NCBI GenBank assembly: GCA_022825855.1
Contig: JAJDWB010000010.1
Coordinates: 186,001-250,000, forward strand
From: Dehalococcoidia bacterium
Lineage (GTDB): Bacteria > Chloroflexota > Dehalococcoidia > Bin125
Length of the DNA: 64,000 nucleotides
Direction: 5' to 3'
Positions 1 through 64,000 of the stretch are shown here, piece after piece; positions within the stretch are counted from its first letter, which is position 1, and each line of letters begins with the position of its first letter. The translations under genes were made by a program, and so were the position numbers. The notes beneath the pieces are model-generated. The model searched no databases. It had not been told where the DNA came from and was given only the letters and a program-made list of their open reading frames with translations.

Positions 1-2
1 AG

Positions 3-290
3 TCGTTCTTCGCCGCCCGCGGCGCGCAGGCGCTGTACGAGTCGGGCCAGCAGTTCAACGTGATGATCTGTCCGGTCAACACGATGCAGGACATCGTCGA
101 CAGCCCACAGCTCGCCGCCCGCGAGTTCTTCGCCGAGGTCGACGATCCTGCCCTCGGTCGGCTGCGTGTCCCCGGCGCGCCGCTCAAGATGTCGCGGACG
201 CCCTGGCAATCGCGGCCCGCGCCAACTCCGGGACAGCATCAAGACGAGATCCTGGTCGCCGCCCGACCGGGAGTGATACACGGAGACTGA
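3..290 (+). CDS. CaiB/BaiF family CoA-transferase, C-terminal fragment (5' end outside window)
   Basis: The reading frame is open from the window edge and ends in TGA at 288-290. The residues resemble the C-terminal part of class III (CaiB/BaiF) CoA-transferases: a small region that precedes a segment where a following gene product's partner residues are swapped, with the pattern D-x-P-Q-L-A-A-R-E-F-F, then a stretch ending in G-A-P-x-K-M-S followed by a Pro-rich tail that holds G-Q-H-Q-D-E-I-L. These are family landmarks near the C-terminus. The gene runs into an enoyl-CoA hydratase 2 bp later and another CoA-transferase after that, so it probably belongs to a CoA-thioester catabolic operon. 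The substrate cannot be told from the fragment. Confidence 0.8.
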   Translation, partial: SFFAARGAQALYESGQQFNVMICPVNTMQDIVDSPQLAAREFFAEVDDPALGRLRVPGAPLKMSRTPWQSRPAPTPGQHQDEILVAARPGVIHGD

Positions 291-292
291 CC

Positions 293-1084
293 ATGAGCGA
301 GGACCATCTGTTGATCGAACGGCGAGACCACGGCGTCGTGCTGGCCACCTTGAACCGGCCCGAAGTGCTCAACGCGCTCTCCACCCGGATCCGCGACGGA
401 CTGCGCGAGATGGTCGCCGATCTGCGCGCCGATCCCGACGCTCGTGCGCTGGTAATCACCGGCGCCGGCCGCGGGTTCTGCTCGGGCGCGGACCTCTCCA
501 ACCGCGAAGAACGGGTCGCGGCCGAGGCGGAGCCCGGCCTCGCCTCGACCGAACTGCGCTACGGTTTTGCCGCCGAGTTGCAGCAGCTCGAGATTCCCGT
601 AATCGCCGCTGTCAACGGCGCCGCCGCCGGAGCCGGATTCGCGATCGCCCTTGCCTGCGACATGCGCCTGATGTCCGACCGCGCCCGCTTTCACCCGGGC
701 TTCCTCAAGATCGGCCTGGGACCCGACTGGGCCGCCTCCTGGACCCTCACCCGGCTCGCCGGCCACTCCCGCGCCCTGGAGGCCTTCTGGCTCTCCGATC
801 CGATCGACGCCGACCGCGCGCTCGAACTCGGCATCGCCAACCGCGTCGTCGCCCACGACGAGCTGATGCCGGAAGCCCTCGCGCTCGCCGACCGCCTCGC
901 TCAGAACGCGCCCTGGGCAATGGCTCTAACCAAGCGCGCCATCTACGCCGCGCTCAACAACGACGCCACTCAGCAGGCCCAGCTCGAAGAACTCAACCAG
1001 GCCTGGCTGCGCAACTCGCTCGACGCGAAAGAGGGCGCCCGATCGTTCGTCGAGAAGCGCTCGCCCCGGTTCATGAAGCGCTAG
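293..1084 (+). CDS. Enoyl-CoA hydratase/isomerase family protein (PaaG-like crotonase)
   Basis: A 263-residue crotonase-fold protein, full length for the family. The two oxyanion-hole segments are visible: G-A-G-R-G-F-C-S-G-A-D near residues 57-67 and N-G-A-A-A-G-A-G near 109-116. At the usual catalytic Glu position the sequence reads K-I-G-L-G-P-D-W (about 139-146), so Asp145 replaces the usual loop. That Asp-bearing form resembles PaaG-type isomerases more than classical hydratases. The start has GGAG at 282-285, 7 nt upstream. It sits between two CoA-transferase genes, which fits breakdown of a CoA-activated organic acid. The exact substrate and the choice between hydratase and isomerase are inferred. 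Confidence 0.88.
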   Translation: MSEDHLLIERRDHGVVLATLNRPEVLNALSTRIRDGLREMVADLRADPDARALVITGAGRGFCSGADLSNREERVAAEAEPGLASTELRYGFAAELQQLEIPVIAAVNGAAAGAGFAIALACDMRLMSDRARFHPGFLKIGLGPDWAASWTLTRLAGHSRALEAFWLSDPIDADRALELGIANRVVAHDELMPEALALADRLAQNAPWAMALTKRAIYAALNNDATQQAQLEELNQAWLRNSLDAKEGARSFVEKRSPRFMKR

Positions 1085-1098
1085 GCCGAACTCGCCCG

Positions 1099-2343
1099 AT
1101 GAGCAGCCACGACGTTCCCGGCGCGCATCTGTTTGACGGCATCCGCATCGCCGATTTCGCCTGGGTCGGCGTCGGACCCAACGCCACCATGCAGATGGCC
1201 TTCCACGGCGCGGAGGTGATCCGCGTCGAGTCCTCGCACCGGCCCGACACCTTCCGCTCCGGCGGGCCGCGGCCGGCCGGCGACCGCTCGCTCGACGCCT
1301 CCGCCTACTTCGCCAAGTTCAACCGCGGCAAGCGCTCGGTCGCGATCAACCTCGCCCACCCGCGCGGCGCGGAGGTCGCCCGACGCCTTGTCGCCACCGC
1401 CGACATCGTTACCGAGTCCTTCGCGCCCGGCTTCATGCAGCGCATCGGCCTCGGCTACGAGGAGGTCCGCCAGATCAAGCCCGACGTGATCATGTGCTCG
1501 ATGTCGATGGAGGGCCAGACCGGTCCCCACGCGAAGTTCCGCGGCTTCGGACTCACCTTGCAGGCCACGGCCGGCGTCACCGGCGTCACCGGCTGGCCCG
1601 ACCGCAATCCCGTCGGCACCGGCGTCGCCTATACCGACTGGGTCGCGACCCACCTCGGCATCATCGGCATCCTCGCCGCGCTCGACCACCGCAACCGCAC
1701 CGGTGAAGGCCAGTACATCGACCTCTCCCAGTTCGAGGCATCGACCCTGGTGCTCGACGCCGGCGTGATCGACGCCGCCAACACCGGACGCGTCGCCGGG
1801 CCGCTGGGCAACCGCGACCCGCGCCACGCGCCGCACGGCGTCTATCCCTGCGCCGACGACCACACCGGCGGCGACCGCTGGGTCGCCATCGCGATCACAA
1901 ACGACGATCAGTGGCGCCGGCTGGCATTGATCATCGACCGGCAGGACTGGCTCGAATCCGACGAACTCTGCCACGCGGCCGGCCGGCTGGACGCGCAGGA
2001 CGCTCTCGACGAAGGCGTCGCCCGCTGGACCTCGACCCAGACCGTCGGCGAGGTCGAGCAGATGCTCCAGGCCGTCGGCATTCCCGCCCACCGAGCCTCC
2101 AACGTCCGCGACGCCCACGACGATCCCCAGCTCGCCCACCGCAACCACTGGTGGCCCAGCGACCATCCCGTCATCGGCGAGATGACCTACGAGAGCCCCG
2201 CCTGGCGGCTCAGCGACACCCCGCCGCCGATGCCGCGCCGCTCCCCGCTGCTGGGCGAAGACTCCGAGTACGTCTACCGCGAACTCTGCGGCTACTCCGA
2301 AGATGAGTTCCAACAGCTCATCGTCGACGGCGTCGTCGAATAA
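1099..2343 (+). CDS. CaiB/BaiF family (class III) CoA-transferase
   Basis: A 414-residue protein of typical family length. It begins with the D-G-I-R-I-A-D-F-A-W motif and has the G-A-E-V-I-R-V-E-S segment, the K-R-S-V-A-I-N-L pattern and G-E-G-Q-Y-I-D-L-S, all CaiB/BaiF landmarks. At the position of the catalytic Asp of formyl-CoA transferase the run S-Q-F-E-A has Glu. The family moves CoA between acyl groups in the cytoplasm through a covalent carboxylate intermediate. It follows the hydratase by 14 bp with no clear Shine-Dalgarno, so translational coupling is likely. It converges with the D-aminoacylase gene, with the stops one base apart. Donor and acceptor acids are unknown. Confidence 0.88.
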   Translation: MSSHDVPGAHLFDGIRIADFAWVGVGPNATMQMAFHGAEVIRVESSHRPDTFRSGGPRPAGDRSLDASAYFAKFNRGKRSVAINLAHPRGAEVARRLVATADIVTESFAPGFMQRIGLGYEEVRQIKPDVIMCSMSMEGQTGPHAKFRGFGLTLQATAGVTGVTGWPDRNPVGTGVAYTDWVATHLGIIGILAALDHRNRTGEGQYIDLSQFEASTLVLDAGVIDAANTGRVAGPLGNRDPRHAPHGVYPCADDHTGGDRWVAIAITNDDQWRRLALIIDRQDWLESDELCHAAGRLDAQDALDEGVARWTSTQTVGEVEQMLQAVGIPAHRASNVRDAHDDPQLAHRNHWWPSDHPVIGEMTYESPAWRLSDTPPPMPRRSPLLGEDSEYVYRELCGYSEDEFQQLIVDGVVE

Positions 2344-2344
2344 C

Positions 2345-3928
2345 TCAGGGCACCGACCGGCCCGCCAGCGCCCCGGTCGGCTTGCCGCCGTCGACCGCGA
2401 CCTGCCCATTCACCAGCACATACGGAATCCCGGCCGGCGGCGTGCGCGGATCGTTGAAATCGGCCGTGTCGGTCACGGTGTCGGCGTCGAACACCACCAG
2501 ATCGGCGAACTTGCCCTCCGCCACCACGCCCCGATCGGTCAACCCGAAGCGGCTCGCCGGCAGCGAGGTCATGCCCCGCACCAGGTGCTCCAGCGAGACC
2601 CCGGTCCGACGCCGCAGCCGACCCACAATCCGCGGAAACGTCCCGTACGCCCGCGGATGCGGCACGCCCTCGTCGAACGGAATCCCGTCCGACCCCACCA
2701 TGTAATCGTCGCGCGAGAGCAGCGCCATCACGTCCGCTTCCATCTGCCGCACCACCGACGCGCTCGCCGGCATCCCGTCGCGGAACCCGCAATGCAACCC
2801 CGACTCGCGCATCACCTTGAGCGTCATCTCAGAGACCGACAGCTCCAGCATCCGCGCCGCATCGGCGAACGAGACGCCTTCGAGATGCTTCAGATGCTCC
2901 GCGCCGATCCAGGTCCAGGTCGCGCTGTCGCTGCGCCCGGGAAACAGATTCTCCAGCGAATCGACCAACCGCTCCCGCCAGGCCGAATCGCCAAGCCGTT
3001 CCAGCAGCCGATCGACGCCCCCGACGTGGCATTCACCGCGCAGGAAGTAACCCGGCACCGTCGCCGCGGCGGCATACGGATAGCACTCCAGCGTCACGTC
3101 GACCCCGTCCGACTTCGCCTGGTCCACCTCGGCCATGATCGAGTCGAGATCGCCCGCATTGCCTGGAAACGTCCGGTAGTGCGAGATATGCACCTTGACC
3201 CCGCTGCGCCGCCCGATGTTCATCGCCTCCACAATCCCCGATCCCTCCGGCGCGCGCTCGTTGTTGTGATTGCGGATATGCGTCACGTACACGCCGTCGT
3301 ACTGCGCCACCACGCTGTTCAACGCCACCAGCTCGTTCGTGTTCGAGAAGGAGTTGGGATAGTACGACAGTCCGGTCGAGAATCCCGTCGCGCCCTGCTC
3401 CATCGCCTGCGCGACGATCCGCGCGGCCCGGTTCAGACCCTCGCCTTCGAGCGGCACGTCCTCGAACCCGACGCTCTCCAGTCGCACCGGACCGTGCGGC
3501 GCCTGCACCGCCACGTTGCAGCCCTTGCCCTCGTAGTGCGATCGAAACGCCGCCATCGTCGACACGTCCAGGCCAACCGGCGGCGGACCGTAGAGCCCCG
3601 CGATGTAGCGCCCGTACAGGTCCAGGTTCTCCTCCGTCAACAGCGCGTAGGAGAGTCCGTCCTGGGTGATGAACTCGGTCGTCACGCCCTGCACCAGACC
3701 GTGCGCATGCACCGCATCGCGCAGCAACACCCCGTCCGAGTGCGCGTGCGTGTCGATGAAGCCCGGCGACACCGTCAGGCCCGACGCATCGATCTCCCGC
3801 TCCGCCGACAGCCCCGACAACTCGCCGACCGCGTTGATCCGATCGCCTTCGACCGCCACATCCGCCTCGAACGTGGCCGCGCCCGTTCCGTCGACCACCG
3901 AACCTCCGCGCAGGATCAGATCAGCCAT
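2345..3928 (-). CDS. N-acyl-D-amino-acid deacylase (D-aminoacylase) family amidohydrolase
   Basis: A 527-residue metal-dependent hydrolase. It opens with the N-terminal beta domain (L-I-L-R-G-G-S-V-V-D-G), then the metal ligands H61-A-H63 in F-I-D-T-H-A-H-S-D. Further on are H-I-S-H-Y, T-L-E-C-Y-P-Y and the late G-S-D-G-I-P-F-D-E-G motif, characteristic of D-aminoacylase-type enzymes that remove acyl groups from N-acyl-D-amino acids. I chose the ATG at 3926-3928 because GGGAGGAGG lies just upstream and the domain begins there; a longer frame adds about 29 unlikely residues. Its start overlaps the 3' end of the upstream CotH gene by 8 bp, so the two are probably co-transcribed. The true substrate may differ. 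Confidence 0.87.
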   Translation of the reverse strand: MADLILRGGSVVDGTGAATFEADVAVEGDRINAVGELSGLSAEREIDASGLTVSPGFIDTHAHSDGVLLRDAVHAHGLVQGVTTEFITQDGLSYALLTEENLDLYGRYIAGLYGPPPVGLDVSTMAAFRSHYEGKGCNVAVQAPHGPVRLESVGFEDVPLEGEGLNRAARIVAQAMEQGATGFSTGLSYYPNSFSNTNELVALNSVVAQYDGVYVTHIRNHNNERAPEGSGIVEAMNIGRRSGVKVHISHYRTFPGNAGDLDSIMAEVDQAKSDGVDVTLECYPYAAAATVPGYFLRGECHVGGVDRLLERLGDSAWRERLVDSLENLFPGRSDSATWTWIGAEHLKHLEGVSFADAARMLELSVSEMTLKVMRESGLHCGFRDGMPASASVVRQMEADVMALLSRDDYMVGSDGIPFDEGVPHPRAYGTFPRIVGRLRRRTGVSLEHLVRGMTSLPASRFGLTDRGVVAEGKFADLVVFDADTVTDTADFNDPRTPPAGIPYVLVNGQVAVDGGKPTGALAGRSVP

Positions 3929-5330
3929 CGTCCGATCCTCCTCCCGGCGCCCTTCCGTTCGTATCCCAGTCCTCGATTTTGGCGTCAATATAGTCCCAGC
4001 GAGCCTCGATTTCACCGTGCAGCATCTCCACCGCCGCCTTCCAGGCGCCCGCGCCGGGACCGTGCTCGTCCGCCGCCACGTGCTCCGCGATCAACGCCGA
4101 CAGCCGCTTCACCCGTTCCTGCATCAGCTCCAGCGAGATCGTCTCACGCATCAGCGTCCGCGACGCCTCGATGTAGCGCTCCCAGCCCAGACTGACCAGC
4201 GCGTGCAGCACCGGATCGCAATGCGGCGCGCGTGCGTCCAGGTCCCAGAACACCTTGCGCGTCCGGCAACTGCGTTCCACGTCGTCCCAATCCGGCATCT
4301 GGTAGAAGGTGCGAATCGGGCTGATCCCCCGCCACGTATGCTCCACGTCCCAGGGAATCAGCGTGAACTGTCCCGAGATCCCGTCCTGGTACCAGAAGTA
4401 GTTGTGATTCAGACACTCCGGTACGCAGTACCAGGCGACGATTCCGTCCCAGTTGTCGGTCAGCCGGTCGGCCGCCAGGTAGTTGAAAACATCGTGCCCG
4501 GGATCCAGGTACTCCGCCAGCGCCAGATAGCGCGCCTCGTCCGTCCCCGCCGAGCCGACCGCCTCCGAGAACCGCTCCAGCCCGCCCGGATCCAGCGGAC
4601 CCCGCGCGATCGCGTCCGTCAACGTCTCCTGGAACGCCCACAGCGTGTCGATCCGCCCCGGCCAGACCTCCTTGTACAGCACCCCGCGCCCGCGATCCCG
4701 GAACCGATCGGCGACGAACCGATCATCGATGTCCTCGGTCAGCGTGAACAGCCCCAGCGGCTCGCCGTTCAGCTCCAGCCGCGCGTAAACTGCGCGCGGC
4801 GCGACCACGCCCGCGTCGCGGAACACCTCGTAGGAGAGGATCTCGCGCATCTGCGCATCGTCGCCGTTCATCGCATGGAAGTTCAGACGCTTCAGACCCT
4901 CGTAGCGCAGCGACGGCTCGTACTCATCGAAGCGCAGCTTCCACGACAGCTTCGGACAGACCTGTCGTCCCTCGACGAAGCAGGCCCGCAGCACGCCGAA
5001 AAACCCCTTGTAGCGCACCCCGATCGGATCGAACCGCCGCCCGTCGATCTCCACCGCGCCCCGCACATACACCTCGGCCGTCGGATCGGCCTTCAGCGCC
5101 GCCGCCTCCGCCTCCCCAAGCAGGATGTTGTAGGTCCGCACCGTCGCGATGTCGAACACCACGTTCCGCGGATCGCTGCGCTGCTGATCGACGCCGATTG
5201 TCGTCTCGGCCGCCGCCGACGGCTCGCGCGGCGGACGCGACTCGCCCGCCACGGCGAACACGACCGCGAACACGATCAACGCGCAGGCCAGCGCCGCGCC
5301 CAGGGCCAACCGTCGATTCACACCCGCCAT
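3921..5330 (-). CDS. CotH kinase family protein, membrane-anchored or exported
   Basis: A 469-residue protein with an N-terminal hydrophobic segment (about residues 8-28, rich in Ala, Leu, Val and Phe), which suggests a signal anchor. The body carries CotH features: V-R-Y-K-G-F-F-G, a K-L-S-W-K-L-R-F-D segment, L-N-F-H-A-M near the start of the helical part, L-T-E-D-I-D-D-R-F and the late F-T-L-I-P-W-D-V-E-H-T-W motif, whose Asp fits the metal-binding Asp of this atypical kinase fold. CotH proteins phosphorylate spore-coat proteins in Bacillus; in non-sporulating bacteria the role is unknown. It is divergent from a VTC-fold gene and a DUF4956 gene, a known bacterial association. The downstream D-aminoacylase overlaps it by 8 bp. 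Confidence 0.85.
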   Translation of the reverse strand: MAGVNRRLALGAALACALIVFAVVFAVAGESRPPREPSAAAETTIGVDQQRSDPRNVVFDIATVRTYNILLGEAEAAALKADPTAEVYVRGAVEIDGRRFDPIGVRYKGFFGVLRACFVEGRQVCPKLSWKLRFDEYEPSLRYEGLKRLNFHAMNGDDAQMREILSYEVFRDAGVVAPRAVYARLELNGEPLGLFTLTEDIDDRFVADRFRDRGRGVLYKEVWPGRIDTLWAFQETLTDAIARGPLDPGGLERFSEAVGSAGTDEARYLALAEYLDPGHDVFNYLAADRLTDNWDGIVAWYCVPECLNHNYFWYQDGISGQFTLIPWDVEHTWRGISPIRTFYQMPDWDDVERSCRTRKVFWDLDARAPHCDPVLHALVSLGWERYIEASRTLMRETISLELMQERVKRLSALIAEHVAADEHGPGAGAWKAAVEMLHGEIEARWDYIDAKIEDWDTNGRAPGGGSDDG

Positions 5331-5358
5331 CCCTTCCGATCCAACGTTAACGACCGTC

Positions 5359-5364
5359 TAATCT
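5359..5364 (+). promoter_or_regulatory. -10 box of a probable leaderless promoter for the VTC-domain gene
   Basis: The hexamer TAATCT ends 6 nt before the ATG at 5371 and no Shine-Dalgarno precedes that ATG. This spacing would place the transcript start at or next to the start codon. A -35 element is weak. It lies in the 40-bp gap between the divergent CotH and VTC genes. Confidence 0.45.
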
Positions 5365-5370
5365 GGCGGC

Positions 5371-6102
5371 ATGCCTCAGGCGCTCCCCAATCCAACCCGG
5401 AACCGCCCGCTGCCCGCCGACGACCGCGAGGAGCGCAAGTATCCCCTCCCCGCCGCGCGCGCGAGCCTGCTCACCGCCTGGCTCGACGCCCGCCTGCCAC
5501 GCGACCCCGGCTATCCCCACGGCGTGGTTACGAGCTGCTACTACGACACCCCCCAGCTCGACGCCTACCAGGTATCGGCCGACGGCGAACTCCGCAAGCA
5601 GAAGCTGCGCCTGCGCTGGTACGGCGACCCCATCGACCGCTACGCCGGCGTCTGGCTCGAGATCAAATCGCGCGACGGACTGCGCTCCTCCAAGCGCCGC
5701 CGCCGCTTCCCCGTCTCCGGCGCCGCCAACCCGCTCGGCCTCGTCCTTCCCCGCCGCGACGAGCTCGCATCTTGGCTCGCCGAACTCTCGACCGAAGCCG
5801 CCGCCGTGCTCGACCCCACCCTCGAGCCGACCGCGCTGGTCCGCTACCGGCGCATCCGCTGGCAATCCACCGACCGCCGCGTCCGCGCCGCGCTCGACAC
5901 CGAGGTCCGCGCCGCCGCGCCCCGTGGCGCGCCGATCTGGCTGCCCGTCCCCGACGGCGCCGTGCTCGAGCTCAAGTCCGACGGCGAACTCCCGCCCCAA
6001 CTCTCCCAGCTCGCCCGCCTCGGACTCCGCCGCGCGGCCCACTCCAAGTACGCGCTCGCCGTCGAACGGCTCTACGGCGGCGAGCGGCCCCATGCCCGTT
6101 AG
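5371..6102 (+). CDS. VTC-domain (polyphosphate polymerase-like) protein
   Basis: A 243-residue protein with the tunnel-fold VTC domain over nearly its whole length. Visible landmarks are E-R-K-Y-P near the start, the S-C-Y-Y-D-T-P segment around residue 52, the basic K-Q-K-L-R-L-R-W-Y strand, and W-L-E-I-K-S-R followed by S-S-K-R-R-R-R. Alternating Lys/Arg/Glu residues that line the tunnel are what this family uses to bind nucleotide and polyphosphate. The yeast VTC catalytic subunit makes polyphosphate from ATP; in bacteria the activity of stand-alone domains is mostly untested. The DUF4956 gene follows by 33 bp on the same strand, and CotH diverges 40 bp away. Confidence 0.85.
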   Translation: MPQALPNPTRNRPLPADDREERKYPLPAARASLLTAWLDARLPRDPGYPHGVVTSCYYDTPQLDAYQVSADGELRKQKLRLRWYGDPIDRYAGVWLEIKSRDGLRSSKRRRRFPVSGAANPLGLVLPRRDELASWLAELSTEAAAVLDPTLEPTALVRYRRIRWQSTDRRVRAALDTEVRAAAPRGAPIWLPVPDGAVLELKSDGELPPQLSQLARLGLRRAAHSKYALAVERLYGGERPHAR

Positions 6103-6135
6103 CCCGCACTGGCAAACACAACCCGGGAGGCGCAG

Positions 6136-6825
6136 ATGCCCATCGTCATGATCGAGTGGCCCGATTGGCTCGGACCCAGGTCGGAGATCCAGTTCGACGA
6201 ATACCTGCTGGCCATGCTCGTCTCGCTGGCCGCCTCCGTCGTCGCCTACGCGCTCTACATCGCGTTCTACCGCGACTGGCAGCGCGGCGCAGGCATCCAC
6301 CGCGTCTTCCTCCTCGCCGGACCCGCGATCACCCTGCTCTTCATCGCCATCCAGTGGTCCCTGCCCCTCTCGCTCGGACTGCTCGGCGCGCTCTCCTTCG
6401 TCCGCTTCCGCACACCGATCAAGGACCCCGCCGAGATCGGCTACCTGCTCGTCGTCATCGCCTCCTCGATCGGCGCGGCCACCTACAACTACGAGCTGAT
6501 CGGCATCCTCTTCGCCATCGTCGCCTTCGTCCTCGTCGCCCAGCGCCTCTTCGCCGGCGCCGGACTCGGCGGACTCGGACTCGGCGCTCGCGACCTGATC
6601 ATCACCATGCCCGCCGACGACTACGCCCAGCACGAAGCTGCCCTGCTCGACTTCCTCCAGTCCAACCTCAGCAGCCTCAAGACCGCCTCCGTCACCCAGA
6701 ACGCCGCCACCGCCAGCCTGCACATCACCTTCCGCCGCTCCCGCTTCCAGGATCGCTGGGCCGAGTTCCGCCAGGAGCTCGAATCCGCCGTCGCCCCCGC
6801 CTCCGTCGAACTCTACGTCGGCTAA
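6136..6825 (+). CDS. DUF4956 domain-containing integral membrane protein
   Basis: A 229-residue protein with about four hydrophobic segments in the first 150 residues (near 27-45, 60-80, 100-118 and 120-140) and a soluble C-terminal half. The core pattern L-S-L-G-L-L-G-A-L-S-F-V-R-F-R-T-P-I-K is the family signature, followed by E-I-G-Y-L-L. The start ATG has GGGAGG 4-9 nt upstream. DUF4956 proteins usually sit beside VTC-fold and CotH genes, as here, so a joint membrane role in phosphate or polyphosphate chemistry is plausible but unproven. The stop codon is only 12 bp from the selenocysteine tRNA. Confidence 0.85.
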   Translation: MPIVMIEWPDWLGPRSEIQFDEYLLAMLVSLAASVVAYALYIAFYRDWQRGAGIHRVFLLAGPAITLLFIAIQWSLPLSLGLLGALSFVRFRTPIKDPAEIGYLLVVIASSIGAATYNYELIGILFAIVAFVLVAQRLFAGAGLGGLGLGARDLIITMPADDYAQHEAALLDFLQSNLSSLKTASVTQNAATASLHITFRRSRFQDRWAEFRQELESAVAPASVELYVG

Positions 6826-6837
6826 GCTCTCCACCAC

Positions 6838-6935
6838 GGGAGCGGAAGGGGACCGGTGTCCTCCACAGTCTTCAAAACTGATGCGGGGCGGTCCGCGCCG
6901 TCTCGGGTGGGTTCGACTCCCATGCGCTCCCGCCA
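6838..6935 (+). tRNA. selC: tRNA-Sec (anticodon TCA)
   Basis: The 98-nt sequence folds as a selenocysteine tRNA. The acceptor GGGAGCG pairs with CGCTCCC (7 bp plus an unpaired eighth position), followed by discriminator G and an encoded CCA at 6933-6935. The D arm has six base pairs (GGGGAC with GTCCTC) closing a CGGT loop, a hallmark of tRNA-Sec. The anticodon loop is CTTCAAA, giving TCA. A long variable arm follows, and the T arm is GTGGG-TTCGACT-CCCAT. The pattern runs parallel to E. coli selC. Long-armed tRNA-Ser is excluded by the anticodon and the 6-bp D stem. The gene begins 13 bp after the DUF4956 stop and may be read from that operon or its own promoter. It implies that the organism decodes UGA as Sec. 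Confidence 0.95.
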
Positions 6936-6978
6936 CTCCTGACTCTAATTCTCGATCGAGACTTCGCCCCACTCCGCC

Positions 6979-7069
6979 CTCCCTCCGGTCCCCTCTCCCC
7001 GAGGGAGAGGGTTAGGGTGAGGGCCCTCCGCCGCCAGACGTCGGCATCGCGCAGGCGGGGCCATCCGTC
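6979..7069. repeat. Dispersed palindromic repeat, family A, copy 1
   Basis: A REP-like unit whose core is a hairpin of CCCTCTCCC against GGGAGAGGG at 6991-7011, followed by a TTAGGGTGAGGGCCC tail and a block containing CAGACGTCGG, then a GCGGGG segment and CCATCCGTC. The same core and tail recur at 7101-7213, 55979-56040 and 56914-56991. It lies just after the tRNA-Sec gene and could also act as a transcript-end hairpin. Confidence 0.75.
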
Positions 7070-7100
7070 ATTCGCTCAACACTCCACCTCTCAGCACCCC

Positions 7101-7213
7101 TCCCTCCGGTCCCCTCTCCCCGAGGGAGAGGGTGAGAGCCTGCCCCCGCGAAGGCGGGGGGTGAGGGCCCTCCGCCGCCAGACGTCGGCCCCGCGCAGGC
7201 GGGGCCATCCGTC
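7101..7213. repeat. Dispersed palindromic repeat, family A, copy 2
   Basis: A near-identical neighbour of copy 1: the 30-base core at 7102-7131 matches, as does the distal block with CAGACGTCGG and CCATCCGTC. It carries an extra insert, GCCTGCCCCCGCG-AA-GGCGGGGGGTGAGGG, forming a second hairpin. That insert also occurs in copy 4 at 56914-56991. The two tandem copies suggest local duplication. Confidence 0.75.
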
Positions 7214-7440
7214 GCCCCCACAACACTCGACCCCACACCACCCCCTTGACATCCCCGCTCCAACACAGCACACTTGTCCCATCTAGCACCAGTGTGCGAA
7301 TCGAGCGCCGCCATCCCCACCCCAGCCCTCTGCACTCCGATCGCTCCCATCCGCCCGGCACACCAGCCTCGCCCGGCGTCCTCCATCTGCTCCCAAGACT
7401 GTCCGCAAAACCCGCAATCGACCGCCAAAACCACCCCAAT

Positions 7441-7527
7441 ACTGATCAAAATTGATCACCCGGATCGCAGGATCTCCCGTAAAACACTGGGTCTGCGCGC
7501 AAATCAGCCCGCTCAGGAAAATTTCGC
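7441..7527. repeat. Direct repeat R1 with GATCAA-AA-TTGATC palindrome
   Basis: An 87-base segment beginning ACTGATCAAAATTGATC that recurs about 86% identical (counted by eye) at 7633-7719, a 192-base period. Both copies hold a perfect 14-base palindrome and the shared run CCCGTAAAACACTGGGT. The stretch is noticeably richer in A than its surroundings. No convincing gene covers 6936-7774; apart from these repeats and the family A palindromes I see nothing else in that interval. Confidence 0.75.
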
Positions 7528-7632
7528 GCAGAACCTGCCCACTCGCCCCGCAGACCGACCTGGCCCGAAACCTTCCTGTTCTGACCCAAATTGTCCCCGA
7601 AATCCGCTTCAAACCGCAAAAGCGACGCCGAA

Positions 7633-7719
7633 ACTGATCAAAATTGATCGCCCAAATCGCACGATCTCCCGTAAAACACTGGGTTTCCGCGCAAATCGGC
7701 CCGATGAGAAAAAATTCGC
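7633..7719. repeat. Direct repeat R2, second copy of the 7441 unit
   Basis: The second copy of the direct repeat. Similarity extends some 40 bases upstream in weaker form (CCGCAAAA-type runs). A diverged third copy may lie inside the HTH gene at about 56567-56640, where AAATTGATC, ACGATCTCC and CAGCCCG appear in the same order. The forward translation of R2 (K-I-D-R-P-N-R-T-I-S) resembles Q-I-D-P-P-D-L-T-I-S of that protein, so the region could be a remnant of a related gene. Confidence 0.65.
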
Positions 7720-7774
7720 CGCCAAACGACCCGCCCGGGAACGCCATCACCCCATCGCCGCCCCGCCGACGGCC

Positions 7775-8890
7775 CTACAGCGCCTCGATCACCGCCTGCG
7801 CAAATTCCTCCGTGCTGGCCGAGCCGCCCTGGTCCGGCGTCAGCCGCTCGCCCGCCTCGTAGACCGCGTCAATCGCCGACTCCAGCGCCGACGCCCGCTC
7901 GTGATGCCCCAGGTGATGCAGCATCATCACCGCCGAGAGCATCGTCGCCGTCGGATTGATCCGGTGCATCCCGGCGATGTCCGGCGCCGTCCCGTGCACC
8001 GACTCGAAGTAGGCCCAGTCCTCGCCGAAGCAGCCCGACGGCGCAAGCCCCAGCCCGCCGATCGTGCCCGCGCCCTCGTCCGAGAAGATGTCCCCGTACA
8101 GGTTCGGCAGCAGCACCACGTCGAGCTCGTGCGGCGAGGCCACCAGCCGGCGCGCGAAGTCATCCGCGATGAACGACTCGAACTCGATGTCCGCGTAACC
8201 CGACGCAACCTCCGCCGCGATCTCCACGAACCATCCGTCCGTGCGCGCCAGCACGTTGGTCTTGGCCGAGCAGGTCAGTTTGCCCGCAAAGCCCTCGGCC
8301 TTGCGCTGCTGCGCCAGCCGGCAGGCAAAGTGCGCCACCCGCTCCACGTTCGCCCGCGTGAAGTACTTGATCGCGTAGCGCCCCTCCGCCTCGGCGAAGT
8401 GGCTGAATCCGCCCGGCACCTGCGTCCGCGACACCCCGCCGAACCGCGGCCGGTCCGCCAGGCCCGACGCCGCCACCTCCGACAGGTCGCCCTCGATCCC
8501 GGCGTACAGGTCCTCCAGGTTTTCCCGCACGATGATGTAGTCGATCCCCTCCGGCTGCGCCATCGGCGAGCGGAACCCGGGCCGCCACTTGATCGGCCGC
8601 ACGTTGGCGAACGTCTGCTTGCCCCAGCGGAAGTACCCCACGCCCGGAGTCTGACCGTTGGTCGAGCCGAACAGCACCGTGTCGCAGCGCTCGGCCGTGT
8701 CGATCACCAGTTGCGTGCCCTCCTCGCGCGACATCTGCGTCGCGAACTCCGCCCCGTCCGGCAGGACTTCGAACGAAATCGGCAGCTCCATCGCCTGCAG
8801 CACCGTCATCGAAGCGTGCACCGCCTCCGGCGCGGCGTCGTCGCCGGGCAGCACGCCCACGCTCGCCTGCGCGTCGGATGAATTCGCCAT
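7775..8890 (-). CDS. Isocitrate/isopropylmalate dehydrogenase family protein (beta-decarboxylating)
   Basis: A 371-residue NAD(P)-dependent oxidative decarboxylase. Family motifs are clear: R-P-x-K-W-R-P-G then I-V-R-E-N-L-E-D-L-Y-A-G-I-E in the substrate region, a K-x-N-V segment (S-A-K-T-N-V-L), N-L-Y-G-D-I-F-S-D-E-x-A near the metal-binding Asp residues, and F-E-S-V-H-G-T-A-P-D-I-A-G. The length fits IPMDH/IDH/tartrate-type enzymes, which decarboxylate 2-hydroxy acids in the cytoplasm. I chose ATG 8888-8890, since the frame further upstream overlaps another gene and lacks the fold. GGGAGG lies upstream. It starts 2 bp after the stop of a membrane Mrr-like gene, so they share a transcript. 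With no leucine genes nearby, the exact substrate is open. Confidence 0.87.
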   Translation of the reverse strand: MANSSDAQASVGVLPGDDAAPEAVHASMTVLQAMELPISFEVLPDGAEFATQMSREEGTQLVIDTAERCDTVLFGSTNGQTPGVGYFRWGKQTFANVRPIKWRPGFRSPMAQPEGIDYIIVRENLEDLYAGIEGDLSEVAASGLADRPRFGGVSRTQVPGGFSHFAEAEGRYAIKYFTRANVERVAHFACRLAQQRKAEGFAGKLTCSAKTNVLARTDGWFVEIAAEVASGYADIEFESFIADDFARRLVASPHELDVVLLPNLYGDIFSDEGAGTIGGLGLAPSGCFGEDWAYFESVHGTAPDIAGMHRINPTATMLSAVMMLHHLGHHERASALESAIDAVYEAGERLTPDQGGSASTEEFAQAVIEAL

Positions 8891-8892
8891 GA

Positions 8893-9675
8893 TCAGTCGT
8901 CCTCCCGCGTCAGATAGCTCGACTCCAGCGATCGGAACCAGGCCTCGTCGACCGCCGTGACCCGGCCCTGCTCGTCCAGCATCAGGCCCAGGCCCTGGCG
9001 CTGCATCAGGTCGATCAGCTCGTCTCCGTCGATCAGCCGCGCCCCGCCCTCCGCGGATTCCGCCTCGTTGCGCGCCGAGGCCGAGAAGTCGCCGTTGGTC
9101 ACATACAGACCCTCGTAGTCCTCCTCGTCCATCCGCTCGTGCAGCTCCCGAATCTGGTTCGCCCCCAGCGACCCGAACGAGCGTCGGAAGATCACATAGA
9201 CCCCGACCCCCTCCGCCCCCTCGGTGTCGTCGCTCGTGGCGACGCACTCCACCGCCCCGTCAAACGAGGTCCGCTGCACCTGCACATCCGACAGCCCGAT
9301 CGCCGAAAGGAACTCCAGCGTGAAGCGCTGGAACGCGTCCGCCCCCAGGTTGCGGATCGCCGAGTCGACCCGCGATCGCCACTCGAACTCGCTCATCGGC
9401 AGGACCTCGACCTCCTCCGCCTCAAGCTCGACCCGGCCGCCCATCGCCTCCTCCGCCTCCGACGCCTGCCGCTCCGCCTCCCGACGCTGCCGCCCCCGCC
9501 GCATCGTCCGCCAGCCCAGGTACACAATCGCCAGCAGCAACGGAGCAAACGTCACCCAAGCCGGCGCCGTCTCTCCCTCCTCCACCCCCGCAATCCGCGC
9601 AAAGATCGCCCCGCCAATCATCAAGATCAGCAACGCCACCAACACATCAACAAGAACAGACCGCGTGCCACTCAT
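8893..9675 (-). CDS. Membrane-anchored Mrr-like restriction endonuclease-fold protein, catalytic motif degenerate
   Basis: A 260-residue protein with two hydrophobic segments (about 8-27 and 40-55), a charged linker (56-95) and a C-terminal Mrr-catalytic-like domain (about 108-225). Fold landmarks are F-x-x-F-T-L-E-F-L near 116-123, the V-Q-V-Q-R-T strand, Y-V-T-N-G-D-F-S-x-x-A-R and L-I-D-G-D-E-L-I-D-L. In active Mrr proteins the core reads D-G-G-V-D followed by a Q-x-K strand. Here it reads D139-G-A-V-E and then I-F-R at 162-164, so the catalytic Gln and Lys appear lost. It may be a binding or scaffold relic rather than a nuclease. It is translationally close to the downstream dehydrogenase (2-bp gap). 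Function unknown. Confidence 0.75.
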   Translation of the reverse strand: MSGTRSVLVDVLVALLILMIGGAIFARIAGVEEGETAPAWVTFAPLLLAIVYLGWRTMRRGRQRREAERQASEAEEAMGGRVELEAEEVEVLPMSEFEWRSRVDSAIRNLGADAFQRFTLEFLSAIGLSDVQVQRTSFDGAVECVATSDDTEGAEGVGVYVIFRRSFGSLGANQIRELHERMDEEDYEGLYVTNGDFSASARNEAESAEGGARLIDGDELIDLMQRQGLGLMLDEQGRVTAVDEAWFRSLESSYLTREDD

Positions 9676-9764
9676 CGGATCAGATGCTCACCCCTCCACC
9701 CCGCAGACTAGAGGCAATCCCCTGCCAGGCGACTCGAGGGCGAAACTCACAGCCCCAACGCAGA

Positions 9765-9788
9765 GCGCCCGCACTCTCGTGCGGGCGC
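9765..9788 (-). terminator. GC-rich hairpin after the amidohydrolase gene
   Basis: A perfect 10-bp inverted repeat (GCGCCCGCAC with GTGCGGGCGC) around a 4-base TCTC loop, lying 30 bases past the amidohydrolase stop on the minus strand. No strong T tract follows, so it is a likely but not textbook intrinsic terminator. Confidence 0.55.
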
Positions 9789-9817
9789 CCGTGCTCAAGA
9801 TCTCGGTTCTCGACGAC

Positions 9818-10954
9818 CTACACCGGCAGCGCGTTCACGTCGATGTTGTAGAGCTGCTGCACATTGCCCCAGACCATCTTGTCGACGTCCTCCTGGGGGA
9901 CGCCTTCCATGATCTCGTCGAGGATGCGGTGAGAGTTTGGCCAGATCGCGTCGTGGTGCGGGTAGTCGTTGCCCCACAGCAGGTTGTCGACCCCGATCCC
10001 CTCGCGCGTCTGCACACCGATCGCGTCGTCCTCGAACGTGACGTTGAAATTGCGGTGGAAGTACTCCGAGGGCAGCATCTCCAGCTCGGGCGTGCGGTCA
10101 ACGGCGCGGGCGCGGTAGTAGGCGTGGTCCCAGCGCTCCAGCGTGTGCGCAATCCAGCCGGTCTCCCACTCGGCCATCACGAACTTGAGATTCGGGTGGC
10201 GCTCGCAAACGCCCGAGGTGACGAGGTTGGAGATCGTGTTCCAGGCGGCCGCGTGGGCGAGCGTGTAGCTGACGACCTCGTCCCACTCCTTGGGCAGACC
10301 CATGCCCGGCTCCGCGCCGCAGAAGATGTGCATCGTCAGCGGCAGGCCGACCTCTTCGGCCGCCGTCCAGAACGGCTCGTAGTAGGAGTCCGAGTAGGGC
10401 TTGTCCTTGGGCGCGGTACAAGGAATCGCCAGTCCCTTGATCCCCATCTTCGCGCAGCGTTCCAGCTCGGCAATCCCCGTCTCCACGTCGCGCAGGGTCA
10501 GGCAGCCGACGCCGATCAGGCGCTCCGGCGCGTGCGAGCAGTAGTCGCGGATCCAGTCGTTGTGCCGCTGGAAGACGGCGTTGACGACCTCCACGTCGTC
10601 AACCATGTAGGTCAGCATGTTGATCGACGGGTACATCACCTCGCCCATCACGCCGTCGGTGTCCTGCTCGGTCAGCCGCGCCACGGGATCCTTGACGCCC
10701 GGGTTGATCAGATCCCAGCCTCGCTGCATCTTCTCCTTGGTCTCGGGCAGATTGAGGTTCGCTCCGGCGATCCCTAGCCGACCGACCAGCATGGCGAAGT
10801 CAATCGTCGGCCAGGCGAGGTACACCCCCTCGCGGCCCTTCCAGCCGTCCACCACGCGCGGCGCGCGGTCGCCGTACTTCTCCACCAGACCGTCGAACAC
10901 CTCTGGACCTTCGACCACGTGGGAGTCGCAGGAATAGACAATTTCGCTGACCAT
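9818..10954 (-). CDS. Amidohydrolase family (amidohydrolase 2 / ACMSD-like) metal-dependent hydrolase
   Basis: A 378-residue TIM-barrel metal enzyme. It starts with the D10-S-H12 pair (C-D-S-H-V-V-E-G), has H-I-F-C-G in the middle and ends with L-L-W-G-N-D-Y-P-H-H-D, whose Asp is the usual catalytic metal ligand in the aminocarboxymuconate-semialdehyde decarboxylase and 2-hydroxy acid decarboxylase group. These proteins decarboxylate or hydrolyse small organic acids. The ATG at 10952-10954 is preceded by AGAGGAAG, and a longer reading would run into the promoter of the divergent gene. It diverges from the HNH nuclease gene. The substrate is unknown. Confidence 0.85.
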   Translation of the reverse strand: MVSEIVYSCDSHVVEGPEVFDGLVEKYGDRAPRVVDGWKGREGVYLAWPTIDFAMLVGRLGIAGANLNLPETKEKMQRGWDLINPGVKDPVARLTEQDTDGVMGEVMYPSINMLTYMVDDVEVVNAVFQRHNDWIRDYCSHAPERLIGVGCLTLRDVETGIAELERCAKMGIKGLAIPCTAPKDKPYSDSYYEPFWTAAEEVGLPLTMHIFCGAEPGMGLPKEWDEVVSYTLAHAAAWNTISNLVTSGVCERHPNLKFVMAEWETGWIAHTLERWDHAYYRARAVDRTPELEMLPSEYFHRNFNVTFEDDAIGVQTREGIGVDNLLWGNDYPHHDAIWPNSHRILDEIMEGVPQEDVDKMVWGNVQQLYNIDVNALPV

Positions 10955-11063
10955 GACAAGCTTCCTCTCGGCTTCGCGATCAGGATAGAGCGCAGGATAG
11001 GCTGGCGTCGGATCGGCGAGCCGGCGGAACCCGGCGGAACTTTGCGGAACGTGCGCGGCGCAG

Positions 11064-12086
11064 ATGAATCGACGCAACATCGGTCTCGCCCTCGCCGCGC
11101 TGGTCGTGCTCGCCGTCCTCGCCGGGGTCGTCACCAACGACGAATCGAACCGCCCCGCAGAACAGCAGACCGTCCAGGACCAGGCGCAGGATCAGGAGCA
11201 GACAGCCGCTGCTCAGCCGCAACCCGAGGTCGCCCAGCCGGAACCGCAACCTCAAACCGTACCGGCCGACGACGCCCGGCCACAGCCCCAAGCAGACCCG
11301 TACGAAGCCCTGCTCGCCCGGCTAACCATCGCGCCGGAGTCCGACCACGGCATCGACTACGACCGCGGCGACTACCCGACCTGGAACCTGACCGAGCGCT
11401 CCGGCTGCAACGTGCGAGAACTGGTCCTGATCGCCGAAGCCAGCTCGATCTCGGAAGTCGACCAGGGTTGCACGCCGATCGACGGCATCTGGCTCTCCTG
11501 GTACGACGACAAGGCGTCCGGCAATCCCTCCGACATCCATGTCGACCACATGGTCCCGCTGGCCGAGGCGCACGACTCGGGCGCGGCGCGCTGGAGTCCG
11601 GAGCGCAAGCGCGACTTCGCCAACGACTTCGACCTGCCTGCCGCCTTGACCGCCGTCTCGGCGGCCAGCAACCGGGACAAGCGCGCCGACGATCCGGCCG
11701 AGTGGCGGCCGCCCCGCCGCGCCGCCTGGTGCCAGTACGCCCACGACTGGATCGCCGTCAAACTCAAGTGGTCGCTGACCGCCGACCGCGACGAGGTCGA
11801 CGCGCTGCGGGAGATGCTCCAGACCTGCCCCGCCAACTACCAGCGCCCGCCCGAGCGTCCCGATCGACGCCCCACCGTCGTCTTCATCGACGATCAACCT
11901 CAGCAGCAAGACGCGGCCTCAGGCGATCCCGAAACCCCCGTCGGCGTCTACGCCTCCTGCGACGACGCCGAGGCAGCCGGGCTCGAACGCCGCCGAGGCT
12001 CCAGTGGCGCCAGCCGAGGCTTCCCGGCCGAACTCGTCCCCTCCGCCGGCGACGGAGACCACGACGGCGTCGTCTGCGAGCAGTAG
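11064..12086 (+). CDS. Secreted HNH (DUF1524/GmrSD-like) nuclease with C-terminal excalibur domain
   Basis: A 340-residue exported protein. Residues 6-22 form a hydrophobic signal or anchor, then a Gln/Pro/Glu-rich linker to about residue 75. The nuclease domain (about 85-270) has H-V-D-H-M-V-P-L, the F-A-N-D run and [13 protein letters not shown], matching the His-Asn pattern of secreted DUF1524 HNH proteins of actinobacteria. The last 45 residues hold an excalibur calcium-binding motif: Y-A-S-C-D-D-A-E then [10 protein letters not shown]. This arrangement suggests an extracellular calcium-aided nuclease for nutrient uptake or competition. It diverges from the amidohydrolase and converges with an oxidoreductase gene. 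Confidence 0.82.
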
Positions 12087-12103
12087 CGCCCGCCGCCGCG
12101 CTC

Positions 12104-13156
12104 CTACAACTCCAGCGGAATCCCCATCTCCGACGACAACTCACGCAACTCCTGCAGCGTCGACGCCGGGTACACCACGTGACCCGCGGCAATCCGCTCC
12201 TCGTAGGCGCGTTGCTCGATCTCGCCCGGCGCGAACACCTCGTCGACTCCCGGCAGCGGATCCGCCGACTTCACCTGCTCGACCATCAAGTCCACCTTCT
12301 CGGCGAACTCGTCGGCGTCGCCGAAGATCTCGGGGTCGATCACGAGCAAGAACTGGCCACGCTTGCCGATGTTGACGTCCATCGAGTGATAGCCGCCGGG
12401 CAACGCGCCCGCCAGCAGGTTCATGAACATGCTCAGACCCACGCCCTTGTACGCCGCCACCGCGCCCAGCGCCGGAATGATGCCCGACATCGCCGCTTCC
12501 GGATCGGTCGTCGGCAGCCCCTCGATATCGAGGAACCCCCACTCCTCCGGAATCTCCCTGCCTTCTGCTCGCGCCCGCATCACCTTGCCCAGCGCGACCG
12601 GCGTCAGGGCCATATCGAGCACGACCGGCGGTCCCGACGCCCGCGGCGCGGCGAACGCCATCGGATTGTTGCCGCTCATCCGCGTCCGCGATCCGAACGG
12701 CGCGATGTTCGGCACGCTGGTCGTGGTGCAGAACGAGACGCAACCCTCGGCCGCCGCCATCATCGGATAGAACGCGCCCATGCCCCAATCGTTGCTGTTG
12801 CGCAGCGTGCCCAGCGCCAGACCGGTCTCTTTCGCCTTGGCGATCGTGCGTTCCATCGTCCGCGCGACGATCAGTTGGCCAATCCCGCCGTCACCGTCGA
12901 CGACGTGCGAGACCGGCGTCTCCTTGAGCACCTCAAGACTCGGCGTCGGGTTGTAGCGTCCCGCCTGCAGGTGTCCCGCGTACCAGCCAAGACGCTGGAA
13001 GCCGTGCGTGTCGACCCCGCGCAGGTCGGCCGTCAGTTGAATCTCGACGGTGAACGCGGCATCCTCCGTCGGCACGCCGCAGGCTTCGTAGACCGCCCGG
13101 CCGAAGATACGCAGCGGCTCAAGCGGAACAACCTCGGTGGCATCCTGGTCAGCCAT
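12104..13156 (-). CDS. Ldh family (malate/L-lactate dehydrogenase-like) NAD(P)-dependent oxidoreductase
   Basis: A 350-residue member of the malate/L-sulfolactate/L-lactate dehydrogenase family, which is not the classical Rossmann LDH. Landmarks are D-L-R-G-V-D-T-H-G near residue 50 (the catalytic His segment), V-D-G-D-G-G-I-G-Q near 85, R-N-S-N-D-W-G-M-G, the S-G-N-N-P-M-A-F-A-A-P block that binds cofactor, and V-L-D-M-A. They oxidise 2-hydroxy acids or the reverse. The start at 13156 overlaps the stop of the upstream cupin gene (TGATG), so the two are translationally coupled. The 2-hydroxy acid used cannot be told. Confidence 0.85.
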   Translation of the reverse strand: MADQDATEVVPLEPLRIFGRAVYEACGVPTEDAAFTVEIQLTADLRGVDTHGFQRLGWYAGHLQAGRYNPTPSLEVLKETPVSHVVDGDGGIGQLIVARTMERTIAKAKETGLALGTLRNSNDWGMGAFYPMMAAAEGCVSFCTTTSVPNIAPFGSRTRMSGNNPMAFAAPRASGPPVVLDMALTPVALGKVMRARAEGREIPEEWGFLDIEGLPTTDPEAAMSGIIPALGAVAAYKGVGLSMFMNLLAGALPGGYHSMDVNIGKRGQFLLVIDPEIFGDADEFAEKVDLMVEQVKSADPLPGVDEVFAPGEIEQRAYEERIAAGHVVYPASTLQELRELSSEMGIPLEL

Positions 13157-13641
13157 CAGTCTGCATCCCCGCCATTGGAACCGAGCAGTCCGCCGTCCGA
13201 CATCCCGCGCGCCTCGTCCGTGGTCTGCGCCGCGCAGACGATGAACTCCAGGTCCTCCGGTCCCTTGCTGTAAATCTGGTGCGCGATGTCCGCCGGGAAG
13301 AAGAGGAAGTCGCCCGCCGTCGCCGTCGTCCGCCACGGGCCGCAGTCGATCTCGGCGTTGCCCTTGAGGAAGTAGTAGACCTTCTCGATGTCCTCGTGGA
13401 TGTGCCGCACGTTCGTCTCGCCGACCGGCAGCACGTTGTAGAGCACGAACTGGAAGGAACTCTCGAAGCGACCCTCGGCCGTCGTGAACATCCGCCGCGC
13501 GTGGATGTTGCGTCCCACGCTGACCGGCACATCCGCCATCGGCTTGACCACGAAGCGCGAGTCGTCGGGCGGCGCAACCGGATCCCCCTCCAGCTCCGGA
13601 GCCACCGGCGGCATGTTCCGTTCAGGCGTCTGCTGGGTCAT
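13156..13641 (-). CDS. Cupin domain-containing protein
   Basis: A 161-residue protein with one cupin barrel at about residues 60-145. Metal ligands of the first motif appear as R-H-I-H-E-D-I-E-K-V-Y-Y-F-L-K-G (H-x-H then E), and the second motif as G-D-F-L-F-F-P-A-D-I-A-H. This resembles small metal-binding cupins that act on or sense small acids and sugars. The ATG at 13639-13641 has GAGGAGGA upstream. It overlaps the start of the Ldh-type oxidoreductase by one base, so it probably works in the same pathway. The role is otherwise unknown. Confidence 0.83.
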   Translation of the reverse strand: MTQQTPERNMPPVAPELEGDPVAPPDDSRFVVKPMADVPVSVGRNIHARRMFTTAEGRFESSFQFVLYNVLPVGETNVRHIHEDIEKVYYFLKGNAEIDCGPWRTTATAGDFLFFPADIAHQIYSKGPEDLEFIVCAAQTTDEARGMSDGGLLGSNGGDAD

Positions 13642-13716
13642 CGAGTCCTCCTCAATGCTTGATTCAGGTCGCAGGATAGACACGGCCCACGGCCGACTTC
13701 GCTGGGAGAGATCCAA

Positions 13717-14397
13717 TCAGAACGGCAGGCCGATCGCCTTGGTCAGGAACGCCATCCACTCCCGTGACTCCTGGAATCGCTGGATCGAGTACTCGACGAA
13801 GTCGGGCGAAGTCACGTCCTCGATCTCGACGTAGTGGGTGATGATGAAGTGCTTGCGCTTGATGTCCTCGATCAGCGGGTGGTCGGCGGTGTAGCCGCGC
13901 GGCGGGCGCTTGAGGCTGTCTCCGTGTCCGCCCAGCATCCAGTCGCCGGACTCGGTCAACCTCTTGATCTCCAGCCAGTCGCGCGGATGCTCGTCGATCG
14001 CGCGGCGATAGGCGGCCAGGGCGTCGCGGTCGGGCATGTAGCTGCCGACGCCGATGAAACAGTCGTCAACGGCGATGTGCACGTAGTAGCCCGGCGCGTG
14101 GACATCCTTGCCCGACTCGTGGCGAAACTGGATGCCGACGTTGGTCTTGTAGGGCGACTTGTCGCGTGAGAATCGGATGTCGCGGTAGATCCGCATCAGC
14201 GATCCGCCCTGCTTGCGGTCGGAGGCCGTCATATGCGGCGAGATGTCGGCCAGCGGGCCCGAGATGGCGCGGATGTAGTCGAGCGCCGGTTGGCGCAGCA
14301 CGGACTCGTACTCTTCCTTGTGCGCGTTGAACCACTCCCGATCGTTGTGACTGGACAACTCGACCAGGAAGTCAATCAATTGCTCGCTAAACGCCAT
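13717..14397 (-). CDS. DUF2461 (TIGR02453) family protein
   Basis: A 226-residue protein, the usual length for this family. It begins with L-I-D-F-L-V-E-L-S-S-H-N-D-R-E-W-F and holds the signature R-I-Y-R-D-I-R-F-S-R-D-K-S-P-Y-K-T-N-V-G near residues 70-88, then P-G-Y-Y-V-H-I. No enzymatic function is established for the family. It lies between the cupin gene and an MFS gene on the same strand, separated by 75 bp from the cupin start. Confidence 0.88.
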   Translation of the reverse strand: MAFSEQLIDFLVELSSHNDREWFNAHKEEYESVLRQPALDYIRAISGPLADISPHMTASDRKQGGSLMRIYRDIRFSRDKSPYKTNVGIQFRHESGKDVHAPGYYVHIAVDDCFIGVGSYMPDRDALAAYRRAIDEHPRDWLEIKRLTESGDWMLGGHGDSLKRPPRGYTADHPLIEDIKRKHFIITHYVEIEDVTSPDFVEYSIQRFQESREWMAFLTKAIGLPF

Positions 14398-14423
14398 GCC
14401 TGCCCCCGTTCCGGTTTGGGTTC

Positions 14424-15719
14424 TCAGCTTCCGAGGCTATCGGGCGCGTGCTCGGGGGCGCGGTAGCGGCTGATCGAACGCCAGAGCAGACCAATCAGCA
14501 GGGTTGCGCCGAGGCCGATCGCACCGCCGAGGAAGTAGGTGTTGTCGACGCCGATCTCCTCTCCCCAGAATCCGACCCAGATGATGCCCAGGTTGTTCGC
14601 CGTCTGCGCCATCAGCACCATCACCGAGAAGGCACGTCCGCGCATCTCGTCGGGCGTAGTCAGATGCACGGTGACCTGGCGCACGGCGACGGTGACGGCG
14701 TCGGCCGCACCCAGCATGGAGATCACGATCATTCCGACCCAGAGCCAGGGCGCCGCGCCCAGGGCAAACAACAGCACCGCGTAGAACGCGGATGCCGCCA
14801 GGACCATGACGCCCTTGGCCCGGTAGTTGACCAGGAACAACGCCAGCAGCATCCCGCAGGCCGAGCCGACCGCGTTGACGGTGCCCAGCGCCCCCGCCGC
14901 GCCGACGCCGGCCATGAACAGCCCGGTCGCGAGCAACGGCAGGATCTCGCGGTAGTACGAGATCACGGTGATGCCCCAGTCGAGGATGAACAGCCCCGGC
15001 AGGATCGGATGCCGCGCAACGTAGCGCGTGCCCTCGATCACCATGCGCAGCGTCGACTGCCGGGTCGTCACTGCCCGGGCCGTCGTGCGAATCAGAGTCG
15101 GCATGAACGCCGAGACCGCGGAGAAGCCGGCCGCGACCCAGAGCATGCCGACGGCGTCGAGCCCGATCGCCAGCGCGGTCACGATCAGTCCGCCCAGGAT
15201 CCAGCCGCTCATCTGCGTGCTGGTGTCCAGCGTCACCGCCGTACTCAGGTAACGCGGCGGCACGACGCGGGGCGTGATCGTCGCACGGGCCGGCTGGACG
15301 AACGTGGCCAGCCCGCCCAGCGCGCCGAGCGCGACCCAGGCCATCCAGAACTCGAGCACATCGGCCGTCGCCGCAACGGCGACCAGCACCAGGATCGCCA
15401 ACACCAGCGTGTTGCCGCCGGCCATCAACCAGCGCCGATCGAAGCGATCGGCCAGCACCCCGCCGTAGAGCACGGCGAAGGCCTGGATCGGCAACTGCAC
15501 CGCGCCGATGATCGCGACCTCGGTGAACGATTCGGCGCCGGTCTGATCGAGGAACCACTGGGGGATCGCGATGAAGCGGATCTGCTGGGCGATGATCATG
15601 CACAGCGCCGCCAGCCAGAGCACTCGGTAATCGCGGATACGGAACAGGCTCAGCAGCGGCGGCCGCGCGAAGGCCGGACGATCGCTCACGACGCGATCCA
15701 AGGGGAAGTGCGTCCCCAC
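14424..15719 (-). CDS. MFS transporter (EntS-like, MFS_3 type)
   Basis: A 431-residue integral membrane protein with about twelve hydrophobic segments. The MFS loop motif between helices 2 and 3 reads G-G-V-L-A-D-R-F-D-R-R, and a second-half counterpart is R-Q-V-T-V-H-L-T-T-P-D-E-M-R-G-R, typical of the enterobactin-exporter-like branch. Transport is proton driven in known relatives; the substrate is unknown. The start is an assumed GTG at 15719, with another GTG in frame at 15689. It is divergent from the LLM oxidoreductase gene. Confidence 0.85.
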   Translation of the reverse strand: MGTHFPLDRVVSDRPAFARPPLLSLFRIRDYRVLWLAALCMIIAQQIRFIAIPQWFLDQTGAESFTEVAIIGAVQLPIQAFAVLYGGVLADRFDRRWLMAGGNTLVLAILVLVAVAATADVLEFWMAWVALGALGGLATFVQPARATITPRVVPPRYLSTAVTLDTSTQMSGWILGGLIVTALAIGLDAVGMLWVAAGFSAVSAFMPTLIRTTARAVTTRQSTLRMVIEGTRYVARHPILPGLFILDWGITVISYYREILPLLATGLFMAGVGAAGALGTVNAVGSACGMLLALFLVNYRAKGVMVLAASAFYAVLLFALGAAPWLWVGMIVISMLGAADAVTVAVRQVTVHLTTPDEMRGRAFSVMVLMAQTANNLGIIWVGFWGEEIGVDNTYFLGGAIGLGATLLIGLLWRSISRYRAPEHAPDSLGS

Positions 15720-15823
15720 CGCGCCGATGGCGTCACGTGCGTCATACTGTGGCTCGGACGTGTTCGCGCAGGCCGCATATCTGCGGAGGGTACCGCTCCT
15801 CGCGGTTTCGTCAGGAGGTCAGT

Positions 15824-16708
15824 ATGAAGGTCGGCATCTATCTGCCCCAGATCGGCGGCGCGGCGAGCCCCGAGCAGATCACCCGCGTGGCCCGTTCGGT
15901 CGAGTCGAACGGCTACGACTCGCTCTGGACACTGGATCACGTCGTGCTGCGGCCCGATCAGGGTTCCGACTATCCCTACTCGGAGGACGGCCGCTTCCTC
16001 GTGCCGGCCGAGACGCCAATGCTGGAGCCGTTGACTCTGCTGACATACGCCGCCGCCGTGACCGAGCGGGTCGAGCTGGGCACCGCCGTGCTGGTCGCGC
16101 CGATGCGCGCGCCGGTGCTGCACGCCAAGATCATGGCGACCCTCGATCATCTCGCCGGCGGACGGTTAATCCTCGGCGCCGGCGTCGGCTGGTGGAAGGA
16201 AGAGTTCGAGGCGCTCTCGATGCCGTTCGATCGCCGCGGCGCACGGATGGATGAGTACCTCCAGGTCTTGCGCGATCTCTGGGAGAACGAGGTCGGATCG
16301 TTCGAGGGCGAGTTCTACAACACGAGCGGCTGGTACTGCCGGCCGCAGCCGCCGCGCCGGGTGCCGATCCTGCTGGGCGGCAACAACCCGCGTCAGTTGC
16401 GCCGCGCGGGACGGTTCGCCGACGGCTATCTGGCCAACCCGGCCATGCTCGACACGCTGGACGAAGATTGGGCGCTGGTCCGGTCCGAGGCAGAGGCGAA
16501 CGGCCGCGACGCCGCACAGCTCCAGCTCATGATCAACCGCATCACGGTGCTCGCCGAGGACACAATCGACGAGGCGGCAGAGACGCTGGCCGAGATCAAG
16601 TCGCGAGGCTTCGACCACGCCATCGCCAATCTCCACCCCGCCGCCGACGCGGAGGCCGTCCTGGCCGAGTTCGCCGGTCGGCATCTGCAGACTCTGCAGA
16701 GCGGTTAG
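15824..16708 (+). CDS. LLM class (luciferase-like) F420-dependent oxidoreductase
   Basis: A 294-residue TIM-barrel oxidoreductase, the size of the TIGR03619-type F420-dependent group. Visible features are M-K-V-G-I-Y-L-P-Q at the start, G-Y-D-S-L-W-T-L-D-H-V-V, the T-A-V-L-V-A-P segment, L-D-H-L-A-G-G-R-L-I-L-G-A-G-V-G-W and P-I-L-L-G-G-N-N. These proteins use reduced F420 or FMN on small organic substrates. An AGGAGG at 15813-15818 sits before ATG 15824. It diverges from the MFS gene. The substrate is not known. Confidence 0.87.
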   Translation: MKVGIYLPQIGGAASPEQITRVARSVESNGYDSLWTLDHVVLRPDQGSDYPYSEDGRFLVPAETPMLEPLTLLTYAAAVTERVELGTAVLVAPMRAPVLHAKIMATLDHLAGGRLILGAGVGWWKEEFEALSMPFDRRGARMDEYLQVLRDLWENEVGSFEGEFYNTSGWYCRPQPPRRVPILLGGNNPRQLRRAGRFADGYLANPAMLDTLDEDWALVRSEAEANGRDAAQLQLMINRITVLAEDTIDEAAETLAEIKSRGFDHAIANLHPAADAEAVLAEFAGRHLQTLQSG

Positions 16709-16841
16709 TCCAGGACCCGTGATCGCGAGCTGGTCGATTGCTCGCACTCACTAACTCTCCTGTGTCAGCTTCGCGCATGACGCGTGTTTCGACATCCTCG
16801 GCCGCGAGTAAGCTGACCCCTGAACTGAAGAGGAGGCCCCG

Positions 16842-17609
16842 ATGGGCGACACCGTGACCTACGAACGCTCGGGACGCATTGCCACGATCACCTACAACCG
16901 GCCCGAGGCGCTGAACGCGATCAACCACGAGCTGCGTTCCGATCTGAATGCCGCCTGGGAAGAGTTCCGCAACGACGACGAGGCGTGGGTCGGGATCGTC
17001 ACCGGCTCGGGCCGCGCGTTCTCGGCCGGGGCCGACCTGCGCTCGCCTGCGCCGCCCGAGGAGCACACGTTCTGGGAGGTGCCCTCGCTGACATCGCTTG
17101 AGTCGGGCATGGAAGTCTGGAAGCCGACGATCGCCGCCGTCAACGGCTATGCGCTGGGTTTCGGGCTCACGCTCGTCGCCGCCTGCGACTTCGTGATCGC
17201 CTCCGACCGTGCCCAGTTCGGATTCCCCGAGGTCCAGATCGGCGTGCCCACGATTCAGGGCGCGATCCGCATGCCCAAGCGGATCGCATGGCACTACGCG
17301 ATGGAACTGCTGCTGATCGGCGACCGCGTCGATGCCTGGCGGGCCAAGGAGATGGGCCTGGTCTGGGAGATTGTGCCGCACGACGACCTCATGCAGGCGG
17401 CGCAGAATCTCGCCCAGCGTCTGTGCAAGGGCGCGCCGCTGGCCGTCCGCGCGACCAAGGAGGTCTCGCACCGCGGTCAGGAGCTGCCCTTCGTCCAGGC
17501 GATCCGCTTCGGCGAGACCATGCGCCGTGTCGCCCGCGAGACGGCCGACGCCAAGGAGGGTCCGCAAGCCTTCCGCGAGAAGCGCGCGCCGAGCTGGGGC
17601 GCCCATTGA
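16842..17609 (+). CDS. Enoyl-CoA hydratase/isomerase family protein
   Basis: A 255-residue crotonase-fold enzyme. The oxyanion-hole segments are G-S-G-R-A-F-S-A-G-A-D near 54-65 and N-G-Y-A-L-G-F-G near 101-108. A Glu is kept in F-G-F-P-E-V-Q-I-G-V, and E-M-G-L-V-W-E-I-V follows in the second catalytic region. An AGGAGG precedes the start. Its stop overlaps the start of the next gene (TTGATGG), so the two are coupled. It likely hydrates or isomerises an unsaturated acyl-CoA. The substrate is unknown. Confidence 0.88.
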   Translation: MGDTVTYERSGRIATITYNRPEALNAINHELRSDLNAAWEEFRNDDEAWVGIVTGSGRAFSAGADLRSPAPPEEHTFWEVPSLTSLESGMEVWKPTIAAVNGYALGFGLTLVAACDFVIASDRAQFGFPEVQIGVPTIQGAIRMPKRIAWHYAMELLLIGDRVDAWRAKEMGLVWEIVPHDDLMQAAQNLAQRLCKGAPLAVRATKEVSHRGQELPFVQAIRFGETMRRVARETADAKEGPQAFREKRAPSWGAH

Positions 17610-18844
17610 TGGCGGACGCCGAGCGTCGCTTCTACCGTGCAGCTCGCGTCGCCAATGCGGCGATGGACGGCTGGCTGCTTGATCATGCGGTCGGCGTCGC
17701 GAGCGGCAAGATCTTCGACGTGCTGCCTGCGGCCGACGCGCCGGTGGCGGAGACGATCGACCTCGGCGACGTCTCCCTGCTGCCCGGACTCGTGGAGGGG
17801 CACACGCACATCCCCTGTCCGCCCCGCGTGGATGCCTTCGACATCATCTCGCAGGAAGAGAACGCGCCGGCGCTGATGCGTGCGGCGCACGCCGTCGGTC
17901 TGGCGCTGCGCAGTGGGATCACAACGATGCGCGACCTGGGATCGAAGAATGAGGTCGTGTTTGCCGTGCGTGATGCGATCGAATCGGGCGTGATTCCCGG
18001 ACCGCGACTGCTGGCGGCGGGCGCGCCGATCACGCGGACGATGGATCACTGCTGGTTCTGGGGCGGCGAGGCCGACACGCCCGAGGCCGTGCGCGCGCAG
18101 GCGCAGCTGACCGTTGACGACGGCGCGGACGTGCTCAAGGTGATGGCTTCGGGCGGCAACTTCACGCCGACCTCGAACCCGCGCGACCGCCAGTATCCGC
18201 CCGAAACGATTCGCGAGATCGTCGGAGCCGGCAAGGCCGGCGGCATTGAGGTCGCCGCGCACACTCACGCCGCCGAAGGCATTCGCGCGGCGGTCGAGGG
18301 AGGCGTCCGGCACCTGATCCACTGCCGCTGGTTGTCGGCCAATCCCGAAGAGGGATTCCGCTACGACCCGCAGCTCGCGCAGCGCATCGCGGACGAGGGC
18401 ATCTGGGTCAATCCCACGATCGGGCTCGGGCTGCTGGCGTCGGAAGCTCGAGAGCAGGGCGACGCGGCGCCGCGGCGCAATCCCAACCTGCAGGGCCCGT
18501 CGCCGCGCGAGCAGGGACTGGAGATTCTGCGCGACATGCGCGATCGGGGCGCCCGTTTTACGTCGGGACTCGACATGGGCATGGCCTATGCCGATTTCAA
18601 CCGGGCCCCAGCCGAAGCGTGGGCCTTCGTCCAGGACGTTGGGCTCACTGAGTGGCAGGCGCTGCGAATCATGACCTGCGACACGGCGAACGCGATCGGC
18701 GTCGGCAGTCAGGTCGGCAAACTCGTCAGAGGCTACGACGCCGACCTTGCCGCCTTTTCCGGAGATCCTGCTGGGAATATCCGCGACCTTGACCGCCCGA
18801 CGTTCGTCATGCAGGGTGGCCGCGTGATCGTTGACGCGACCTAG
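17609..18844 (+). CDS. Metal-dependent amidohydrolase (imidazolonepropionase/prolidase-like)
   Basis: A 411-residue member of the cyclic amidohydrolase superfamily. The first metal motif is L-V-E-G-H-T-H-I-P (His-x-His), later H-T-H-A-A-E-G-I-R-A-A and H-L-I-H-C give further ligands, and the end carries T-A-N-A-I-G-V-G with a G-x-D-A-D-L-A segment. I chose the ATG at 17609, which overlaps the stop of the upstream hydratase by one base; a longer frame would only read through that gene. It converges on the selenoprotein gene, and their stops share CTAG at 18841-18844. Substrate unknown. Confidence 0.86.
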   Translation: MADAERRFYRAARVANAAMDGWLLDHAVGVASGKIFDVLPAADAPVAETIDLGDVSLLPGLVEGHTHIPCPPRVDAFDIISQEENAPALMRAAHAVGLALRSGITTMRDLGSKNEVVFAVRDAIESGVIPGPRLLAAGAPITRTMDHCWFWGGEADTPEAVRAQAQLTVDDGADVLKVMASGGNFTPTSNPRDRQYPPETIREIVGAGKAGGIEVAAHTHAAEGIRAAVEGGVRHLIHCRWLSANPEEGFRYDPQLAQRIADEGIWVNPTIGLGLLASEAREQGDAAPRRNPNLQGPSPREQGLEILRDMRDRGARFTSGLDMGMAYADFNRAPAEAWAFVQDVGLTEWQALRIMTCDTANAIGVGSQVGKLVRGYDADLAAFSGDPAGNIRDLDRPTFVMQGGRVIVDAT

Positions 18845-20349
18845 GGAAACGTCAGCACAATCTCGCGACCCTGCCGCGACTCCAGGTCGAGATGCACAAT
18901 GCGGTGATTGTTCGTGTCGGCGACTAGCAGCGACCTGCCTGGGCCGTGAGTCAGACCGCCCGGTTCGTCGAGTTGGAGGTCGCCGAAGCTGCCGATTGCG
19001 TCTCCGTGGCCTCCGACCAGCGTGTTGACATTCTCCGTCAGCGGGAAGACCTGCTTGATCTTGTGGTTGAAGGTGTCGGCGACGTAGAGCTCGTCGCCGA
19101 CGCGTGCGACATCGAGCGGATGCTGCAGCTTGGCCACTGCGCGGCCGCCGTCGGCGTCGCCGAAATGGAAGAGTCCACCCTGGCCGGTCTTGCCGATGAA
19201 GGTGGTCGTCCGGCCGTCGGGATCCCAGCTCACTTCGCGTACGCCGCTGGACTCGGAGTCGGCAAATGCCAGCCCGCTCGGACCCGGCGACAGACCGGAG
19301 ACCTGGGCCAGCTCCGACTGCATGCGCGGACCGTCGACGATGCCTTCGCGTCCCGAACCGCCCCAGGGCCCGACATAGGAGCCGTCGCCGGCGGCGGCGC
19401 CCAGGGGCATCCGCCAGATCTGATGGATGCCGGCCATGGCGATGTAGAGATCGCCCTCGTGCACGGCGACATCCCAGGGCGAACTGAGGGCCGTTCGAGT
19501 GGCCGGCTCGCCGGCGGGCATCATCCGCGCCTGCTCACCGGTCCCGGCAATCGTCGCGACGCTGCCGTCGCGCAAGTCGATCCGGCGCACTGCGTGATTC
19601 TCGTTGTCAGCGACAAAGACGAAGTCGCCGTAGACCTCGACGCCCTGCGGCTGGTTGAACTGCGCCACGTCCGCCGACCCGTCGCGGAAGCCCGCCTCGG
19701 AACCGCCAACCACCTGCGACACGTTGCCCTCGAGGTCGGAGACGATGATTCGATCGTTGTTGCTGTCCGAAACGACCAGCCGTCCGGAGGTCTCGTCCCA
19801 GGCGACCTTGCCGGGGAACGAGAGGGCGCTGTCGCGGCCGGTCTCGCGGACCAGTCCGAGATCGCGGCGGGTGAGGACCGACTCGGCCTCGTACTCGGCC
19901 AGCCAGCCGTCGATCAAGGGCGCGGCCATGTCCTCGGTCAGCTCGCCCTCGTGGATGCCGATCACATTGCCGCGCGGGTCGATGAAGTAGAGCGTCGGCC
20001 AGGCGCGCGCGCCGAAGGTCTGCCAGTAGCTGAAGTCGGCGTCGTTGAGCACCGGATGCTCAATCCGCAGGCGGAGGATGGCCTGGCGCAGATTCTCGGT
20101 CTCTCGTTCGGTGGGGAACTTGGGCGAGTGGACCGAGACGACCTGCAATGTGTCGGCGTAGCGTCGTTCCAGCTTCCGCAACTGCGGAAGCACGTGCAGA
20201 CAGTTGATTCAAGCGTAGGTCCAGAAGTGCAGGATCAGCAGGCGGCCCCGGAAGTCATCCATGGACATCTCGCGGCCGGTGTTCAGCCAGGTCATCCCGG
20301 CTGGCACGGCGGGCGCGGGGGTCTGTCCGAATGCTCGTGAAGTGGTCAT
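18841..20349 (-). CDS. Probable selenoprotein: thioredoxin-like and NHL-repeat protein (NHLRC2-like) with UxxC active site, in-frame TGA at 20209-20211
   Basis: Read with TGA as Sec this is a 502-residue protein that would otherwise be split in two. Residues 1-47 end W-T-Y-A-Sec47, and the frame continues I-N-C50-L-H-V-L-P-Q, then a complete thioredoxin-like domain (to about 160, with W-P-T-L-Y-F-I-D-P-R-G) and six-bladed NHL repeats (V-S-D-S-N-N-D-R-I and similar). Human NHLRC2 has C-C-I-N-C there, so Sec replaces the first Cys of C-I-N-C. Both halves are in the same frame, no stop other than TGA occurs, and a strong hairpin follows the TGA. A tRNA-Sec gene lies in the same window. The start is ATG 20347-20349. 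It follows the PQQ-type sugar dehydrogenase by 28 bp. Probably a thiol/selenol redox protein; partner unknown. The alternative, a TGA mutation in a Cys gene, cannot be excluded without reads. Confidence 0.85.
20172..20191 (-). promoter_or_regulatory. Candidate bacterial SECIS hairpin
   Basis: Read on the minus strand, an 8-bp perfect stem (GCTTCCGC with GCGGAAGC) closes an AGTT tetraloop. The loop starts 25 nt after the TGA, within the usual 16-37 nt window for bacterial SECIS, and has G at the second loop position. SelB recognises such loops in E. coli. There is no bulged U in the stem, so recognition is inferred. Confidence 0.7.
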
Positions 20350-20377
20350 CGAGGAGCTCGTTTCCTGTCCTTGCAGA

Positions 20378-21733
20378 CTAGCGCCCGGACGCGACCAGCT
20401 TGAGTATTGGGCCGCGGAAGACCAGCACGTAGATCTCGCCCTCACGGTCGACCGCGAACGATGCGATTGGCGCGCCCAGGTCCAATCCTGTCTCGATCAC
20501 CTCGCCGTCATCGATACTCCAGATCGCTCCGGCGCAGTAGTCGGCAAAGATGTAGCGCCCCTGCAGTCCTGGAATGGCGCTGCCTCGATAGACGATGCCT
20601 CCGGTGACCGAGCAGCCCATCGGATGCGAATAGACGGCGACCGGCGGGACAGACCCCGGGAGGTCGGCGCAGGCTTGTTGGGAGGCGAAGCATGAGTCGC
20701 CCTCGAACACATTCCAGCCGTGGTTCTCGCCCGCGCGGACGAGAACGATCTCCTCGAAGCGGTCCTGACCCACGTCGCCGACCCAGAGGTCGCCCGTCTC
20801 GCGGTCGAACGCCATCCGCCAGGGATTGCGCAGTCCGAATGCCCAGATCTCCGGCCGGAATCCGGCTCTGCCGAGGAAGGGATTGTCGGTCGGGATCCGG
20901 TAGGGCCTGGCGGCCGTGCTCTCACGCACATCGATGCGGATGATGCTGCCCAGCAGGGTGTCCGTGTTCTGACCGTGGCCAAGTGGATCGTTGGCCGCGC
21001 CGCCGTCGCCCAGGCCCAGGTAGAGCATTCCGTCGGGACCAAAGCGGACCGCGCCGCCGTTGTGATTGGCGTAGGGCTGCTCGACCTCGATCACGATCAG
21101 CTCGGAGCCGGTCAGGGCCGCGCCGTCGCGCAATTCAAAGCGGGAGAGCCTCGAGACGTTCGACTCGCGCGGCGAGTAGTAGGCGTAGAGGTAGGGAGCT
21201 TCGGGAAATCGTGGATCGAGCGCCATGCTGAGCAGCCCGCGCTCGCCGGCGAACACGACCGCCTCGGTCAGATCGAGGGCGCCGAACTGTTGGACTTCGC
21301 CGCCCTCCTCGACGTACCGCGTGATCGATCCACGCTGCTCGGCGACGAGGAAGGAGCCGTCGGGCAGAGTGAGCATCTCGATCGGCTGCTCGAACTGGCG
21401 GGCGCCCAGAATCGGTTCTGTTGCGAGCGCCGGGAACCCGTCGTCCTCCTGCGCCGGCTCTTGAGGCTGCTGCGTGGAAGCGCCCTGGCCCTGTTGCGGC
21501 TGGGCCTGTGCTTCGGACTGCGCCGCGTCGACTTGCGACTCCTGTGCATCGGCTGCAGGAGATTCAGATACGGGCTGCTCTGACTGTGCTTGCTCCACCG
21601 TCTGTTGGCGCTCCGCGTTGCTCGGTGGCGGGGTTGGCGGCTGATCGTCGCTGCAGGCGGCGGTGACCAGCAGGGCGGCTGCAACAACGAGGGCGCAGAG
21701 AGCGGGGAGCCCCCCTCCGTCACTTCGTGACAC
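20378..21733 (-). CDS. PQQ-dependent sugar dehydrogenase (glucose/sorbosone dehydrogenase-like) lipoprotein
   Basis: A beta-propeller of the PQQ sugar dehydrogenase family: R-G-L-L-S-M-A-L-D-P-R, Y-A-N-H-N-G-G-A-V-R-F-G-P-D-G and D-L-W-V-G-D-V-G-Q-D-R are the standard landmarks, including the His used for catalysis. A hydrophobic signal with a lipobox-like V-T-A-A-C precedes a Gln/Pro/Ala/Ser-rich linker, so it is probably an outward-facing lipoprotein. I placed the start at GTG 21731-21733, giving 451 residues with the signal at the N-terminus; an ATG at 21793 is in frame but lies inside the end of the upstream gene and has no Shine-Dalgarno. The segment before the signal is part of a family B palindrome. 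It is followed 28 bp later by the UxxC protein. Confidence 0.8.
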   Translation of the reverse strand: MSRSDGGGLPALCALVVAAALLVTAACSDDQPPTPPPSNAERQQTVEQAQSEQPVSESPAADAQESQVDAAQSEAQAQPQQGQGASTQQPQEPAQEDDGFPALATEPILGARQFEQPIEMLTLPDGSFLVAEQRGSITRYVEEGGEVQQFGALDLTEAVVFAGERGLLSMALDPRFPEAPYLYAYYSPRESNVSRLSRFELRDGAALTGSELIVIEVEQPYANHNGGAVRFGPDGMLYLGLGDGGAANDPLGHGQNTDTLLGSIIRIDVRESTAARPYRIPTDNPFLGRAGFRPEIWAFGLRNPWRMAFDRETGDLWVGDVGQDRFEEIVLVRAGENHGWNVFEGDSCFASQQACADLPGSVPPVAVYSHPMGCSVTGGIVYRGSAIPGLQGRYIFADYCAGAIWSIDDGEVIETGLDLGAPIASFAVDREGEIYVLVFRGPILKLVASGR

Positions 21734-21758
21734 CTCCCCCCGCTTCGCGGAGGGAGGG
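21709..21758. repeat. Dispersed palindromic repeat, family B, copy 1
   Basis: Two palindromes: CCCTCCGCGAAGCGGGGGG-type and TGTCACGAAGTGACG followed by GAGGGGG (minus strand sense). Other copies are at 50980-51030, 52226-52276 and 56798-56848. This copy overlaps the 5' end of the sugar dehydrogenase gene. Confidence 0.75.
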
Positions 21759-21776
21759 ACATCGGGGCACGCGGCG

Positions 21777-22196
21777 CTATGAGGCAGGTTCATAGCGGAG
21801 CAGAGTGGTCTCGGATCCGGGGATGTCCTCGAACACCGGGCGGACTCTCATGCCCACGCTGATCTTGTCTTGGTCCACGTTGACCAGGGTCGAGGTCAGG
21901 CGCGGACCCTCATCGAGTTCGACCACGGCGATGATTTGCGGCTCGTCGCCGGCGAAGTCGGGCGCGGTTGGGCGGCGGGCGATGGTGTAGGTGTATAGCG
22001 TGCCCTCGCCCGAGATGTCGCGCCACTCGAGATCGTCGGCCAGCGTCAGTGGCGCGTGCGAGCGGGGATAGAAAACCCACGTATCGCTCGAAGGCGAGTA
22101 TTGGATGCGCACCTTGCGCTCGCGCAGGCCGTCCCAGAAGGGCTGCGTGCGGTCGATCGGCGTGGGCAGCGGACGCTGAGGAGTGTCGGCTGCCAT
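21777..22196 (-). CDS. OB-fold protein of the ChsH2/DUF35 family, rubredoxin-like zinc ribbon lost
   Basis: A 139-residue partner-type protein. The N-terminus has P-F-W-D-G-L-R-E-R-K, and the C-terminal OB fold runs T-L-Y-T-Y-T-I then V-V-E-L-D-E-G-P-R-L-T-S-T-L-V. In relatives a zinc ribbon with four Cys sits between these; here the region reads Q-Y-S-P-S-S-D-T-W-V-F-Y-P-R-S-H, with no Cys left, so it probably does not bind zinc. Its start overlaps the stop of the thiolase gene, and such pairs form a heteromeric thiolase/lipid-transfer complex on acyl-CoA substrates. The role is inferred from pairing. Confidence 0.85.
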   Translation of the reverse strand: MAADTPQRPLPTPIDRTQPFWDGLRERKVRIQYSPSSDTWVFYPRSHAPLTLADDLEWRDISGEGTLYTYTIARRPTAPDFAGDEPQIIAVVELDEGPRLTSTLVNVDQDKISVGMRVRPVFEDIPGSETTLLRYEPAS

Positions 22197-23395
22197 TAGT
22201 CACCCTCCAGGATCAACGCGACCTGCTCGGACATCAGACCGCCGTTGCCGGTGATGAAGGCGACATCGGCGTCGGGGACCTGGTGGTCCTCGCCGCGACG
22301 CATCACCTGGCGTGCGCCCTCGGTGATGTGCGACATCCCGCCGGCCAGACCGGCCTGACCGAAGCCGAGCTGTCCGCCGTGCGTGTTGCAGGGGAAGTCG
22401 CCCCGGAACGACAGGTCGTGCTCGCGGACAAATGGCTGACCTTCGCCGCGCGGACAGAACCCGGCGTCCTCGATCGTCATCAGGACGGTGATTGTGTAGC
22501 AGTCGTAGACCGAGATCAGGTCGACTTCGTCGCGCGAGCGTCCGGCCATGTCGAATGCCTGGTCGGCGGCCGGGATCAGCGCGGTCGAGAGCAGGTCCTC
22601 GGCATAGGTGGGCGTCTTGTGCAGCACGCGCTCGCCGAAGCCGGAGATCCAGGCGGGGCGGTGCTTCGAGCGGCGGGCGACGTCCTTGCCCGCGACGACA
22701 ATCGCCCCGCCGCCTGAGCAGGGCATCACGATTTCGAGCATGTGGATGGGATCGGCGATCATCGGCGAGTTGAGCACGTCCTCGACCGTGATCGGCACGT
22801 TGTGGAAGACGGCCGGCGGGTTGTGGTTGGCGGAGACGCGCTGGTCGACGGCGATCTTGGCCAGCGCCTCGGGGTCGTAGCCGTACTCGGCGCCGTACTT
22901 CATCGCGATCTGGGCGTAGCCGCAGTTCTGAGCGACGTTGCCGTAGGGAATGTCGAACTCGGCCTGCGGCGATCCGTAGTTGGCCGACGACGCGCCGTAG
23001 CGCCAACTACTAGGTCCGCTGGTCGGATTCGGCGGCCTGGGCGAGGGCCACGAGGGAGCGGCAATCACAACGACGTTGCAGAGCCCCAGCTCAATGGCGG
23101 CAGCGGCGCGCCAGACCATGGCGGCGCAGGACGCGCCGCCGAGGTCGACGACCTCGGCGAAGTTGACCTGCATGCCGAGGTACTCGGTGATCGTGGAGGG
23201 AACAAAGGAGTCGGACTCGCGGATGTTGGTCGCGCAGATGCCGTCGACCTCGGAGGGGTCGATACCGGCGTCGTCGAGGGCCTCGCGGGTGAGCTGGGCC
23301 CACTGCTCCAGGGTGAACATGGGCGGCGCCGTGGGCCGTCGTTCGGGTGTCCACTCGGCGATGCCGACGATCGCTGCTTCGCCTCTGAGTCCCAT
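22196..23395 (-). CDS. Thiolase-fold (acetyl-CoA acetyltransferase/SCP-x-like) lipid-transfer protein
   Basis: A 399-residue protein with thiolase features: I-C-A-T-N-I-R-E-S, the nucleophilic region G-G-A-S-C-A-A-M near residue 85, V-Y-D-C-Y-T and the C-terminal N-T-H-G-G-Q-L-G-F-G-Q-A-G. These pair with DUF35/OB-fold partners, and the partner gene overlaps it directly downstream. The family performs thiolytic or condensation steps on acyl-CoA, often in side-chain breakdown. The start is ATG at 23393-23395. The gene upstream is of quite different base composition, so the thiolase operon probably has its own promoter in the 77-bp gap. Confidence 0.87.
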   Translation of the reverse strand: MGLRGEAAIVGIAEWTPERRPTAPPMFTLEQWAQLTREALDDAGIDPSEVDGICATNIRESDSFVPSTITEYLGMQVNFAEVVDLGGASCAAMVWRAAAAIELGLCNVVVIAAPSWPSPRPPNPTSGPSSWRYGASSANYGSPQAEFDIPYGNVAQNCGYAQIAMKYGAEYGYDPEALAKIAVDQRVSANHNPPAVFHNVPITVEDVLNSPMIADPIHMLEIVMPCSGGGAIVVAGKDVARRSKHRPAWISGFGERVLHKTPTYAEDLLSTALIPAADQAFDMAGRSRDEVDLISVYDCYTITVLMTIEDAGFCPRGEGQPFVREHDLSFRGDFPCNTHGGQLGFGQAGLAGGMSHITEGARQVMRRGEDHQVPDADVAFITGNGGLMSEQVALILEGD

Positions 23396-23472
23396 GGTTG
23401 TGCTCCTACGCCGTCTTCACATATACCGCTTGAATCGCAACCACTGTTACCTTTCACCTACCACTGTACCAT

Positions 23473-26166
23473 TCACCCACTATCTCCCAAACCCGCCAAG
23501 AACTTCTTGTCCACTCCAACGACTGCTCCGGCACTGCTCATTTCTACTCCCACTCTGTACTCTTCCATAAGCCGCAACACTCTTCCACCATCCCAAAGAT
23601 CCCACGTGTTCGCCCGGTCCTCGTCGTCAGGGTCATCTCTTTGTGCAATCGCTCGAATATTCCAATACATCTGTGTTGCTTGCCTGCTTAAGTCACCTCC
23701 ACAGATAAGCCGGGCACCGCCCACATGATACTCTTCCGCCTGCCACTTCCTAGTGATCCAGTACATTCCCACCTTAGAAGCAACATCACCTGTGGGCTCG
23801 CCACGCATACCCCACTTGCACTGAACAAACCAAATTGCCTCATATGTGCGATTCACCTCGACGCTACCAAACCGTGCAACCACTTCGTTGGTATCAACCA
23901 ATTGAGTCTTAGCTACGATATCCACGCCTTTCTGGTCCATCTCGCTGTTCTTGTCCTGAACCCGGACAACCGCAAAATTCTCTGCTTCATGCAGCAACGC
24001 CGCGCACAAGAACTCAAACGGAGTGCCATCGCTTCCCCACGTCCTTCGTACGTACTCTACATATTCGCTCATCCACTCCTGGGTTTTCCAATCTTGATAG
24101 GAGTGTATCTCAAAGTAATCGGACACCATCTCAACCATCTTGCCTTCTAGGCTTGTGTCTCCGGATCCTCCAAGACTCTCCAATGCCAAGTTCCTGCCGT
24201 CTTCCGTCAAACACCACGTGCCATCAAGTTCCTCATCTACTTCTTCACCGCCACGGACGCGAATCAGATTACTCGGAAAGACTGACAACGCGCGGAGCGC
24301 GTGCTCCATTCGGTACTCGTACAACGAATCTAGATTGCGCCTCTTTCGACACCACGGAGGTGGCAACTCTCTTCGATACTCTTCCACGCCGAGGCTCTTG
24401 GCCACCCGCTCTACAACCTCAGCCTGCCCCAAGCCATTCGGTTCTTCCGCCAAAACCCGGAACGTAGCAACGCATAGCTCAATGTCAGTTGGGACTCGTG
24501 AAGAACCTAAGCTATCGACTTGAGGAGTATCACCCAACGATCTCTCCTCCGGACCATCGTTCTGGTACGCGGAGTTGCTACTAGAGTCTTCAACTTCCGA
24601 CACAGGGCCCGGTTCAAGGCGCTCAAGCTCTACGTTTCCCCTGTAGGTGTCCACTCCAAGATATGAAGCGGTCAGTTGGCTTCCATAGCTTCCCATCAGG
24701 CCATCGATACTGTCATCAATTGAACCGCTCGCAAGACCAGCTTCACCGGCTGAGGTCACTCGCCATAGCCGTCGTGAAGGGTCAAATTGACTGGGCATAC
24801 GCTCGATCATGCCCAATCGCTCGAGGAGACTGCGCATGGAAGCGCTTCTCGCCTTGTATTCATTCTCAACCGGATTACGAATATTTCGCACATTCTTCTG
24901 TGCATCGCTCAACCGCAACCTCACGGCGAGTCGCTCACTAATCTGGATATTGTCAGCCCCTTCAATGCCCACCGCTTCATTATCCGAACAGACATCTTGC
25001 ACCGAACTTAACGTCTCGAAACACCACGATTTGTAATCATACTCAAAGGGATCAGGGCCAGTCGAGGCTGACAAGTCGCCGGCAGTATGGCTTTCAAGGG
25101 CCAGATTGCCACGATAAGTCTCATTGGGGAACCACGGCGCCGGAGGTGCACCGCCACCTCTTTCCAGCAGCGCTTGTATTGCCTCGCCTAGGGACTGTTG
25201 GCTGATCTGGCTAGAGTGCTCTGTCAATGACCAATATTTCTTCGCATATTGGGCACGACGAATCAATCCTAGTCTATCTAGCAACGCCCGCATCGTGCCA
25301 CCACGAGCCTTGTACTCTAGTTCGGTAGGGTTAATGAGGCTACGCACGCGCCGTTGGTCAATCGATAGTCCCATCCGTCGAGCGAGTTCCTCGTTGATGT
25401 CGTTGTTACTCGCCACGCCAAAGTTAGCGTGGCCTCCGCACAGATAACGTGCGGACTGCAGTGTCTCGTAGCACCAGCGGCTATAGTCATAGTCCCACGG
25501 CGATCGCCGCCCGATGCCTAGTGGTTGCTCTAGGCCAAATGGACGCTGCTTGGCCTTCTCGTAGTTCCTCCCCAGTGGGTTCTGTGCGAGAAAGGCGTCT
25601 ACAAGGTCACCAACGTCTGCTGCGCCTGCGGCGGCAGAACTCACAGACAAGCGGTACACATGCGAATCGTACTCCCAGGTTCCAACGCTTGGATACCTCT
25701 CTATCAGTCGAGCTTGGCTCCATAGCACCATCCGAGCGTATCGCATGCGGTACAAGAATGGCGTCTCCCCTTGTTCCGGACGGATGAGTTGTCGCGTATC
25801 AATCCCAAGTTTTTCGCAGACTTGCCGGTTTATCTCCGCGACTGTGATCCCCGCGTCACTTTCCCGAATAGCTTCGAGCGTTTCCTGCGTTAGAACGTAG
25901 AGGTCCGGCAAGGGTACCCCGGGAAGGCGCGGTGCAATCGAGGCTTCAGCCTCTGCTTCTCGCGTCAGTACATCCTGATTCTCCATAAGAGCTGGAGCGT
26001 CCTGGTCAGATCTCTGCGGCGCATTCGGAAACGTGTGTTCACCATTTGCCAGTTCCAAGGCGTTCAATGCACCGAGGCTAGAGATATCCACTGAAGAGTC
26101 ACGATGCTCCGTGCCCTCAATGACTGGTTTCTGGGGGGGCGAATCTGTCATTTGTCCAACCTCCAA
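23473..26166 (-). CDS. Multi-module winged-helix plus Mrr-type nuclease protein (probable type IV restriction or defence effector)
   Basis: An 897-residue protein. The C-terminal part (about 690-860) is an Mrr-like PD-(D/E)xK domain: F-E-F-L-C-A-A-L-L-H-E, then G-V-D749-I-V and the V-Q782-C-K784-W strand, giving an apparently intact D...QxK core. Before it, at least two modules share Y-D-Y-x-x-W-C-x-E-T-L at their start and E-x-K-A-R-x-x-x-M-R-x-L-L-x-R-L-G near the end (about 235-330 and 375-480); two more distant modules near 95-185 and 550-660 look winged-helix-like. Base use is much poorer in GC than its neighbours, suggesting transfer. It stands alone with no methylase. The modified-DNA target is unknown. 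Confidence 0.75.
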   Translation of the reverse strand: MEVGQMTDSPPQKPVIEGTEHRDSSVDISSLGALNALELANGEHTFPNAPQRSDQDAPALMENQDVLTREAEAEASIAPRLPGVPLPDLYVLTQETLEAIRESDAGITVAEINRQVCEKLGIDTRQLIRPEQGETPFLYRMRYARMVLWSQARLIERYPSVGTWEYDSHVYRLSVSSAAAGAADVGDLVDAFLAQNPLGRNYEKAKQRPFGLEQPLGIGRRSPWDYDYSRWCYETLQSARYLCGGHANFGVASNNDINEELARRMGLSIDQRRVRSLINPTELEYKARGGTMRALLDRLGLIRRAQYAKKYWSLTEHSSQISQQSLGEAIQALLERGGGAPPAPWFPNETYRGNLALESHTAGDLSASTGPDPFEYDYKSWCFETLSSVQDVCSDNEAVGIEGADNIQISERLAVRLRLSDAQKNVRNIRNPVENEYKARSASMRSLLERLGMIERMPSQFDPSRRLWRVTSAGEAGLASGSIDDSIDGLMGSYGSQLTASYLGVDTYRGNVELERLEPGPVSEVEDSSSNSAYQNDGPEERSLGDTPQVDSLGSSRVPTDIELCVATFRVLAEEPNGLGQAEVVERVAKSLGVEEYRRELPPPWCRKRRNLDSLYEYRMEHALRALSVFPSNLIRVRGGEEVDEELDGTWCLTEDGRNLALESLGGSGDTSLEGKMVEMVSDYFEIHSYQDWKTQEWMSEYVEYVRRTWGSDGTPFEFLCAALLHEAENFAVVRVQDKNSEMDQKGVDIVAKTQLVDTNEVVARFGSVEVNRTYEAIWFVQCKWGMRGEPTGDVASKVGMYWITRKWQAEEYHVGGARLICGGDLSRQATQMYWNIRAIAQRDDPDDEDRANTWDLWDGGRVLRLMEEYRVGVEMSSAGAVVGVDKKFLAGLGDSG

Positions 26167-26346
26167 AGGTCGCGCATGAGTCTAGCACTGGCTAGATGGC
26201 CCTCGGAGTCTATGCGTGAGAGACCGGAAATGGCAGCGGCGGAGTGAGATATCACACGCCTCGCGGCCAGTGGTTTCAAGCTCCTCAAGGTCGCGCTCAA
26301 TCAGGCAGGGATAGGCATAGCGCATTAGTCGGAGCTCCCTTGTCGT

Positions 26347-28761
26347 TCACTGGAGCTCGACCGGCTCCGACCAGACGACGCCCTCCGACCTGAGACGCTC
26401 GATGTCTCCGGCTCGGCCGACCTCGGCGAGGATTTCGTACGTTTCCTGGCCGGCGAGGACGCCGGGGCCGTAGTCGTCTCGGCCGCCGGCCATCTTGGTC
26501 AGCGGACCCCAGCGGCGGACGTCGCCCAGGCGGCGGTGATTGGCCACCGGGTTGAAACCGTTGGCGAGGACGTGTTCGTCGTGGGCGAAGAAGTCTCCCA
26601 CGGTGCCGGCGTCGGCCTGGACGCAGCCGACGCCAACGGCCGTCAGGCGGCGCTCCCATTCGGCAGCGGGGGCCTGAGCAAAGACCTCGGCGATGGCGGC
26701 GGCCATGGCGGCTTCGTCGTCGGCGCTCTGATCGGCGAGATGAGGCGCGGCTTCGGCGCAGAAGGCTTCCCACTCCTCACAAGTTGGCGCGGCGAAGAAG
26801 ACCCAGCCGTCCGACGCTTCGTAGAGGCGGTACCACGGCGCGGTGCCGTAGAGCTCGCCGTCGACCTGGCGGCGCGGCGGCTTGCCTTCGTACTGGAGGA
26901 AATCGTCGCTGTTGGCATAGGCGTTGGCGGTCAGCATGTTGACGTAGATCTCCTGGCCGACGCCGTAGCGGCGTTGCGCGTAGAGACCGAGCAGCGTCGC
27001 CGAGGCGACCAGGAGGCCGGTGTTCGGATCGGGGTTGGCCTCGTTGGCGCGCATGAGCTGGCGCGACGCTTCTCGGATCTCGTCGATCGTCTCGCAGCCC
27101 GCCGGCGGCATGGCCGAGCCGGCCTGGAAGAGCGCGCCGCCGATCACCGCGCCCGGGATCGGGTGTGCCGACGGTCGCCGCGCGCCGGGCGCGTCGGGAC
27201 CGTAGCCGTTGGCCGAGACCCAGACGACTTCGGGATTGATGGCACTGGCCGTTTCGTAGCCGATGCCCAGGCGGTCGGGGACGCCGGGTCGGTAGTTGTG
27301 CACGATCGCGTCGGCTTCGGCGATCAGGTCGGCGACGATGGCCTGGCCGTCGGGGTCCTTGAGGTCGATGCAGATCGACTCCTTGGCTGCGTTGGTCTTA
27401 GCGGCCAACAGACCGCGCAAGGGACCGCCGCCCATGCCGCGGAACGGGTCGCCGCCGATCGGCTCGACCTTGATCACACGCGCGCCCAGGTCGGCCAGCA
27501 TCGAGACGCCGATCGGGGTGGCGATGATCGTGGCGAACTCGAGGATCGTGAAGCCATCCAAGGGCTTGCCCGAGGGCGCGGCGCCGTTCGGCGAGGTCAT
27601 CATCGGCACGTCGCCGTTGCCCACCTCACGTGCAGGCCATGCGAATCCGTTTGCCTCCCCAATCGACGGCGCGGGACGCGTGACTTCGGCGGGCGTCTCG
27701 CGCAGGTGGGCGATGGGGCCGACTTGCTTGACCGGGCCCAGTTCCGGATCGTCGAGCGTGATCGTGTCGCCGTTGGCGGCCATGTCGTGGTTGTCGACGG
27801 CGTCGTGGGTTGGCGTGAAGGGCTCGGCGGCGACGTTGCCCTGGGCGCGGAAGATTTCCATCCACTCGTCGCAGGTCTTCTCCTGCATCCGCTCGAGGAT
27901 GCGGTCGCGCATCTCCTCGGTTGCCTCGGGCGTCCACTCGGCCTGTCCGCCCTGCCACTGCTCCTCGGCGAACAGCAGGGTCAGGTCGGCGGCGTCCATG
28001 AAGGCGTAGAAGAGGTGCTCGAGCAGGTTGCCGAGCTGGATCCAGCGGCCGTCGCGGGTCATCACCGGGTGATAGTTCAGGGTCGGCATGCCGCCGCCGA
28101 TGTTGAAGAGTTGCGGATAGGTCTCGGGATCGCGCTCGGAGAGTTGCGTGAGCAGGAGCTGGAGCAGGTCGAACGGCATCAGACCCTGGAGCAGGGACGT
28201 TTCGACGATCTGTCCGCGGCCGCAGCGCTGGCGCTCGATCAACGCCGCGAGGATGCCCTGCACGGCGCCCTGCGACGCGCCGTGCGCGCCGACCGGCACG
28301 GCGGCAAAGCCCGGACCCTCGCGCAGCCGCTGACCGGAGAAGGACACCATCCGGCCCGACTTCGCCGCGGCCAGCGCCTCGTAGGCGGGATACTCCGCGT
28401 ACGGCCCCGTCGAACCGAAGCCGGTGATCGAGCAGAAGACCGCCGCTTCGTTCAGCGCGCGGATGTCGGCGTACTCCAGCCGCCGCGACCTGGCCTGCGC
28501 CGGGGAATCGGTCGAGACCACGACATCCGATTCGCGTATCAACTCTTCCAGCCGCGACCGTTCCGCGACGATGTCCAGTTCCAACGAGCGCTTGCCGCGC
28601 AGCCACATCGGGGCTGCCGCCAGCGAGCGCCAGGGGTCGCCGCCGGCCGGCTCGACCTTGACCACCTCGGCCCCAAAGTCGGCCAGGACCATGGTCGCGA
28701 CGCCGCCAACTGCTCCGGTCGACAGGTCAAGGACGCGGGTGTCGTGAAGCAGTGGTGGCAT
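26347..28761 (-). CDS. Fused double-domain CaiB/BaiF CoA-transferase
   Basis: An 804-residue protein made of two CaiB/BaiF domains, about 1-390 and 405-804, each opening with a family start (V-L-D-L-S-T-G and I-L-E-F-A-T-I) and holding A-D-F/L-G-A-x-V-x-K-V-E-P-x-G-G-D-P. Single proteins are usually near 400 residues and dimeric, so the fusion probably folds as an intramolecular dimer. At the catalytic Asp position the first half reads S-L-L-Q-G and the second N-M-L-T-A, so neither appears to keep Asp or Glu. It may be inactive as a classical transferase or use another residue. GAGGAACTC precedes the ATG. Upstream 26167-26346 holds nothing recognised. Confidence 0.84.
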   Translation of the reverse strand: MPPLLHDTRVLDLSTGAVGGVATMVLADFGAEVVKVEPAGGDPWRSLAAAPMWLRGKRSLELDIVAERSRLEELIRESDVVVSTDSPAQARSRRLEYADIRALNEAAVFCSITGFGSTGPYAEYPAYEALAAAKSGRMVSFSGQRLREGPGFAAVPVGAHGASQGAVQGILAALIERQRCGRGQIVETSLLQGLMPFDLLQLLLTQLSERDPETYPQLFNIGGGMPTLNYHPVMTRDGRWIQLGNLLEHLFYAFMDAADLTLLFAEEQWQGGQAEWTPEATEEMRDRILERMQEKTCDEWMEIFRAQGNVAAEPFTPTHDAVDNHDMAANGDTITLDDPELGPVKQVGPIAHLRETPAEVTRPAPSIGEANGFAWPAREVGNGDVPMMTSPNGAAPSGKPLDGFTILEFATIIATPIGVSMLADLGARVIKVEPIGGDPFRGMGGGPLRGLLAAKTNAAKESICIDLKDPDGQAIVADLIAEADAIVHNYRPGVPDRLGIGYETASAINPEVVWVSANGYGPDAPGARRPSAHPIPGAVIGGALFQAGSAMPPAGCETIDEIREASRQLMRANEANPDPNTGLLVASATLLGLYAQRRYGVGQEIYVNMLTANAYANSDDFLQYEGKPPRRQVDGELYGTAPWYRLYEASDGWVFFAAPTCEEWEAFCAEAAPHLADQSADDEAAMAAAIAEVFAQAPAAEWERRLTAVGVGCVQADAGTVGDFFAHDEHVLANGFNPVANHRRLGDVRRWGPLTKMAGGRDDYGPGVLAGQETYEILAEVGRAGDIERLRSEGVVWSEPVELQ

Positions 28762-28880
28762 CGGGAGTTCCTCTACGGCGGCGGATACGAAGCCGAGTAT
28801 ATGCGCCGGCGCTGAGGACCAAGATTGCGGACTTCGCCTGGAATGGCGAGACGTGGTGACGGCGAGTCGCTGAGATTCCT

Positions 28881-30860
28881 CTACTCCGGACGCACGGGCA
28901 GCCAGCGGTTATCCCACTCGGGAGCGAAGCTGAGGGCGCCGAGATCTTCGTAGGTCTCGAGGCCGTAGGTTCTGAGCTCCTCGCCGGAGAGCAGGTGGAT
29001 CTGGGTGCCGACCGGGATGGCTCGGCGGGCTTCTCCGTGCACTCTCAGCGTGGATTCGTGGGTCAGGCCCTCGGCGGTCACGCGGACGCCGAAGAATGCG
29101 CCGTCGTGGTCCTGCCGCAGCCAATGGTCGTTGGGGCCGACGGGAATCCAGGCGACGCCGTCCTGGTAGCGGAATGCGCGGTGGTCGTACTCGACCGGGC
29201 TGAAGGCGTCGTCGCCAAGCGGCAGCACGGTGAGCAGGGTCGGGTTGGCCGGGTCGGAGACGTCGAACAGCGACGCCTGCAAGCCGCGCTCCCAGCCGGT
29301 CTCGGGATCGGCGTCGCGGCCGATGCCGAGCAGCAGCCCGCCGCTCAAGGGATGCAGATACTTCGAGAAGCCCGGGATTTTCAGTTCGCCCAGCGTCTGC
29401 GGGTTGGTTGGGTCGGAGACGTCGAGGACGTAGAGCGGATCGGTCAAGCGGAACGTGACGACGTAGCCGACAGGGCCGGCGAAGCGGACCGATTTGATCT
29501 CCTCGGTCACGCCGAGCCCGCTGACCAGGCCGACCTGCTCCAATGACCCGTCATCGCCCTCGCCGACGGCCTCGAGCACGAAGACGTTGCTGACCGTGGG
29601 CCAGCGGTCCTGGATCGTGGTGGCGACGCGCAGGTAGCCGTTGTGCTCGGACATCGACCACTGCGAGAGCAGTTGTCCGCGCACCGAGCCGCTGCCGAAG
29701 TAGGTCGGCTCCAGCGGGTCGGCCAGATCGAAGCGGTGGATGTTCGTGTTCCACCACTGCTGGTCGGGCGTGGCCAGGTAGAGCGAACCGATCGAGGCGT
29801 AGACGGTGGGCTGGTCGCTCATCACGCCGACGCTGCCGCGCTCGGCGAGGCCGGCCGCCAGGTCGAAGGAGAGCATGAAGTTGACGCCCTGCCGCCAGGG
29901 CGGCGCGTCGGCGCCGTCGGGCGCGAAGGTCTGCCGGCAGTCCAGCGCGTAGCCGATCTCGTCCTCGTTGGACACGTAATCCAACAACCAGGACTGCGGA
30001 TGCCACAGTCCGAGCTTGCTGTGTTCGATGACGGCCTCGTTGTACGCCTCCGCGTCGCGCTCCGCGTTGCGTTCCCAGCCGAAGTCCCAGGGTCCGACCC
30101 AGTGGTGGTACGACTGGTGCCGCATTATGACGCGAGCCGCCCCGTCAACCAGTCGCGCCGAGACGAACTGGCCGTCGAGGTTCAGCTCGCGCAGCAGTCG
30201 CGGCGAGGCGGCACTTGCGATGTCGATCTCAAGGATTTCGGACTGCGGCCGAATCCGTTCCGGAACCCACGACGGCCGGGCAATGTCGCCGACCTCTGGG
30301 AGGAACCGGGACACGGCGTCCTCAAGTTGTCGCACGACGATTGCCTTGCCGGCGCCAATCAGCAGCTCCTGGCGACGCGCCCAGTCCTGGAACTCGAGCC
30401 GGCCGACCTCTACCGGCGGTCCGTCCTCGGCAAGCTCGGCGATCAGCAACGATTGCGGCCGCAGGATGTAGAAGTAGTCGCCGTCGGTCTTGACGATGTC
30501 CGATTCGTCGACGCCGCGCTCCTGGACGTTGGTGCCGGTGTCGGAGATTTCGCCCTGGTCGGCCGGTGCGGATGACTCCGTCGTCGTGGCGGAGTCGGCG
30601 GAAGCTTCTTCTTCGGCTGCTTCTTCCTGGGCCTCCCACTCCGGCTCGCCGACCTCCTCGTAGTAGCGCTCCTGCATCTGCGAGCGCCGGGCCTGCTCCT
30701 GGTAGTGCTCCAGCAGCTCGACGCAGGACGCGAATCCCCGCAGCGGGCGCGCCTGCGCGGAGCCGGTGAAGACGAGCAAGTTGGCCGCGATCAGCGCAGC
30801 GGCAAGGATCGGCGTCGTCAGCAGCAGCCAGCGGCGGCGAGCGATCGGGAAGCGTGACAC
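28881..30860 (-). CDS. Secreted beta-propeller domain protein (C-terminal Beta_propel type)
   Basis: A 659-residue protein with an N-terminal basic run, a hydrophobic segment (about 10-36) and then an acidic, Glu/Ala/Ser-rich linker (about 60-105). The remainder resembles the bacterial secreted beta-propeller family: V-Q-E-R-G-V-D-E-S-D-I-V-K-T-D-G near 110-125, then repeated blades such as F-D-L-A-D-P-L-E-P-x-Y-F-G-S-G and L-Y-V-L-D-V-S-D-P-x-N-P near 490. It is predicted to sit outside the membrane. It begins with GTG, with GGAG 8 nt upstream. Function is unknown; the blades probably bind a ligand or a surface partner. Confidence 0.82.
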   Translation of the reverse strand: MSRFPIARRRWLLLTTPILAAALIAANLLVFTGSAQARPLRGFASCVELLEHYQEQARRSQMQERYYEEVGEPEWEAQEEAAEEEASADSATTTESSAPADQGEISDTGTNVQERGVDESDIVKTDGDYFYILRPQSLLIAELAEDGPPVEVGRLEFQDWARRQELLIGAGKAIVVRQLEDAVSRFLPEVGDIARPSWVPERIRPQSEILEIDIASAASPRLLRELNLDGQFVSARLVDGAARVIMRHQSYHHWVGPWDFGWERNAERDAEAYNEAVIEHSKLGLWHPQSWLLDYVSNEDEIGYALDCRQTFAPDGADAPPWRQGVNFMLSFDLAAGLAERGSVGVMSDQPTVYASIGSLYLATPDQQWWNTNIHRFDLADPLEPTYFGSGSVRGQLLSQWSMSEHNGYLRVATTIQDRWPTVSNVFVLEAVGEGDDGSLEQVGLVSGLGVTEEIKSVRFAGPVGYVVTFRLTDPLYVLDVSDPTNPQTLGELKIPGFSKYLHPLSGGLLLGIGRDADPETGWERGLQASLFDVSDPANPTLLTVLPLGDDAFSPVEYDHRAFRYQDGVAWIPVGPNDHWLRQDHDGAFFGVRVTAEGLTHESTLRVHGEARRAIPVGTQIHLLSGEELRTYGLETYEDLGALSFAPEWDNRWLPVRPE

Positions 30861-30938
30861 ACGCGGCTCCGTTCCAGAAGAGAGCGATTGTCGCTCACTC
30901 TAGGATGACGAAGCCCCACGCGAGTTTGTTCCGAGTGG

Positions 30939-32033
30939 TCAGTTCTCGGCGTAGTAGCCACAGTGCCCGAGGTTGCCTTGCACTGGCGTGCGAAAGAATC
31001 GAGGCAGGTTGGTGAATGACGCCTTGACCTCCAACTCTGGCACAGACACATTCAGGACATTCGCCTGCGCCAACGCATAGACCAGGCTGCCAGAGGAATC
31101 GAGATTCTCCGCTTCTGTCGTTTCGCCGCTTGCTCTCAGCAACCATCCTTCAGATTGGATTGGTGCCTCACCCACGGAGACATCGACCCTGATCGCTCTG
31201 GGCGGCCGGCCAAGTCCGTGTTCACCGGGATCGGGTTGGGGCAAGTTGGTGAGCTTCAGATTCAGTTTGCCGGATGCGTTGCAGGAGAGGGATAGACGGA
31301 CTAGCCCTGTCGATGACTCTGAGTCCGCGGCGTCACCCCAAATGGTGGTTCTGACTCGATTGCCGCGAAGTTGTTCTGCGAGGTAGCCAACCCCGTCGTC
31401 TGTCTCCCCGTTTGCATCAACAACCGGCTGGTAGTCCGATGGGAGGGCAAGACTCTTGGAGTCGTCTGACGACGACTCTCCGCAGGCGAACAGCTGCGGC
31501 AGCGTTGGAGCAGTGCGAAGCAGGTTCAGTGGCACGGACGTAGCGAAATCGAGCTCGGGAATGGCGACTTCCAGGAGCGAGTGAGTCGATACCTCCTCAA
31601 GCTGCCGTTCGGCATCAGGGGCGAACAGGAGGAGCCCGAGCGGCGCCACATATGCTCGGTCCGCGCTCCACATCTGTTCGTCAGGTTCGCCGTCATCCAT
31701 GCTGACATAGACCAGCAACTCCTCGCTGTGGCTGTCCGGCAGTTGCCCGAGGTACATCGTCAGTTCCCCGTGGATGTTGCACTCAACCGTGAAGGTGCTG
31801 AATCCATAGCGAGCACCTGGAGTGGGCTGCATTACCGCGGCGTATGCCCACACCGTGTAAGGCGGCGGGTTGACCACTGACTCGTACTGCAGGTTGGCGA
31901 AAACAGGACCCTCTATTGCGGGTCCAGAGATGTCTTCGGTCTGTTCAGCCGCGCTGGGAAGAGAATCGCTGCAGCCGAACAACGCCACCGACAACAACAG
32001 CAGTGCGACTGCTGTTGTGGCTGGATACCGCAT
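30939..32033 (-). CDS. Hypothetical lipoprotein with an internal duplication
   Basis: A 364-residue protein whose N-terminus is a lipoprotein signal (hydrophobic A-V-A-L-L-L-L-S-V-A-L then L-F-G-C). The rest has two similar halves: each holds L-S-C or V-E-C, a G-x-L-x-x-x-L-x-x-L-P stretch, a V-S-V/M segment, then V-A-I/V-P-E-L-x, x-x-L-x-R-T and a closing C-G. So there is an internal repeat of about 130-150 residues. I do not recognise the family. It is less GC-rich than adjacent genes, hinting at a transferred gene. The start is ATG 32031-32033. It lies downstream of the acyl-CoA dehydrogenase. Confidence 0.7.
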   Translation of the reverse strand: MRYPATTAVALLLLSVALFGCSDSLPSAAEQTEDISGPAIEGPVFANLQYESVVNPPPYTVWAYAAVMQPTPGARYGFSTFTVECNIHGELTMYLGQLPDSHSEELLVYVSMDDGEPDEQMWSADRAYVAPLGLLLFAPDAERQLEEVSTHSLLEVAIPELDFATSVPLNLLRTAPTLPQLFACGESSSDDSKSLALPSDYQPVVDANGETDDGVGYLAEQLRGNRVRTTIWGDAADSESSTGLVRLSLSCNASGKLNLKLTNLPQPDPGEHGLGRPPRAIRVDVSVGEAPIQSEGWLLRASGETTEAENLDSSGSLVYALAQANVLNVSVPELEVKASFTNLPRFFRTPVQGNLGHCGYYAEN

Positions 32034-32064
32034 TGACCCGATTCTCGTGGACACGCCTCGCGAA

Positions 32065-33240
32065 TCAGCCGCGGGGCAGGCCCAGACCTCGGGTGGCAAT
32101 GATGTTGCGCTGGATCTCGCTGGTGCCGGCGGCGATGGTTCCACTGACGCTGCTGACGTAGCTGCGGCTGAGGCGGCCGTGCAGCGCGGCGTAGGGGCCG
32201 TCGGACCAGATGTTGCCGCGGAGGCCGAGCAGGTCCATCCCGGTGCGCGAGATGCGCTGGCCGAGCTCGGAGCCGAACAGCTTCGACATCGACGCCTCGT
32301 GGTTGGCGACCACTCCGTGCTCCTGCATGTAAGCGATGCGGTAGGCCATGTAGGTGCCGACCTCAACCTCGATCGCGCGCTCGGCCAGCTCGTAGCGAGC
32401 GTTGGGGCGCTCGTCGAGCAGATGGCTGTTGTCGCGGGCGAACTGGGTGATCTCCTCGATCGTGCGCCGGCCGCCGGCGAACGCGCCGATGCCGCTGCGC
32501 TCGAAGTCGAGCGCGACGGCCAGGTGGTACCAGCCGCGGTTGACCTCGCCCACGACGTTGGTCTGCGGAATGCGCACATCCTCGAAGAAGACCTCGTTGA
32601 AGCCGTGCCCGTCGGCCATGTTGATCAGCGGGCGGACGGTGACGCCGGGCGTGTCCATGCGCATCATGAACATCGTGATGCCCTTGTGCTTGGGCGCGTC
32701 GGGATCGGTGCGGGCGGCAAGCCAGCCCCAGTCGGAGACGTGCGCGCCGGAGGTCCAGATCTTCTGGCCGTTGATCACATAGTCGTCGCCGTCCTTGACC
32801 GCTCGGGTTTGCAGCGAGGCGAGGTCGGAACCGGAGCCGGGCTCGGAGTAGAGCGTGCACCACCAGGTCTCGGCGTCGGCGATGCCGGCCAGATGCTCTT
32901 GCTTCTGCTCGTCAGTGCCGTAGAGCATCAACGACGGGCCGACCCACTGGACGCCCATGTTGCCGCCCGCACCGGGGGCGCGATGGTAGGCCATCTCCTC
33001 GGACATGATCATCTGCTGGGAGTGCGGCGCATCGAGACCACCGTGCTCCTCGGGCCAGGCCATGGTCAGCCAACGGCGCTTGGCCATCTCTGACTGGAAG
33101 GCGCGGGTGACCTCCATGACTTGCGGGTCGTAACCCTCGCCCTGCGGCCGGCTGCCCCAGTCGTCGGGCAGGTTGTCGGAAATGAAGGTCTGCACTTCGT
33201 TGCGGAAGTCGACAATCGTCTGGTCCTCGCGATAGTCCAT
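32065..33240 (-). CDS. Acyl-CoA dehydrogenase family protein
   Basis: A 391-residue FAD-dependent dehydrogenase. It shows W-P-E-E-H-G-G in the N-terminal region, the L-Y-S-E-P-G-S-G-S-D-L-A-S-L-Q-T segment near 130-145, N-G-Q-K-I-W-T-S-G-A near 157-167 and the closing G-T-S-E-I-Q-R-N-I-I-A. The usual catalytic Glu just before that last motif is replaced by Ala (I-A-A-G-T-S), so the base may come from another region, as in some steroid and long-chain subgroups. AGAGGGG precedes the start. It likely takes part in fatty acid or side-chain oxidation. Confidence 0.87.
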   Translation of the reverse strand: MDYREDQTIVDFRNEVQTFISDNLPDDWGSRPQGEGYDPQVMEVTRAFQSEMAKRRWLTMAWPEEHGGLDAPHSQQMIMSEEMAYHRAPGAGGNMGVQWVGPSLMLYGTDEQKQEHLAGIADAETWWCTLYSEPGSGSDLASLQTRAVKDGDDYVINGQKIWTSGAHVSDWGWLAARTDPDAPKHKGITMFMMRMDTPGVTVRPLINMADGHGFNEVFFEDVRIPQTNVVGEVNRGWYHLAVALDFERSGIGAFAGGRRTIEEITQFARDNSHLLDERPNARYELAERAIEVEVGTYMAYRIAYMQEHGVVANHEASMSKLFGSELGQRISRTGMDLLGLRGNIWSDGPYAALHGRLSRSYVSSVSGTIAAGTSEIQRNIIATRGLGLPRG

Positions 33241-33367
33241 CTGCTGAATCCCCTCTGCGAATCGCGGATCGGTTCCAGTCTAGCGGCAGACTCGGCGGGT
33301 TCGGGAACCCGGTTCGCCGGGATGGCTGGTAGTGTTGAAGTCAGCGGGGTTCGAGGACAGATCGGGC

Positions 33368-35758
33368 ATGCGGGACGTGCCACGATTGCCCAAACTCAGG
33401 TGTCACAGTCTCCTGGCGGCGCTGCTTTTCGTTGCGGCGCTGGCGTTGAGCGGCTGCGTGTTCGGGGGAGAGTCCGAGCGCGACCTCTCGGAGTACTTTC
33501 CCGACGCCGCCGAGCAACCGGCTCAGGACGGACAGACCGCCAGCGGCGCGGCCGCGGCCGATGGCGCGGCGGACCCGCAGTCCGCCGCCGAAGGGTACGT
33601 CCCGCCGGCCGAGGATCTCGAAGACCTGGAGGTGGCGCCGTCCTCGGCCAGATTCGCCGTGCAAAGCTTCTTCCATCTGGTCTCGACCGGACAGCTCGGC
33701 AAGGCCTACGAGCGCACCTCGACCGAGACGCGGGAGCGGATCAGCGCGGAAGCCTTTGAACGGCGCTACAACGACATCTGGGCCGAGGCGACGATCGGCG
33801 GCTTCACCTGGGAGGTCGTGCCGCAGGAAGACGAGAACGCCTCGTCGCACGAGGTCGTGCTGCGCTATCAAACGACGTTCTTCGGGGAGATCGAAGAGTT
33901 CGTGCAGGCGCGCACGCTGCGTCAGCCGCACTGGGTCGTGGACTGGACACCCGATCTGATCTTCAGCGGCCTCGGATCGCCGGGGTATCTGATCAACGCG
34001 CAAATCGAGATGCCGGCGCGCGGCATGATCCTCGACCGCAACGGCATCACGCTCGCGGGCGAGACCGAGGTCGTGATCGTCGGTGTGCACTGGGACTCGA
34101 TCGAGGATGAGCAAGCGGTCTTGGACTTCTTCATCAATCGCCTGGAGATGGACGAGCAGGAAGTACGCGAGCGGATCTACCAGGATGTGCCCTCGTATCA
34201 GTTCATCCAGGTCGCAGTGCTGGCGCTGGATACGTCGCCCGCGGTGATCGCCGAGTTCGAGCAACTCGCATCGATGGGCATCCTGTTGACCCGCGAAACG
34301 AGGCGCTTCTATCCCTTCGGGGCGGTGGCCGCGCACGTGATCGGCTACTTGCAAGAGATCAACCCCGAGGAACTGGCCGAGCTCTACATCGAGGGCTACC
34401 GCGCCGGTGACATGGTCGGCCGCGACGGCATCGAGCAGACCTTCGAACGCATCCTCGCCGGCCGTCGCGGCGGCAGCCTGTACGTCATCGATTCGATCGG
34501 TCGGCCGATCCGCGAGATCATCACCCGGGCTGCCACACCCGGCGCCAACATCCGCCTGACCCTCGACGTACGCGTCCAGCAACTGGCCGAGAACGCGCTG
34601 GGCGACGAGCCGGGCGCCGTCGTCGCCATCGATCCCCGCAGCGGTCACGTGCTCGCGATGGCCTCCTATCCACGGATTGACGCCAACACGATCGTCGACG
34701 GCGTGACTCAGGAGGAGTACGAGACCTACTTCTTCGACGACCGCCAGCCATTCATCAATCGAGCGGTTGAACAGCTCTACGCGCCGGCGTCCACGTTCAA
34801 AGCGATCACGCTTGCGGCGGCGCTCGAAGGCGGCGAGTACGAGATCACCGACCGCGTCTCCTGCCCCGCCCTGTGGATGGAAGTGGGCGATCAACCGCTG
34901 CGCAACTGGAAAGACGAAGATCAGGGGCGGATCACGCTGTCCCAGGCGCTGGCCGAGTCCTGCAACACGGTCTTTTACGACATCGGGCTGCGACTCGACC
35001 GGATCGACGAAGACTTGCTCCCCAACACGGCAGCGAGCTTCGGTTTCGGACAGCAGACCGGCATCATCGGCCTCAATGAAGTGAGCGGAGTCAATCCGGA
35101 CCCGGACTGGAAGGTCGCCGAGGTCAACGAAGCCTGGTACACGGGCGACACCCTGAACATGAGCATCGGCCAGGGATTCGTCGCGGTCACCGTCCTGCAG
35201 ATGGCAAACGCCTACTCGGCACTGGCGACCAACGGCGTCGTGGGTACGCCGATTGTTGTGCAGTCAATCGAACCCGGCGGCGCGCCTCCGCAGGTAATCG
35301 AGCGCCGCTCAATCAGCGTCCTGTCGGTTTCGGCCGACACCCTGGAGCAGATCCAGGCGGCGCTGCGCACGACCATCTCGCAGCCGTACGGTACCGGCTT
35401 CTACGTATTCCGCGGCAGCGTGCTCCGCGTCGCGGGCAAGTCCGGTACGTCTGAGGACGTCATCCTTGACCCGGAAGCCATTGATGAGGAAGAAGAAGCC
35501 GAGCAGGCAGATGACGAAATCGAAGTGACTTTGAGCAGCGAGGAGAGTGAAGATGAGCAGGCGGGAGCAGAGGATGACGGCGAGGCGGAAACCGACCGCT
35601 CTACCAATCACGTCTGGTTCACTGGATGGGCCAACTTCGAGGATCCGCGTCTTGTCGTAACGGTTGTACTGGATGATGCGGACTCGGGCTCGGACGACGC
35701 GGGGCCGATCGTGCGGCGCATCCTGGAAGGCGCGATTCTCAACAACTGGGTACCGTAG
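33368..35758 (+). CDS. MecA-like penicillin-binding protein 2 lipoprotein with NTF2-like N-terminal domain
   Basis: A 796-residue penicillin-binding protein. A signal of hydrophobic residues ends at L-A-L-S-G-C, then an NTF2-like domain (about 95-190) of the MecA type, a PBP dimerisation region (M-I-L-D-R-N-G, Y-P-F-G-A-V-A-A-H-V-I-G) and the transpeptidase. The active-site triads are S475-T-F-K478, S531-C-N533 and K691-S-G693. An acidic insert (about 700-735) rich in Glu, Asp and Ala follows the KSG motif, which is unusual. It cross-links cell wall peptide outside the membrane. I chose ATG 33368 because it starts the signal. It runs directly into the small zincin gene. Confidence 0.87.
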   Translation: MRDVPRLPKLRCHSLLAALLFVAALALSGCVFGGESERDLSEYFPDAAEQPAQDGQTASGAAAADGAADPQSAAEGYVPPAEDLEDLEVAPSSARFAVQSFFHLVSTGQLGKAYERTSTETRERISAEAFERRYNDIWAEATIGGFTWEVVPQEDENASSHEVVLRYQTTFFGEIEEFVQARTLRQPHWVVDWTPDLIFSGLGSPGYLINAQIEMPARGMILDRNGITLAGETEVVIVGVHWDSIEDEQAVLDFFINRLEMDEQEVRERIYQDVPSYQFIQVAVLALDTSPAVIAEFEQLASMGILLTRETRRFYPFGAVAAHVIGYLQEINPEELAELYIEGYRAGDMVGRDGIEQTFERILAGRRGGSLYVIDSIGRPIREIITRAATPGANIRLTLDVRVQQLAENALGDEPGAVVAIDPRSGHVLAMASYPRIDANTIVDGVTQEEYETYFFDDRQPFINRAVEQLYAPASTFKAITLAAALEGGEYEITDRVSCPALWMEVGDQPLRNWKDEDQGRITLSQALAESCNTVFYDIGLRLDRIDEDLLPNTAASFGFGQQTGIIGLNEVSGVNPDPDWKVAEVNEAWYTGDTLNMSIGQGFVAVTVLQMANAYSALATNGVVGTPIVVQSIEPGGAPPQVIERRSISVLSVSADTLEQIQAALRTTISQPYGTGFYVFRGSVLRVAGKSGTSEDVILDPEAIDEEEEAEQADDEIEVTLSSEESEDEQAGAEDDGEAETDRSTNHVWFTGWANFEDPRLVVTVVLDDADSGSDDAGPIVRRILEGAILNNWVP

Positions 35759-35762
35759 TCGA

Positions 35763-36191
35763 ATGCGACGTTCACGATTCCGCCGCCTGGTCGAGCGTGC
35801 CCTCGACGAGATCCCCGAGGAGCTCGCGGCGAGAATGGACAACGTCGTCGTCCTCGTGCGCAACCAGCCGACCGATGAGGAGCTGGAATCGCTGGGCCTG
35901 GGTCCGCGCGAGACGTTGCTGGGCCTCTACGTCGGTCGCCCACTGACCAGCCGCGGCTGGTACGGCGAGACGCTGCCGGACCGGATCATGATCTATCAGC
36001 AGCCGATTGAGAGCATCTGCCACAGCGAGGAAGAAGTCGTGGTGCAGGTCCGCGAGACGGTGCTGCACGAGGTCGCGCACCATTTCGGCATCGACGACGA
36101 TCGGCTGGACGAGATCGGCATCGCGCCGCCGAACCACCACCACCGCGCGGCGATCAACCTGACCGAGCGTCGCCTGCCTTACCTCGAGTAG
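35763..36191 (+). CDS. Metallopeptidase family protein (minimal zincin, possible regulator of wall or proteolysis)
   Basis: A 142-residue protein with the zinc motif H102-E-V-A-H106 in V-L-H-E-V-A-H-H-F-G, followed by D-x-x-R-L-D-E-I-G, the pattern of minimal zincins. The region before it holds G-R-P-L-T-S-R and L-P-D-R-I-M-I-Y-Q. It starts 4 bp after the stop of the penicillin-binding protein, suggesting one operon. Its 3' end overlaps the convergent glycerate kinase gene by 38 bp. The substrate is not known. Confidence 0.85.
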   Translation: MRRSRFRRLVERALDEIPEELAARMDNVVVLVRNQPTDEELESLGLGPRETLLGLYVGRPLTSRGWYGETLPDRIMIYQQPIESICHSEEEVVVQVRETVLHEVAHHFGIDDDRLDEIGIAPPNHHHRAAINLTERRLPYLE

Positions 36192-37326
36192 CGGGCATCG
36201 AGCTCAGGTAGCGGCGCAGCAGTCGCTCGACCGCCGCAGGCACCAACTCCTCGGCGCGATCCATCGCCTCCTCCACCGGCATCCCCGCAGGCGTCGCGGC
36301 TTCTCGGTCCTGCAGTCCGGGCAGGGCGGCTGCGCCGTCAATCAGTCCGGCGACCGCGAGACAGGGCACGTCGTGCGTTCCGGCCAGGGCTGCGACCCCG
36401 GCGACGGTCTTGCCGTAGGCCGACTGCGTGTCGAGCCGGCCTTCACCGGTGATCACCAGGTCGGCCCGCCCGAGCCGGTCGGCGAGGCGGACGGCGTCGG
36501 CGACGGCGTCGAATCCGGATTGCAGTGTGGCGCCGCAGAATGCCATCAGTCCTGCCGCCAGCCCGCCGGCCGCGCCTGCGCCCGGCACTTCGGCGACCCG
36601 CGCGCCGAGGTCCCGCTCGATGATGCCGGCATAGTTGGCCAGCGCTCGATCAAGCTGCGCCACCTGGACGGGATCCGCGCCCTTCTGTGGTCCATAGACG
36701 GCGCTCGCGCCCTCGGGGCCCAGCAGCGGGTTCTGGACATCGCAGAGCACGCGGATGTCGCTCTCGCCGAGCCGGGGATCGAGCGCGCCGATTTCGATCC
36801 TGGCGAGATCGGCCAACGCCGCGCCTCCCGGCGGCAGTCGGCGGCCGTCCTCGTCCAGCAGGATGGCGCCCAGGGCCTCGGCCATGCCCGCGCCGCCGTC
36901 GTTGCTGGCGCTGCCGCCGACGCCGATCAGGATGCGTCCGACTCCGGCGTCCAGGGCGTGCCTGATCAGTTGGCCGGTGCCGTGGGTCGAGGCGCGCCGC
37001 GCGTCCAATTCGTCGCGACGCAACAGCGTCAGACCTGAAGCAGCGGCCATCTCGATGATCGCGCAGCGGCCCTCATCGATGCGTCCCCAGCGGGCGTCGA
37101 CGGGGGCGCCCAACGGCCCGTCCACGCGGGCAATGGATGTGCGGCCGCCGGCGGCTCGGACGATGGCCTCGAGAGTGCCCGGTCCGCCGTCGGCGAGCGG
37201 CGCGAGGTCGATCGCGGTGTCCGGCGCGACACGAGACACACCTCGCCGGATCGCGTCGGCGGCCTGGACGGCGGTCAGGCTGCCCTTGAACTCCTGGGGC
37301 GCGATCAGGACACGCGGGGCAGGCAT
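36154..37326 (-). CDS. Glycerate kinase (GlxK/GarK family)
   Basis: A 390-residue protein of the typical size. Landmarks are I-A-P-Q-E-F-K-G-S-L near residue 10, P-L-A-D-G-G-x-G-T near 43-51, I-G-V-G-G-S-A-S-N-D-G-G-A-G-M near 140-155 and I-T-G-E-G-R-L-D-T-Q near 290. The reaction phosphorylates glycerate in the cytoplasm, joining photorespiratory-type or serine-derived carbon to glycolysis. ATG 37324-37326 was chosen because the family starts there. It converges with the minimal zincin and is followed upstream by a small membrane protein gene 4 bp away. Confidence 0.87.
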   Translation of the reverse strand: MPAPRVLIAPQEFKGSLTAVQAADAIRRGVSRVAPDTAIDLAPLADGGPGTLEAIVRAAGGRTSIARVDGPLGAPVDARWGRIDEGRCAIIEMAAASGLTLLRRDELDARRASTHGTGQLIRHALDAGVGRILIGVGGSASNDGGAGMAEALGAILLDEDGRRLPPGGAALADLARIEIGALDPRLGESDIRVLCDVQNPLLGPEGASAVYGPQKGADPVQVAQLDRALANYAGIIERDLGARVAEVPGAGAAGGLAAGLMAFCGATLQSGFDAVADAVRLADRLGRADLVITGEGRLDTQSAYGKTVAGVAALAGTHDVPCLAVAGLIDGAAALPGLQDREAATPAGMPVEEAMDRAEELVPAAVERLLRRYLSSMPATRGKAGDARSG

Positions 37327-37330
37327 GGGA

Positions 37331-37519
37331 TCAGAATCCTTCGCCGCCCAGGATGCGGACGAGCGCGATTGCGAAGATCGCCGCCGCCCAGAGCAGGGCG
37401 GCAAGGACGATGCGATCGAAGAAAGAACGAACTCCACCAAAGCTGATGTACCCCTTGAGCCAGAGGAACGTAATCACGGCGAGGACGATGAAGAGAAGGG
37501 CGACGCTGCTCACGCCCAT
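37331..37519 (-). CDS. Small two-span membrane protein, unknown
   Basis: A 62-residue product with two hydrophobic segments (about 4-20 and 38-57) divided by a short loop with K-G and a Gly pair. Its ATG is at 37517-37519 and its stop is 4 bp before the glycerate kinase start, so it probably shares a transcript. No family recognised. Confidence 0.55.
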   Translation of the reverse strand: MGVSSVALLFIVLAVITFLWLKGYISFGGVRSFFDRIVLAALLWAAAIFAIALVRILGGEGF

Positions 37520-37560
37520 TACTGTATGGCCATCCAGTCGGAGTACTGCCGGGTCGCGAC

Positions 37561-37809
37561 CTAGTGTCGGCGGCGGCGATGCGCGGAACGCCGGCGCCGG
37601 AACGTGGCCCGCTTCGCGCCGTATCCGCAAATCACGCAGACGGAACGGCGACCGTGCGTCGCGGTCGGGCCGGCGCAGCGAGGGCAGGGCCCGCTCTCGA
37701 TCCGGGGGCCGGCCGCCGGCACCGAGGGGGCGGAAAGCGACTGCAGCATCAGCGGCAGTTGCGCGCCTCGGGAGATCGGAGCGGGCTGGCTGGGTGACGC
37801 GGCGGACAT
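37561..37809 (-). CDS. Small zinc-ribbon protein with basic tail
   Basis: An 82-residue protein. A ribbon of four Cys (C-P-R-C then C-V-I-C 15-16 residues on) lies in the C-terminal half, followed by G-Y-G and a run of Arg and His (R-R-R-R-S-A-H-R-R-R-R-H). The N-terminus is rich in Ser, Pro and Ala. It looks like a nucleic-acid-binding or ribosome-associated factor, which is inferred. The chosen start is ATG at 37807-37809; another GTG 32 codons upstream is possible. It lies just before the small membrane gene at 37331. Confidence 0.55.
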   Translation of the reverse strand: MSAASPSQPAPISRGAQLPLMLQSLSAPSVPAAGPRIESGPCPRCAGPTATHGRRSVCVICGYGAKRATFRRRRSAHRRRRH

Positions 37810-37955
37810 ATCAGCTACCTGTACGTACGTTCTGTCTACCGCCAATGTAGGACGCACGTACGGAGAAGTCAAGCTCACGAGGGAACAGGTAGACGATCTG
37901 TGCACTGATGCACATTCGAAGTCTGTTGGGAAACAGGAACGGGAGCAGTCGGCGC

Positions 37956-38087
37956 TCAGGGCTGGTCTTCGGGCCGATCGAGCCAGTCGACGAAGTCGCG
38001 CATCTTCTCGTTCAGCGTGTCGTAGCGCCCGCGGTCGGCGGCGACCAGGATGCTGACGAACAGAATGGCCAGGCCGATCTCCACCAT
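37956..38087 (-). CDS. Small single-span membrane protein
   Basis: A 43-residue product with a hydrophobic stretch (I-G-L-A-I-L-F-V-S-I-L-V-A) followed by a charged tail (D-R-G-R-Y-D-T-L-N-E-K, D-W-L-D-R-P). GGAGG is placed well before ATG 38085-38087. It diverges from mtaB. Too small to assign to a family. Confidence 0.5.
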   Translation of the reverse strand: MVEIGLAILFVSILVAADRGRYDTLNEKMRDFVDWLDRPEDQP

Positions 38088-38130
38088 GACACGCCTCCGA
38101 ACTCGACTGCTGTGGGTATGGTAGTTGGGC

Positions 38131-39408
38131 ATGAGCCGCAACGCATCACCCGACCCGACCAAGGCCGCGCCGCTGGTCGCGACGCTGACCCTGGGCTGCA
38201 AGCTGAACCAGGCCGAGACGCAGCAGGCGGCGCGTGACCTGCAGCGCCGCGGTTGCCTGACAGTCGACCGTCCCGCGCGCGCCGACGCGTTCCTGATCAA
38301 CACCTGCACCATCACCCACGTGGCCGATCGCAAGGCGCGCCGCCTGATCCGGGTGGCGCGCCGGCTCTCGCCCTCTGCGCCCGTGATCGTGACCGGCTGC
38401 TACGCCGAGCGCGCCGGTCCGGAGCTGGCCCGGCAGTTGGACGTGCAAGTCCTCGCCAATGCGCGCAAGGACGACGCCGCCGACGCGGTCTGGTCGGCGT
38501 TGGACGCATCGAACGCACAGAGAGCCACCGTGCCGGCGTCGGGCGGGCGGACGCGGGCGTTCATCAAGATCCAGGAGGGCTGCGACGATATCTGCGCCTT
38601 CTGCATCGTGCCGCGCGTGCGGGGACGCGAGCGGGCAATACCGATCGACGAGATCGTCGCCGCCGCGCGCGAGCGCGTGGAGGAAGGCGTGCAGGAGATC
38701 GTGCTGACCGGAACCCAGCCCGGCGCGTACGGCCGAGACCGAAGCGACGGGTCGACGGCGGCGAAGCTGATCGATGCATTGCTCTCTCGCACCGACGCGG
38801 CGCGGATTCGCTACTCCTCGATCCAGCCGCAGGACATCACGCCTGAACTGCTGGCCTGCTGGGACGACTCCCGCGTCTGCCGTCACGTGCACCTGGCGCT
38901 GCAAAGCGGCTCGGACGACGTGCTGTCGCGGATGCGCCGGCGCTACACGGCTGCGCAATTCCGGGAGGCGGTCGCGGCGTTTCGATCGGCAGCGCCCGGC
39001 GTCTCGATCACGACGGACATCATCGCCGGATTCCCGGGTGAGACCGAGAGCGACCACGCGGCCACCCTGGCGCTGATGCGCGAGCTGGAGTTCACCGACG
39101 TGCACGTGTTCCCCTACTCGAGCCGGCCCGGGACCACCGCCGCGCTGCTGACCGACGACGTCCCGCCCGAGGTCAAGCGGGCGCGCTCGGCGGAGTTGCG
39201 CGAGCTGGGCGCAATTCACCGCCGCCGGACGCTGGAGACTAAGGTCGGATCGCTCCAGTCGGTCCTGTTCGAGACGCGACACTCCGGATTGACCGACACC
39301 TACCTGCCTTGCCGAGTGGAGACCGGTCGTGACCTGACCAATCTGCTGCACAGCGTGCGGGTCACCAGCGTCGACGACGCAGGGCTGGTTGGCGAGTTGG
39401 TGGGATGA
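38131..39408 (+). CDS. mtaB: tRNA (N6-threonylcarbamoyladenosine(37)-C2)-methylthiotransferase MtaB-type
   Basis: A 425-residue radical SAM methylthiotransferase. The N-terminal domain has T-L-G-C-K-L-N-Q-A-E, whose K-x-N-Q form favours MtaB over MiaB, then T-C-T-I-T and T-G-C-Y-A-E. The radical SAM cluster ligands are C-D-D-I-C-A-F-C, followed by G-F-P-G-E-T and a TRAM-like tail. It methylthiolates t6A37 in tRNAs reading ANN codons. Its stop overlaps the ATG of scpB (ATGA). A TATGGT 8 nt before the start may be a promoter element. Confidence 0.86.
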   Translation: MSRNASPDPTKAAPLVATLTLGCKLNQAETQQAARDLQRRGCLTVDRPARADAFLINTCTITHVADRKARRLIRVARRLSPSAPVIVTGCYAERAGPELARQLDVQVLANARKDDAADAVWSALDASNAQRATVPASGGRTRAFIKIQEGCDDICAFCIVPRVRGRERAIPIDEIVAAARERVEEGVQEIVLTGTQPGAYGRDRSDGSTAAKLIDALLSRTDAARIRYSSIQPQDITPELLACWDDSRVCRHVHLALQSGSDDVLSRMRRRYTAAQFREAVAAFRSAAPGVSITTDIIAGFPGETESDHAATLALMRELEFTDVHVFPYSSRPGTTAALLTDDVPPEVKRARSAELRELGAIHRRRTLETKVGSLQSVLFETRHSGLTDTYLPCRVETGRDLTNLLHSVRVTSVDDAGLVGELVG

Positions 39409-39980
39409 CAAGCGAGCGTCCGGCCCCGCCGCCGCCCCCAGACCTGCGTCAGACGATCGAGGCGCTGCTCCTGGTCGCCGAGTCACCGCCGACCGTGCGC
39501 CTGCTGGCCCAGGTCACCGGCGTGACGGCCGGGAAGGTCGAGTCGGCGCTGTCCGAGATCGAGGCGGACACCGCGCGCGGCATCCGACTGCGCCGCCACG
39601 AGGGCACGGTCGCCCTGGTCTCTGCGCCCGAGGCGGCGCCCTACGTCGAGCGCATGCTGGGGCTGGACACGCCGTCCAGACTGTCCAGGGCGGCGCTGGA
39701 GACGCTGGCGATCATCGTCTACCACCAGCCGGTCACGCGCGAGCAGATCGAGCGCGTGCGGGGCGTGGGCGCGACCGGCGTGATCCGCTCGCTGCGTGCC
39801 CGCGACCTGATTGCGCCGAGCGGCCGGCTCGACGCCGTCGGCCAACCCCTGCTGTGGAGCGTCACGCCCAGATTCCTCGACCACTTTGGCCTCTCCGCGC
39901 TCGATCAGCTGCCGCCGCTCGAAGACCTCGAACCGCCGGCCGAGCAGGCGATCCTGCCGTTGGAGCCGGAAGAGGCATGA
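39405..39980 (+). CDS. scpB: SMC-Scp complex subunit ScpB
   Basis: A 191-residue protein with the two winged-helix domains of ScpB: I-E-A-L-L-L-V-A-E near the start and L-S-R-A-A-L-E-T-L-A-I-I-V-Y-H-Q-P-V-T-R-E-Q-I-E-R-V-R-G-V near 110-140, then L-R-A-R-D-L-I. It joins ScpA and SMC in chromosome condensation. It overlaps mtaB by 4 bp and the DUF503 gene by 4 bp, a tight operon. No scpA is in the window. Confidence 0.9.
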   Translation: MTSERPAPPPPPDLRQTIEALLLVAESPPTVRLLAQVTGVTAGKVESALSEIEADTARGIRLRRHEGTVALVSAPEAAPYVERMLGLDTPSRLSRAALETLAIIVYHQPVTREQIERVRGVGATGVIRSLRARDLIAPSGRLDAVGQPLLWSVTPRFLDHFGLSALDQLPPLEDLEPPAEQAILPLEPEEA

Positions 39981-40270
39981 CCTTCGTCACGGTGCTCACG
40001 GTCGAGCTGCTGATCTTCGAGTCGGCGTCGCTCAAGGACAAGCGCTCGATCGTGCGCAGCGCGCTGCAGCGCGCGCGCAACAAGTTCGGCGTCGCCGCCG
40101 CCGAGACCGGCGATCAGGACGATCCCACGCGAGCGACGCTGGCCTTCGCCGCGATCTCATCCGATGCGCAGGTGTCGCACACGATCGCCCAACGTGTGCT
40201 CGATTTCCTGGAGCGCGAGCGGCTCGATTGCCAGGTGGGAGAGGTCTCGACCGAGACGCTCTCGCTCTAG
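39977..40270 (+). CDS. DUF503 family protein
   Basis: A 97-residue protein of the expected length. It shows V-T-V-L-T-V-E-L-L-I-F-E-S-A-S-L-K-D-K-R-S-I-V-R-S near the start, a F-G-V-A-A-A-E-T-G-D-Q-D segment and V-L-D-F-L-E-R-E. The family is uncharacterised but often found near ribosome and translation genes. It overlaps scpB by 4 bp and converges on rimO, their stops sharing CTAG at 40267-40270. Confidence 0.88.
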   Translation: MTFVTVLTVELLIFESASLKDKRSIVRSALQRARNKFGVAAAETGDQDDPTRATLAFAAISSDAQVSHTIAQRVLDFLERERLDCQVGEVSTETLSL

Positions 40271-41553
40271 TCGATCAGTTCGGCCCAGAGGTCGTGCCCG
40301 AGCGCATCCGTGATCCGCACGTCAACCAGCTCGCCGGGACTCGCTTCGCCCAGGGCGAACACCAGACCGTCGACCTCGGCTGCCTCGCGGTAGGTGCGCC
40401 CGGCAATGATCGGATCGCCGTCCTCGGTCGTCTGTCCCGGCTCCGACTCGACCAGCAACGGCAGGCGGCGGCCGATCTGCAGGGCATTGCGGCCGGCCGA
40501 CACGTCGGCCAGCGTTGCCATCAACTCGTCGTATCGCTGCTGCTTGACCTGGTCCGGCACCTGTTCACTCATGGTCGCCGCCGGGGTGCCGGCCTGGGGC
40601 GAATAGGTGAACGCGCCGGCGCGATCGAACTGCGCCTCGGCGACGAAATCGAGCAGCTCGCCGAACTCCGCCTCGGTCTCGCCCGGGAAGCCGACGATGA
40701 ACGTGGTCCGGATCGCAATGTCGGGCATGGCCGAACGCAGCCGCTCCAGCGTGCCCCGGACCATGCCCATGTTGTGCGGCCGCTTCATCCGCCGCAGCAC
40801 GCTGGGCGATCCATGCTGCAGGGGAATGTCGAGGTAGTGGCAGACCTGCGGCGTCCGCGCCATCACCTCGATCAGGCTCGGCGTGACGAATCCGGGATAG
40901 GCGTACATCAGCCGCAGCCACTCCGCGCCCGACTCGGCGGCCAGACGCTCGATCAGCCGGGCCAGGCCGTCGGCGTCGCCCCACTCGGACCCGTAGGCCG
41001 TGCTGTCCTGGGCGACGAGCACGATCTCCTTCGCCCCGCGACCGACCAGCGTCTGCGCTTCCGTCACCAGCGAGTCCGGCGTCGCGCTGCGGAACTGCCG
41101 GCCCTTGATCGCGGGAATATTGCAGAACGTACAGGGCCGGGCGCAACCGTCGGAGATCTTCAGATAAGCGGACGGCCCGACCTGCAGCGAGGTCTCGGGG
41201 ATGTCGCGTTCAAGCTCGGCTTCGCCTGCGTGCGCCGCGATCTGGTCCCAGGCTTCGATCCCGAACGCTGCCTCGATGCCGTCGATCTCGATCACCTGCT
41301 CGCGCTCGATCTGCGACCAGCATCCGGTGACGATGACTTGCTGATCGCCGCGACTCTCGGCTGCAAGGATTTCGGCAGCCTGCTTCGATTCCTCGCGCGC
41401 GTCGTCGATGAAGCCGCAGGTGTTGAGGATCACCAGGTCCGCGCGCGCTCGATCGGAGACAGCGTGATGTCCGGCCGCCTCGAGCGTCAGCGCGATCCGA
41501 TCCGAGTCGGTCGTGTTCTTGGGGCAGCCCAGCGTGACGATCTGGTAACGCAT
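40267..41553 (-). CDS. rimO: Ribosomal protein S12 (aspartate(89)-C3)-methylthiotransferase RimO
   Basis: A 428-residue radical SAM methylthiotransferase. The N-terminal domain reads T-L-G-C-P-K-N-T-T-D-S-D, the form typical of RimO, then N-T-C-G-F-I and T-G-C-W-S. The cluster ligands are C-A-R-P-C-T-F-C-N-I-P, and Y-P-G-F-V-T and I-V-G-F-P-G-E-T follow. The C-terminal TRAM domain is kept. It modifies Asp of ribosomal protein S12. Its start overlaps the stop of a RodZ-like gene by one base (TGATG). Confidence 0.9.
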   Translation of the reverse strand: MRYQIVTLGCPKNTTDSDRIALTLEAAGHHAVSDRARADLVILNTCGFIDDAREESKQAAEILAAESRGDQQVIVTGCWSQIEREQVIEIDGIEAAFGIEAWDQIAAHAGEAELERDIPETSLQVGPSAYLKISDGCARPCTFCNIPAIKGRQFRSATPDSLVTEAQTLVGRGAKEIVLVAQDSTAYGSEWGDADGLARLIERLAAESGAEWLRLMYAYPGFVTPSLIEVMARTPQVCHYLDIPLQHGSPSVLRRMKRPHNMGMVRGTLERLRSAMPDIAIRTTFIVGFPGETEAEFGELLDFVAEAQFDRAGAFTYSPQAGTPAATMSEQVPDQVKQQRYDELMATLADVSAGRNALQIGRRLPLLVESEPGQTTEDGDPIIAGRTYREAAEVDGLVFALGEASPGELVDVRITDALGHDLWAELID

Positions 41554-42326
41554 CAGCCACCGCCGCTCGCCGCGTCGGCGGAAGTGCCGGGACGCGGACC
41601 CCGGCTGACGACAAGCGTGACCACGGCGTCCTCGTGCGGCTCCACCCCGGCAGCCGGCGACTGTTCGAGCACCGTGCCCGCGGGCGAGTCGTCGTAAACC
41701 GAGATCACCACGTAGGGCACGTTGAGCAGCTTGACGTGGTTGATCGCCTGCCGAGACGAGAACAGCGTCAAATCGGGCAGCGGGTCGAAATCGGTCGAAC
41801 TGGGCGCGACCGACGCGGCCGACTCCAGTTCAGCCGAGACATTGTCGATCCCGGGCACGTCCCGCGTCGTCTCGACGGGCTGCACATCGTCACGCAGGCT
41901 GACCACGGCGACCACGCCGGCGATGATCACGAGGATGACGAACGCGGCGACCAGCCAGGGTCCGAGGTGCACCCGCGAAGGGCGAACCTCTTCGCGCGGA
42001 CTGCCGCTGCGCTCCAGTGACTGGTAGGACTCGACCGTGTCCTCGCTGAGTTGCAATCCGTCGCCGGGCGCAGTCGGGGCCAGCGGGAACCGCTCCAGCA
42101 ACGGCCCGTCGTCCAGGCCGAGGTACTGGGCGTAGGAGCTGAGAAACCCGCGCGCGAACGGCGCGGCGGGCATCCGCGACCAGTCTTCATCCTCCATCGC
42201 TTCGAGGTACGGGCGGGCGATTCGGGTCGACTGGTTGGCCTGGGCGATCGAGCGGCCGCGGCGGATTCTCGCCTGCCGCAGTTCTTCACCGATCCCGGTC
42301 AGCGTTTCACCGTCTCGCCGCATCAT
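41553..42326 (-). CDS. RodZ-like helix-turn-helix, single-span membrane protein with C-terminal PASTA domain
   Basis: A 257-residue protein. The cytoplasmic N-terminus is a RodZ-type HTH: G-E-E-L-R-Q-A-R-I-R-R-G-R-S near 11-24, then Y-L-E-A-M-E-D-E-D-W and F-A-R-G-F-L-S-S-Y-A-Q-Y-L-G-L. A hydrophobic span lies near 127-148. The outer part ends in a PASTA-like module: S-S-R-Q-A-I-N-H-V-K-L-L-N, then G-T-V-L-E-Q-S-P-A-A-G-V. PASTA modules bind cell wall fragments, so it could link wall sensing to the shape machinery. The start may be ATG 42324-42326 or the next codon. Placed just upstream of rimO. Function inferred from domains. Confidence 0.8.
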   Translation of the reverse strand: MMRRDGETLTGIGEELRQARIRRGRSIAQANQSTRIARPYLEAMEDEDWSRMPAAPFARGFLSSYAQYLGLDDGPLLERFPLAPTAPGDGLQLSEDTVESYQSLERSGSPREEVRPSRVHLGPWLVAAFVILVIIAGVVAVVSLRDDVQPVETTRDVPGIDNVSAELESAASVAPSSTDFDPLPDLTLFSSRQAINHVKLLNVPYVVISVYDDSPAGTVLEQSPAAGVEPHEDAVVTLVVSRGPRPGTSADAASGGG

Positions 42327-42328
42327 GA

Positions 42329-43363
42329 TCAGGCGTCCGGCAGCACGGCGGTCTTGAGCACCGACAGATCGTCGCGCGAGGTGTAGGCCTCGTCGGCCGA
42401 GGAGAGCGCGAAGCGGTGCGAGACGATCCGGTCGACGGCGTCGAGCGAGGGCAGCAGCGCGGCGGTGCGCCGGAACTGGTCGGGCGTGGCGTTCTGCGTG
42501 CCGGTCAGCGAGACCTCGCGGTAGTGCAGTTCGTTGACATCGACCAGCGCCGACGACTCGGGCGGGAATCCCGCGAAGAGATTGACGCTGCTCTGCCGTC
42601 CGGCGACCTGCAGCGCGGTCTCCGTCAATCCGTTGAGCCCGACCGAGACGATCACGATGTCGCAACCGTTGCCGGCCGTGGCCTCGCTGACGATCGCGCC
42701 CAGTTCGTCCGGCTCTCCGCTGCAGACCCGGGTGGCGCCGATCGCCAGGGCGACCTCGCGCCGCAACTCGACCGGCTCGGCGACGATGATCTCGCCGGCG
42801 CCCAGCGCCCGCGCGAGCAGCACATGCAGCAAACCCATCGGTCCGGCGCCCAGCACGGCGACGCTGACGCCGGCGCGGAAGCGGCACGATTCGAGCGAGT
42901 TGAGCACGCAGGCGGTCGGTTCGGTCAGCGCGGCCCGTCCCCAGTCCGCGCCCTCGGCCAGCTTCACCGCGTGACCCTGCGAGACCAACGCGGCGGGCAG
43001 CAGCACCTGCTCGGCCAGCCCGCCGTTGGCGTCGTAACCCAGCGTTCGCCGCGAAGTGCAGCGGTTGCGCAACCCTCGGCGGCAGAAGTCGCAGCCGCCG
43101 CAGGCGATGATCGGATACACCGCCACGCCGTCGCCAAGGCTCAGATCGCTGACGCCGTCGCCCAGTGCGACCACACGTCCGGCAAACTCGTGGCCTGGGA
43201 CCACGCCGGATTTGGCGTACTTCTCGCCCCGATACACGCGCAGGTCCGAGGCGCAGACGCTGGCCGCGCCGACCTCGATCACCGCCTCGCCCGGTCCGGG
43301 TTGCGGCGCGGGAATGTCGTCCACCCGGATCTCACCGGGTCGATCGAAGATCAGTGCTCGCAT
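42329..43363 (-). CDS. Zinc-dependent medium-chain dehydrogenase (MDR) family protein
   Basis: A 344-residue alcohol dehydrogenase-like enzyme. The catalytic zinc motif appears as V-C-A-S-D near residue 38 and G-H-E-F-A-G near 58. A structural-zinc type cluster C-G-G-C-D-F-C-R-R-G-L-R-N-R-C follows near 88-102, and the dinucleotide-binding G-A-G-P-M-G-L-L near 174. It resembles sorbitol or threonine dehydrogenases. The reaction oxidises a hydroxyl with NAD(P). It precedes a RodZ-like gene by 2 bp. The substrate is unknown. Confidence 0.86.
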   Translation of the reverse strand: MRALIFDRPGEIRVDDIPAPQPGPGEAVIEVGAASVCASDLRVYRGEKYAKSGVVPGHEFAGRVVALGDGVSDLSLGDGVAVYPIIACGGCDFCRRGLRNRCTSRRTLGYDANGGLAEQVLLPAALVSQGHAVKLAEGADWGRAALTEPTACVLNSLESCRFRAGVSVAVLGAGPMGLLHVLLARALGAGEIIVAEPVELRREVALAIGATRVCSGEPDELGAIVSEATAGNGCDIVIVSVGLNGLTETALQVAGRQSSVNLFAGFPPESSALVDVNELHYREVSLTGTQNATPDQFRRTAALLPSLDAVDRIVSHRFALSSADEAYTSRDDLSVLKTAVLPDA

Positions 43364-43405
43364 GCGGGCGCCTCTTGCGGCAAGCGCGTGGGGTTCAGAG
43401 GCAGG

Positions 43406-43738
43406 TTAGGGGGTCTGAGCCGGGGCCGGCGGCCGCATCCGCGGCCGGCGCACGTCGTCGGGATGGCGCGAGGTGTGGTACTGCCGCAGCAGCCGGGACT
43501 TCTTGCGGGCGGCGGTGTTGGCGTGGATCACGCCGCGCTGCGCCGCGCGGTCGAGCGCGCTCACGGCCTGCTGAATCGCCGTGTCCGCGTCGTTCCATTC
43601 CTGCGTGTCGATCGCATCGTCGATCGCGTCGAGAGCGGCGCGGACGGAGCTGCGCGCGTATGTGCGTATCGGCTTGTTGCGCATGCGCCGCTTCTGGCTC
43701 TGACGCAGGTACTTGATGGCGGCAGCCTTGTTGGCCAC
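43406..43738 (-). CDS. rpsT: 30S ribosomal protein S20
   Basis: A 110-residue protein with the S20 pattern: M-A-N-K-A-A-A-I-K-Y-L-R-Q-S-Q-K-R-R near the start, N-K-P-I-R-T-Y-A-R-S-S-V-R-A-A, and G-V-I-H-A-N-T-A-A-R-K-K-S-R-L. It binds 16S rRNA in the small subunit. A GTG start is preceded by AAAGGAG. The C-terminal tail is Pro/Arg-rich and longer than common. It diverges from murJ. Confidence 0.92.
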   Translation of the reverse strand: MANKAAAIKYLRQSQKRRMRNKPIRTYARSSVRAALDAIDDAIDTQEWNDADTAIQQAVSALDRAAQRGVIHANTAARKKSRLLRQYHTSRHPDDVRRPRMRPPAPAQTP

Positions 43739-43888
43739 GATGACTCCTTTTGCTGAATCGATTTCATCGTATCAGCCGCCTGCCGAGTGTCTACCGCCGG
43801 TGCGCACGGACGACGCCGGCGCCGGTCGCCTGGACCGCGTCCCGCCGCGGGACGTGCATAGTTGGGTACTGTTTGCGAGAGTGCATGA

Positions 43889-45520
43889 ATGAGTCTTGAC
43901 GCTCCGTCCTCGATCGGCGGCCGGCTGGCAGGCAGCCGCAGCACGGTGATCGGGGCGGTGATCCTGATCGGCCTGTCTTTTCTCGGATCGCGCCTGCTCG
44001 GCGCAGGCCGGGCCGTAGTGATCGCCGACCAGTACGGCGCCTCGGTCGAGCTGGACGCCTTCTGGGTCGCGATGCGCCTGCCCGACCTGGTTTTCCAACT
44101 GCTCGCCGGCGCGACCCTCGCCTCGGCCTTCATTCCCGTCTATGCCCGAGTCCTGCAGAACCGCGGCGAGAAGGCCGCCTGGCGTCTGGCCAGCATCGTC
44201 CTCAACTGGGTGCTGATCGGCACCGTTCTTCTTGCCGCCGTGGTCTTTCTTGCCGCCGAGTGGATCGTGCCCGCGCTGGCGCCGGGACTGGGCGAGGACT
44301 CGATGAGGCAGGACGCAATCATCGACGACGCGATCTTCCTCACTCGGGTCCTGCTGCTCTCGCCCATCCTCTTCGCGGTCAGCGGGATGCTGACCGGGAT
44401 GCTGCACGCGCGTCGACATTTCCTCCTGCCCGCGATCTCGCCGATGCTCTACAACCTGGCGATCATCCTCGGCGCGCTGCTGCTGCCCGAGGAGCTGGGC
44501 GTCGAGGCGCTGGTCATCGGTGTGATCGCCGGCTCGGGTTTGCACCTGATGATCCAGTTGCCCGCTGTGTCCTCGGCGCTCTCACGATCGGGCGGCGGCC
44601 TGGGTCCCTACTTCAGCCTGCGCGATGTCGAGGTTCGGGAAGTGCTGCGCCTGATGGGGCCGCGCACGCTGGGTCTGGCGGCCGCCCAGATCAATCTGAT
44701 CGTGCTCACCTTCTTCGGCTCGCTCGTCGGCGACACTTCGATCTCGGCGCTCAACTTTGCCTGGCTGCTGTTGATGTTCCCGGTCGGCATCTTCGGTATG
44801 TCGCTGGCCACGGCGGTCTTCCCCAGCCTGGCCGAGCAGGCGGCGACCGGCGGCCCCTCGGCCGTGCGCGCGATGGTCACGCAGACGCTGCGCTTCACAC
44901 TCTTCCTCGCTGTGCCCGCTTCTGTCGGCATGCTGCTTTTGCGCGAGTCGATCGTCTCGACCCTGCTCGAACACGGCGCGTTCGACGCGGCGGCGAGCAG
45001 CCTGGTCAGCGATGCGCTGCTCTTCTACGCCATCGGATTATTCGCGCACGCAGCCATCGAGATCGTCTCGCGCGGGTTCTACGTCCTCGGCGACACCCGC
45101 ACGCCCGTCGGCCTGGCCGTCGCCTCAATGCTGCTCAACATCATCCTTTCGGCGCTGCTCGTCGGTCCACTGGAGCTCAAGGGGCTGGCTCTGGCGCTGT
45201 CAATCTCGGCGATCGCGGAGTTCGTCTTCCTCGTCCTGCTCCTGCACAGGTCGTTGGCGCGCCAGTTGCTCTCACGAGCGCTCGCGGTTGCCACGCTCAA
45301 GACGATCGTCGCCGCGGCGATCATGGGGCAGCTCGTCTGGCTGCTGATTGAGGTCCTCGCCGGCTTCGATGTCGCCCGCGACTCCTGGGTCACGTTGTTG
45401 CTGGGCGTCAGCGGCGGCGGCGTGGTCTACCTCGCTCTCAGCCTGATCGTCCGCCAGGAAGAGTCGGAGGCGCTGTTCCTGCGCCTGGAGACCGTCATCG
45501 CCCGTGCACTGGGACGCTGA
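43889..45520 (+). CDS. murJ: Lipid II flippase MurJ-type membrane protein
   Basis: A 543-residue protein with about fourteen membrane segments. Features are F-L-G-S-R-L-L-G-A-G-R-A, F-W-V-A-M-R-L-P-D-L-V-F-Q-L-L-A-G-A-T-L-A-S-A near 45-75, L-T-G-M-L-H-A-R, and A-T-A-V-F-P-S-L-A-E-Q, common to the MVF/MurJ family that moves lipid-linked wall precursor across the membrane. An upstream, out-of-frame ATG at 43885 overlaps. It diverges from rpsT and a weak TACTGT element lies 16 nt upstream. Confidence 0.9.
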   Translation: MSLDAPSSIGGRLAGSRSTVIGAVILIGLSFLGSRLLGAGRAVVIADQYGASVELDAFWVAMRLPDLVFQLLAGATLASAFIPVYARVLQNRGEKAAWRLASIVLNWVLIGTVLLAAVVFLAAEWIVPALAPGLGEDSMRQDAIIDDAIFLTRVLLLSPILFAVSGMLTGMLHARRHFLLPAISPMLYNLAIILGALLLPEELGVEALVIGVIAGSGLHLMIQLPAVSSALSRSGGGLGPYFSLRDVEVREVLRLMGPRTLGLAAAQINLIVLTFFGSLVGDTSISALNFAWLLLMFPVGIFGMSLATAVFPSLAEQAATGGPSAVRAMVTQTLRFTLFLAVPASVGMLLLRESIVSTLLEHGAFDAAASSLVSDALLFYAIGLFAHAAIEIVSRGFYVLGDTRTPVGLAVASMLLNIILSALLVGPLELKGLALALSISAIAEFVFLVLLLHRSLARQLLSRALAVATLKTIVAAAIMGQLVWLLIEVLAGFDVARDSWVTLLLGVSGGGVVYLALSLIVRQEESEALFLRLETVIARALGR

Positions 45521-45616
45521 GCGAGGGGATTCCGCGACAGGCTCTGATAGAGTTGAACCTGTTCACGGGCTGACCGGCCTCGCTTGGCACGGTCGGCGAG
45601 ACCATTGCGAGACACC

Positions 45617-46090
45617 ATGGCATTGCAGGATCGACTGATCGTATGCCGCGATTGCGGCCGCGAGTTCACGTTCACGACGGGCGAGCAGGAGTTCTACCAG
45701 TCCAAGGGGCTGCAGAACGATCCGGTGCGCTGCCCGGAGTGTCGCTCGGCGCGCAAGTCGATCCGCACCTCGCCCGAGGCCGAGGCCGGCTACGTGCGCT
45801 ACGGCGGCGCCGCCTCCTTCGGCGGCCGCACTCCGCGCCAGATGCACCCCGCCGCCTGCGCGATGTGCGGCGACATGATCGAAGTGCCCTTCCTGCCCCG
45901 CGGCGACCGCCCGGTCTTCTGCACGACCGTCAAGCGGATCATGACGCTCGGCTACCAGATGGACGAGATCCAGCAGCGCTGGGGGATACACCCGTGCCAG
46001 GTCGAGGGCATCAACCAGGACCTGCGGCGCGGGTTGATACCGCCCAAGCCCGGCGTGGAACTTCCCGACCTGGAACGCACCCGCTCCTAG
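45617..46090 (+). CDS. Zinc-ribbon domain-containing protein
   Basis: A 157-residue protein with two Cys pairs: C-R-D-C-G-R-E-F then C-P-E-C-R, and in the C-terminal half C-A-M-C-G followed by V-P-F-L-P-R-G-D-R-P-V-F-C. The closing Cys-Phe pair usual after that last Cys is missing here (C-T-T-V-K). It probably binds zinc at the first ribbon at least. Its function is unknown. The start ATG 45617 precedes the ribbon. It is followed 38 bp later by an unknown gene and ileS. Confidence 0.75.
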   Translation: MALQDRLIVCRDCGREFTFTTGEQEFYQSKGLQNDPVRCPECRSARKSIRTSPEAEAGYVRYGGAASFGGRTPRQMHPAACAMCGDMIEVPFLPRGDRPVFCTTVKRIMTLGYQMDEIQQRWGIHPCQVEGINQDLRRGLIPPKPGVELPDLERTRS

Positions 46091-46128
46091 GCGGCAGACG
46101 GCGTTCAGAAGGACGACACGGCAGCAAC

Positions 46129-46432
46129 ATGGCTGAACGGACGGCGCAACGCTGGATGCGCCTGATGGGCGGACAGGGCCGGCCCACGGCTCGGCCGCCG
46201 AGCGACGCCGACGTCGCCGAGACCGTGGCCCGCTATCCCGAACGCGCCGCGCAGGCGCTGGTCGAGCAATCGCGCGCCGAGGGTCAGGCCGCTTCGGCCC
46301 GACAGGCTCGGGGCTGGATTACGCAGCAGCTCGAGGAAGCTGCCGACCTGCTCAATCCGAACACCCGCGATCGCATCGCCGAACTCTCCGATGCCCTGAT
46401 CGCGAAACGACACTCCGAGGATTCATCCGACG

Positions 46433-46449
<17 letters not shown>
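46129..46449 (+). CDS. Hypothetical protein upstream of ileS
   Basis: A 106-residue, mostly helical protein with Arg/Gln/Ala-rich helices (A-Q-A-L-V-E-Q-S-R-A-E, I-T-Q-Q-L-E-E-A-A) and an acidic Ser/Asp tail. Its last 17 bases overlap the start of ileS, suggesting coupling. No family recognised. Confidence 0.6.
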
Positions 46450-49831
<3,382 letters not shown>

Positions 49832-49838
49832 CCGGCGC

Positions 49839-50957
49839 TCACTCGCCCCCCAGCCGCTCGCTGCGCTCGGCCCGCCGACGTTCCAGCCGCGCCGACCGAG
49901 CCTCCTCGTCCGGCGCGGCGCTGGGGATCGGCTGGTCGTGGATCAGTTGCCGCGCCGCCACGTTCAGCACCCGCTGACGCAGCGACGACGATTCGGCTTG
50001 CTCGCCCTCCTCGTCGTCGTAGTGGCCGTACATCACGCGCGGCCATTCCGCCGCAATCTCCGCACCGAACAGCAGCACGCAGGCGGCCAGGTAGACGAAG
50101 AACAGCAGCGCAATCGCCGCGCCCAGCGATCCGTAGACCGCGTCATAGTTGGAGAAGTTGCGCAGATAGAAGGCGAAGCCGTGCTTGAGCGCCTCGAACA
50201 GCAGCGCCCCGACCAGCGCGCCGCCGACCACGTCGCGCACCCGCGTCGTCACGCTGGGCACGACCTTGTAGATGATCGTGAACGTCGCCCAGGTCAGCAT
50301 GAACGGCAACAGCACCGTGACCAGGCGGAAGAAGCCGCCCGCATCGGCCCCGAACGGACCGAGCGAGTCGGACACCGACTCCGACACATCGCTGCCGACC
50401 TGCAGCACTGCGGTCGCGCCGATCGAGATCGTCAGCAGTCCGCCCACGCCGAGGACCAGCGCCAGGTCGACCAGCTTGCCCCGCACGAACGGCCGGCGAA
50501 ATTCGAGGTCCCAGGCCGTGTCGAGGCTGAAGCGCAGCGCCGACATCATCCCCGTCGCCGCCCAGATCAGACCGAGGATCGAGATCACGCCGACCGCCGA
50601 GCGGCCGCTCGCGATCGGCTCGATCAGCTCTTCCAGGTCCTCCCTGCCCGCCCCGGACTGCAGCGGCAGCAGCTCGAACAACCCGTCCACGACCTCCTCG
50701 CGCAGGCCGTCGTCGGTCAGCAACACGCCGGCAATCGAGACGACGAGAATCGCCAGCGGGAAGAGCGAGAAGAAAACGTAGTACGACATCGAGGCCGCAA
50801 GCTGGGCGCAGTGGTCGTCGAGGAACTCCGACACCGACCGCTTGGCCAGCAGGACCAGGTCGGTGCGCCACCAGCCCACGTGCAGCACCAACCAACGCCG
50901 CCAGCGCAACCAGCGCCGCCGCAGCGGTTCCAGGTCCAGCTTCGGCAACCATCGCAT
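49839..50957 (-). CDS. YihY/BrkB family membrane protein
   Basis: A 372-residue protein with about six hydrophobic spans. The start region L-A-A-S-M-S-Y-Y-V-F-F-S-L-F-P-L near 55-70 and the later Y-G-S-L-G-A-A-I-A-L-L-F-F-V-Y-L-A-A are the family's landmarks. Earlier naming as RNase BN is not supported by later work. The C-terminal 60 residues are charged. ATG 50955-50957 was preferred over longer frames. It converges with ileS and lies beside a family B palindrome. Confidence 0.84.
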   Translation of the reverse strand: MRWLPKLDLEPLRRRWLRWRRWLVLHVGWWRTDLVLLAKRSVSEFLDDHCAQLAASMSYYVFFSLFPLAILVVSIAGVLLTDDGLREEVVDGLFELLPLQSGAGREDLEELIEPIASGRSAVGVISILGLIWAATGMMSALRFSLDTAWDLEFRRPFVRGKLVDLALVLGVGGLLTISIGATAVLQVGSDVSESVSDSLGPFGADAGGFFRLVTVLLPFMLTWATFTIIYKVVPSVTTRVRDVVGGALVGALLFEALKHGFAFYLRNFSNYDAVYGSLGAAIALLFFVYLAACVLLFGAEIAAEWPRVMYGHYDDEEGEQAESSSLRQRVLNVAARQLIHDQPIPSAAPDEEARSARLERRRAERSERLGGE

Positions 50958-50979
50958 ACCCCCATTATCCGCCCTTTTT

Positions 50980-51030
50980 CTCTCTCCCCCCGCTGCGCGG
51001 GGGGAGATGCCGAAGGCAGAGGGGGGCCGG
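50980..51030. repeat. Dispersed palindromic repeat, family B, copy 2
   Basis: CTCTCCCCCC-GCTGCGC-GGGGGGAGAT forms the first palindrome; GCCGAAGGCAGAGGGGG follows, where other copies have TGTCACGGAGTGACAGAGGGGG. It lies between the YihY gene and proB, close to the proB start. Confidence 0.7.
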
Positions 51031-51039
51031 CTTAATCCC

Positions 51040-52170
51040 ATGACCGACGCCCAACCACGCCGCATCATCTGCAAGCTGGGCACCAACCTGCTCACCTCCG
51101 GCGGCGACCGGCTCGACCCCGGCGTCCTCGACGCGGTCGTCCGCCAGGTCGCCGAGCTGCGCAACGCCGGAACCCAGGTCGCCGTGGTCACCTCCGGCGC
51201 CGTCACCGCCGGCCGCGCCCGCGTCGGCGCGACCAACACCCGCTCCTCGGTCGGCGCGCGACAGGCGCTCGCCGCCATCGGCCAGGCCCAGCTCGTGCAG
51301 CGCTACGACTCGCTGCTCCAGCGCTACGGCCTGACCGCCGCCCAGGCGCTGATTACTCGCGGCGACGTGACCGAGCGGCGCGGCTATCTCAACGTCCGCA
51401 ACACGCTGCTGCGGTTGCTGCAGTACGGCGTCGTGCCGATCATCAACGAGAACGACGTCGTCGCCGACGAGGAGTTGCGCGGGGGCGCGTTCGGCGAAAA
51501 CGACGCCCTCTCGGCGCTGATCGCCAACCTGATCGACGCCGACCTCCTAATCCTGCTCAGCGACGTCGACGGCGTCTACGACCGCGACCCGCGCGCCCAC
51601 CCGGACGCCCACCTGATCGACGTGCTGCACAACCCGGTCTCGATGATCCAGGCCGCCGGCAACGTCGACGAACGCAGCCGCGGCGGGATGCGGGCCAAGC
51701 TCGAAGCGGCCCGGCGCGCCTCGGCCGGCGGCACCGAGGTCGTGATCGCCTCGGGACACGAGCCCAACGTGATCAGCCGGATCGCCGGCGGCGAGCGGCT
51801 GGGCACGCTGGTCCCGGCCGACACCACGATCCGCGACAGCCGCGAGCGCTGGCTGCTGGCCGGGCTGCACAACGGCGAGGGACTCCACCTCGACCGGGGC
51901 GCGGTCAAGGCGCTGACCGAGCAGGGCCGCAGCCTGCTGCCCGCCGGCGTGGTCGACGTGCGCGGCGAGTTCGAGCGCGGCGACGTGATCCAGCTCTACG
52001 ACCCCGAGCAGCGTCCGATCGCCGTCGGGATCAGCAACTATTCCTCCGCCGAGGCCGCCCAAATCCGGGGCAAGAAGTCCTCCGAGATCCTCGACGCCCT
52101 CGGCTACTACTACGGCTCCGCCGTCGTCCACCGCAACAACCTCGCCCTGCTCCCCGTCTCCCCTCTCTGA
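51040..52170 (+). CDS. proB: Glutamate 5-kinase
   Basis: A 376-residue protein: an amino-acid kinase domain and a C-terminal PUA domain. Motifs are K-L-G-T-N-L-L near 12-18, V-T-S-G-A-V-T-A-G, N-E-N-D-V-V near residue 145, G-E-N-D-A-L-S and D-V-D-G-V-Y-D near 180-187, then a PUA segment with L-L-P-A-G-V-V-D-V. The enzyme makes glutamyl phosphate, the first step to proline. The start ATG at 51040 follows the family B copy. No proA is adjacent. Confidence 0.93.
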   Translation: MTDAQPRRIICKLGTNLLTSGGDRLDPGVLDAVVRQVAELRNAGTQVAVVTSGAVTAGRARVGATNTRSSVGARQALAAIGQAQLVQRYDSLLQRYGLTAAQALITRGDVTERRGYLNVRNTLLRLLQYGVVPIINENDVVADEELRGGAFGENDALSALIANLIDADLLILLSDVDGVYDRDPRAHPDAHLIDVLHNPVSMIQAAGNVDERSRGGMRAKLEAARRASAGGTEVVIASGHEPNVISRIAGGERLGTLVPADTTIRDSRERWLLAGLHNGEGLHLDRGAVKALTEQGRSLLPAGVVDVRGEFERGDVIQLYDPEQRPIAVGISNYSSAEAAQIRGKKSSEILDALGYYYGSAVVHRNNLALLPVSPL

Positions 52171-52486
52171 ATGGAACCATCCAAAGTCGCCCCCGCCCAG
52201 GCGGGAACCACGCGCGCCCGCTTTCACTCTCTCCCCCCTTCAGGGGGGAGATGTCACGGAGTGACAGAGGGGGGTCCGCCCTCCGACCGAGACGCCCAGG
52301 TCCGTCCAATCTCGCACTCACACGAAACCTACACACAACTCAGACCCACATGTAATCCTCCCCACATGCAAGCATGCGCCATACTTGTGTGGCGACGCAG
52401 GTCGTTGTGTGCAGTCGCCCGCAACGACATGCGCCGCCTCGAGCAAGGTGCCGCCAGGCGCCGAGCCCGCAACGAGAGGTGCCCGC
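52171..52486. other. Intergenic stretch with a family B repeat and unassigned leader
   Basis: The 316 bases between proB and the large secreted-protein gene. The first part has a family B palindrome (see 52226-52276); the rest is a short region with ACATGCAAGCATGCG at about 52363-52377, a near palindrome. I see no convincing gene. Confidence 0.5.
52226..52276. repeat. Dispersed palindromic repeat, family B, copy 3
   Basis: CTCTCCCCCC-TTCA-GGGGGGAGA then TGTCACGGAGTGACA and GAGGGGGG, nearly identical to the copy at 56798-56848. Placed just after proB. Confidence 0.8.
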
Positions 52487-55400
52487 ATGTCCCCGGCATC
52501 AAACATCACCCTCGCCCTGCTCTTCGCCGCCATCCTGCTGGCAGCCGGCGGCGCCCTCACCTCAGCCGATGAGAACACCGAACAGCCCGAGACCGTAACG
52601 ACCACACTCCACCCCGGCGACAACTTCATCGGCTGGGTCGCCGAGCCCAAGCCGGTCGCCGAGCTGTTCGCCGAGTTCCCCAGGATCGAGCTGATTTACA
52701 CCTGGGATCCGGCAGGTCAGCAGTACCGCTACGCGCATCCCGACGTCGAGCCGGGCAGCGGCACGCTCGACATGCTGACGTCCGAGACGCCGGTCACGAT
52801 TCGCATCGGAGACGAATCGACATCCGCGCAGGAGTTGTTCGACGCGGAGCCGCGAATCCGCTTCATCTATCGCTGGGACGCAATCGAGAACCGCTGGCAG
52901 GCAGCGTCTCCCGCGTTCTCCATCCGGATGCGCACCTTGCACACGCTGCCCGCAGGCTCGACCGTATTGATCCGCGTCGACGGTCAGATGGCGCCCCAGG
53001 ACCTGCTTGAAGCATTACCGCAGATTGATCTGATCTTCCGCGAGGACGAAGCTGAGGAGCGACGGCATTACGCGCTGCGCGGTCTAGCGCCCGCTGTGAG
53101 CGGACTGAACACTCTTAAGCCGGGCATGGGTTTGGTAGTGAGAGTGGGCGGTGAGGAATCGGTCGAGTGGGTGCGTCCTCGACGACCGGCGCAGGGAACT
53201 GTGAGGCTAGAACGTGGCCTCAACTTGGTGGCATGGATGGGTAGGGACGGTGCCCGATTGGATCGCGTAGTGCAAGGGATTGGCCGTCAGCTAGAGAAGG
53301 CCGGTACTTGGACGACTGAGCGAGAGTCACTAGACCTCCTCAGCGTCGCAGAGATTATGGAGCTTGACGAGCTTCCTAGCGTTGGCTTCGGCGACGCGCT
53401 CTGGGTGCAAGTTGCGCGCAACCAGAACTGGCTGCAGCCGACTGGTGTCATGCCCGAAATCGTGCTGACTGGATCGCCCACCCGACAGCTGAAGGCCAAG
53501 GTGATTGCCGACGTTCAAGCAGTGATTGACTTCTATTGGGAGCAGTATGGTCTGGAGGCCGACTTCAGCCGCTTCAAAATCTACTTTCCGACCTCGGCAG
53601 CCGCACTGGTCAACGCGCTGGAGACTCACTCTCTCAGACAGGACTGGCCAGGCGGGTTGACTCCTGGCTTTCTTGACAGCTACGAACAAGCTTGGCCGAC
53701 CCGTGGTGGAGCTGCGTATCGTGGCGATGCAAGACTGGACTCTCACTTCTGGGTCCGACAGGAGTATTGGCGTTCCTCGCCTTCAACACGCGGCGGGATC
53801 AGCTTCGCTAGATCAGTCACCGCGCATGAGTACATGCACATGCTCCAGTTCCAGCTCTCAGGCACCGACTCGCAAGTCCTTGGTGACTACATTGATAAGG
53901 AATGGCCGCCGTCGTGGTTGGTGGAAGGGCTAGCAGAACTGGCCGAGAATGTTCAGATTTCCGCCACTGGCGGGCTCTCGTGGGAGCGACTGCAGTCAGA
54001 CGCACGTAGTGCTGCCCGAGGGGAACCATCGTTGCGTCGGGCAGAGCGTTCCACCCACCTCTCTCCTTATGGAGTGGGCAGAGCCGCGGCGCATGAGCTG
54101 ATTGACGATTCAAACGACGATTCGCTTTTGGAGTTCTTCCGAGAGCTGGCTTCGGAGAGCATCGGCCCTCGAGGCAAGTGGCAGTCGAACGCCACGTGGC
54201 GAGAGGCATTTCTGCGATCCTTCGGCGTCACCTCTGACGCATTCTATCAACAGTTCGAGACCTCACGCGGCAGTACCGTGGGTGCCGGCACAGTGGTGGC
54301 CGGACACGATCACCCACCCCCGTATCTCTCCGGCAAAGTAAGCGCTGACGAGCGTCTGGAGCTTCAAGGCTCACGAGTCAAGATACTGGTTGAATGGGCG
54401 AGTGATGATGGTGCTACACACAGTTCATACGACTGGGTCGACGTTGGGCATCGATTCGACTTTCCAGTAGAGGCCAACCAAAGTTATATCTTGGCAGTTG
54501 AGTTTGGTACTCCGCCGTGTGTCGCTTACTATGCCCGACCGGCAGCAGTGCAGGACCCGAAAGGCGCACAGATTCTGAATATGAAGCGGAGTACCATCAG
54601 AGGCCTCGATCTCCGGTTGTCGCCAACCACGTGTGCGGAGCAGATTCAAGGCTCCCTACTCACAGACGCAGGAGAGCCTCTTCCCGGCATAGCTCTCAGT
54701 TTCGTGGGCCCTGAAACAATCAGCCAGTCGGAGGTCCGACCAGGTGCTTACCGGGTTGACTGGGCATTCACGGACAGCAATGGGAACTTCAGGCACTTCC
54801 TGGCTGAAGATTCGCGAGGCGAAATGCGGGTCTATCTCACAGACACGTGTACGGTTCGAGTTCCAATTGGGGATTCAGCGAGCGCGTCGAAGCCTGCAGT
54901 GGGAAGCAGGACCGTCCAATCCTTTGCCGCTGAGTCGTCAATTCAGACGCTGGACGGTGGTTCCACCTTGGGCGTAACGGTTGTTGTAAGAGACGACGCG
55001 TGTGCTTTCCGTATATCAGGGCGGCTATTGAACGCTCAAGGGATAGCCATTGGCGACGCACTGATCTACGCCGAGGACGACACACGTAGAGCGTATGGTG
55101 GGATAGCGGCGGACGGGACATTTTCCATCACAGTTCCGTCGCAAGGTTTGTATCGGCTCCGGTTGATTGTGGACGACTGCAGCGTCTATTGGCGTCGTGG
55201 TGCGGTGCCAGGCTCGCATGAGCAAGCGACACAGATTCAAGTGTCCGACCCTGACGCGTCAGACATTCTCTTCCATCTGACCGAAGGTACATGCAACACA
55301 AAGGTGTCGGGTCGATTGCTGAATGCTGAAGGCAGCGGTGTAGCAGGAGTGTCGATTTGGGTCCAAAGTGGCGACGGTAGTGCCAGTGGGCGAACGGATT

Positions 55401-55891
55401 CGGACGGGTTGTTCGCCATCACAGTTCCGTCGGCCGGATCCTATCGCGTCAGTGCGAGCCTGGAGGGATGCAGAGTCTACTATCGGACGGGCGACTCAAC
55501 TGGCTCGTATCAAGACGCTACGTCTATTGCGGTGTCAGATGTCGACGTCGGAGGTATCGTGATTAGAATGACAGAGGGAATGTGCGAACGCCGCATATCA
55601 GGTCGACTGCTCAACGCGAATGGCACTCCCGCATCCGGCTACTGGGTAAGCGCCAACGGCGCTGCTGGTAGTGGCCGTGGCCAATCAGCAAAGGACGGCT
55701 CATTCGCTCTATTGGTTTCCGGTCCAGGTGAGTACTGGCTACAAGCCCACGCAGGTGGTTGTTGGATCTACCACGGTAACGAGGGACCAACGAGGGACAG
55801 AAGCAAGGTTGGGCACGTGGACGTCTCCAGCGCCGACGTCACCGGCATCGAGTTCCGCCTCCCCGAAGACCCCGCAGCATTCTGCGGCTAG
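52487..55891 (+). CDS. Large secreted protein: N-terminal repeats, MA-type metallopeptidase domain, C-terminal CnaB-like repeats
   Basis: A 1134-residue protein with a signal peptide (hydrophobic segment about 8-23). The first 290 residues hold about four repeats with a P-x-I-x-x-I/V-Y/F-x-W-D core (near 60, 125, 180 and 260). The central part has H447-E-Y-M-H451 then P-S-W-L-V-E480-G-L-A-E, the H-E-x-x-H...E pattern of peptidase MA-type gluzincins. Four modules starting C-x-x-x-I/V-S/Q-G-R/S-L-L follow at about 716, 839, 936 and 1032, of carboxypeptidase-regulatory/CnaB-like type. The gene's base use drops in GC from about 53.1 kb on. It likely acts outside the cell as a protease or surface protein; the target is unknown. 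Confidence 0.8.
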   Translation: MSPASNITLALLFAAILLAAGGALTSADENTEQPETVTTTLHPGDNFIGWVAEPKPVAELFAEFPRIELIYTWDPAGQQYRYAHPDVEPGSGTLDMLTSETPVTIRIGDESTSAQELFDAEPRIRFIYRWDAIENRWQAASPAFSIRMRTLHTLPAGSTVLIRVDGQMAPQDLLEALPQIDLIFREDEAEERRHYALRGLAPAVSGLNTLKPGMGLVVRVGGEESVEWVRPRRPAQGTVRLERGLNLVAWMGRDGARLDRVVQGIGRQLEKAGTWTTERESLDLLSVAEIMELDELPSVGFGDALWVQVARNQNWLQPTGVMPEIVLTGSPTRQLKAKVIADVQAVIDFYWEQYGLEADFSRFKIYFPTSAAALVNALETHSLRQDWPGGLTPGFLDSYEQAWPTRGGAAYRGDARLDSHFWVRQEYWRSSPSTRGGISFARSVTAHEYMHMLQFQLSGTDSQVLGDYIDKEWPPSWLVEGLAELAENVQISATGGLSWERLQSDARSAARGEPSLRRAERSTHLSPYGVGRAAAHELIDDSNDDSLLEFFRELASESIGPRGKWQSNATWREAFLRSFGVTSDAFYQQFETSRGSTVGAGTVVAGHDHPPPYLSGKVSADERLELQGSRVKILVEWASDDGATHSSYDWVDVGHRFDFPVEANQSYILAVEFGTPPCVAYYARPAAVQDPKGAQILNMKRSTIRGLDLRLSPTTCAEQIQGSLLTDAGEPLPGIALSFVGPETISQSEVRPGAYRVDWAFTDSNGNFRHFLAEDSRGEMRVYLTDTCTVRVPIGDSASASKPAVGSRTVQSFAAESSIQTLDGGSTLGVTVVVRDDACAFRISGRLLNAQGIAIGDALIYAEDDTRRAYGGIAADGTFSITVPSQGLYRLRLIVDDCSVYWRRGAVPGSHEQATQIQVSDPDASDILFHLTEGTCNTKVSGRLLNAEGSGVAGVSIWVQSGDGSASGRTDSDGLFAITVPSAGSYRVSASLEGCRVYYRTGDSTGSYQDATSIAVSDVDVGGIVIRMTEGMCERRISGRLLNANGTPASGYWVSANGAAGSGRGQSAKDGSFALLVSGPGEYWLQAHAGGCWIYHGNEGPTRDRSKVGHVDVSSADVTGIEFRLPEDPAAFCG

Positions 55892-55978
55892 GGCCGGTTC
55901 GCAACTGGTTAGCGACGCTCAGCCACACCGCCACACCGCCACACCGACGATTGCGCCGCGGCCTGGGCCCCTGCTGGC

Positions 55979-56040
55979 TCCCTCTCCCTCTGGGAGAGGG
56001 CTGGGGTGAGGGGCCGGCGTAGGCCGGGTGAGGGCCCTCG
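55979..56040. repeat. Dispersed palindromic repeat, family A, copy 3
   Basis: A CCCTCTCCCTCTGGGAGAGGG hairpin with tail GGGGTGAGGGGCC and a second GCCGGCGTAGGCCGG hairpin. Placed between the large secreted protein and the HTH gene; the preceding bases at 55923-55946 are three tandem CCACACCG units. Confidence 0.65.
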
Positions 56041-56129
56041 CTTTACTCCGCAAACCACAACACAACACCGAACAAACATTCATGTACAGTTACAAGAACA
56101 TCTGTCTGACCAAGAAGGAGGTCCCAGCC

Positions 56130-56777
56130 ATGCACATCACACCCAAGCGCCGACGCCGAGCCATGCGCGTCCATTACCTGACGCAGCGCTCCGGTACCCA
56201 GAAAGACATCGCCGCGCAGCTCAACGTCTCCAAGGCCACCGTCCGCGCCGACCTGCAACTCGTCGAGTCCCACTGGGCCAGCATCGCCTCGGCCGCCGCC
56301 GACGACCTGCTCTTGGAATCGCTCCACCTGCTCCAGCTCCGGCTCACCCTCGCGCTCAAGAACGACGACGTCGCCAACCAGATCAGCCGCCTCACCTCGG
56401 TCGAGTTCCTCCGCGCCCGCGACGCCCAGGAGAACCAGCTCAACACCCTCGCCCGCGAAATCCGCCGCACCGCCCAGGAAGTCCAGCGCCGCGCCGCACA
56501 GCGCCCCGACCAGCCCGAGCTCTACGAGGAAGAGCCGCAGGAACTGGCAGAAACTGCCCCGGAATCAGCACAAATTGATCCCCCCGATCTCACGATCTCC
56601 AGTCCAGAGCAGGAAATCGCGGCGGATCAGCCCGAAACAGAAAAAATCCCCGCCGACCCCGATCTCGACGCCCTGGTCGAGGAAGCCGTCCAACACTTCC
56701 CCCACCTGAAAGGCAAGTCCCCCGACCAGATCGTCGCCTTCCTCGACCAGATCACGACCCCCGCAGCCGCCGCCTGA
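56130..56777 (+). CDS. Helix-turn-helix protein with long charged C-terminal region
   Basis: A 215-residue protein. Residues 1-50 hold a basic start (K-R-R-R-R) and a HTH: G-T-Q-K-D-I-A-A-Q-L-N-V-S-K-A-T-V-R-A-D-L. A helical middle part (about 60-120) and an acidic Glu/Pro-rich tail follow, with D-L-D-A-L-V-E-E-A near the end. AAGGAGG precedes the start. It could be a transcription factor or a terminase-like small protein. The tail segment about 147-170 shows weak similarity to translations of repeats R1/R2 near 7.5 kb. Upstream at 56063-56110 are two GAAC-rich stretches that look a little like LexA boxes. Confidence 0.65.
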   Translation: MHITPKRRRRAMRVHYLTQRSGTQKDIAAQLNVSKATVRADLQLVESHWASIASAAADDLLLESLHLLQLRLTLALKNDDVANQISRLTSVEFLRARDAQENQLNTLAREIRRTAQEVQRRAAQRPDQPELYEEEPQELAETAPESAQIDPPDLTISSPEQEIAADQPETEKIPADPDLDALVEEAVQHFPHLKGKSPDQIVAFLDQITTPAAAA

Positions 56778-56797
56778 CCCTCCGGCTCCCTCCGGAT

Positions 56798-56848
56798 ACT
56801 CTCTCCCCCCTTCCAGGGGGGAGATGTCACGGAGTGACAGAGGGGGTT
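56798..56848. repeat. Dispersed palindromic repeat, family B, copy 4
   Basis: CTCTCCCCCC-TTCCA-GGGGGGAGA followed by TGTCACGGAGTGACA and GAGGGGG. Nearly identical to the copy at 52226. It follows the HTH gene and could also act as a transcript-end hairpin. Confidence 0.8.
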
Positions 56849-56913
56849 CTGCTTCCCCTCTCGTCCCCGATTCATTCGGTGCCTGCCCCGCACTCGATGC
56901 GGGGGACCCGCTC

Positions 56914-56991
56914 GGTCCCCTCTCCCTCTCGGAGAGGGTTAGAGCCTGCCCCCGCGTAGGCGGGGGGTGAGGGCCCTCCGCGGTGGCCGGG
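56914..56991. repeat. Dispersed palindromic repeat, family A, copy 4
   Basis: Starts with the CCCTCTCCCTCTCGGAGAGGG hairpin and carries the GCCTGCCCCCGCG-TA-GGCGGGGGGTGAGGG insert found in copy 2 at 7101-7213. It lies just before the alpha/beta hydrolase gene. Confidence 0.7.
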
Positions 56992-57028
56992 GATGAAGGC
57001 CTTCCTCGAACCACGGCGCATCCACGGG

Positions 57029-57034
57029 TACGAT
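57029..57034 (+). promoter_or_regulatory. -10 box of a probable leaderless promoter for the alpha/beta hydrolase gene
   Basis: TACGAT ends 6 nt before the ATG at 57041, with no Shine-Dalgarno in between. The layout equals that of the VTC gene at 5359. Confidence 0.4.
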
Positions 57035-57040
57035 CCCTGC

Positions 57041-57919
57041 ATGACAGAAATCACCGACTACCCGGCCTCGCAGATCTACTTCTCCCAGCGTCTCCGCCTG
57101 CACTACGTCGACTGGGGCAACCCGACCGCGCCGGCGCTGATCCTCGTCCACGGCGGGCGCGACCATTGCCGCTCATGGGACTGGGTGGCGCTGGCGCTCA
57201 AGGATCGCTATCACGTAATCGCGCCCGACCTGCGCGGCCACGGCGACTCCGAGTGGGTCAACGGCTCGGGCTACGCGATGATCGATTATGTCTACGACCT
57301 GGCCCAGCTCATCCGCCAGAAGCACCTCGCGCCGGTCACGCTGATCGGCCACTCGCTGGGCGGACGGATCTGCATCGAGTACTCCGGCGTCTATCCGGAG
57401 CGCGTGGCCAGGCTGGTCGCAATCGAGGGCCTGGGACCGTCGCGGCGCGAGACCGACATGCACTCGTCGGTCGCCGCTCACCAGCGCATGACCGAGTGGA
57501 TTTCCGAGCGCCACCGCTTCGCCGGCCGCCTGCCGAGGCGTTATCCGACGCTGGAGGACGCGGTCGAGCGGATGCAGGAGGCGAATCCGCGCCTGACGGC
57601 CGAGCAGGCGCTGCACCTGACCACCCACGCCGTGCATCAGAACGAGGACGGCACCTTCGTCTGGAAGTTCGACAACTACGCCCGGGCCCACTCGCCCTAT
57701 CCCTTCAACGAGCTCGACGCCGAGGAGATCTGGGAGCGGGTGACGATGCCGACGCTGCTGATCAGCGGCCTCGAATCGGCCGGCGACCCCAACCAGGACG
57801 AACGCACGCACACATTCCCGACTGCACGCAAGGTCGGCGTCGCCGACGCCGGCCACTGGGTCCACCACGACCAGCTCGACCGCTTCCTCGACGAAGTCGA
57901 CAGCTTTCTCGAGGAATAA
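57041..57919 (+). CDS. Alpha/beta hydrolase fold protein
   Basis: A 292-residue hydrolase. The motif H-G-G-R-D lies near residue 35, D-L-R-G-H-G-D-S near 62-69, the nucleophile elbow G-H-S-L-G-G near 103-108, and the catalytic His in D-A-G-H-W-V near 270. ATG 57041 was taken because the fold begins there. Relatives act as esterases, haloalkane dehalogenases or C-C bond hydrolases; the substrate is unknown. A MITE-like repeat follows it at 57944. Confidence 0.86.
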   Translation: MTEITDYPASQIYFSQRLRLHYVDWGNPTAPALILVHGGRDHCRSWDWVALALKDRYHVIAPDLRGHGDSEWVNGSGYAMIDYVYDLAQLIRQKHLAPVTLIGHSLGGRICIEYSGVYPERVARLVAIEGLGPSRRETDMHSSVAAHQRMTEWISERHRFAGRLPRRYPTLEDAVERMQEANPRLTAEQALHLTTHAVHQNEDGTFVWKFDNYARAHSPYPFNELDAEEIWERVTMPTLLISGLESAGDPNQDERTHTFPTARKVGVADAGHWVHHDQLDRFLDEVDSFLEE

Positions 57920-57943
57920 CTGCCGCACACCGGGCCGAAACCC

Positions 57944-58034
57944 CGTCATACCCGCGCTTGCCGCGGGTATCTCGCCGATTCCAGCACCGGCGGCTCTTGC
58001 GTCGAGATTGCCGCGACGGAGCGCGGCAATGACG
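57944..58034. repeat. 91-bp palindromic (MITE/REPIN-like) element
   Basis: The ends are inverted: CGTCAT at 57944-57949 and ATGACG at 58029-58034. Inside are two hairpins, ACCCGCG-CTTGC-CGCGGGT and ATTGCCGCG-ACGGAG-CGCGGCAAT. It lies between the hydrolase and the LLM oxidoreductase genes. It is unlike families A and B. Confidence 0.65.
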
Positions 58035-58058
58035 AGCTGTGCAACGCCCGCTACGACG

Positions 58059-58064
58059 TAGACT
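58059..58064 (+). promoter_or_regulatory. -10 box of a probable leaderless promoter for the SsuD-like gene
   Basis: TAGACT ends 7 nt before ATG 58072 and no Shine-Dalgarno is seen, as for the genes at 5371 and 57041. Confidence 0.4.
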
Positions 58065-58071
58065 GCGCGCC

Positions 58072-59202
58072 ATGACTGAGCCGCGTCCTGCTCCAACGTT
58101 CAGTTGGTTCGTCCCGATCGACGGCGACGGCGACCGGATTGGCTCGCTGCGGGCCCAGCGCGCGCCGACCTTCGAGTACCTGCGCGACGTCGTACTCAAC
58201 GCCGAGCGGCTGGGCTACCACTCGCTGCTGATTCCGACCCGCTTCGCCAACGGTTCCTTCGAGCACGCCGCGCCGCTGGCCGAGACCTGGACCACGGCGA
58301 CCGCGCTCTGCGCGGTCTCGTCCCGCATCCGCCTGCTGATCGCGGTCCGACCCGGCGTCACGCCCGTCGGTCTCTTTGCGCAGCAGGCCGCGACGCTGCA
58401 CGAGATCTCCGGCGGCCGGATCGACATCAACATCGTGCCCGGCGGCATCCAGGGCGACAACGAGCGGCTGGGCATCTCCGGCTCGCACGACGATCGCTAT
58501 GCGCAGGCGGACGAGTTCATCGACGCCTGCGCCCGGCTCTGGGAAACGGGCGGTCCCTTGCAGTTCGAGGGCGAGTCGGTTCGGCTCAACGGCGCGATCG
58601 TCTCGCCGACACCGACGCCGCCGGCGCCGGAGTGGTACCTGGGCGGCGCCTCCGACGCCGCGCTGCGGTTGGCCGCGTCTCGCGCCGACGTGCTGCTCTG
58701 CTGGATTCAACCGCCCGAGCCGATGCAGGCGCTGCTCGACCGTGCCCGCGACGGGTTCCCGCTGGCAGGACGCGCGCCGCGCTTCGGTCTGCGCACCCAC
58801 CTGGTCGTCCGCGACACGGAAGCGGAGGCCTGGGACGCGGCGGCGGAGCTGCTCTCGGAGGCGCATCCCGACGTGCTGGCCCAGCGCGCGGCGGCGGTTA
58901 AATCGACGGCGATGGTCGGCGCGGCGGCGCAGGCGCGGCGGGTCGAGGACGACCGCCTGGGCGAGCGGCTCTGGAACGGCATCTCGCGCGTCCGGGTCAA
59001 CCTCGGCACGGCCATTGTCGGCACGCCGCAGCAGGCGGCCGACGAGCTCTCCGCATATTGGCGAATGGGCTTCGACGAGTTCATCCTCTCCGGCTATCCG
59101 CACCTGGAGGAGGCGGATCGGATCGCGCAGGACGTGATTCCGCTGATCGAGGCGGCCGAGCGGGTCCCCGGACGAGTCGGGGACGGGAATCTACGGGGCT
59201 AA
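58072..59202 (+). CDS. LLM class flavin-dependent oxidoreductase, alkanesulfonate monooxygenase (SsuD)-like
   Basis: A 376-residue enzyme of SsuD-like length. It has F-S-W-F-V-P near the N-terminus, G-Y-H-S-L-L-I-P-T, V-R-P-G-V-T-P near 95, A-Q-Q-A-A-T-L near 103, I-N-I-V-P-G-G near 122-128, and the D-E-F-I-L-S-G-Y-P-H-L-E ending. SsuD uses FMNH2 and oxygen to release sulfite from alkanesulfonates. It is followed 4 bp later by an arylsulfotransferase-like gene, which supports a role in organosulfur breakdown, but the substrate is unproven. Confidence 0.83.
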   Translation: MTEPRPAPTFSWFVPIDGDGDRIGSLRAQRAPTFEYLRDVVLNAERLGYHSLLIPTRFANGSFEHAAPLAETWTTATALCAVSSRIRLLIAVRPGVTPVGLFAQQAATLHEISGGRIDINIVPGGIQGDNERLGISGSHDDRYAQADEFIDACARLWETGGPLQFEGESVRLNGAIVSPTPTPPAPEWYLGGASDAALRLAASRADVLLCWIQPPEPMQALLDRARDGFPLAGRAPRFGLRTHLVVRDTEAEAWDAAAELLSEAHPDVLAQRAAAVKSTAMVGAAAQARRVEDDRLGERLWNGISRVRVNLGTAIVGTPQQAADELSAYWRMGFDEFILSGYPHLEEADRIAQDVIPLIEAAERVPGRVGDGNLRG

Positions 59203-59206
59203 CGGC

Positions 59207-60403
59207 ATGGGCTGGCCGATTCATCGTCCGGTGGGCCTGACGCATCACGAGCCGTCGCGCTCGTGCAAGGGCTACACGCTGATCTGCGGGCTTGGCGCGC
59301 AGGACGCGGTGCTGCTGGACATGCAGGGCCGCGTCGTGCATCGCTGGCACTTCCCCGATCGACGCCTGTTCAACGTCGAGCTGCTGCCAAGCGGCAACCT
59401 GCTGGCGCTGGTCTCGCCGCTGACGCCGCCCCCGCCTCGCACGGGCGAGAACGTGACCCGCTTCTCGCTCGATCCCGGCGCGCCGCCCGACACCTTCAAC
59501 TTCCTCGGCGGCCGCGGCGTCGGACTGCGCGAGCTGGACTGGGACGGCGAGGTCGTCTGGGACTATGAGAACGAGGCGATCCACCACGACTTCCACCGCT
59601 GCGAGAACGGCCACACGATCTTCCTCGAGTGGGTCGCAATGCCCGAAGCGGTCAGCGACTCGGTGCTGGGCGGCGGACAGCTACTCAATCAGCCCGCGCC
59701 GCCGACGATGATCGGCGACGACTTCGTCGAGGTCGATGCGTCGGGCGAGGAGGTCTCGCGGATCCACCTCTGGGAGGCGCTGACGCCCGAGGACGCGCCC
59801 AAGTGTCCGCTCGAGCATCGCTGGGAGTGGACGCACACGAACAGCATCGAGCAACTGCCGGACGGCGGGCTGCTCTTCTCCTCGCGCGACACCAGCATCG
59901 TCGGAATCGTCGATCCGCCCGGCGGCGGCCGGCCCGCAACGCTGCGATGGAAGTTCGGTTGGCCCGAGATTTCGCATCAGCATCACGCGAGCCGGCTCGG
60001 CGACGGCCGCATCCTGATCTACGACAACGGCATGCACCGGCTGCAGGACCTGAGCTACTCGCGGATCGTGGCCGTCAATCCGCAAACGGACGAGGTTGAC
60101 GTGATCTTCCAGGGTCAGCCGCGCGAGCAGTTCTTCTCGGCCCACATCTCGGGCGTGACGCAGTTGTCAAACGGCAACTACCTGGTCACCGAAGGCGCGG
60201 CAGGACGGCTGTTCGAGGTAGGATCGAACGGGTCGGTGGTCTGGGAGTGGGTCTCGCCGTTCCAGGTCAAGCAGCGCGGCGACACCTGCAACTGGGTCTT
60301 CCGCGCCTGGCGCTACGACCCGGAATACTCGGGACTGGCCGGTCGGGAGCTACACGCCGATCGACACCTGGCGTTCAATCGGCTGCATGGGCTGGTTGAG
60401 TAG
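59207..60403 (+). CDS. Arylsulfotransferase (ASST)-like beta-propeller protein
   Basis: A 398-residue protein with ASST-like blades: V-L-L-D-M-Q-G-R-V-V-H-R-W, the E-L-D-W-D-G-E-V-V-W-D-Y and N-E-A-I-H-H-D-F-H segments near 110-130, and V-W-E-W-V-S near the end. In the family the His of the H-H-D motif serves as nucleophile for sulfate transfer. No signal peptide is visible, unlike periplasmic ASST. It is 4 bp behind the SsuD-like gene, so the pair likely acts on sulfur compounds. Confidence 0.8.
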   Translation: MGWPIHRPVGLTHHEPSRSCKGYTLICGLGAQDAVLLDMQGRVVHRWHFPDRRLFNVELLPSGNLLALVSPLTPPPPRTGENVTRFSLDPGAPPDTFNFLGGRGVGLRELDWDGEVVWDYENEAIHHDFHRCENGHTIFLEWVAMPEAVSDSVLGGGQLLNQPAPPTMIGDDFVEVDASGEEVSRIHLWEALTPEDAPKCPLEHRWEWTHTNSIEQLPDGGLLFSSRDTSIVGIVDPPGGGRPATLRWKFGWPEISHQHHASRLGDGRILIYDNGMHRLQDLSYSRIVAVNPQTDEVDVIFQGQPREQFFSAHISGVTQLSNGNYLVTEGAAGRLFEVGSNGSVVWEWVSPFQVKQRGDTCNWVFRAWRYDPEYSGLAGRELHADRHLAFNRLHGLVE

Positions 60404-60404
60404 G

Positions 60405-60992
60405 TTACGAGCCCGAGCGCGGGGACTTCATCCGCCGGGTGGCGATCAGCAGGTCGTGGGTCTTGCCATCGGCGTCGATCACGTAGTCCCAGAGCACGGC
60501 CTCGCGCTGGAAGCCGAGCCGACGGAAGACGGACTGCGCGGCGGCCTGGTCGAGCACCATGCGCGCGGTCAGGAGCTGCAGCTCGAGCAACTGGGCGATG
60601 GCGTAGATTTCCTCGGCCAGCACGCGGCCCAGTCCCCGGCCGCGGGCGGCGGGCGAGAGCAGCAGGCGAATCTCGCCCAGGTGACGGGTCCAGTCGGCGG
60701 AGGAGTAGTTGAGGTCGCCCTCGCCGAGCAGTTCGTCGCCGTCGAAGCCGAGCACGGTGAAGGTGCGCTGCGTTTCGACCTCGCGCATCCACTCGTCCAC
60801 CGACGCGCGCTGGGTGATGTCGCGGCGCAGGAAGAGCAGGTCGTCGGCGGGCAGCGAGCGGGCGAAGTCGAGGATCAGTTCCTCGTCGCCGGGCGCCATC
60901 AGACGCAGGTTGATGCGGTGTCCGTCGCGCAGGGAAGCGGAACGGGGGTAACGAACGGCGATCTGCTGCTGGGCGCCGGATGAGTCGGCCAT
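60405..60992 (-). CDS. GNAT family N-acetyltransferase
   Basis: A 195-residue acetyltransferase. The acetyl-CoA loop appears as L-L-S-P-A-A-R-G-R-G-L-G-R-V-L, preceded by L-G-E-I-R and followed by R-L-G-F-Q-R-E-A. ATG 60990-60992 was preferred to a longer frame. It shares its direction with the substrate-binding protein gene, separated by a long hairpin. The acceptor is unknown. Confidence 0.85.
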   Translation of the reverse strand: MADSSGAQQQIAVRYPRSASLRDGHRINLRLMAPGDEELILDFARSLPADDLLFLRRDITQRASVDEWMREVETQRTFTVLGFDGDELLGEGDLNYSSADWTRHLGEIRLLLSPAARGRGLGRVLAEEIYAIAQLLELQLLTARMVLDQAAAQSVFRRLGFQREAVLWDYVIDADGKTHDLLIATRRMKSPRSGS

Positions 60993-61091
60993 GCTGGCGA
61001 GCCTCTCAATGTGGTGGAAGTGTGTGAATTTCCGCACGAACTCGAAGGAGCGTAACTGCCACAGGATATAGAGGCGGATCGTCCTGGACAG

Positions 61092-61126
61092 CGATTGAGC
61101 GCCCCGTTGGCCGGAGCGCTCAATCG
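61092..61126 (-). terminator. Perfect 11-bp inverted repeat between the ABC protein and acetyltransferase genes
   Basis: CGATTGAGCGC at 61092-61102 and GCGCTCAATCG at 61116-61126 form an 11-bp stem with a 13-base loop. It lies after the substrate-binding protein stop on the minus strand and may end its transcript; the lack of a T tract leaves a regulatory or processing role possible. Confidence 0.55.
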
Positions 61127-61158
61127 CGTGGTTTACGTTCGGCCCGCGGCGGGCAGTC

Positions 61159-63138
61159 CTAGGCGCGGTCGCCGGGGAAGTCGGGATGGCTCGTGTCCAT
61201 CCAGACCTCCTTGCGCCAGTGCCATCCCTCGCGCTCCCAGACGAGGAGGCTGCGCTCGGGCACGTTGACGTAGGGCCAGTACATGCCGGTGTCGATCCCG
61301 TTGCCCATGATCGAGAAGTCGCCGAAGCCGTCGATCCCGTAGCGATCGTCCTCGCCGAGCAGGATGTAGGTCACCTCAAGCGCCATCTCGCGCCGAGCCT
61401 CGGCGTCGAGGGTCACCTTCATGGTCTTGACGATGTCTTCGACCGGCTTGAAGTTGTAGTGCGTGAGGTTGCCGGACGCGCCAAACACGAGGCGGGAGTT
61501 CCACTCGCCGGTTGGGTCGCCGGTGCCGGCGCCCACCCAGATTGGGAACTGGCCCGGATAGCGGCCCTCGGTCAACCGCTGAGTGATTCCGTCGTAGGGG
61601 AGCAGTTCGATGTTGACCGAAATGTCCAGGGCGCCTTCGTACATGCTCCGGTAAAGCTCGGACGAGCCCGGGTAGAGCCCTTCGAAGATGTCCGCCACGA
61701 TCATCGGATAGCTGGTTCCCGCTTCCACACCGGCGGCGTCCATCAGTTGGCGAGCGGTGGCGACGTCTTCGTCCTTGGTCGGGCGATAGCCGGGCAGCGT
61801 GCGCATCTCTTCCTGGGGTATCGACCATCCGTGGTACCAGTTGATGTGTTGCTGGGTCGAGGGTTTGCCCTTGCCCAGATACACCGCGTCGATAATCGTG
61901 TCGCGGTCCATGACCAGATGGAAGGCGTACGGCACTCGCCGGTCCAGCCAGGGGTTCTCGTCCCATTCCTGGTTGTAGTTGAATCGCATCGCCAGCGGCA
62001 GCACGACGCCGCGGTCGTAGCGGATGTGGTCGGGGAAGTCTGCTTCGACGCCCTCAATCGCCACCGCGTTGCCTGAGAAGTTGTCGAGCGCTCCCGTACG
62101 GTAGGCGGTCTCCTGCGCCGTCGGGTCGCCCAGGAATCGCCAGGTCAGGCTGTCGAGGAATGGAAGCTGCTGACCGTCGAGCGTCTGCCAGAAGTCCGGG
62201 TTGCGGACCATGTGGATGTGACTCTCGGGGGAGAACTCGGTGGGGATGAAGGGGCCGACGCCGGACATCAACTCGACATTGGTCTGCTCGTCGATCCACT
62301 GCTGGTCCCAGAGTTCGAGCGCCTCGATCGACGTCATGAACGAGTATCCCATGTGGGTGGTTTCGAGATAGGTCGCGTTGGGCCCGTTGGTCTTGCAAAT
62401 CAGCGTGTCCTCGTCGGGCACGTCCATTGAGGCCGTGTCCTGGTACAGCGCGGCACGCCAGAATCGCGCATCGGGTTGACCACTGGCATCCAGGGAATCG
62501 ATCTGGCGTTGGATGTTCGCCTCGGCGTCGCTGGCGGTGAAGGCGCGGCCGCCTTCGGTCGGATACCGATCCCAGAACTTCGCGCCCTGGTCGAAGCGGA
62601 AGATGTAGGTCTCGTCGTCCGGAATCTCGGGCAACGAGGCAATCGAGGCGGCGTAGATCGGCCCCTGGTTGTTGTAAATCTGGTTGAGCCGCATCAACGT
62701 GTCGTTGAAGACCTGGAACGGGGTCGCCAACTGGACGCGGTGCGGATCGAACCCATCCCAGTTGGGAACGATGTTCAGCGTGTAGTTGCCGCCGTATTGC
62801 CGGACGGCCGCAGCCTGCACCGCTTGTTGTTGCTGCTGTTCCTGTTGCTCGGCAGGCGTGGCTTCCTGCTGGGCCTGCTGCTCGGCCTGTTGTTCCGCCT
62901 GCTGCTCCTGCATTGCCTGTTGCTGGGCCTGCTGCTGAGCCTGCGGTTGGTCCTGTTGTTGCTGCTGCTGGACCTGGGCGGCGGCTTGCTGCTGTTGCTG
63001 CGCGTCGTCGTCATCGTCGCCGCAGCCGACGAGTGCGAGGCCTGCCGCACCGACGCCGGCGCGGCCCGAGGCTCGCAGGAGCGCACGGCGGCTCATTCTC
63101 GATCGGCGCATCCGTTGCCAGTAGTTCCTGCGTTCCAT
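61159..63138 (-). CDS. ABC transporter substrate-binding lipoprotein (SBP_bac_5, peptide/oligo type) with Tat-like signal and Gln-rich linker
   Basis: A 659-residue protein. The N-terminus has a Tat-like R-R-A-L-L-R near the hydrophobic A-G-L-A-L-V-G-C, whose Cys is the lipidation site, then G-D-D-D-D-D and a Gln/Ala-rich run of about 70 residues (to about 112). The SBP_bac_5 domain follows: F-D-P-H-R-V-Q-L near 130, F-R-F-D-Q-G-A-K-F-W-D, and A-Y-R-T-G-A-L-D. It probably binds peptides or similar ligands at the outer membrane face. ATG 63136-63138 was selected because the signal begins there. No permease or ATPase genes are in the window. Confidence 0.86.
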   Translation of the reverse strand: MERRNYWQRMRRSRMSRRALLRASGRAGVGAAGLALVGCGDDDDDAQQQQQAAAQVQQQQQQDQPQAQQQAQQQAMQEQQAEQQAEQQAQQEATPAEQQEQQQQQAVQAAAVRQYGGNYTLNIVPNWDGFDPHRVQLATPFQVFNDTLMRLNQIYNNQGPIYAASIASLPEIPDDETYIFRFDQGAKFWDRYPTEGGRAFTASDAEANIQRQIDSLDASGQPDARFWRAALYQDTASMDVPDEDTLICKTNGPNATYLETTHMGYSFMTSIEALELWDQQWIDEQTNVELMSGVGPFIPTEFSPESHIHMVRNPDFWQTLDGQQLPFLDSLTWRFLGDPTAQETAYRTGALDNFSGNAVAIEGVEADFPDHIRYDRGVVLPLAMRFNYNQEWDENPWLDRRVPYAFHLVMDRDTIIDAVYLGKGKPSTQQHINWYHGWSIPQEEMRTLPGYRPTKDEDVATARQLMDAAGVEAGTSYPMIVADIFEGLYPGSSELYRSMYEGALDISVNIELLPYDGITQRLTEGRYPGQFPIWVGAGTGDPTGEWNSRLVFGASGNLTHYNFKPVEDIVKTMKVTLDAEARREMALEVTYILLGEDDRYGIDGFGDFSIMGNGIDTGMYWPYVNVPERSLLVWEREGWHWRKEVWMDTSHPDFPGDRA

Positions 63139-63198
63139 GGTTCGCTCCTTCACCTGGCCGTCCTGAACGGCTCGCATCCGTGCGAGCTGTTTGAGTGG

Positions 63199-64000
63199 TT
63201 AGTCGCCGCCGGCCGCGGCGAGCAGCCCGACCTCTTTGACCGCGCCGAAGTCGGGCAAACGGGTGAGCGGAGCCTTGTCCGGCTCCTCAAAGGCGGGCAT
63301 CACCTCGGCGGCGAAGCGGCGCAGCGACTCGAGAATCTTCTCGTGCGGGACGACCTGGTCGAAGTTGATCAGGAAGACCATGCGGTCGACCCCGATCGCC
63401 TCCCACTGGCGCAGCGCGGCGATCACGGTCTCGGGATTGCCGATCGGCGTGCCCTGCTGGAGCGGGTTGATCACGTCGCCGGGGCGGTTGCGGAGCTGGA
63501 TCGCGCTGGCCTGCGAGCTGTAGGCGGGCGACGGATAGATGCTGCCCACGCCGACGAGATGGGCGGCGGCGCTCATGAACGCGGCCGCGCCGGCGCCGCC
63601 CAGGGCCAGCGCTTCCTCGTCGCTGTCCCCGCAGTACATCCAGCCGACGCCGTTGACCTGGTTGTTGACGAACTTGCCGACCGGGTCGGCGTTGCGGATC
63701 ACGCGGCGGTAGTCGGCGATCCGCTGTTCGTACTGGTCGGGCGTGCCGATCGAGACGCCGAGCAGTCCCATGCCGCGCTCGGCGGCCTGGATGGCGGTCT
63801 CGGGGCTGGAGACGGCGACCCACATCGGCGGGTGCGGCTGCTGGACGGGCTTGGGCAGGATGGCCCGCTCGGGCATCGAGAAGTACTTGCCGTCCCAGCC
63901 GGCGATCTCGTTGGTCCACATGTGGGGGATGGCGCGGATCACCTCGTCCCACATGTCCTTAGTGTCGTCGGGCTCGACCTGAAAGCCGCCCAACTCGGTC
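63199..64000 (-). CDS. LLM class flavin-dependent oxidoreductase, N-terminal part outside window
   Basis: The open frame reaches the window edge, so this is the C-terminal 266 residues or so. Features are K-Y-F-S-M-P-E-R-A-I-L-P-K-P-V-Q-Q-P-H-P-P-M-W-V-A, A-E-R-G-M-G-L-L-G-V-S, and the end G-V-D-R-M-V-F-L-I-N-F-D-Q. These are typical luciferase-like monooxygenase segments. It lies downstream of nothing visible here and is followed, on the same strand, by the substrate-binding protein gene 60 bp away. Substrate unknown. Confidence 0.85.
   Translation of the reverse strand, partial: TELGGFQVEPDDTKDMWDEVIRAIPHMWTNEIAGWDGKYFSMPERAILPKPVQQPHPPMWVAVSSPETAIQAAERGMGLLGVSIGTPDQYEQRIADYRRVIRNADPVGKFVNNQVNGVGWMYCGDSDEEALALGGAGAAAFMSAAAHLVGVGSIYPSPAYSSQASAIQLRNRPGDVINPLQQGTPIGNPETVIAALRQWEAIGVDRMVFLINFDQVVPHEKILESLRRFAAEVMPAFEEPDKAPLTRLPDFGAVKEVGLLAAAGGD

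Follow-up and report, generated by a model that had tools for sequence, protein, structure and literature searches.

A selenocysteine tRNA gene and a predicted thioredoxin-NHL selenoprotein in a sponge- and coral-associated lineage of Dehalococcoidia

A tRNA gene at positions 6838-6935 (+) of a 64-kb stretch of Dehalococcoidia DNA (the window, on contig C17 of the assembly) raises the question whether it encodes a selenocysteine tRNA (tRNA-Sec, selC) that is still in use, and for which proteins. Our analysis indicates that it is almost certainly the single working selC of a Sec-decoding Dehalococcoidia bacterium, serving at least four mRNAs, one of them encoded within the window.

ARAGORN reported one tRNA in the 64-kb window, a tRNA-SeC at 6838-6935 (+) with anticodon TCA. 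The Rfam model RF01852, which has a gathering score of 47 bits, matched 6838-6931 over its full length (model positions 1-91) with 70.2 bits and an E-value of 2.6e-12, and the last four bases, GCCA at 6932-6935, provide the G73 discriminator and an encoded CCA. The D arm (GGGGAC-CGGU-GUCCUC) forms a 6-bp stem with a 4-nt loop, the T stem consists of 5 pairs, and a long variable arm is visible in the Rfam alignment; in all these traits, as in the UCA anticodon, G73 and CCA, the molecule is like the bacterial tRNA-Sec of RF01852. Single-strand RNA folding of the gene did not recover the cloverleaf, and the stems were compared with those of 29 class relatives. The score of 70 bits, taken together with UCA, the 6-bp D stem, the 4-nt D loop, G73 and the encoded CCA, places the tRNA-Sec type beyond doubt, in agreement with the original prediction of a selenocysteine tRNA at this position. 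It is the sole RF01852 match above the cut-off in its own genome, where the next best reach at most 45 bits and three matches at 43-45 bits proved to be tRNA-Ser or tRNA-Leu when tested. On these features we regard the gene as a genuine bacterial tRNA-Sec and as the lone true one in the genome.

Textbook bacterial tRNA-Sec has a 13-pair acceptor/T stack of 8+5 pairs. Here, all 8 + 5 positions are present, with a G.G mismatch at the eighth acceptor pair (6845 with 6924) and with A.A and C.U at the outer end of the anticodon stem, so that the tRNA departs somewhat from the 8+5 form. Among 30 class tRNA-Sec compared (own included), acceptor pair 8 is G.G in 20 and non-standard in 24, and the G-U pair adjoining it is kept in 24; G.G at pair 8 was found too in some tRNA-Sec of Planctomycetota and Anaerolineae. 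The equivalent position in E. coli is occupied not by G.G but by C7-G66, a SelB identity element that helps to reject EF-Tu, and the G-U pair beside it is another part of this SelB/EF-Tu determinant (PMC9976931). Bacterial tRNA-Sec of a 7+5 (12 bp) form are on record (PMC5330540); the present tRNA resembles them in having effectively seven standard acceptor pairs, whereas those forms are short of a residue or have a bulge and this one retains all eight positions with the eighth mismatched. As such deviations in the acceptor/T stack are already known, the G.G pair is a mildly unusual variation worth noting and no new class of tRNA-Sec. A mismatch this widespread at the pair that serves as SelB/EF-Tu determinant in E. 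coli raises a minor question about how tRNA-Sec is recognised, one that can be put to the test.

For the selenocysteine machinery, the whole genome (a draft of 2.82 Mb in 22 contigs, 96% complete, with an estimated contamination of 4.4%) was searched, and all three genes scored above their curated cut-offs: selA on contig C3 (513 bits), selB on contig C22 (344 bits) and selD on contig C13 (352 bits). The Sec codon of selD is the only interruption in their frames. None of the three lies in the 64-kb window, which confirms the earlier observation that the tRNA has no selA, selB or selD nearby; their absence from the genome as a whole had been proposed as a refutation of the tRNA-Sec reading, and this refutation fails, since SelA, SelB and SelD are all encoded.

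The gene served within the window lies about 12 kb from the tRNA, at 18841-20349 (-), and would encode a selenoprotein of 502 residues of the thioredoxin-NHL, NHLRC2/SOQ1 type with Sec at residue 47 (U47), from an in-frame UGA at 20209-20211 (-) read as Sec (WTYA-U-INC). Pfam assigns Thioredoxin_8 and NHL domains to the read-through product, and phmmer aligns it nearly end to end with Arabidopsis SOQ1 (7djj; E 1.5e-101, residues 10-498) and with human NHLRC2 (6gc1; E 1.4e-98, residues 12-493). It shares with both the thioredoxin-like domain, a site of the CCINC type and the NHL propeller, and differs from them in having neither the HAD domain nor the C-terminal domain and in the site itself: the UGA falls on the first Cys of the CxxC motif, so that WTYAUINC stands here against WTYCCINC in SOQ1, with Sec replacing the first Cys of CxxC and Ala the preceding Cys of CCINC. 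AlphaFold, run on the single sequence, gave a poor model of the protein (pLDDT 44). Under translation table 11 the gene is reduced to an ORF at 18841-20193 that starts at 20193, and the annotation thereby strips the protein of its entire active site. Standard annotation will truncate the selenoproteins of this lineage likewise, as the lineage decodes UGA as Sec, which the tRNA confirms.

The UGA is followed after 18 nt by a putative bacterial SECIS hairpin, CUUCCGC-AGUU-GCGGAAG, at 20173-20190 (-). Across 21 different segments of TGA forms, 96.6% of the cells are paired, and both partners have changed in three of the seven pairs; none of 500 shuffles, which ignore relatedness, was as good, and a sliding control agreed with them, the two-sided changes coming from distant members. 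No such hairpin is present in the Cys homologues of the NHL protein. PQLR is the usual reading of the TGA forms, whereas an acidic residue takes the place of Q in most Cys forms, a difference that a constraint of the RNA on the protein would produce.

A competing view of this codon takes the UGA at 20209-20211 for a mutation that breaks the frame, or UGA for a codon reassigned genome-wide, either of which would leave the UxxC gene uninformative on selenocysteine; table 11 does read the UGA as a stop. We consider this highly improbable, because TGA occupies the same codon in every family homologue that is readable there, over protein identities of 59-99%, and the hairpin accompanies the TGA forms only. 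A scan of the window for coding-like TGA codons followed by a hairpin left 20211 (-) as the only one with a strong SECIS, and further selenoprotein genes in the window were rejected on this result. Genome-wide reassignment was rejected separately: TGA ends 7 of the 20 ORFs listed for the window, so UGA is still a stop. The Sec reading of the codon at 20209-20211 (-) is thus convincing at the level of sequence, and the earlier suggestion that the UxxC gene at 20 kb strengthens the case for selenocysteine holds, given the conserved TGA at the CxxC Cys and the covarying SECIS.

It is also very improbable that the tRNA is a decayed relic from which the lineage no longer makes selenoproteins. Decay could account for the mismatched bases of acceptor pair 8 and of the anticodon stem, and for the location of selC apart from selA and selB; against it, the pair-8 G.G is common to 20 of the 30 class tRNAs and, as a trait of most class relatives, does not point to local decay, the frames of selA, selB and selD are intact save for the Sec codon of selD, and both the SECIS hairpin and the UGA are kept under selection. 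That a UGA suppressor, or a tRNA for Ser or Leu with its long arm, was mis-scored as tRNA-Sec is vanishingly improbable, for although RF01852 accepts tRNA-Ser of other genomes near its cut-off (48.6 and 49.4 bits), the present match has 70.2 bits, UCA, a 6-bp D stem with a 4-nt loop and G73, and stands in a genome with complete sel machinery.

The DNA itself shows the tRNA, selA, selB and selD, TGA codons in frame and the conserved SECIS of the NHL gene, and decoding by the working selC would be expected to follow the established bacterial pathway: SerRS would charge the tRNA-Sec with serine, SelA would convert the seryl-tRNA to Sec-tRNA with selenophosphate from SelD, and SelB would carry the Sec-tRNA to UGA codons with a SECIS hairpin downstream. 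The NHL protein, with UINC as its active site, would then be a thioredoxin-NHL oxidoreductase.

At least four selenoproteins are predicted for the genome, a lower bound as the list was derived from family searches: SelD, a peroxiredoxin (TGGU), an AhpD-like protein (CFYU) and the NHL protein (UINC). In selD, the in-frame TGA lies in GGUGSK, an established Sec position of SelD proteins; in the peroxiredoxin gene it lies in TGGU, a known Sec site as well, and is accompanied by a strong hairpin. The AhpD/CMD-like gene (L191, C5:105238-105399 (-)) has CFYU, a hairpin after the TGA and a weak Pfam match, and is a probable fourth selenoprotein. Formate dehydrogenase is the usual selenoprotein; three Molybdop_Fe4S4 genes were considered for this role and rejected, none having a TGA in the matched domain. 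A SelW-type gene is present and was rejected in the same way, with no Sec/TGA in the matched domain.

While the tRNA-Sec and its machinery are mostly ordinary, the Sec form of the NHL protein is the modestly new part. Beyond the family, the TGA form occurs in two further Dehalococcoidia (L068, L071), a class relative (L146), a member of the Anaerolineales (L079) and one of the Gemmatimonadota (L087); the remaining NHL homologues have Cys at the site, except for one with Ser (L114). When 69 NHL homologues were placed on a tree, the rows with Sec called for 4 changes; this figure is compatible with one origin and does not count independent gains. An inventory of 119 selenoprotein families from 2026 has no NHL, NHLRC2 or SOQ1 entry (PMC13188914), the other selenium and selenoprotein papers examined make no mention of NHL, and no relevant report of a selenoprotein with an NHL domain was found in the open-access literature, an earlier report elsewhere being possible. 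The protein may be covered by a broad entry of that inventory such as 'redoxin family'. It shares UxxC, the thioredoxin fold and a SECIS right after the UGA with the UxxC Prx-like, redoxin and TlpA selenoproteins listed there (Table 1, PMC13188914), and differs from them in the fused NHL propeller. We think it reasonably likely, from the homologues compared, that the NHLRC2/SOQ1-type protein has a true Sec form, unlisted as a selenoprotein family, which is conserved throughout one sponge-/coral-associated family of Dehalococcoidia and occurs sporadically among other Dehalococcoidia, Anaerolineales and Gemmatimonadota. This form would then be a naturally occurring Sec variant of a protein that has in human NHLRC2 an essential orthologue of unknown function. 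Human NHLRC2 has the CCINC motif (PMC6107167), and whether its CxxC-type site works as a redox site is unsettled (PMC6107167); a Sec form within the NHLRC2/SOQ1 family argues that the CxxC-type site of this family does serve in redox chemistry.

The original prediction had treated tRNA-Sec as rare, which does not hold for this group. With RF01852 matches of at least 66 bits counted, tRNA-Sec was present in 50 of the 80 genomes searched (own included), the named records in this sample being Dehalococcoidia/Chloroflexota assemblies. A raw tally of 62 genomes takes in matches near 50 bits, and those tested were tRNA-Ser. RF01852 is permissive in this range: tRNA-Ser of two other genomes, identified as such by ARAGORN, pass at 48.6 and 49.4 bits. 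Simple tallies therefore overcount tRNA-Sec, because the gathering score of 47 admits tRNA-Ser near 49 bits. The lineage is one of sponge- and coral-associated Dehalococcoidia, the origin of several members being taken partly from isolate names; the sponge Aplysina aerophoba is the source of bin125 (MPNM01), and SelA and SelB had already been reported in most sponge symbiont bins and as missing from most close references (PMC5649159). Where tRNA-Sec and the Sec-NHL gene share a contig (12 genomes), they are 12-20 kb apart. Three family members with the Sec-NHL gene, G003, G013 and G019, yielded no tRNA-Sec from their incomplete assemblies; selA was detected in each of the seven Sec-NHL genomes tested, five of which showed no tRNA-Sec (these three and those of L071 and L087).

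Upstream of the tRNA lie a VTC-domain protein gene at 5371-6102 (+) (PF09359, 90.6 bits) and a DUF4956 membrane protein gene at 6136-6825 (+) (PF16316, 31.9 bits; cut-off 30.6). As noted originally, the tRNA begins 13 bp after the DUF4956 stop: 12 bp lie between the end of the coding sequence at 6825 and the tRNA, whose first base is the 13th. The same VTC and DUF4956 genes precede tRNA-Sec in all seven loci of the genus examined (own included), the gap being 22 bp at one of them and 12 bp at the other six; the surroundings of tRNA-Sec in the remaining 23 class loci showed neither a DUF4956 nor a VTC homologue. The membrane-protein context is no functional clue; the gene order is genus-level synteny, from which no functional link can be argued. 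Since the tRNA region yielded no promoter-like site, co-transcription of the tRNA with VTC-DUF4956 is plausible. Directly downstream of the tRNA, a palindrome, CCCTCTCCCCGAGGGAGAGGG, was noted as a REP-like intergenic element that might serve as a transcript end; it has two exact and two near copies in the window, at 6991-7011 (+), 7112-7132 (+), 55980-56000 (-) and 56918-56938 (-), with none expected by chance. The apparently non-coding gap further downstream holds two near-identical stretches, at 7430-7500 and 7610-7690, around ctgatcaaaattgatc ... atctcccgtaaaacactgggt.
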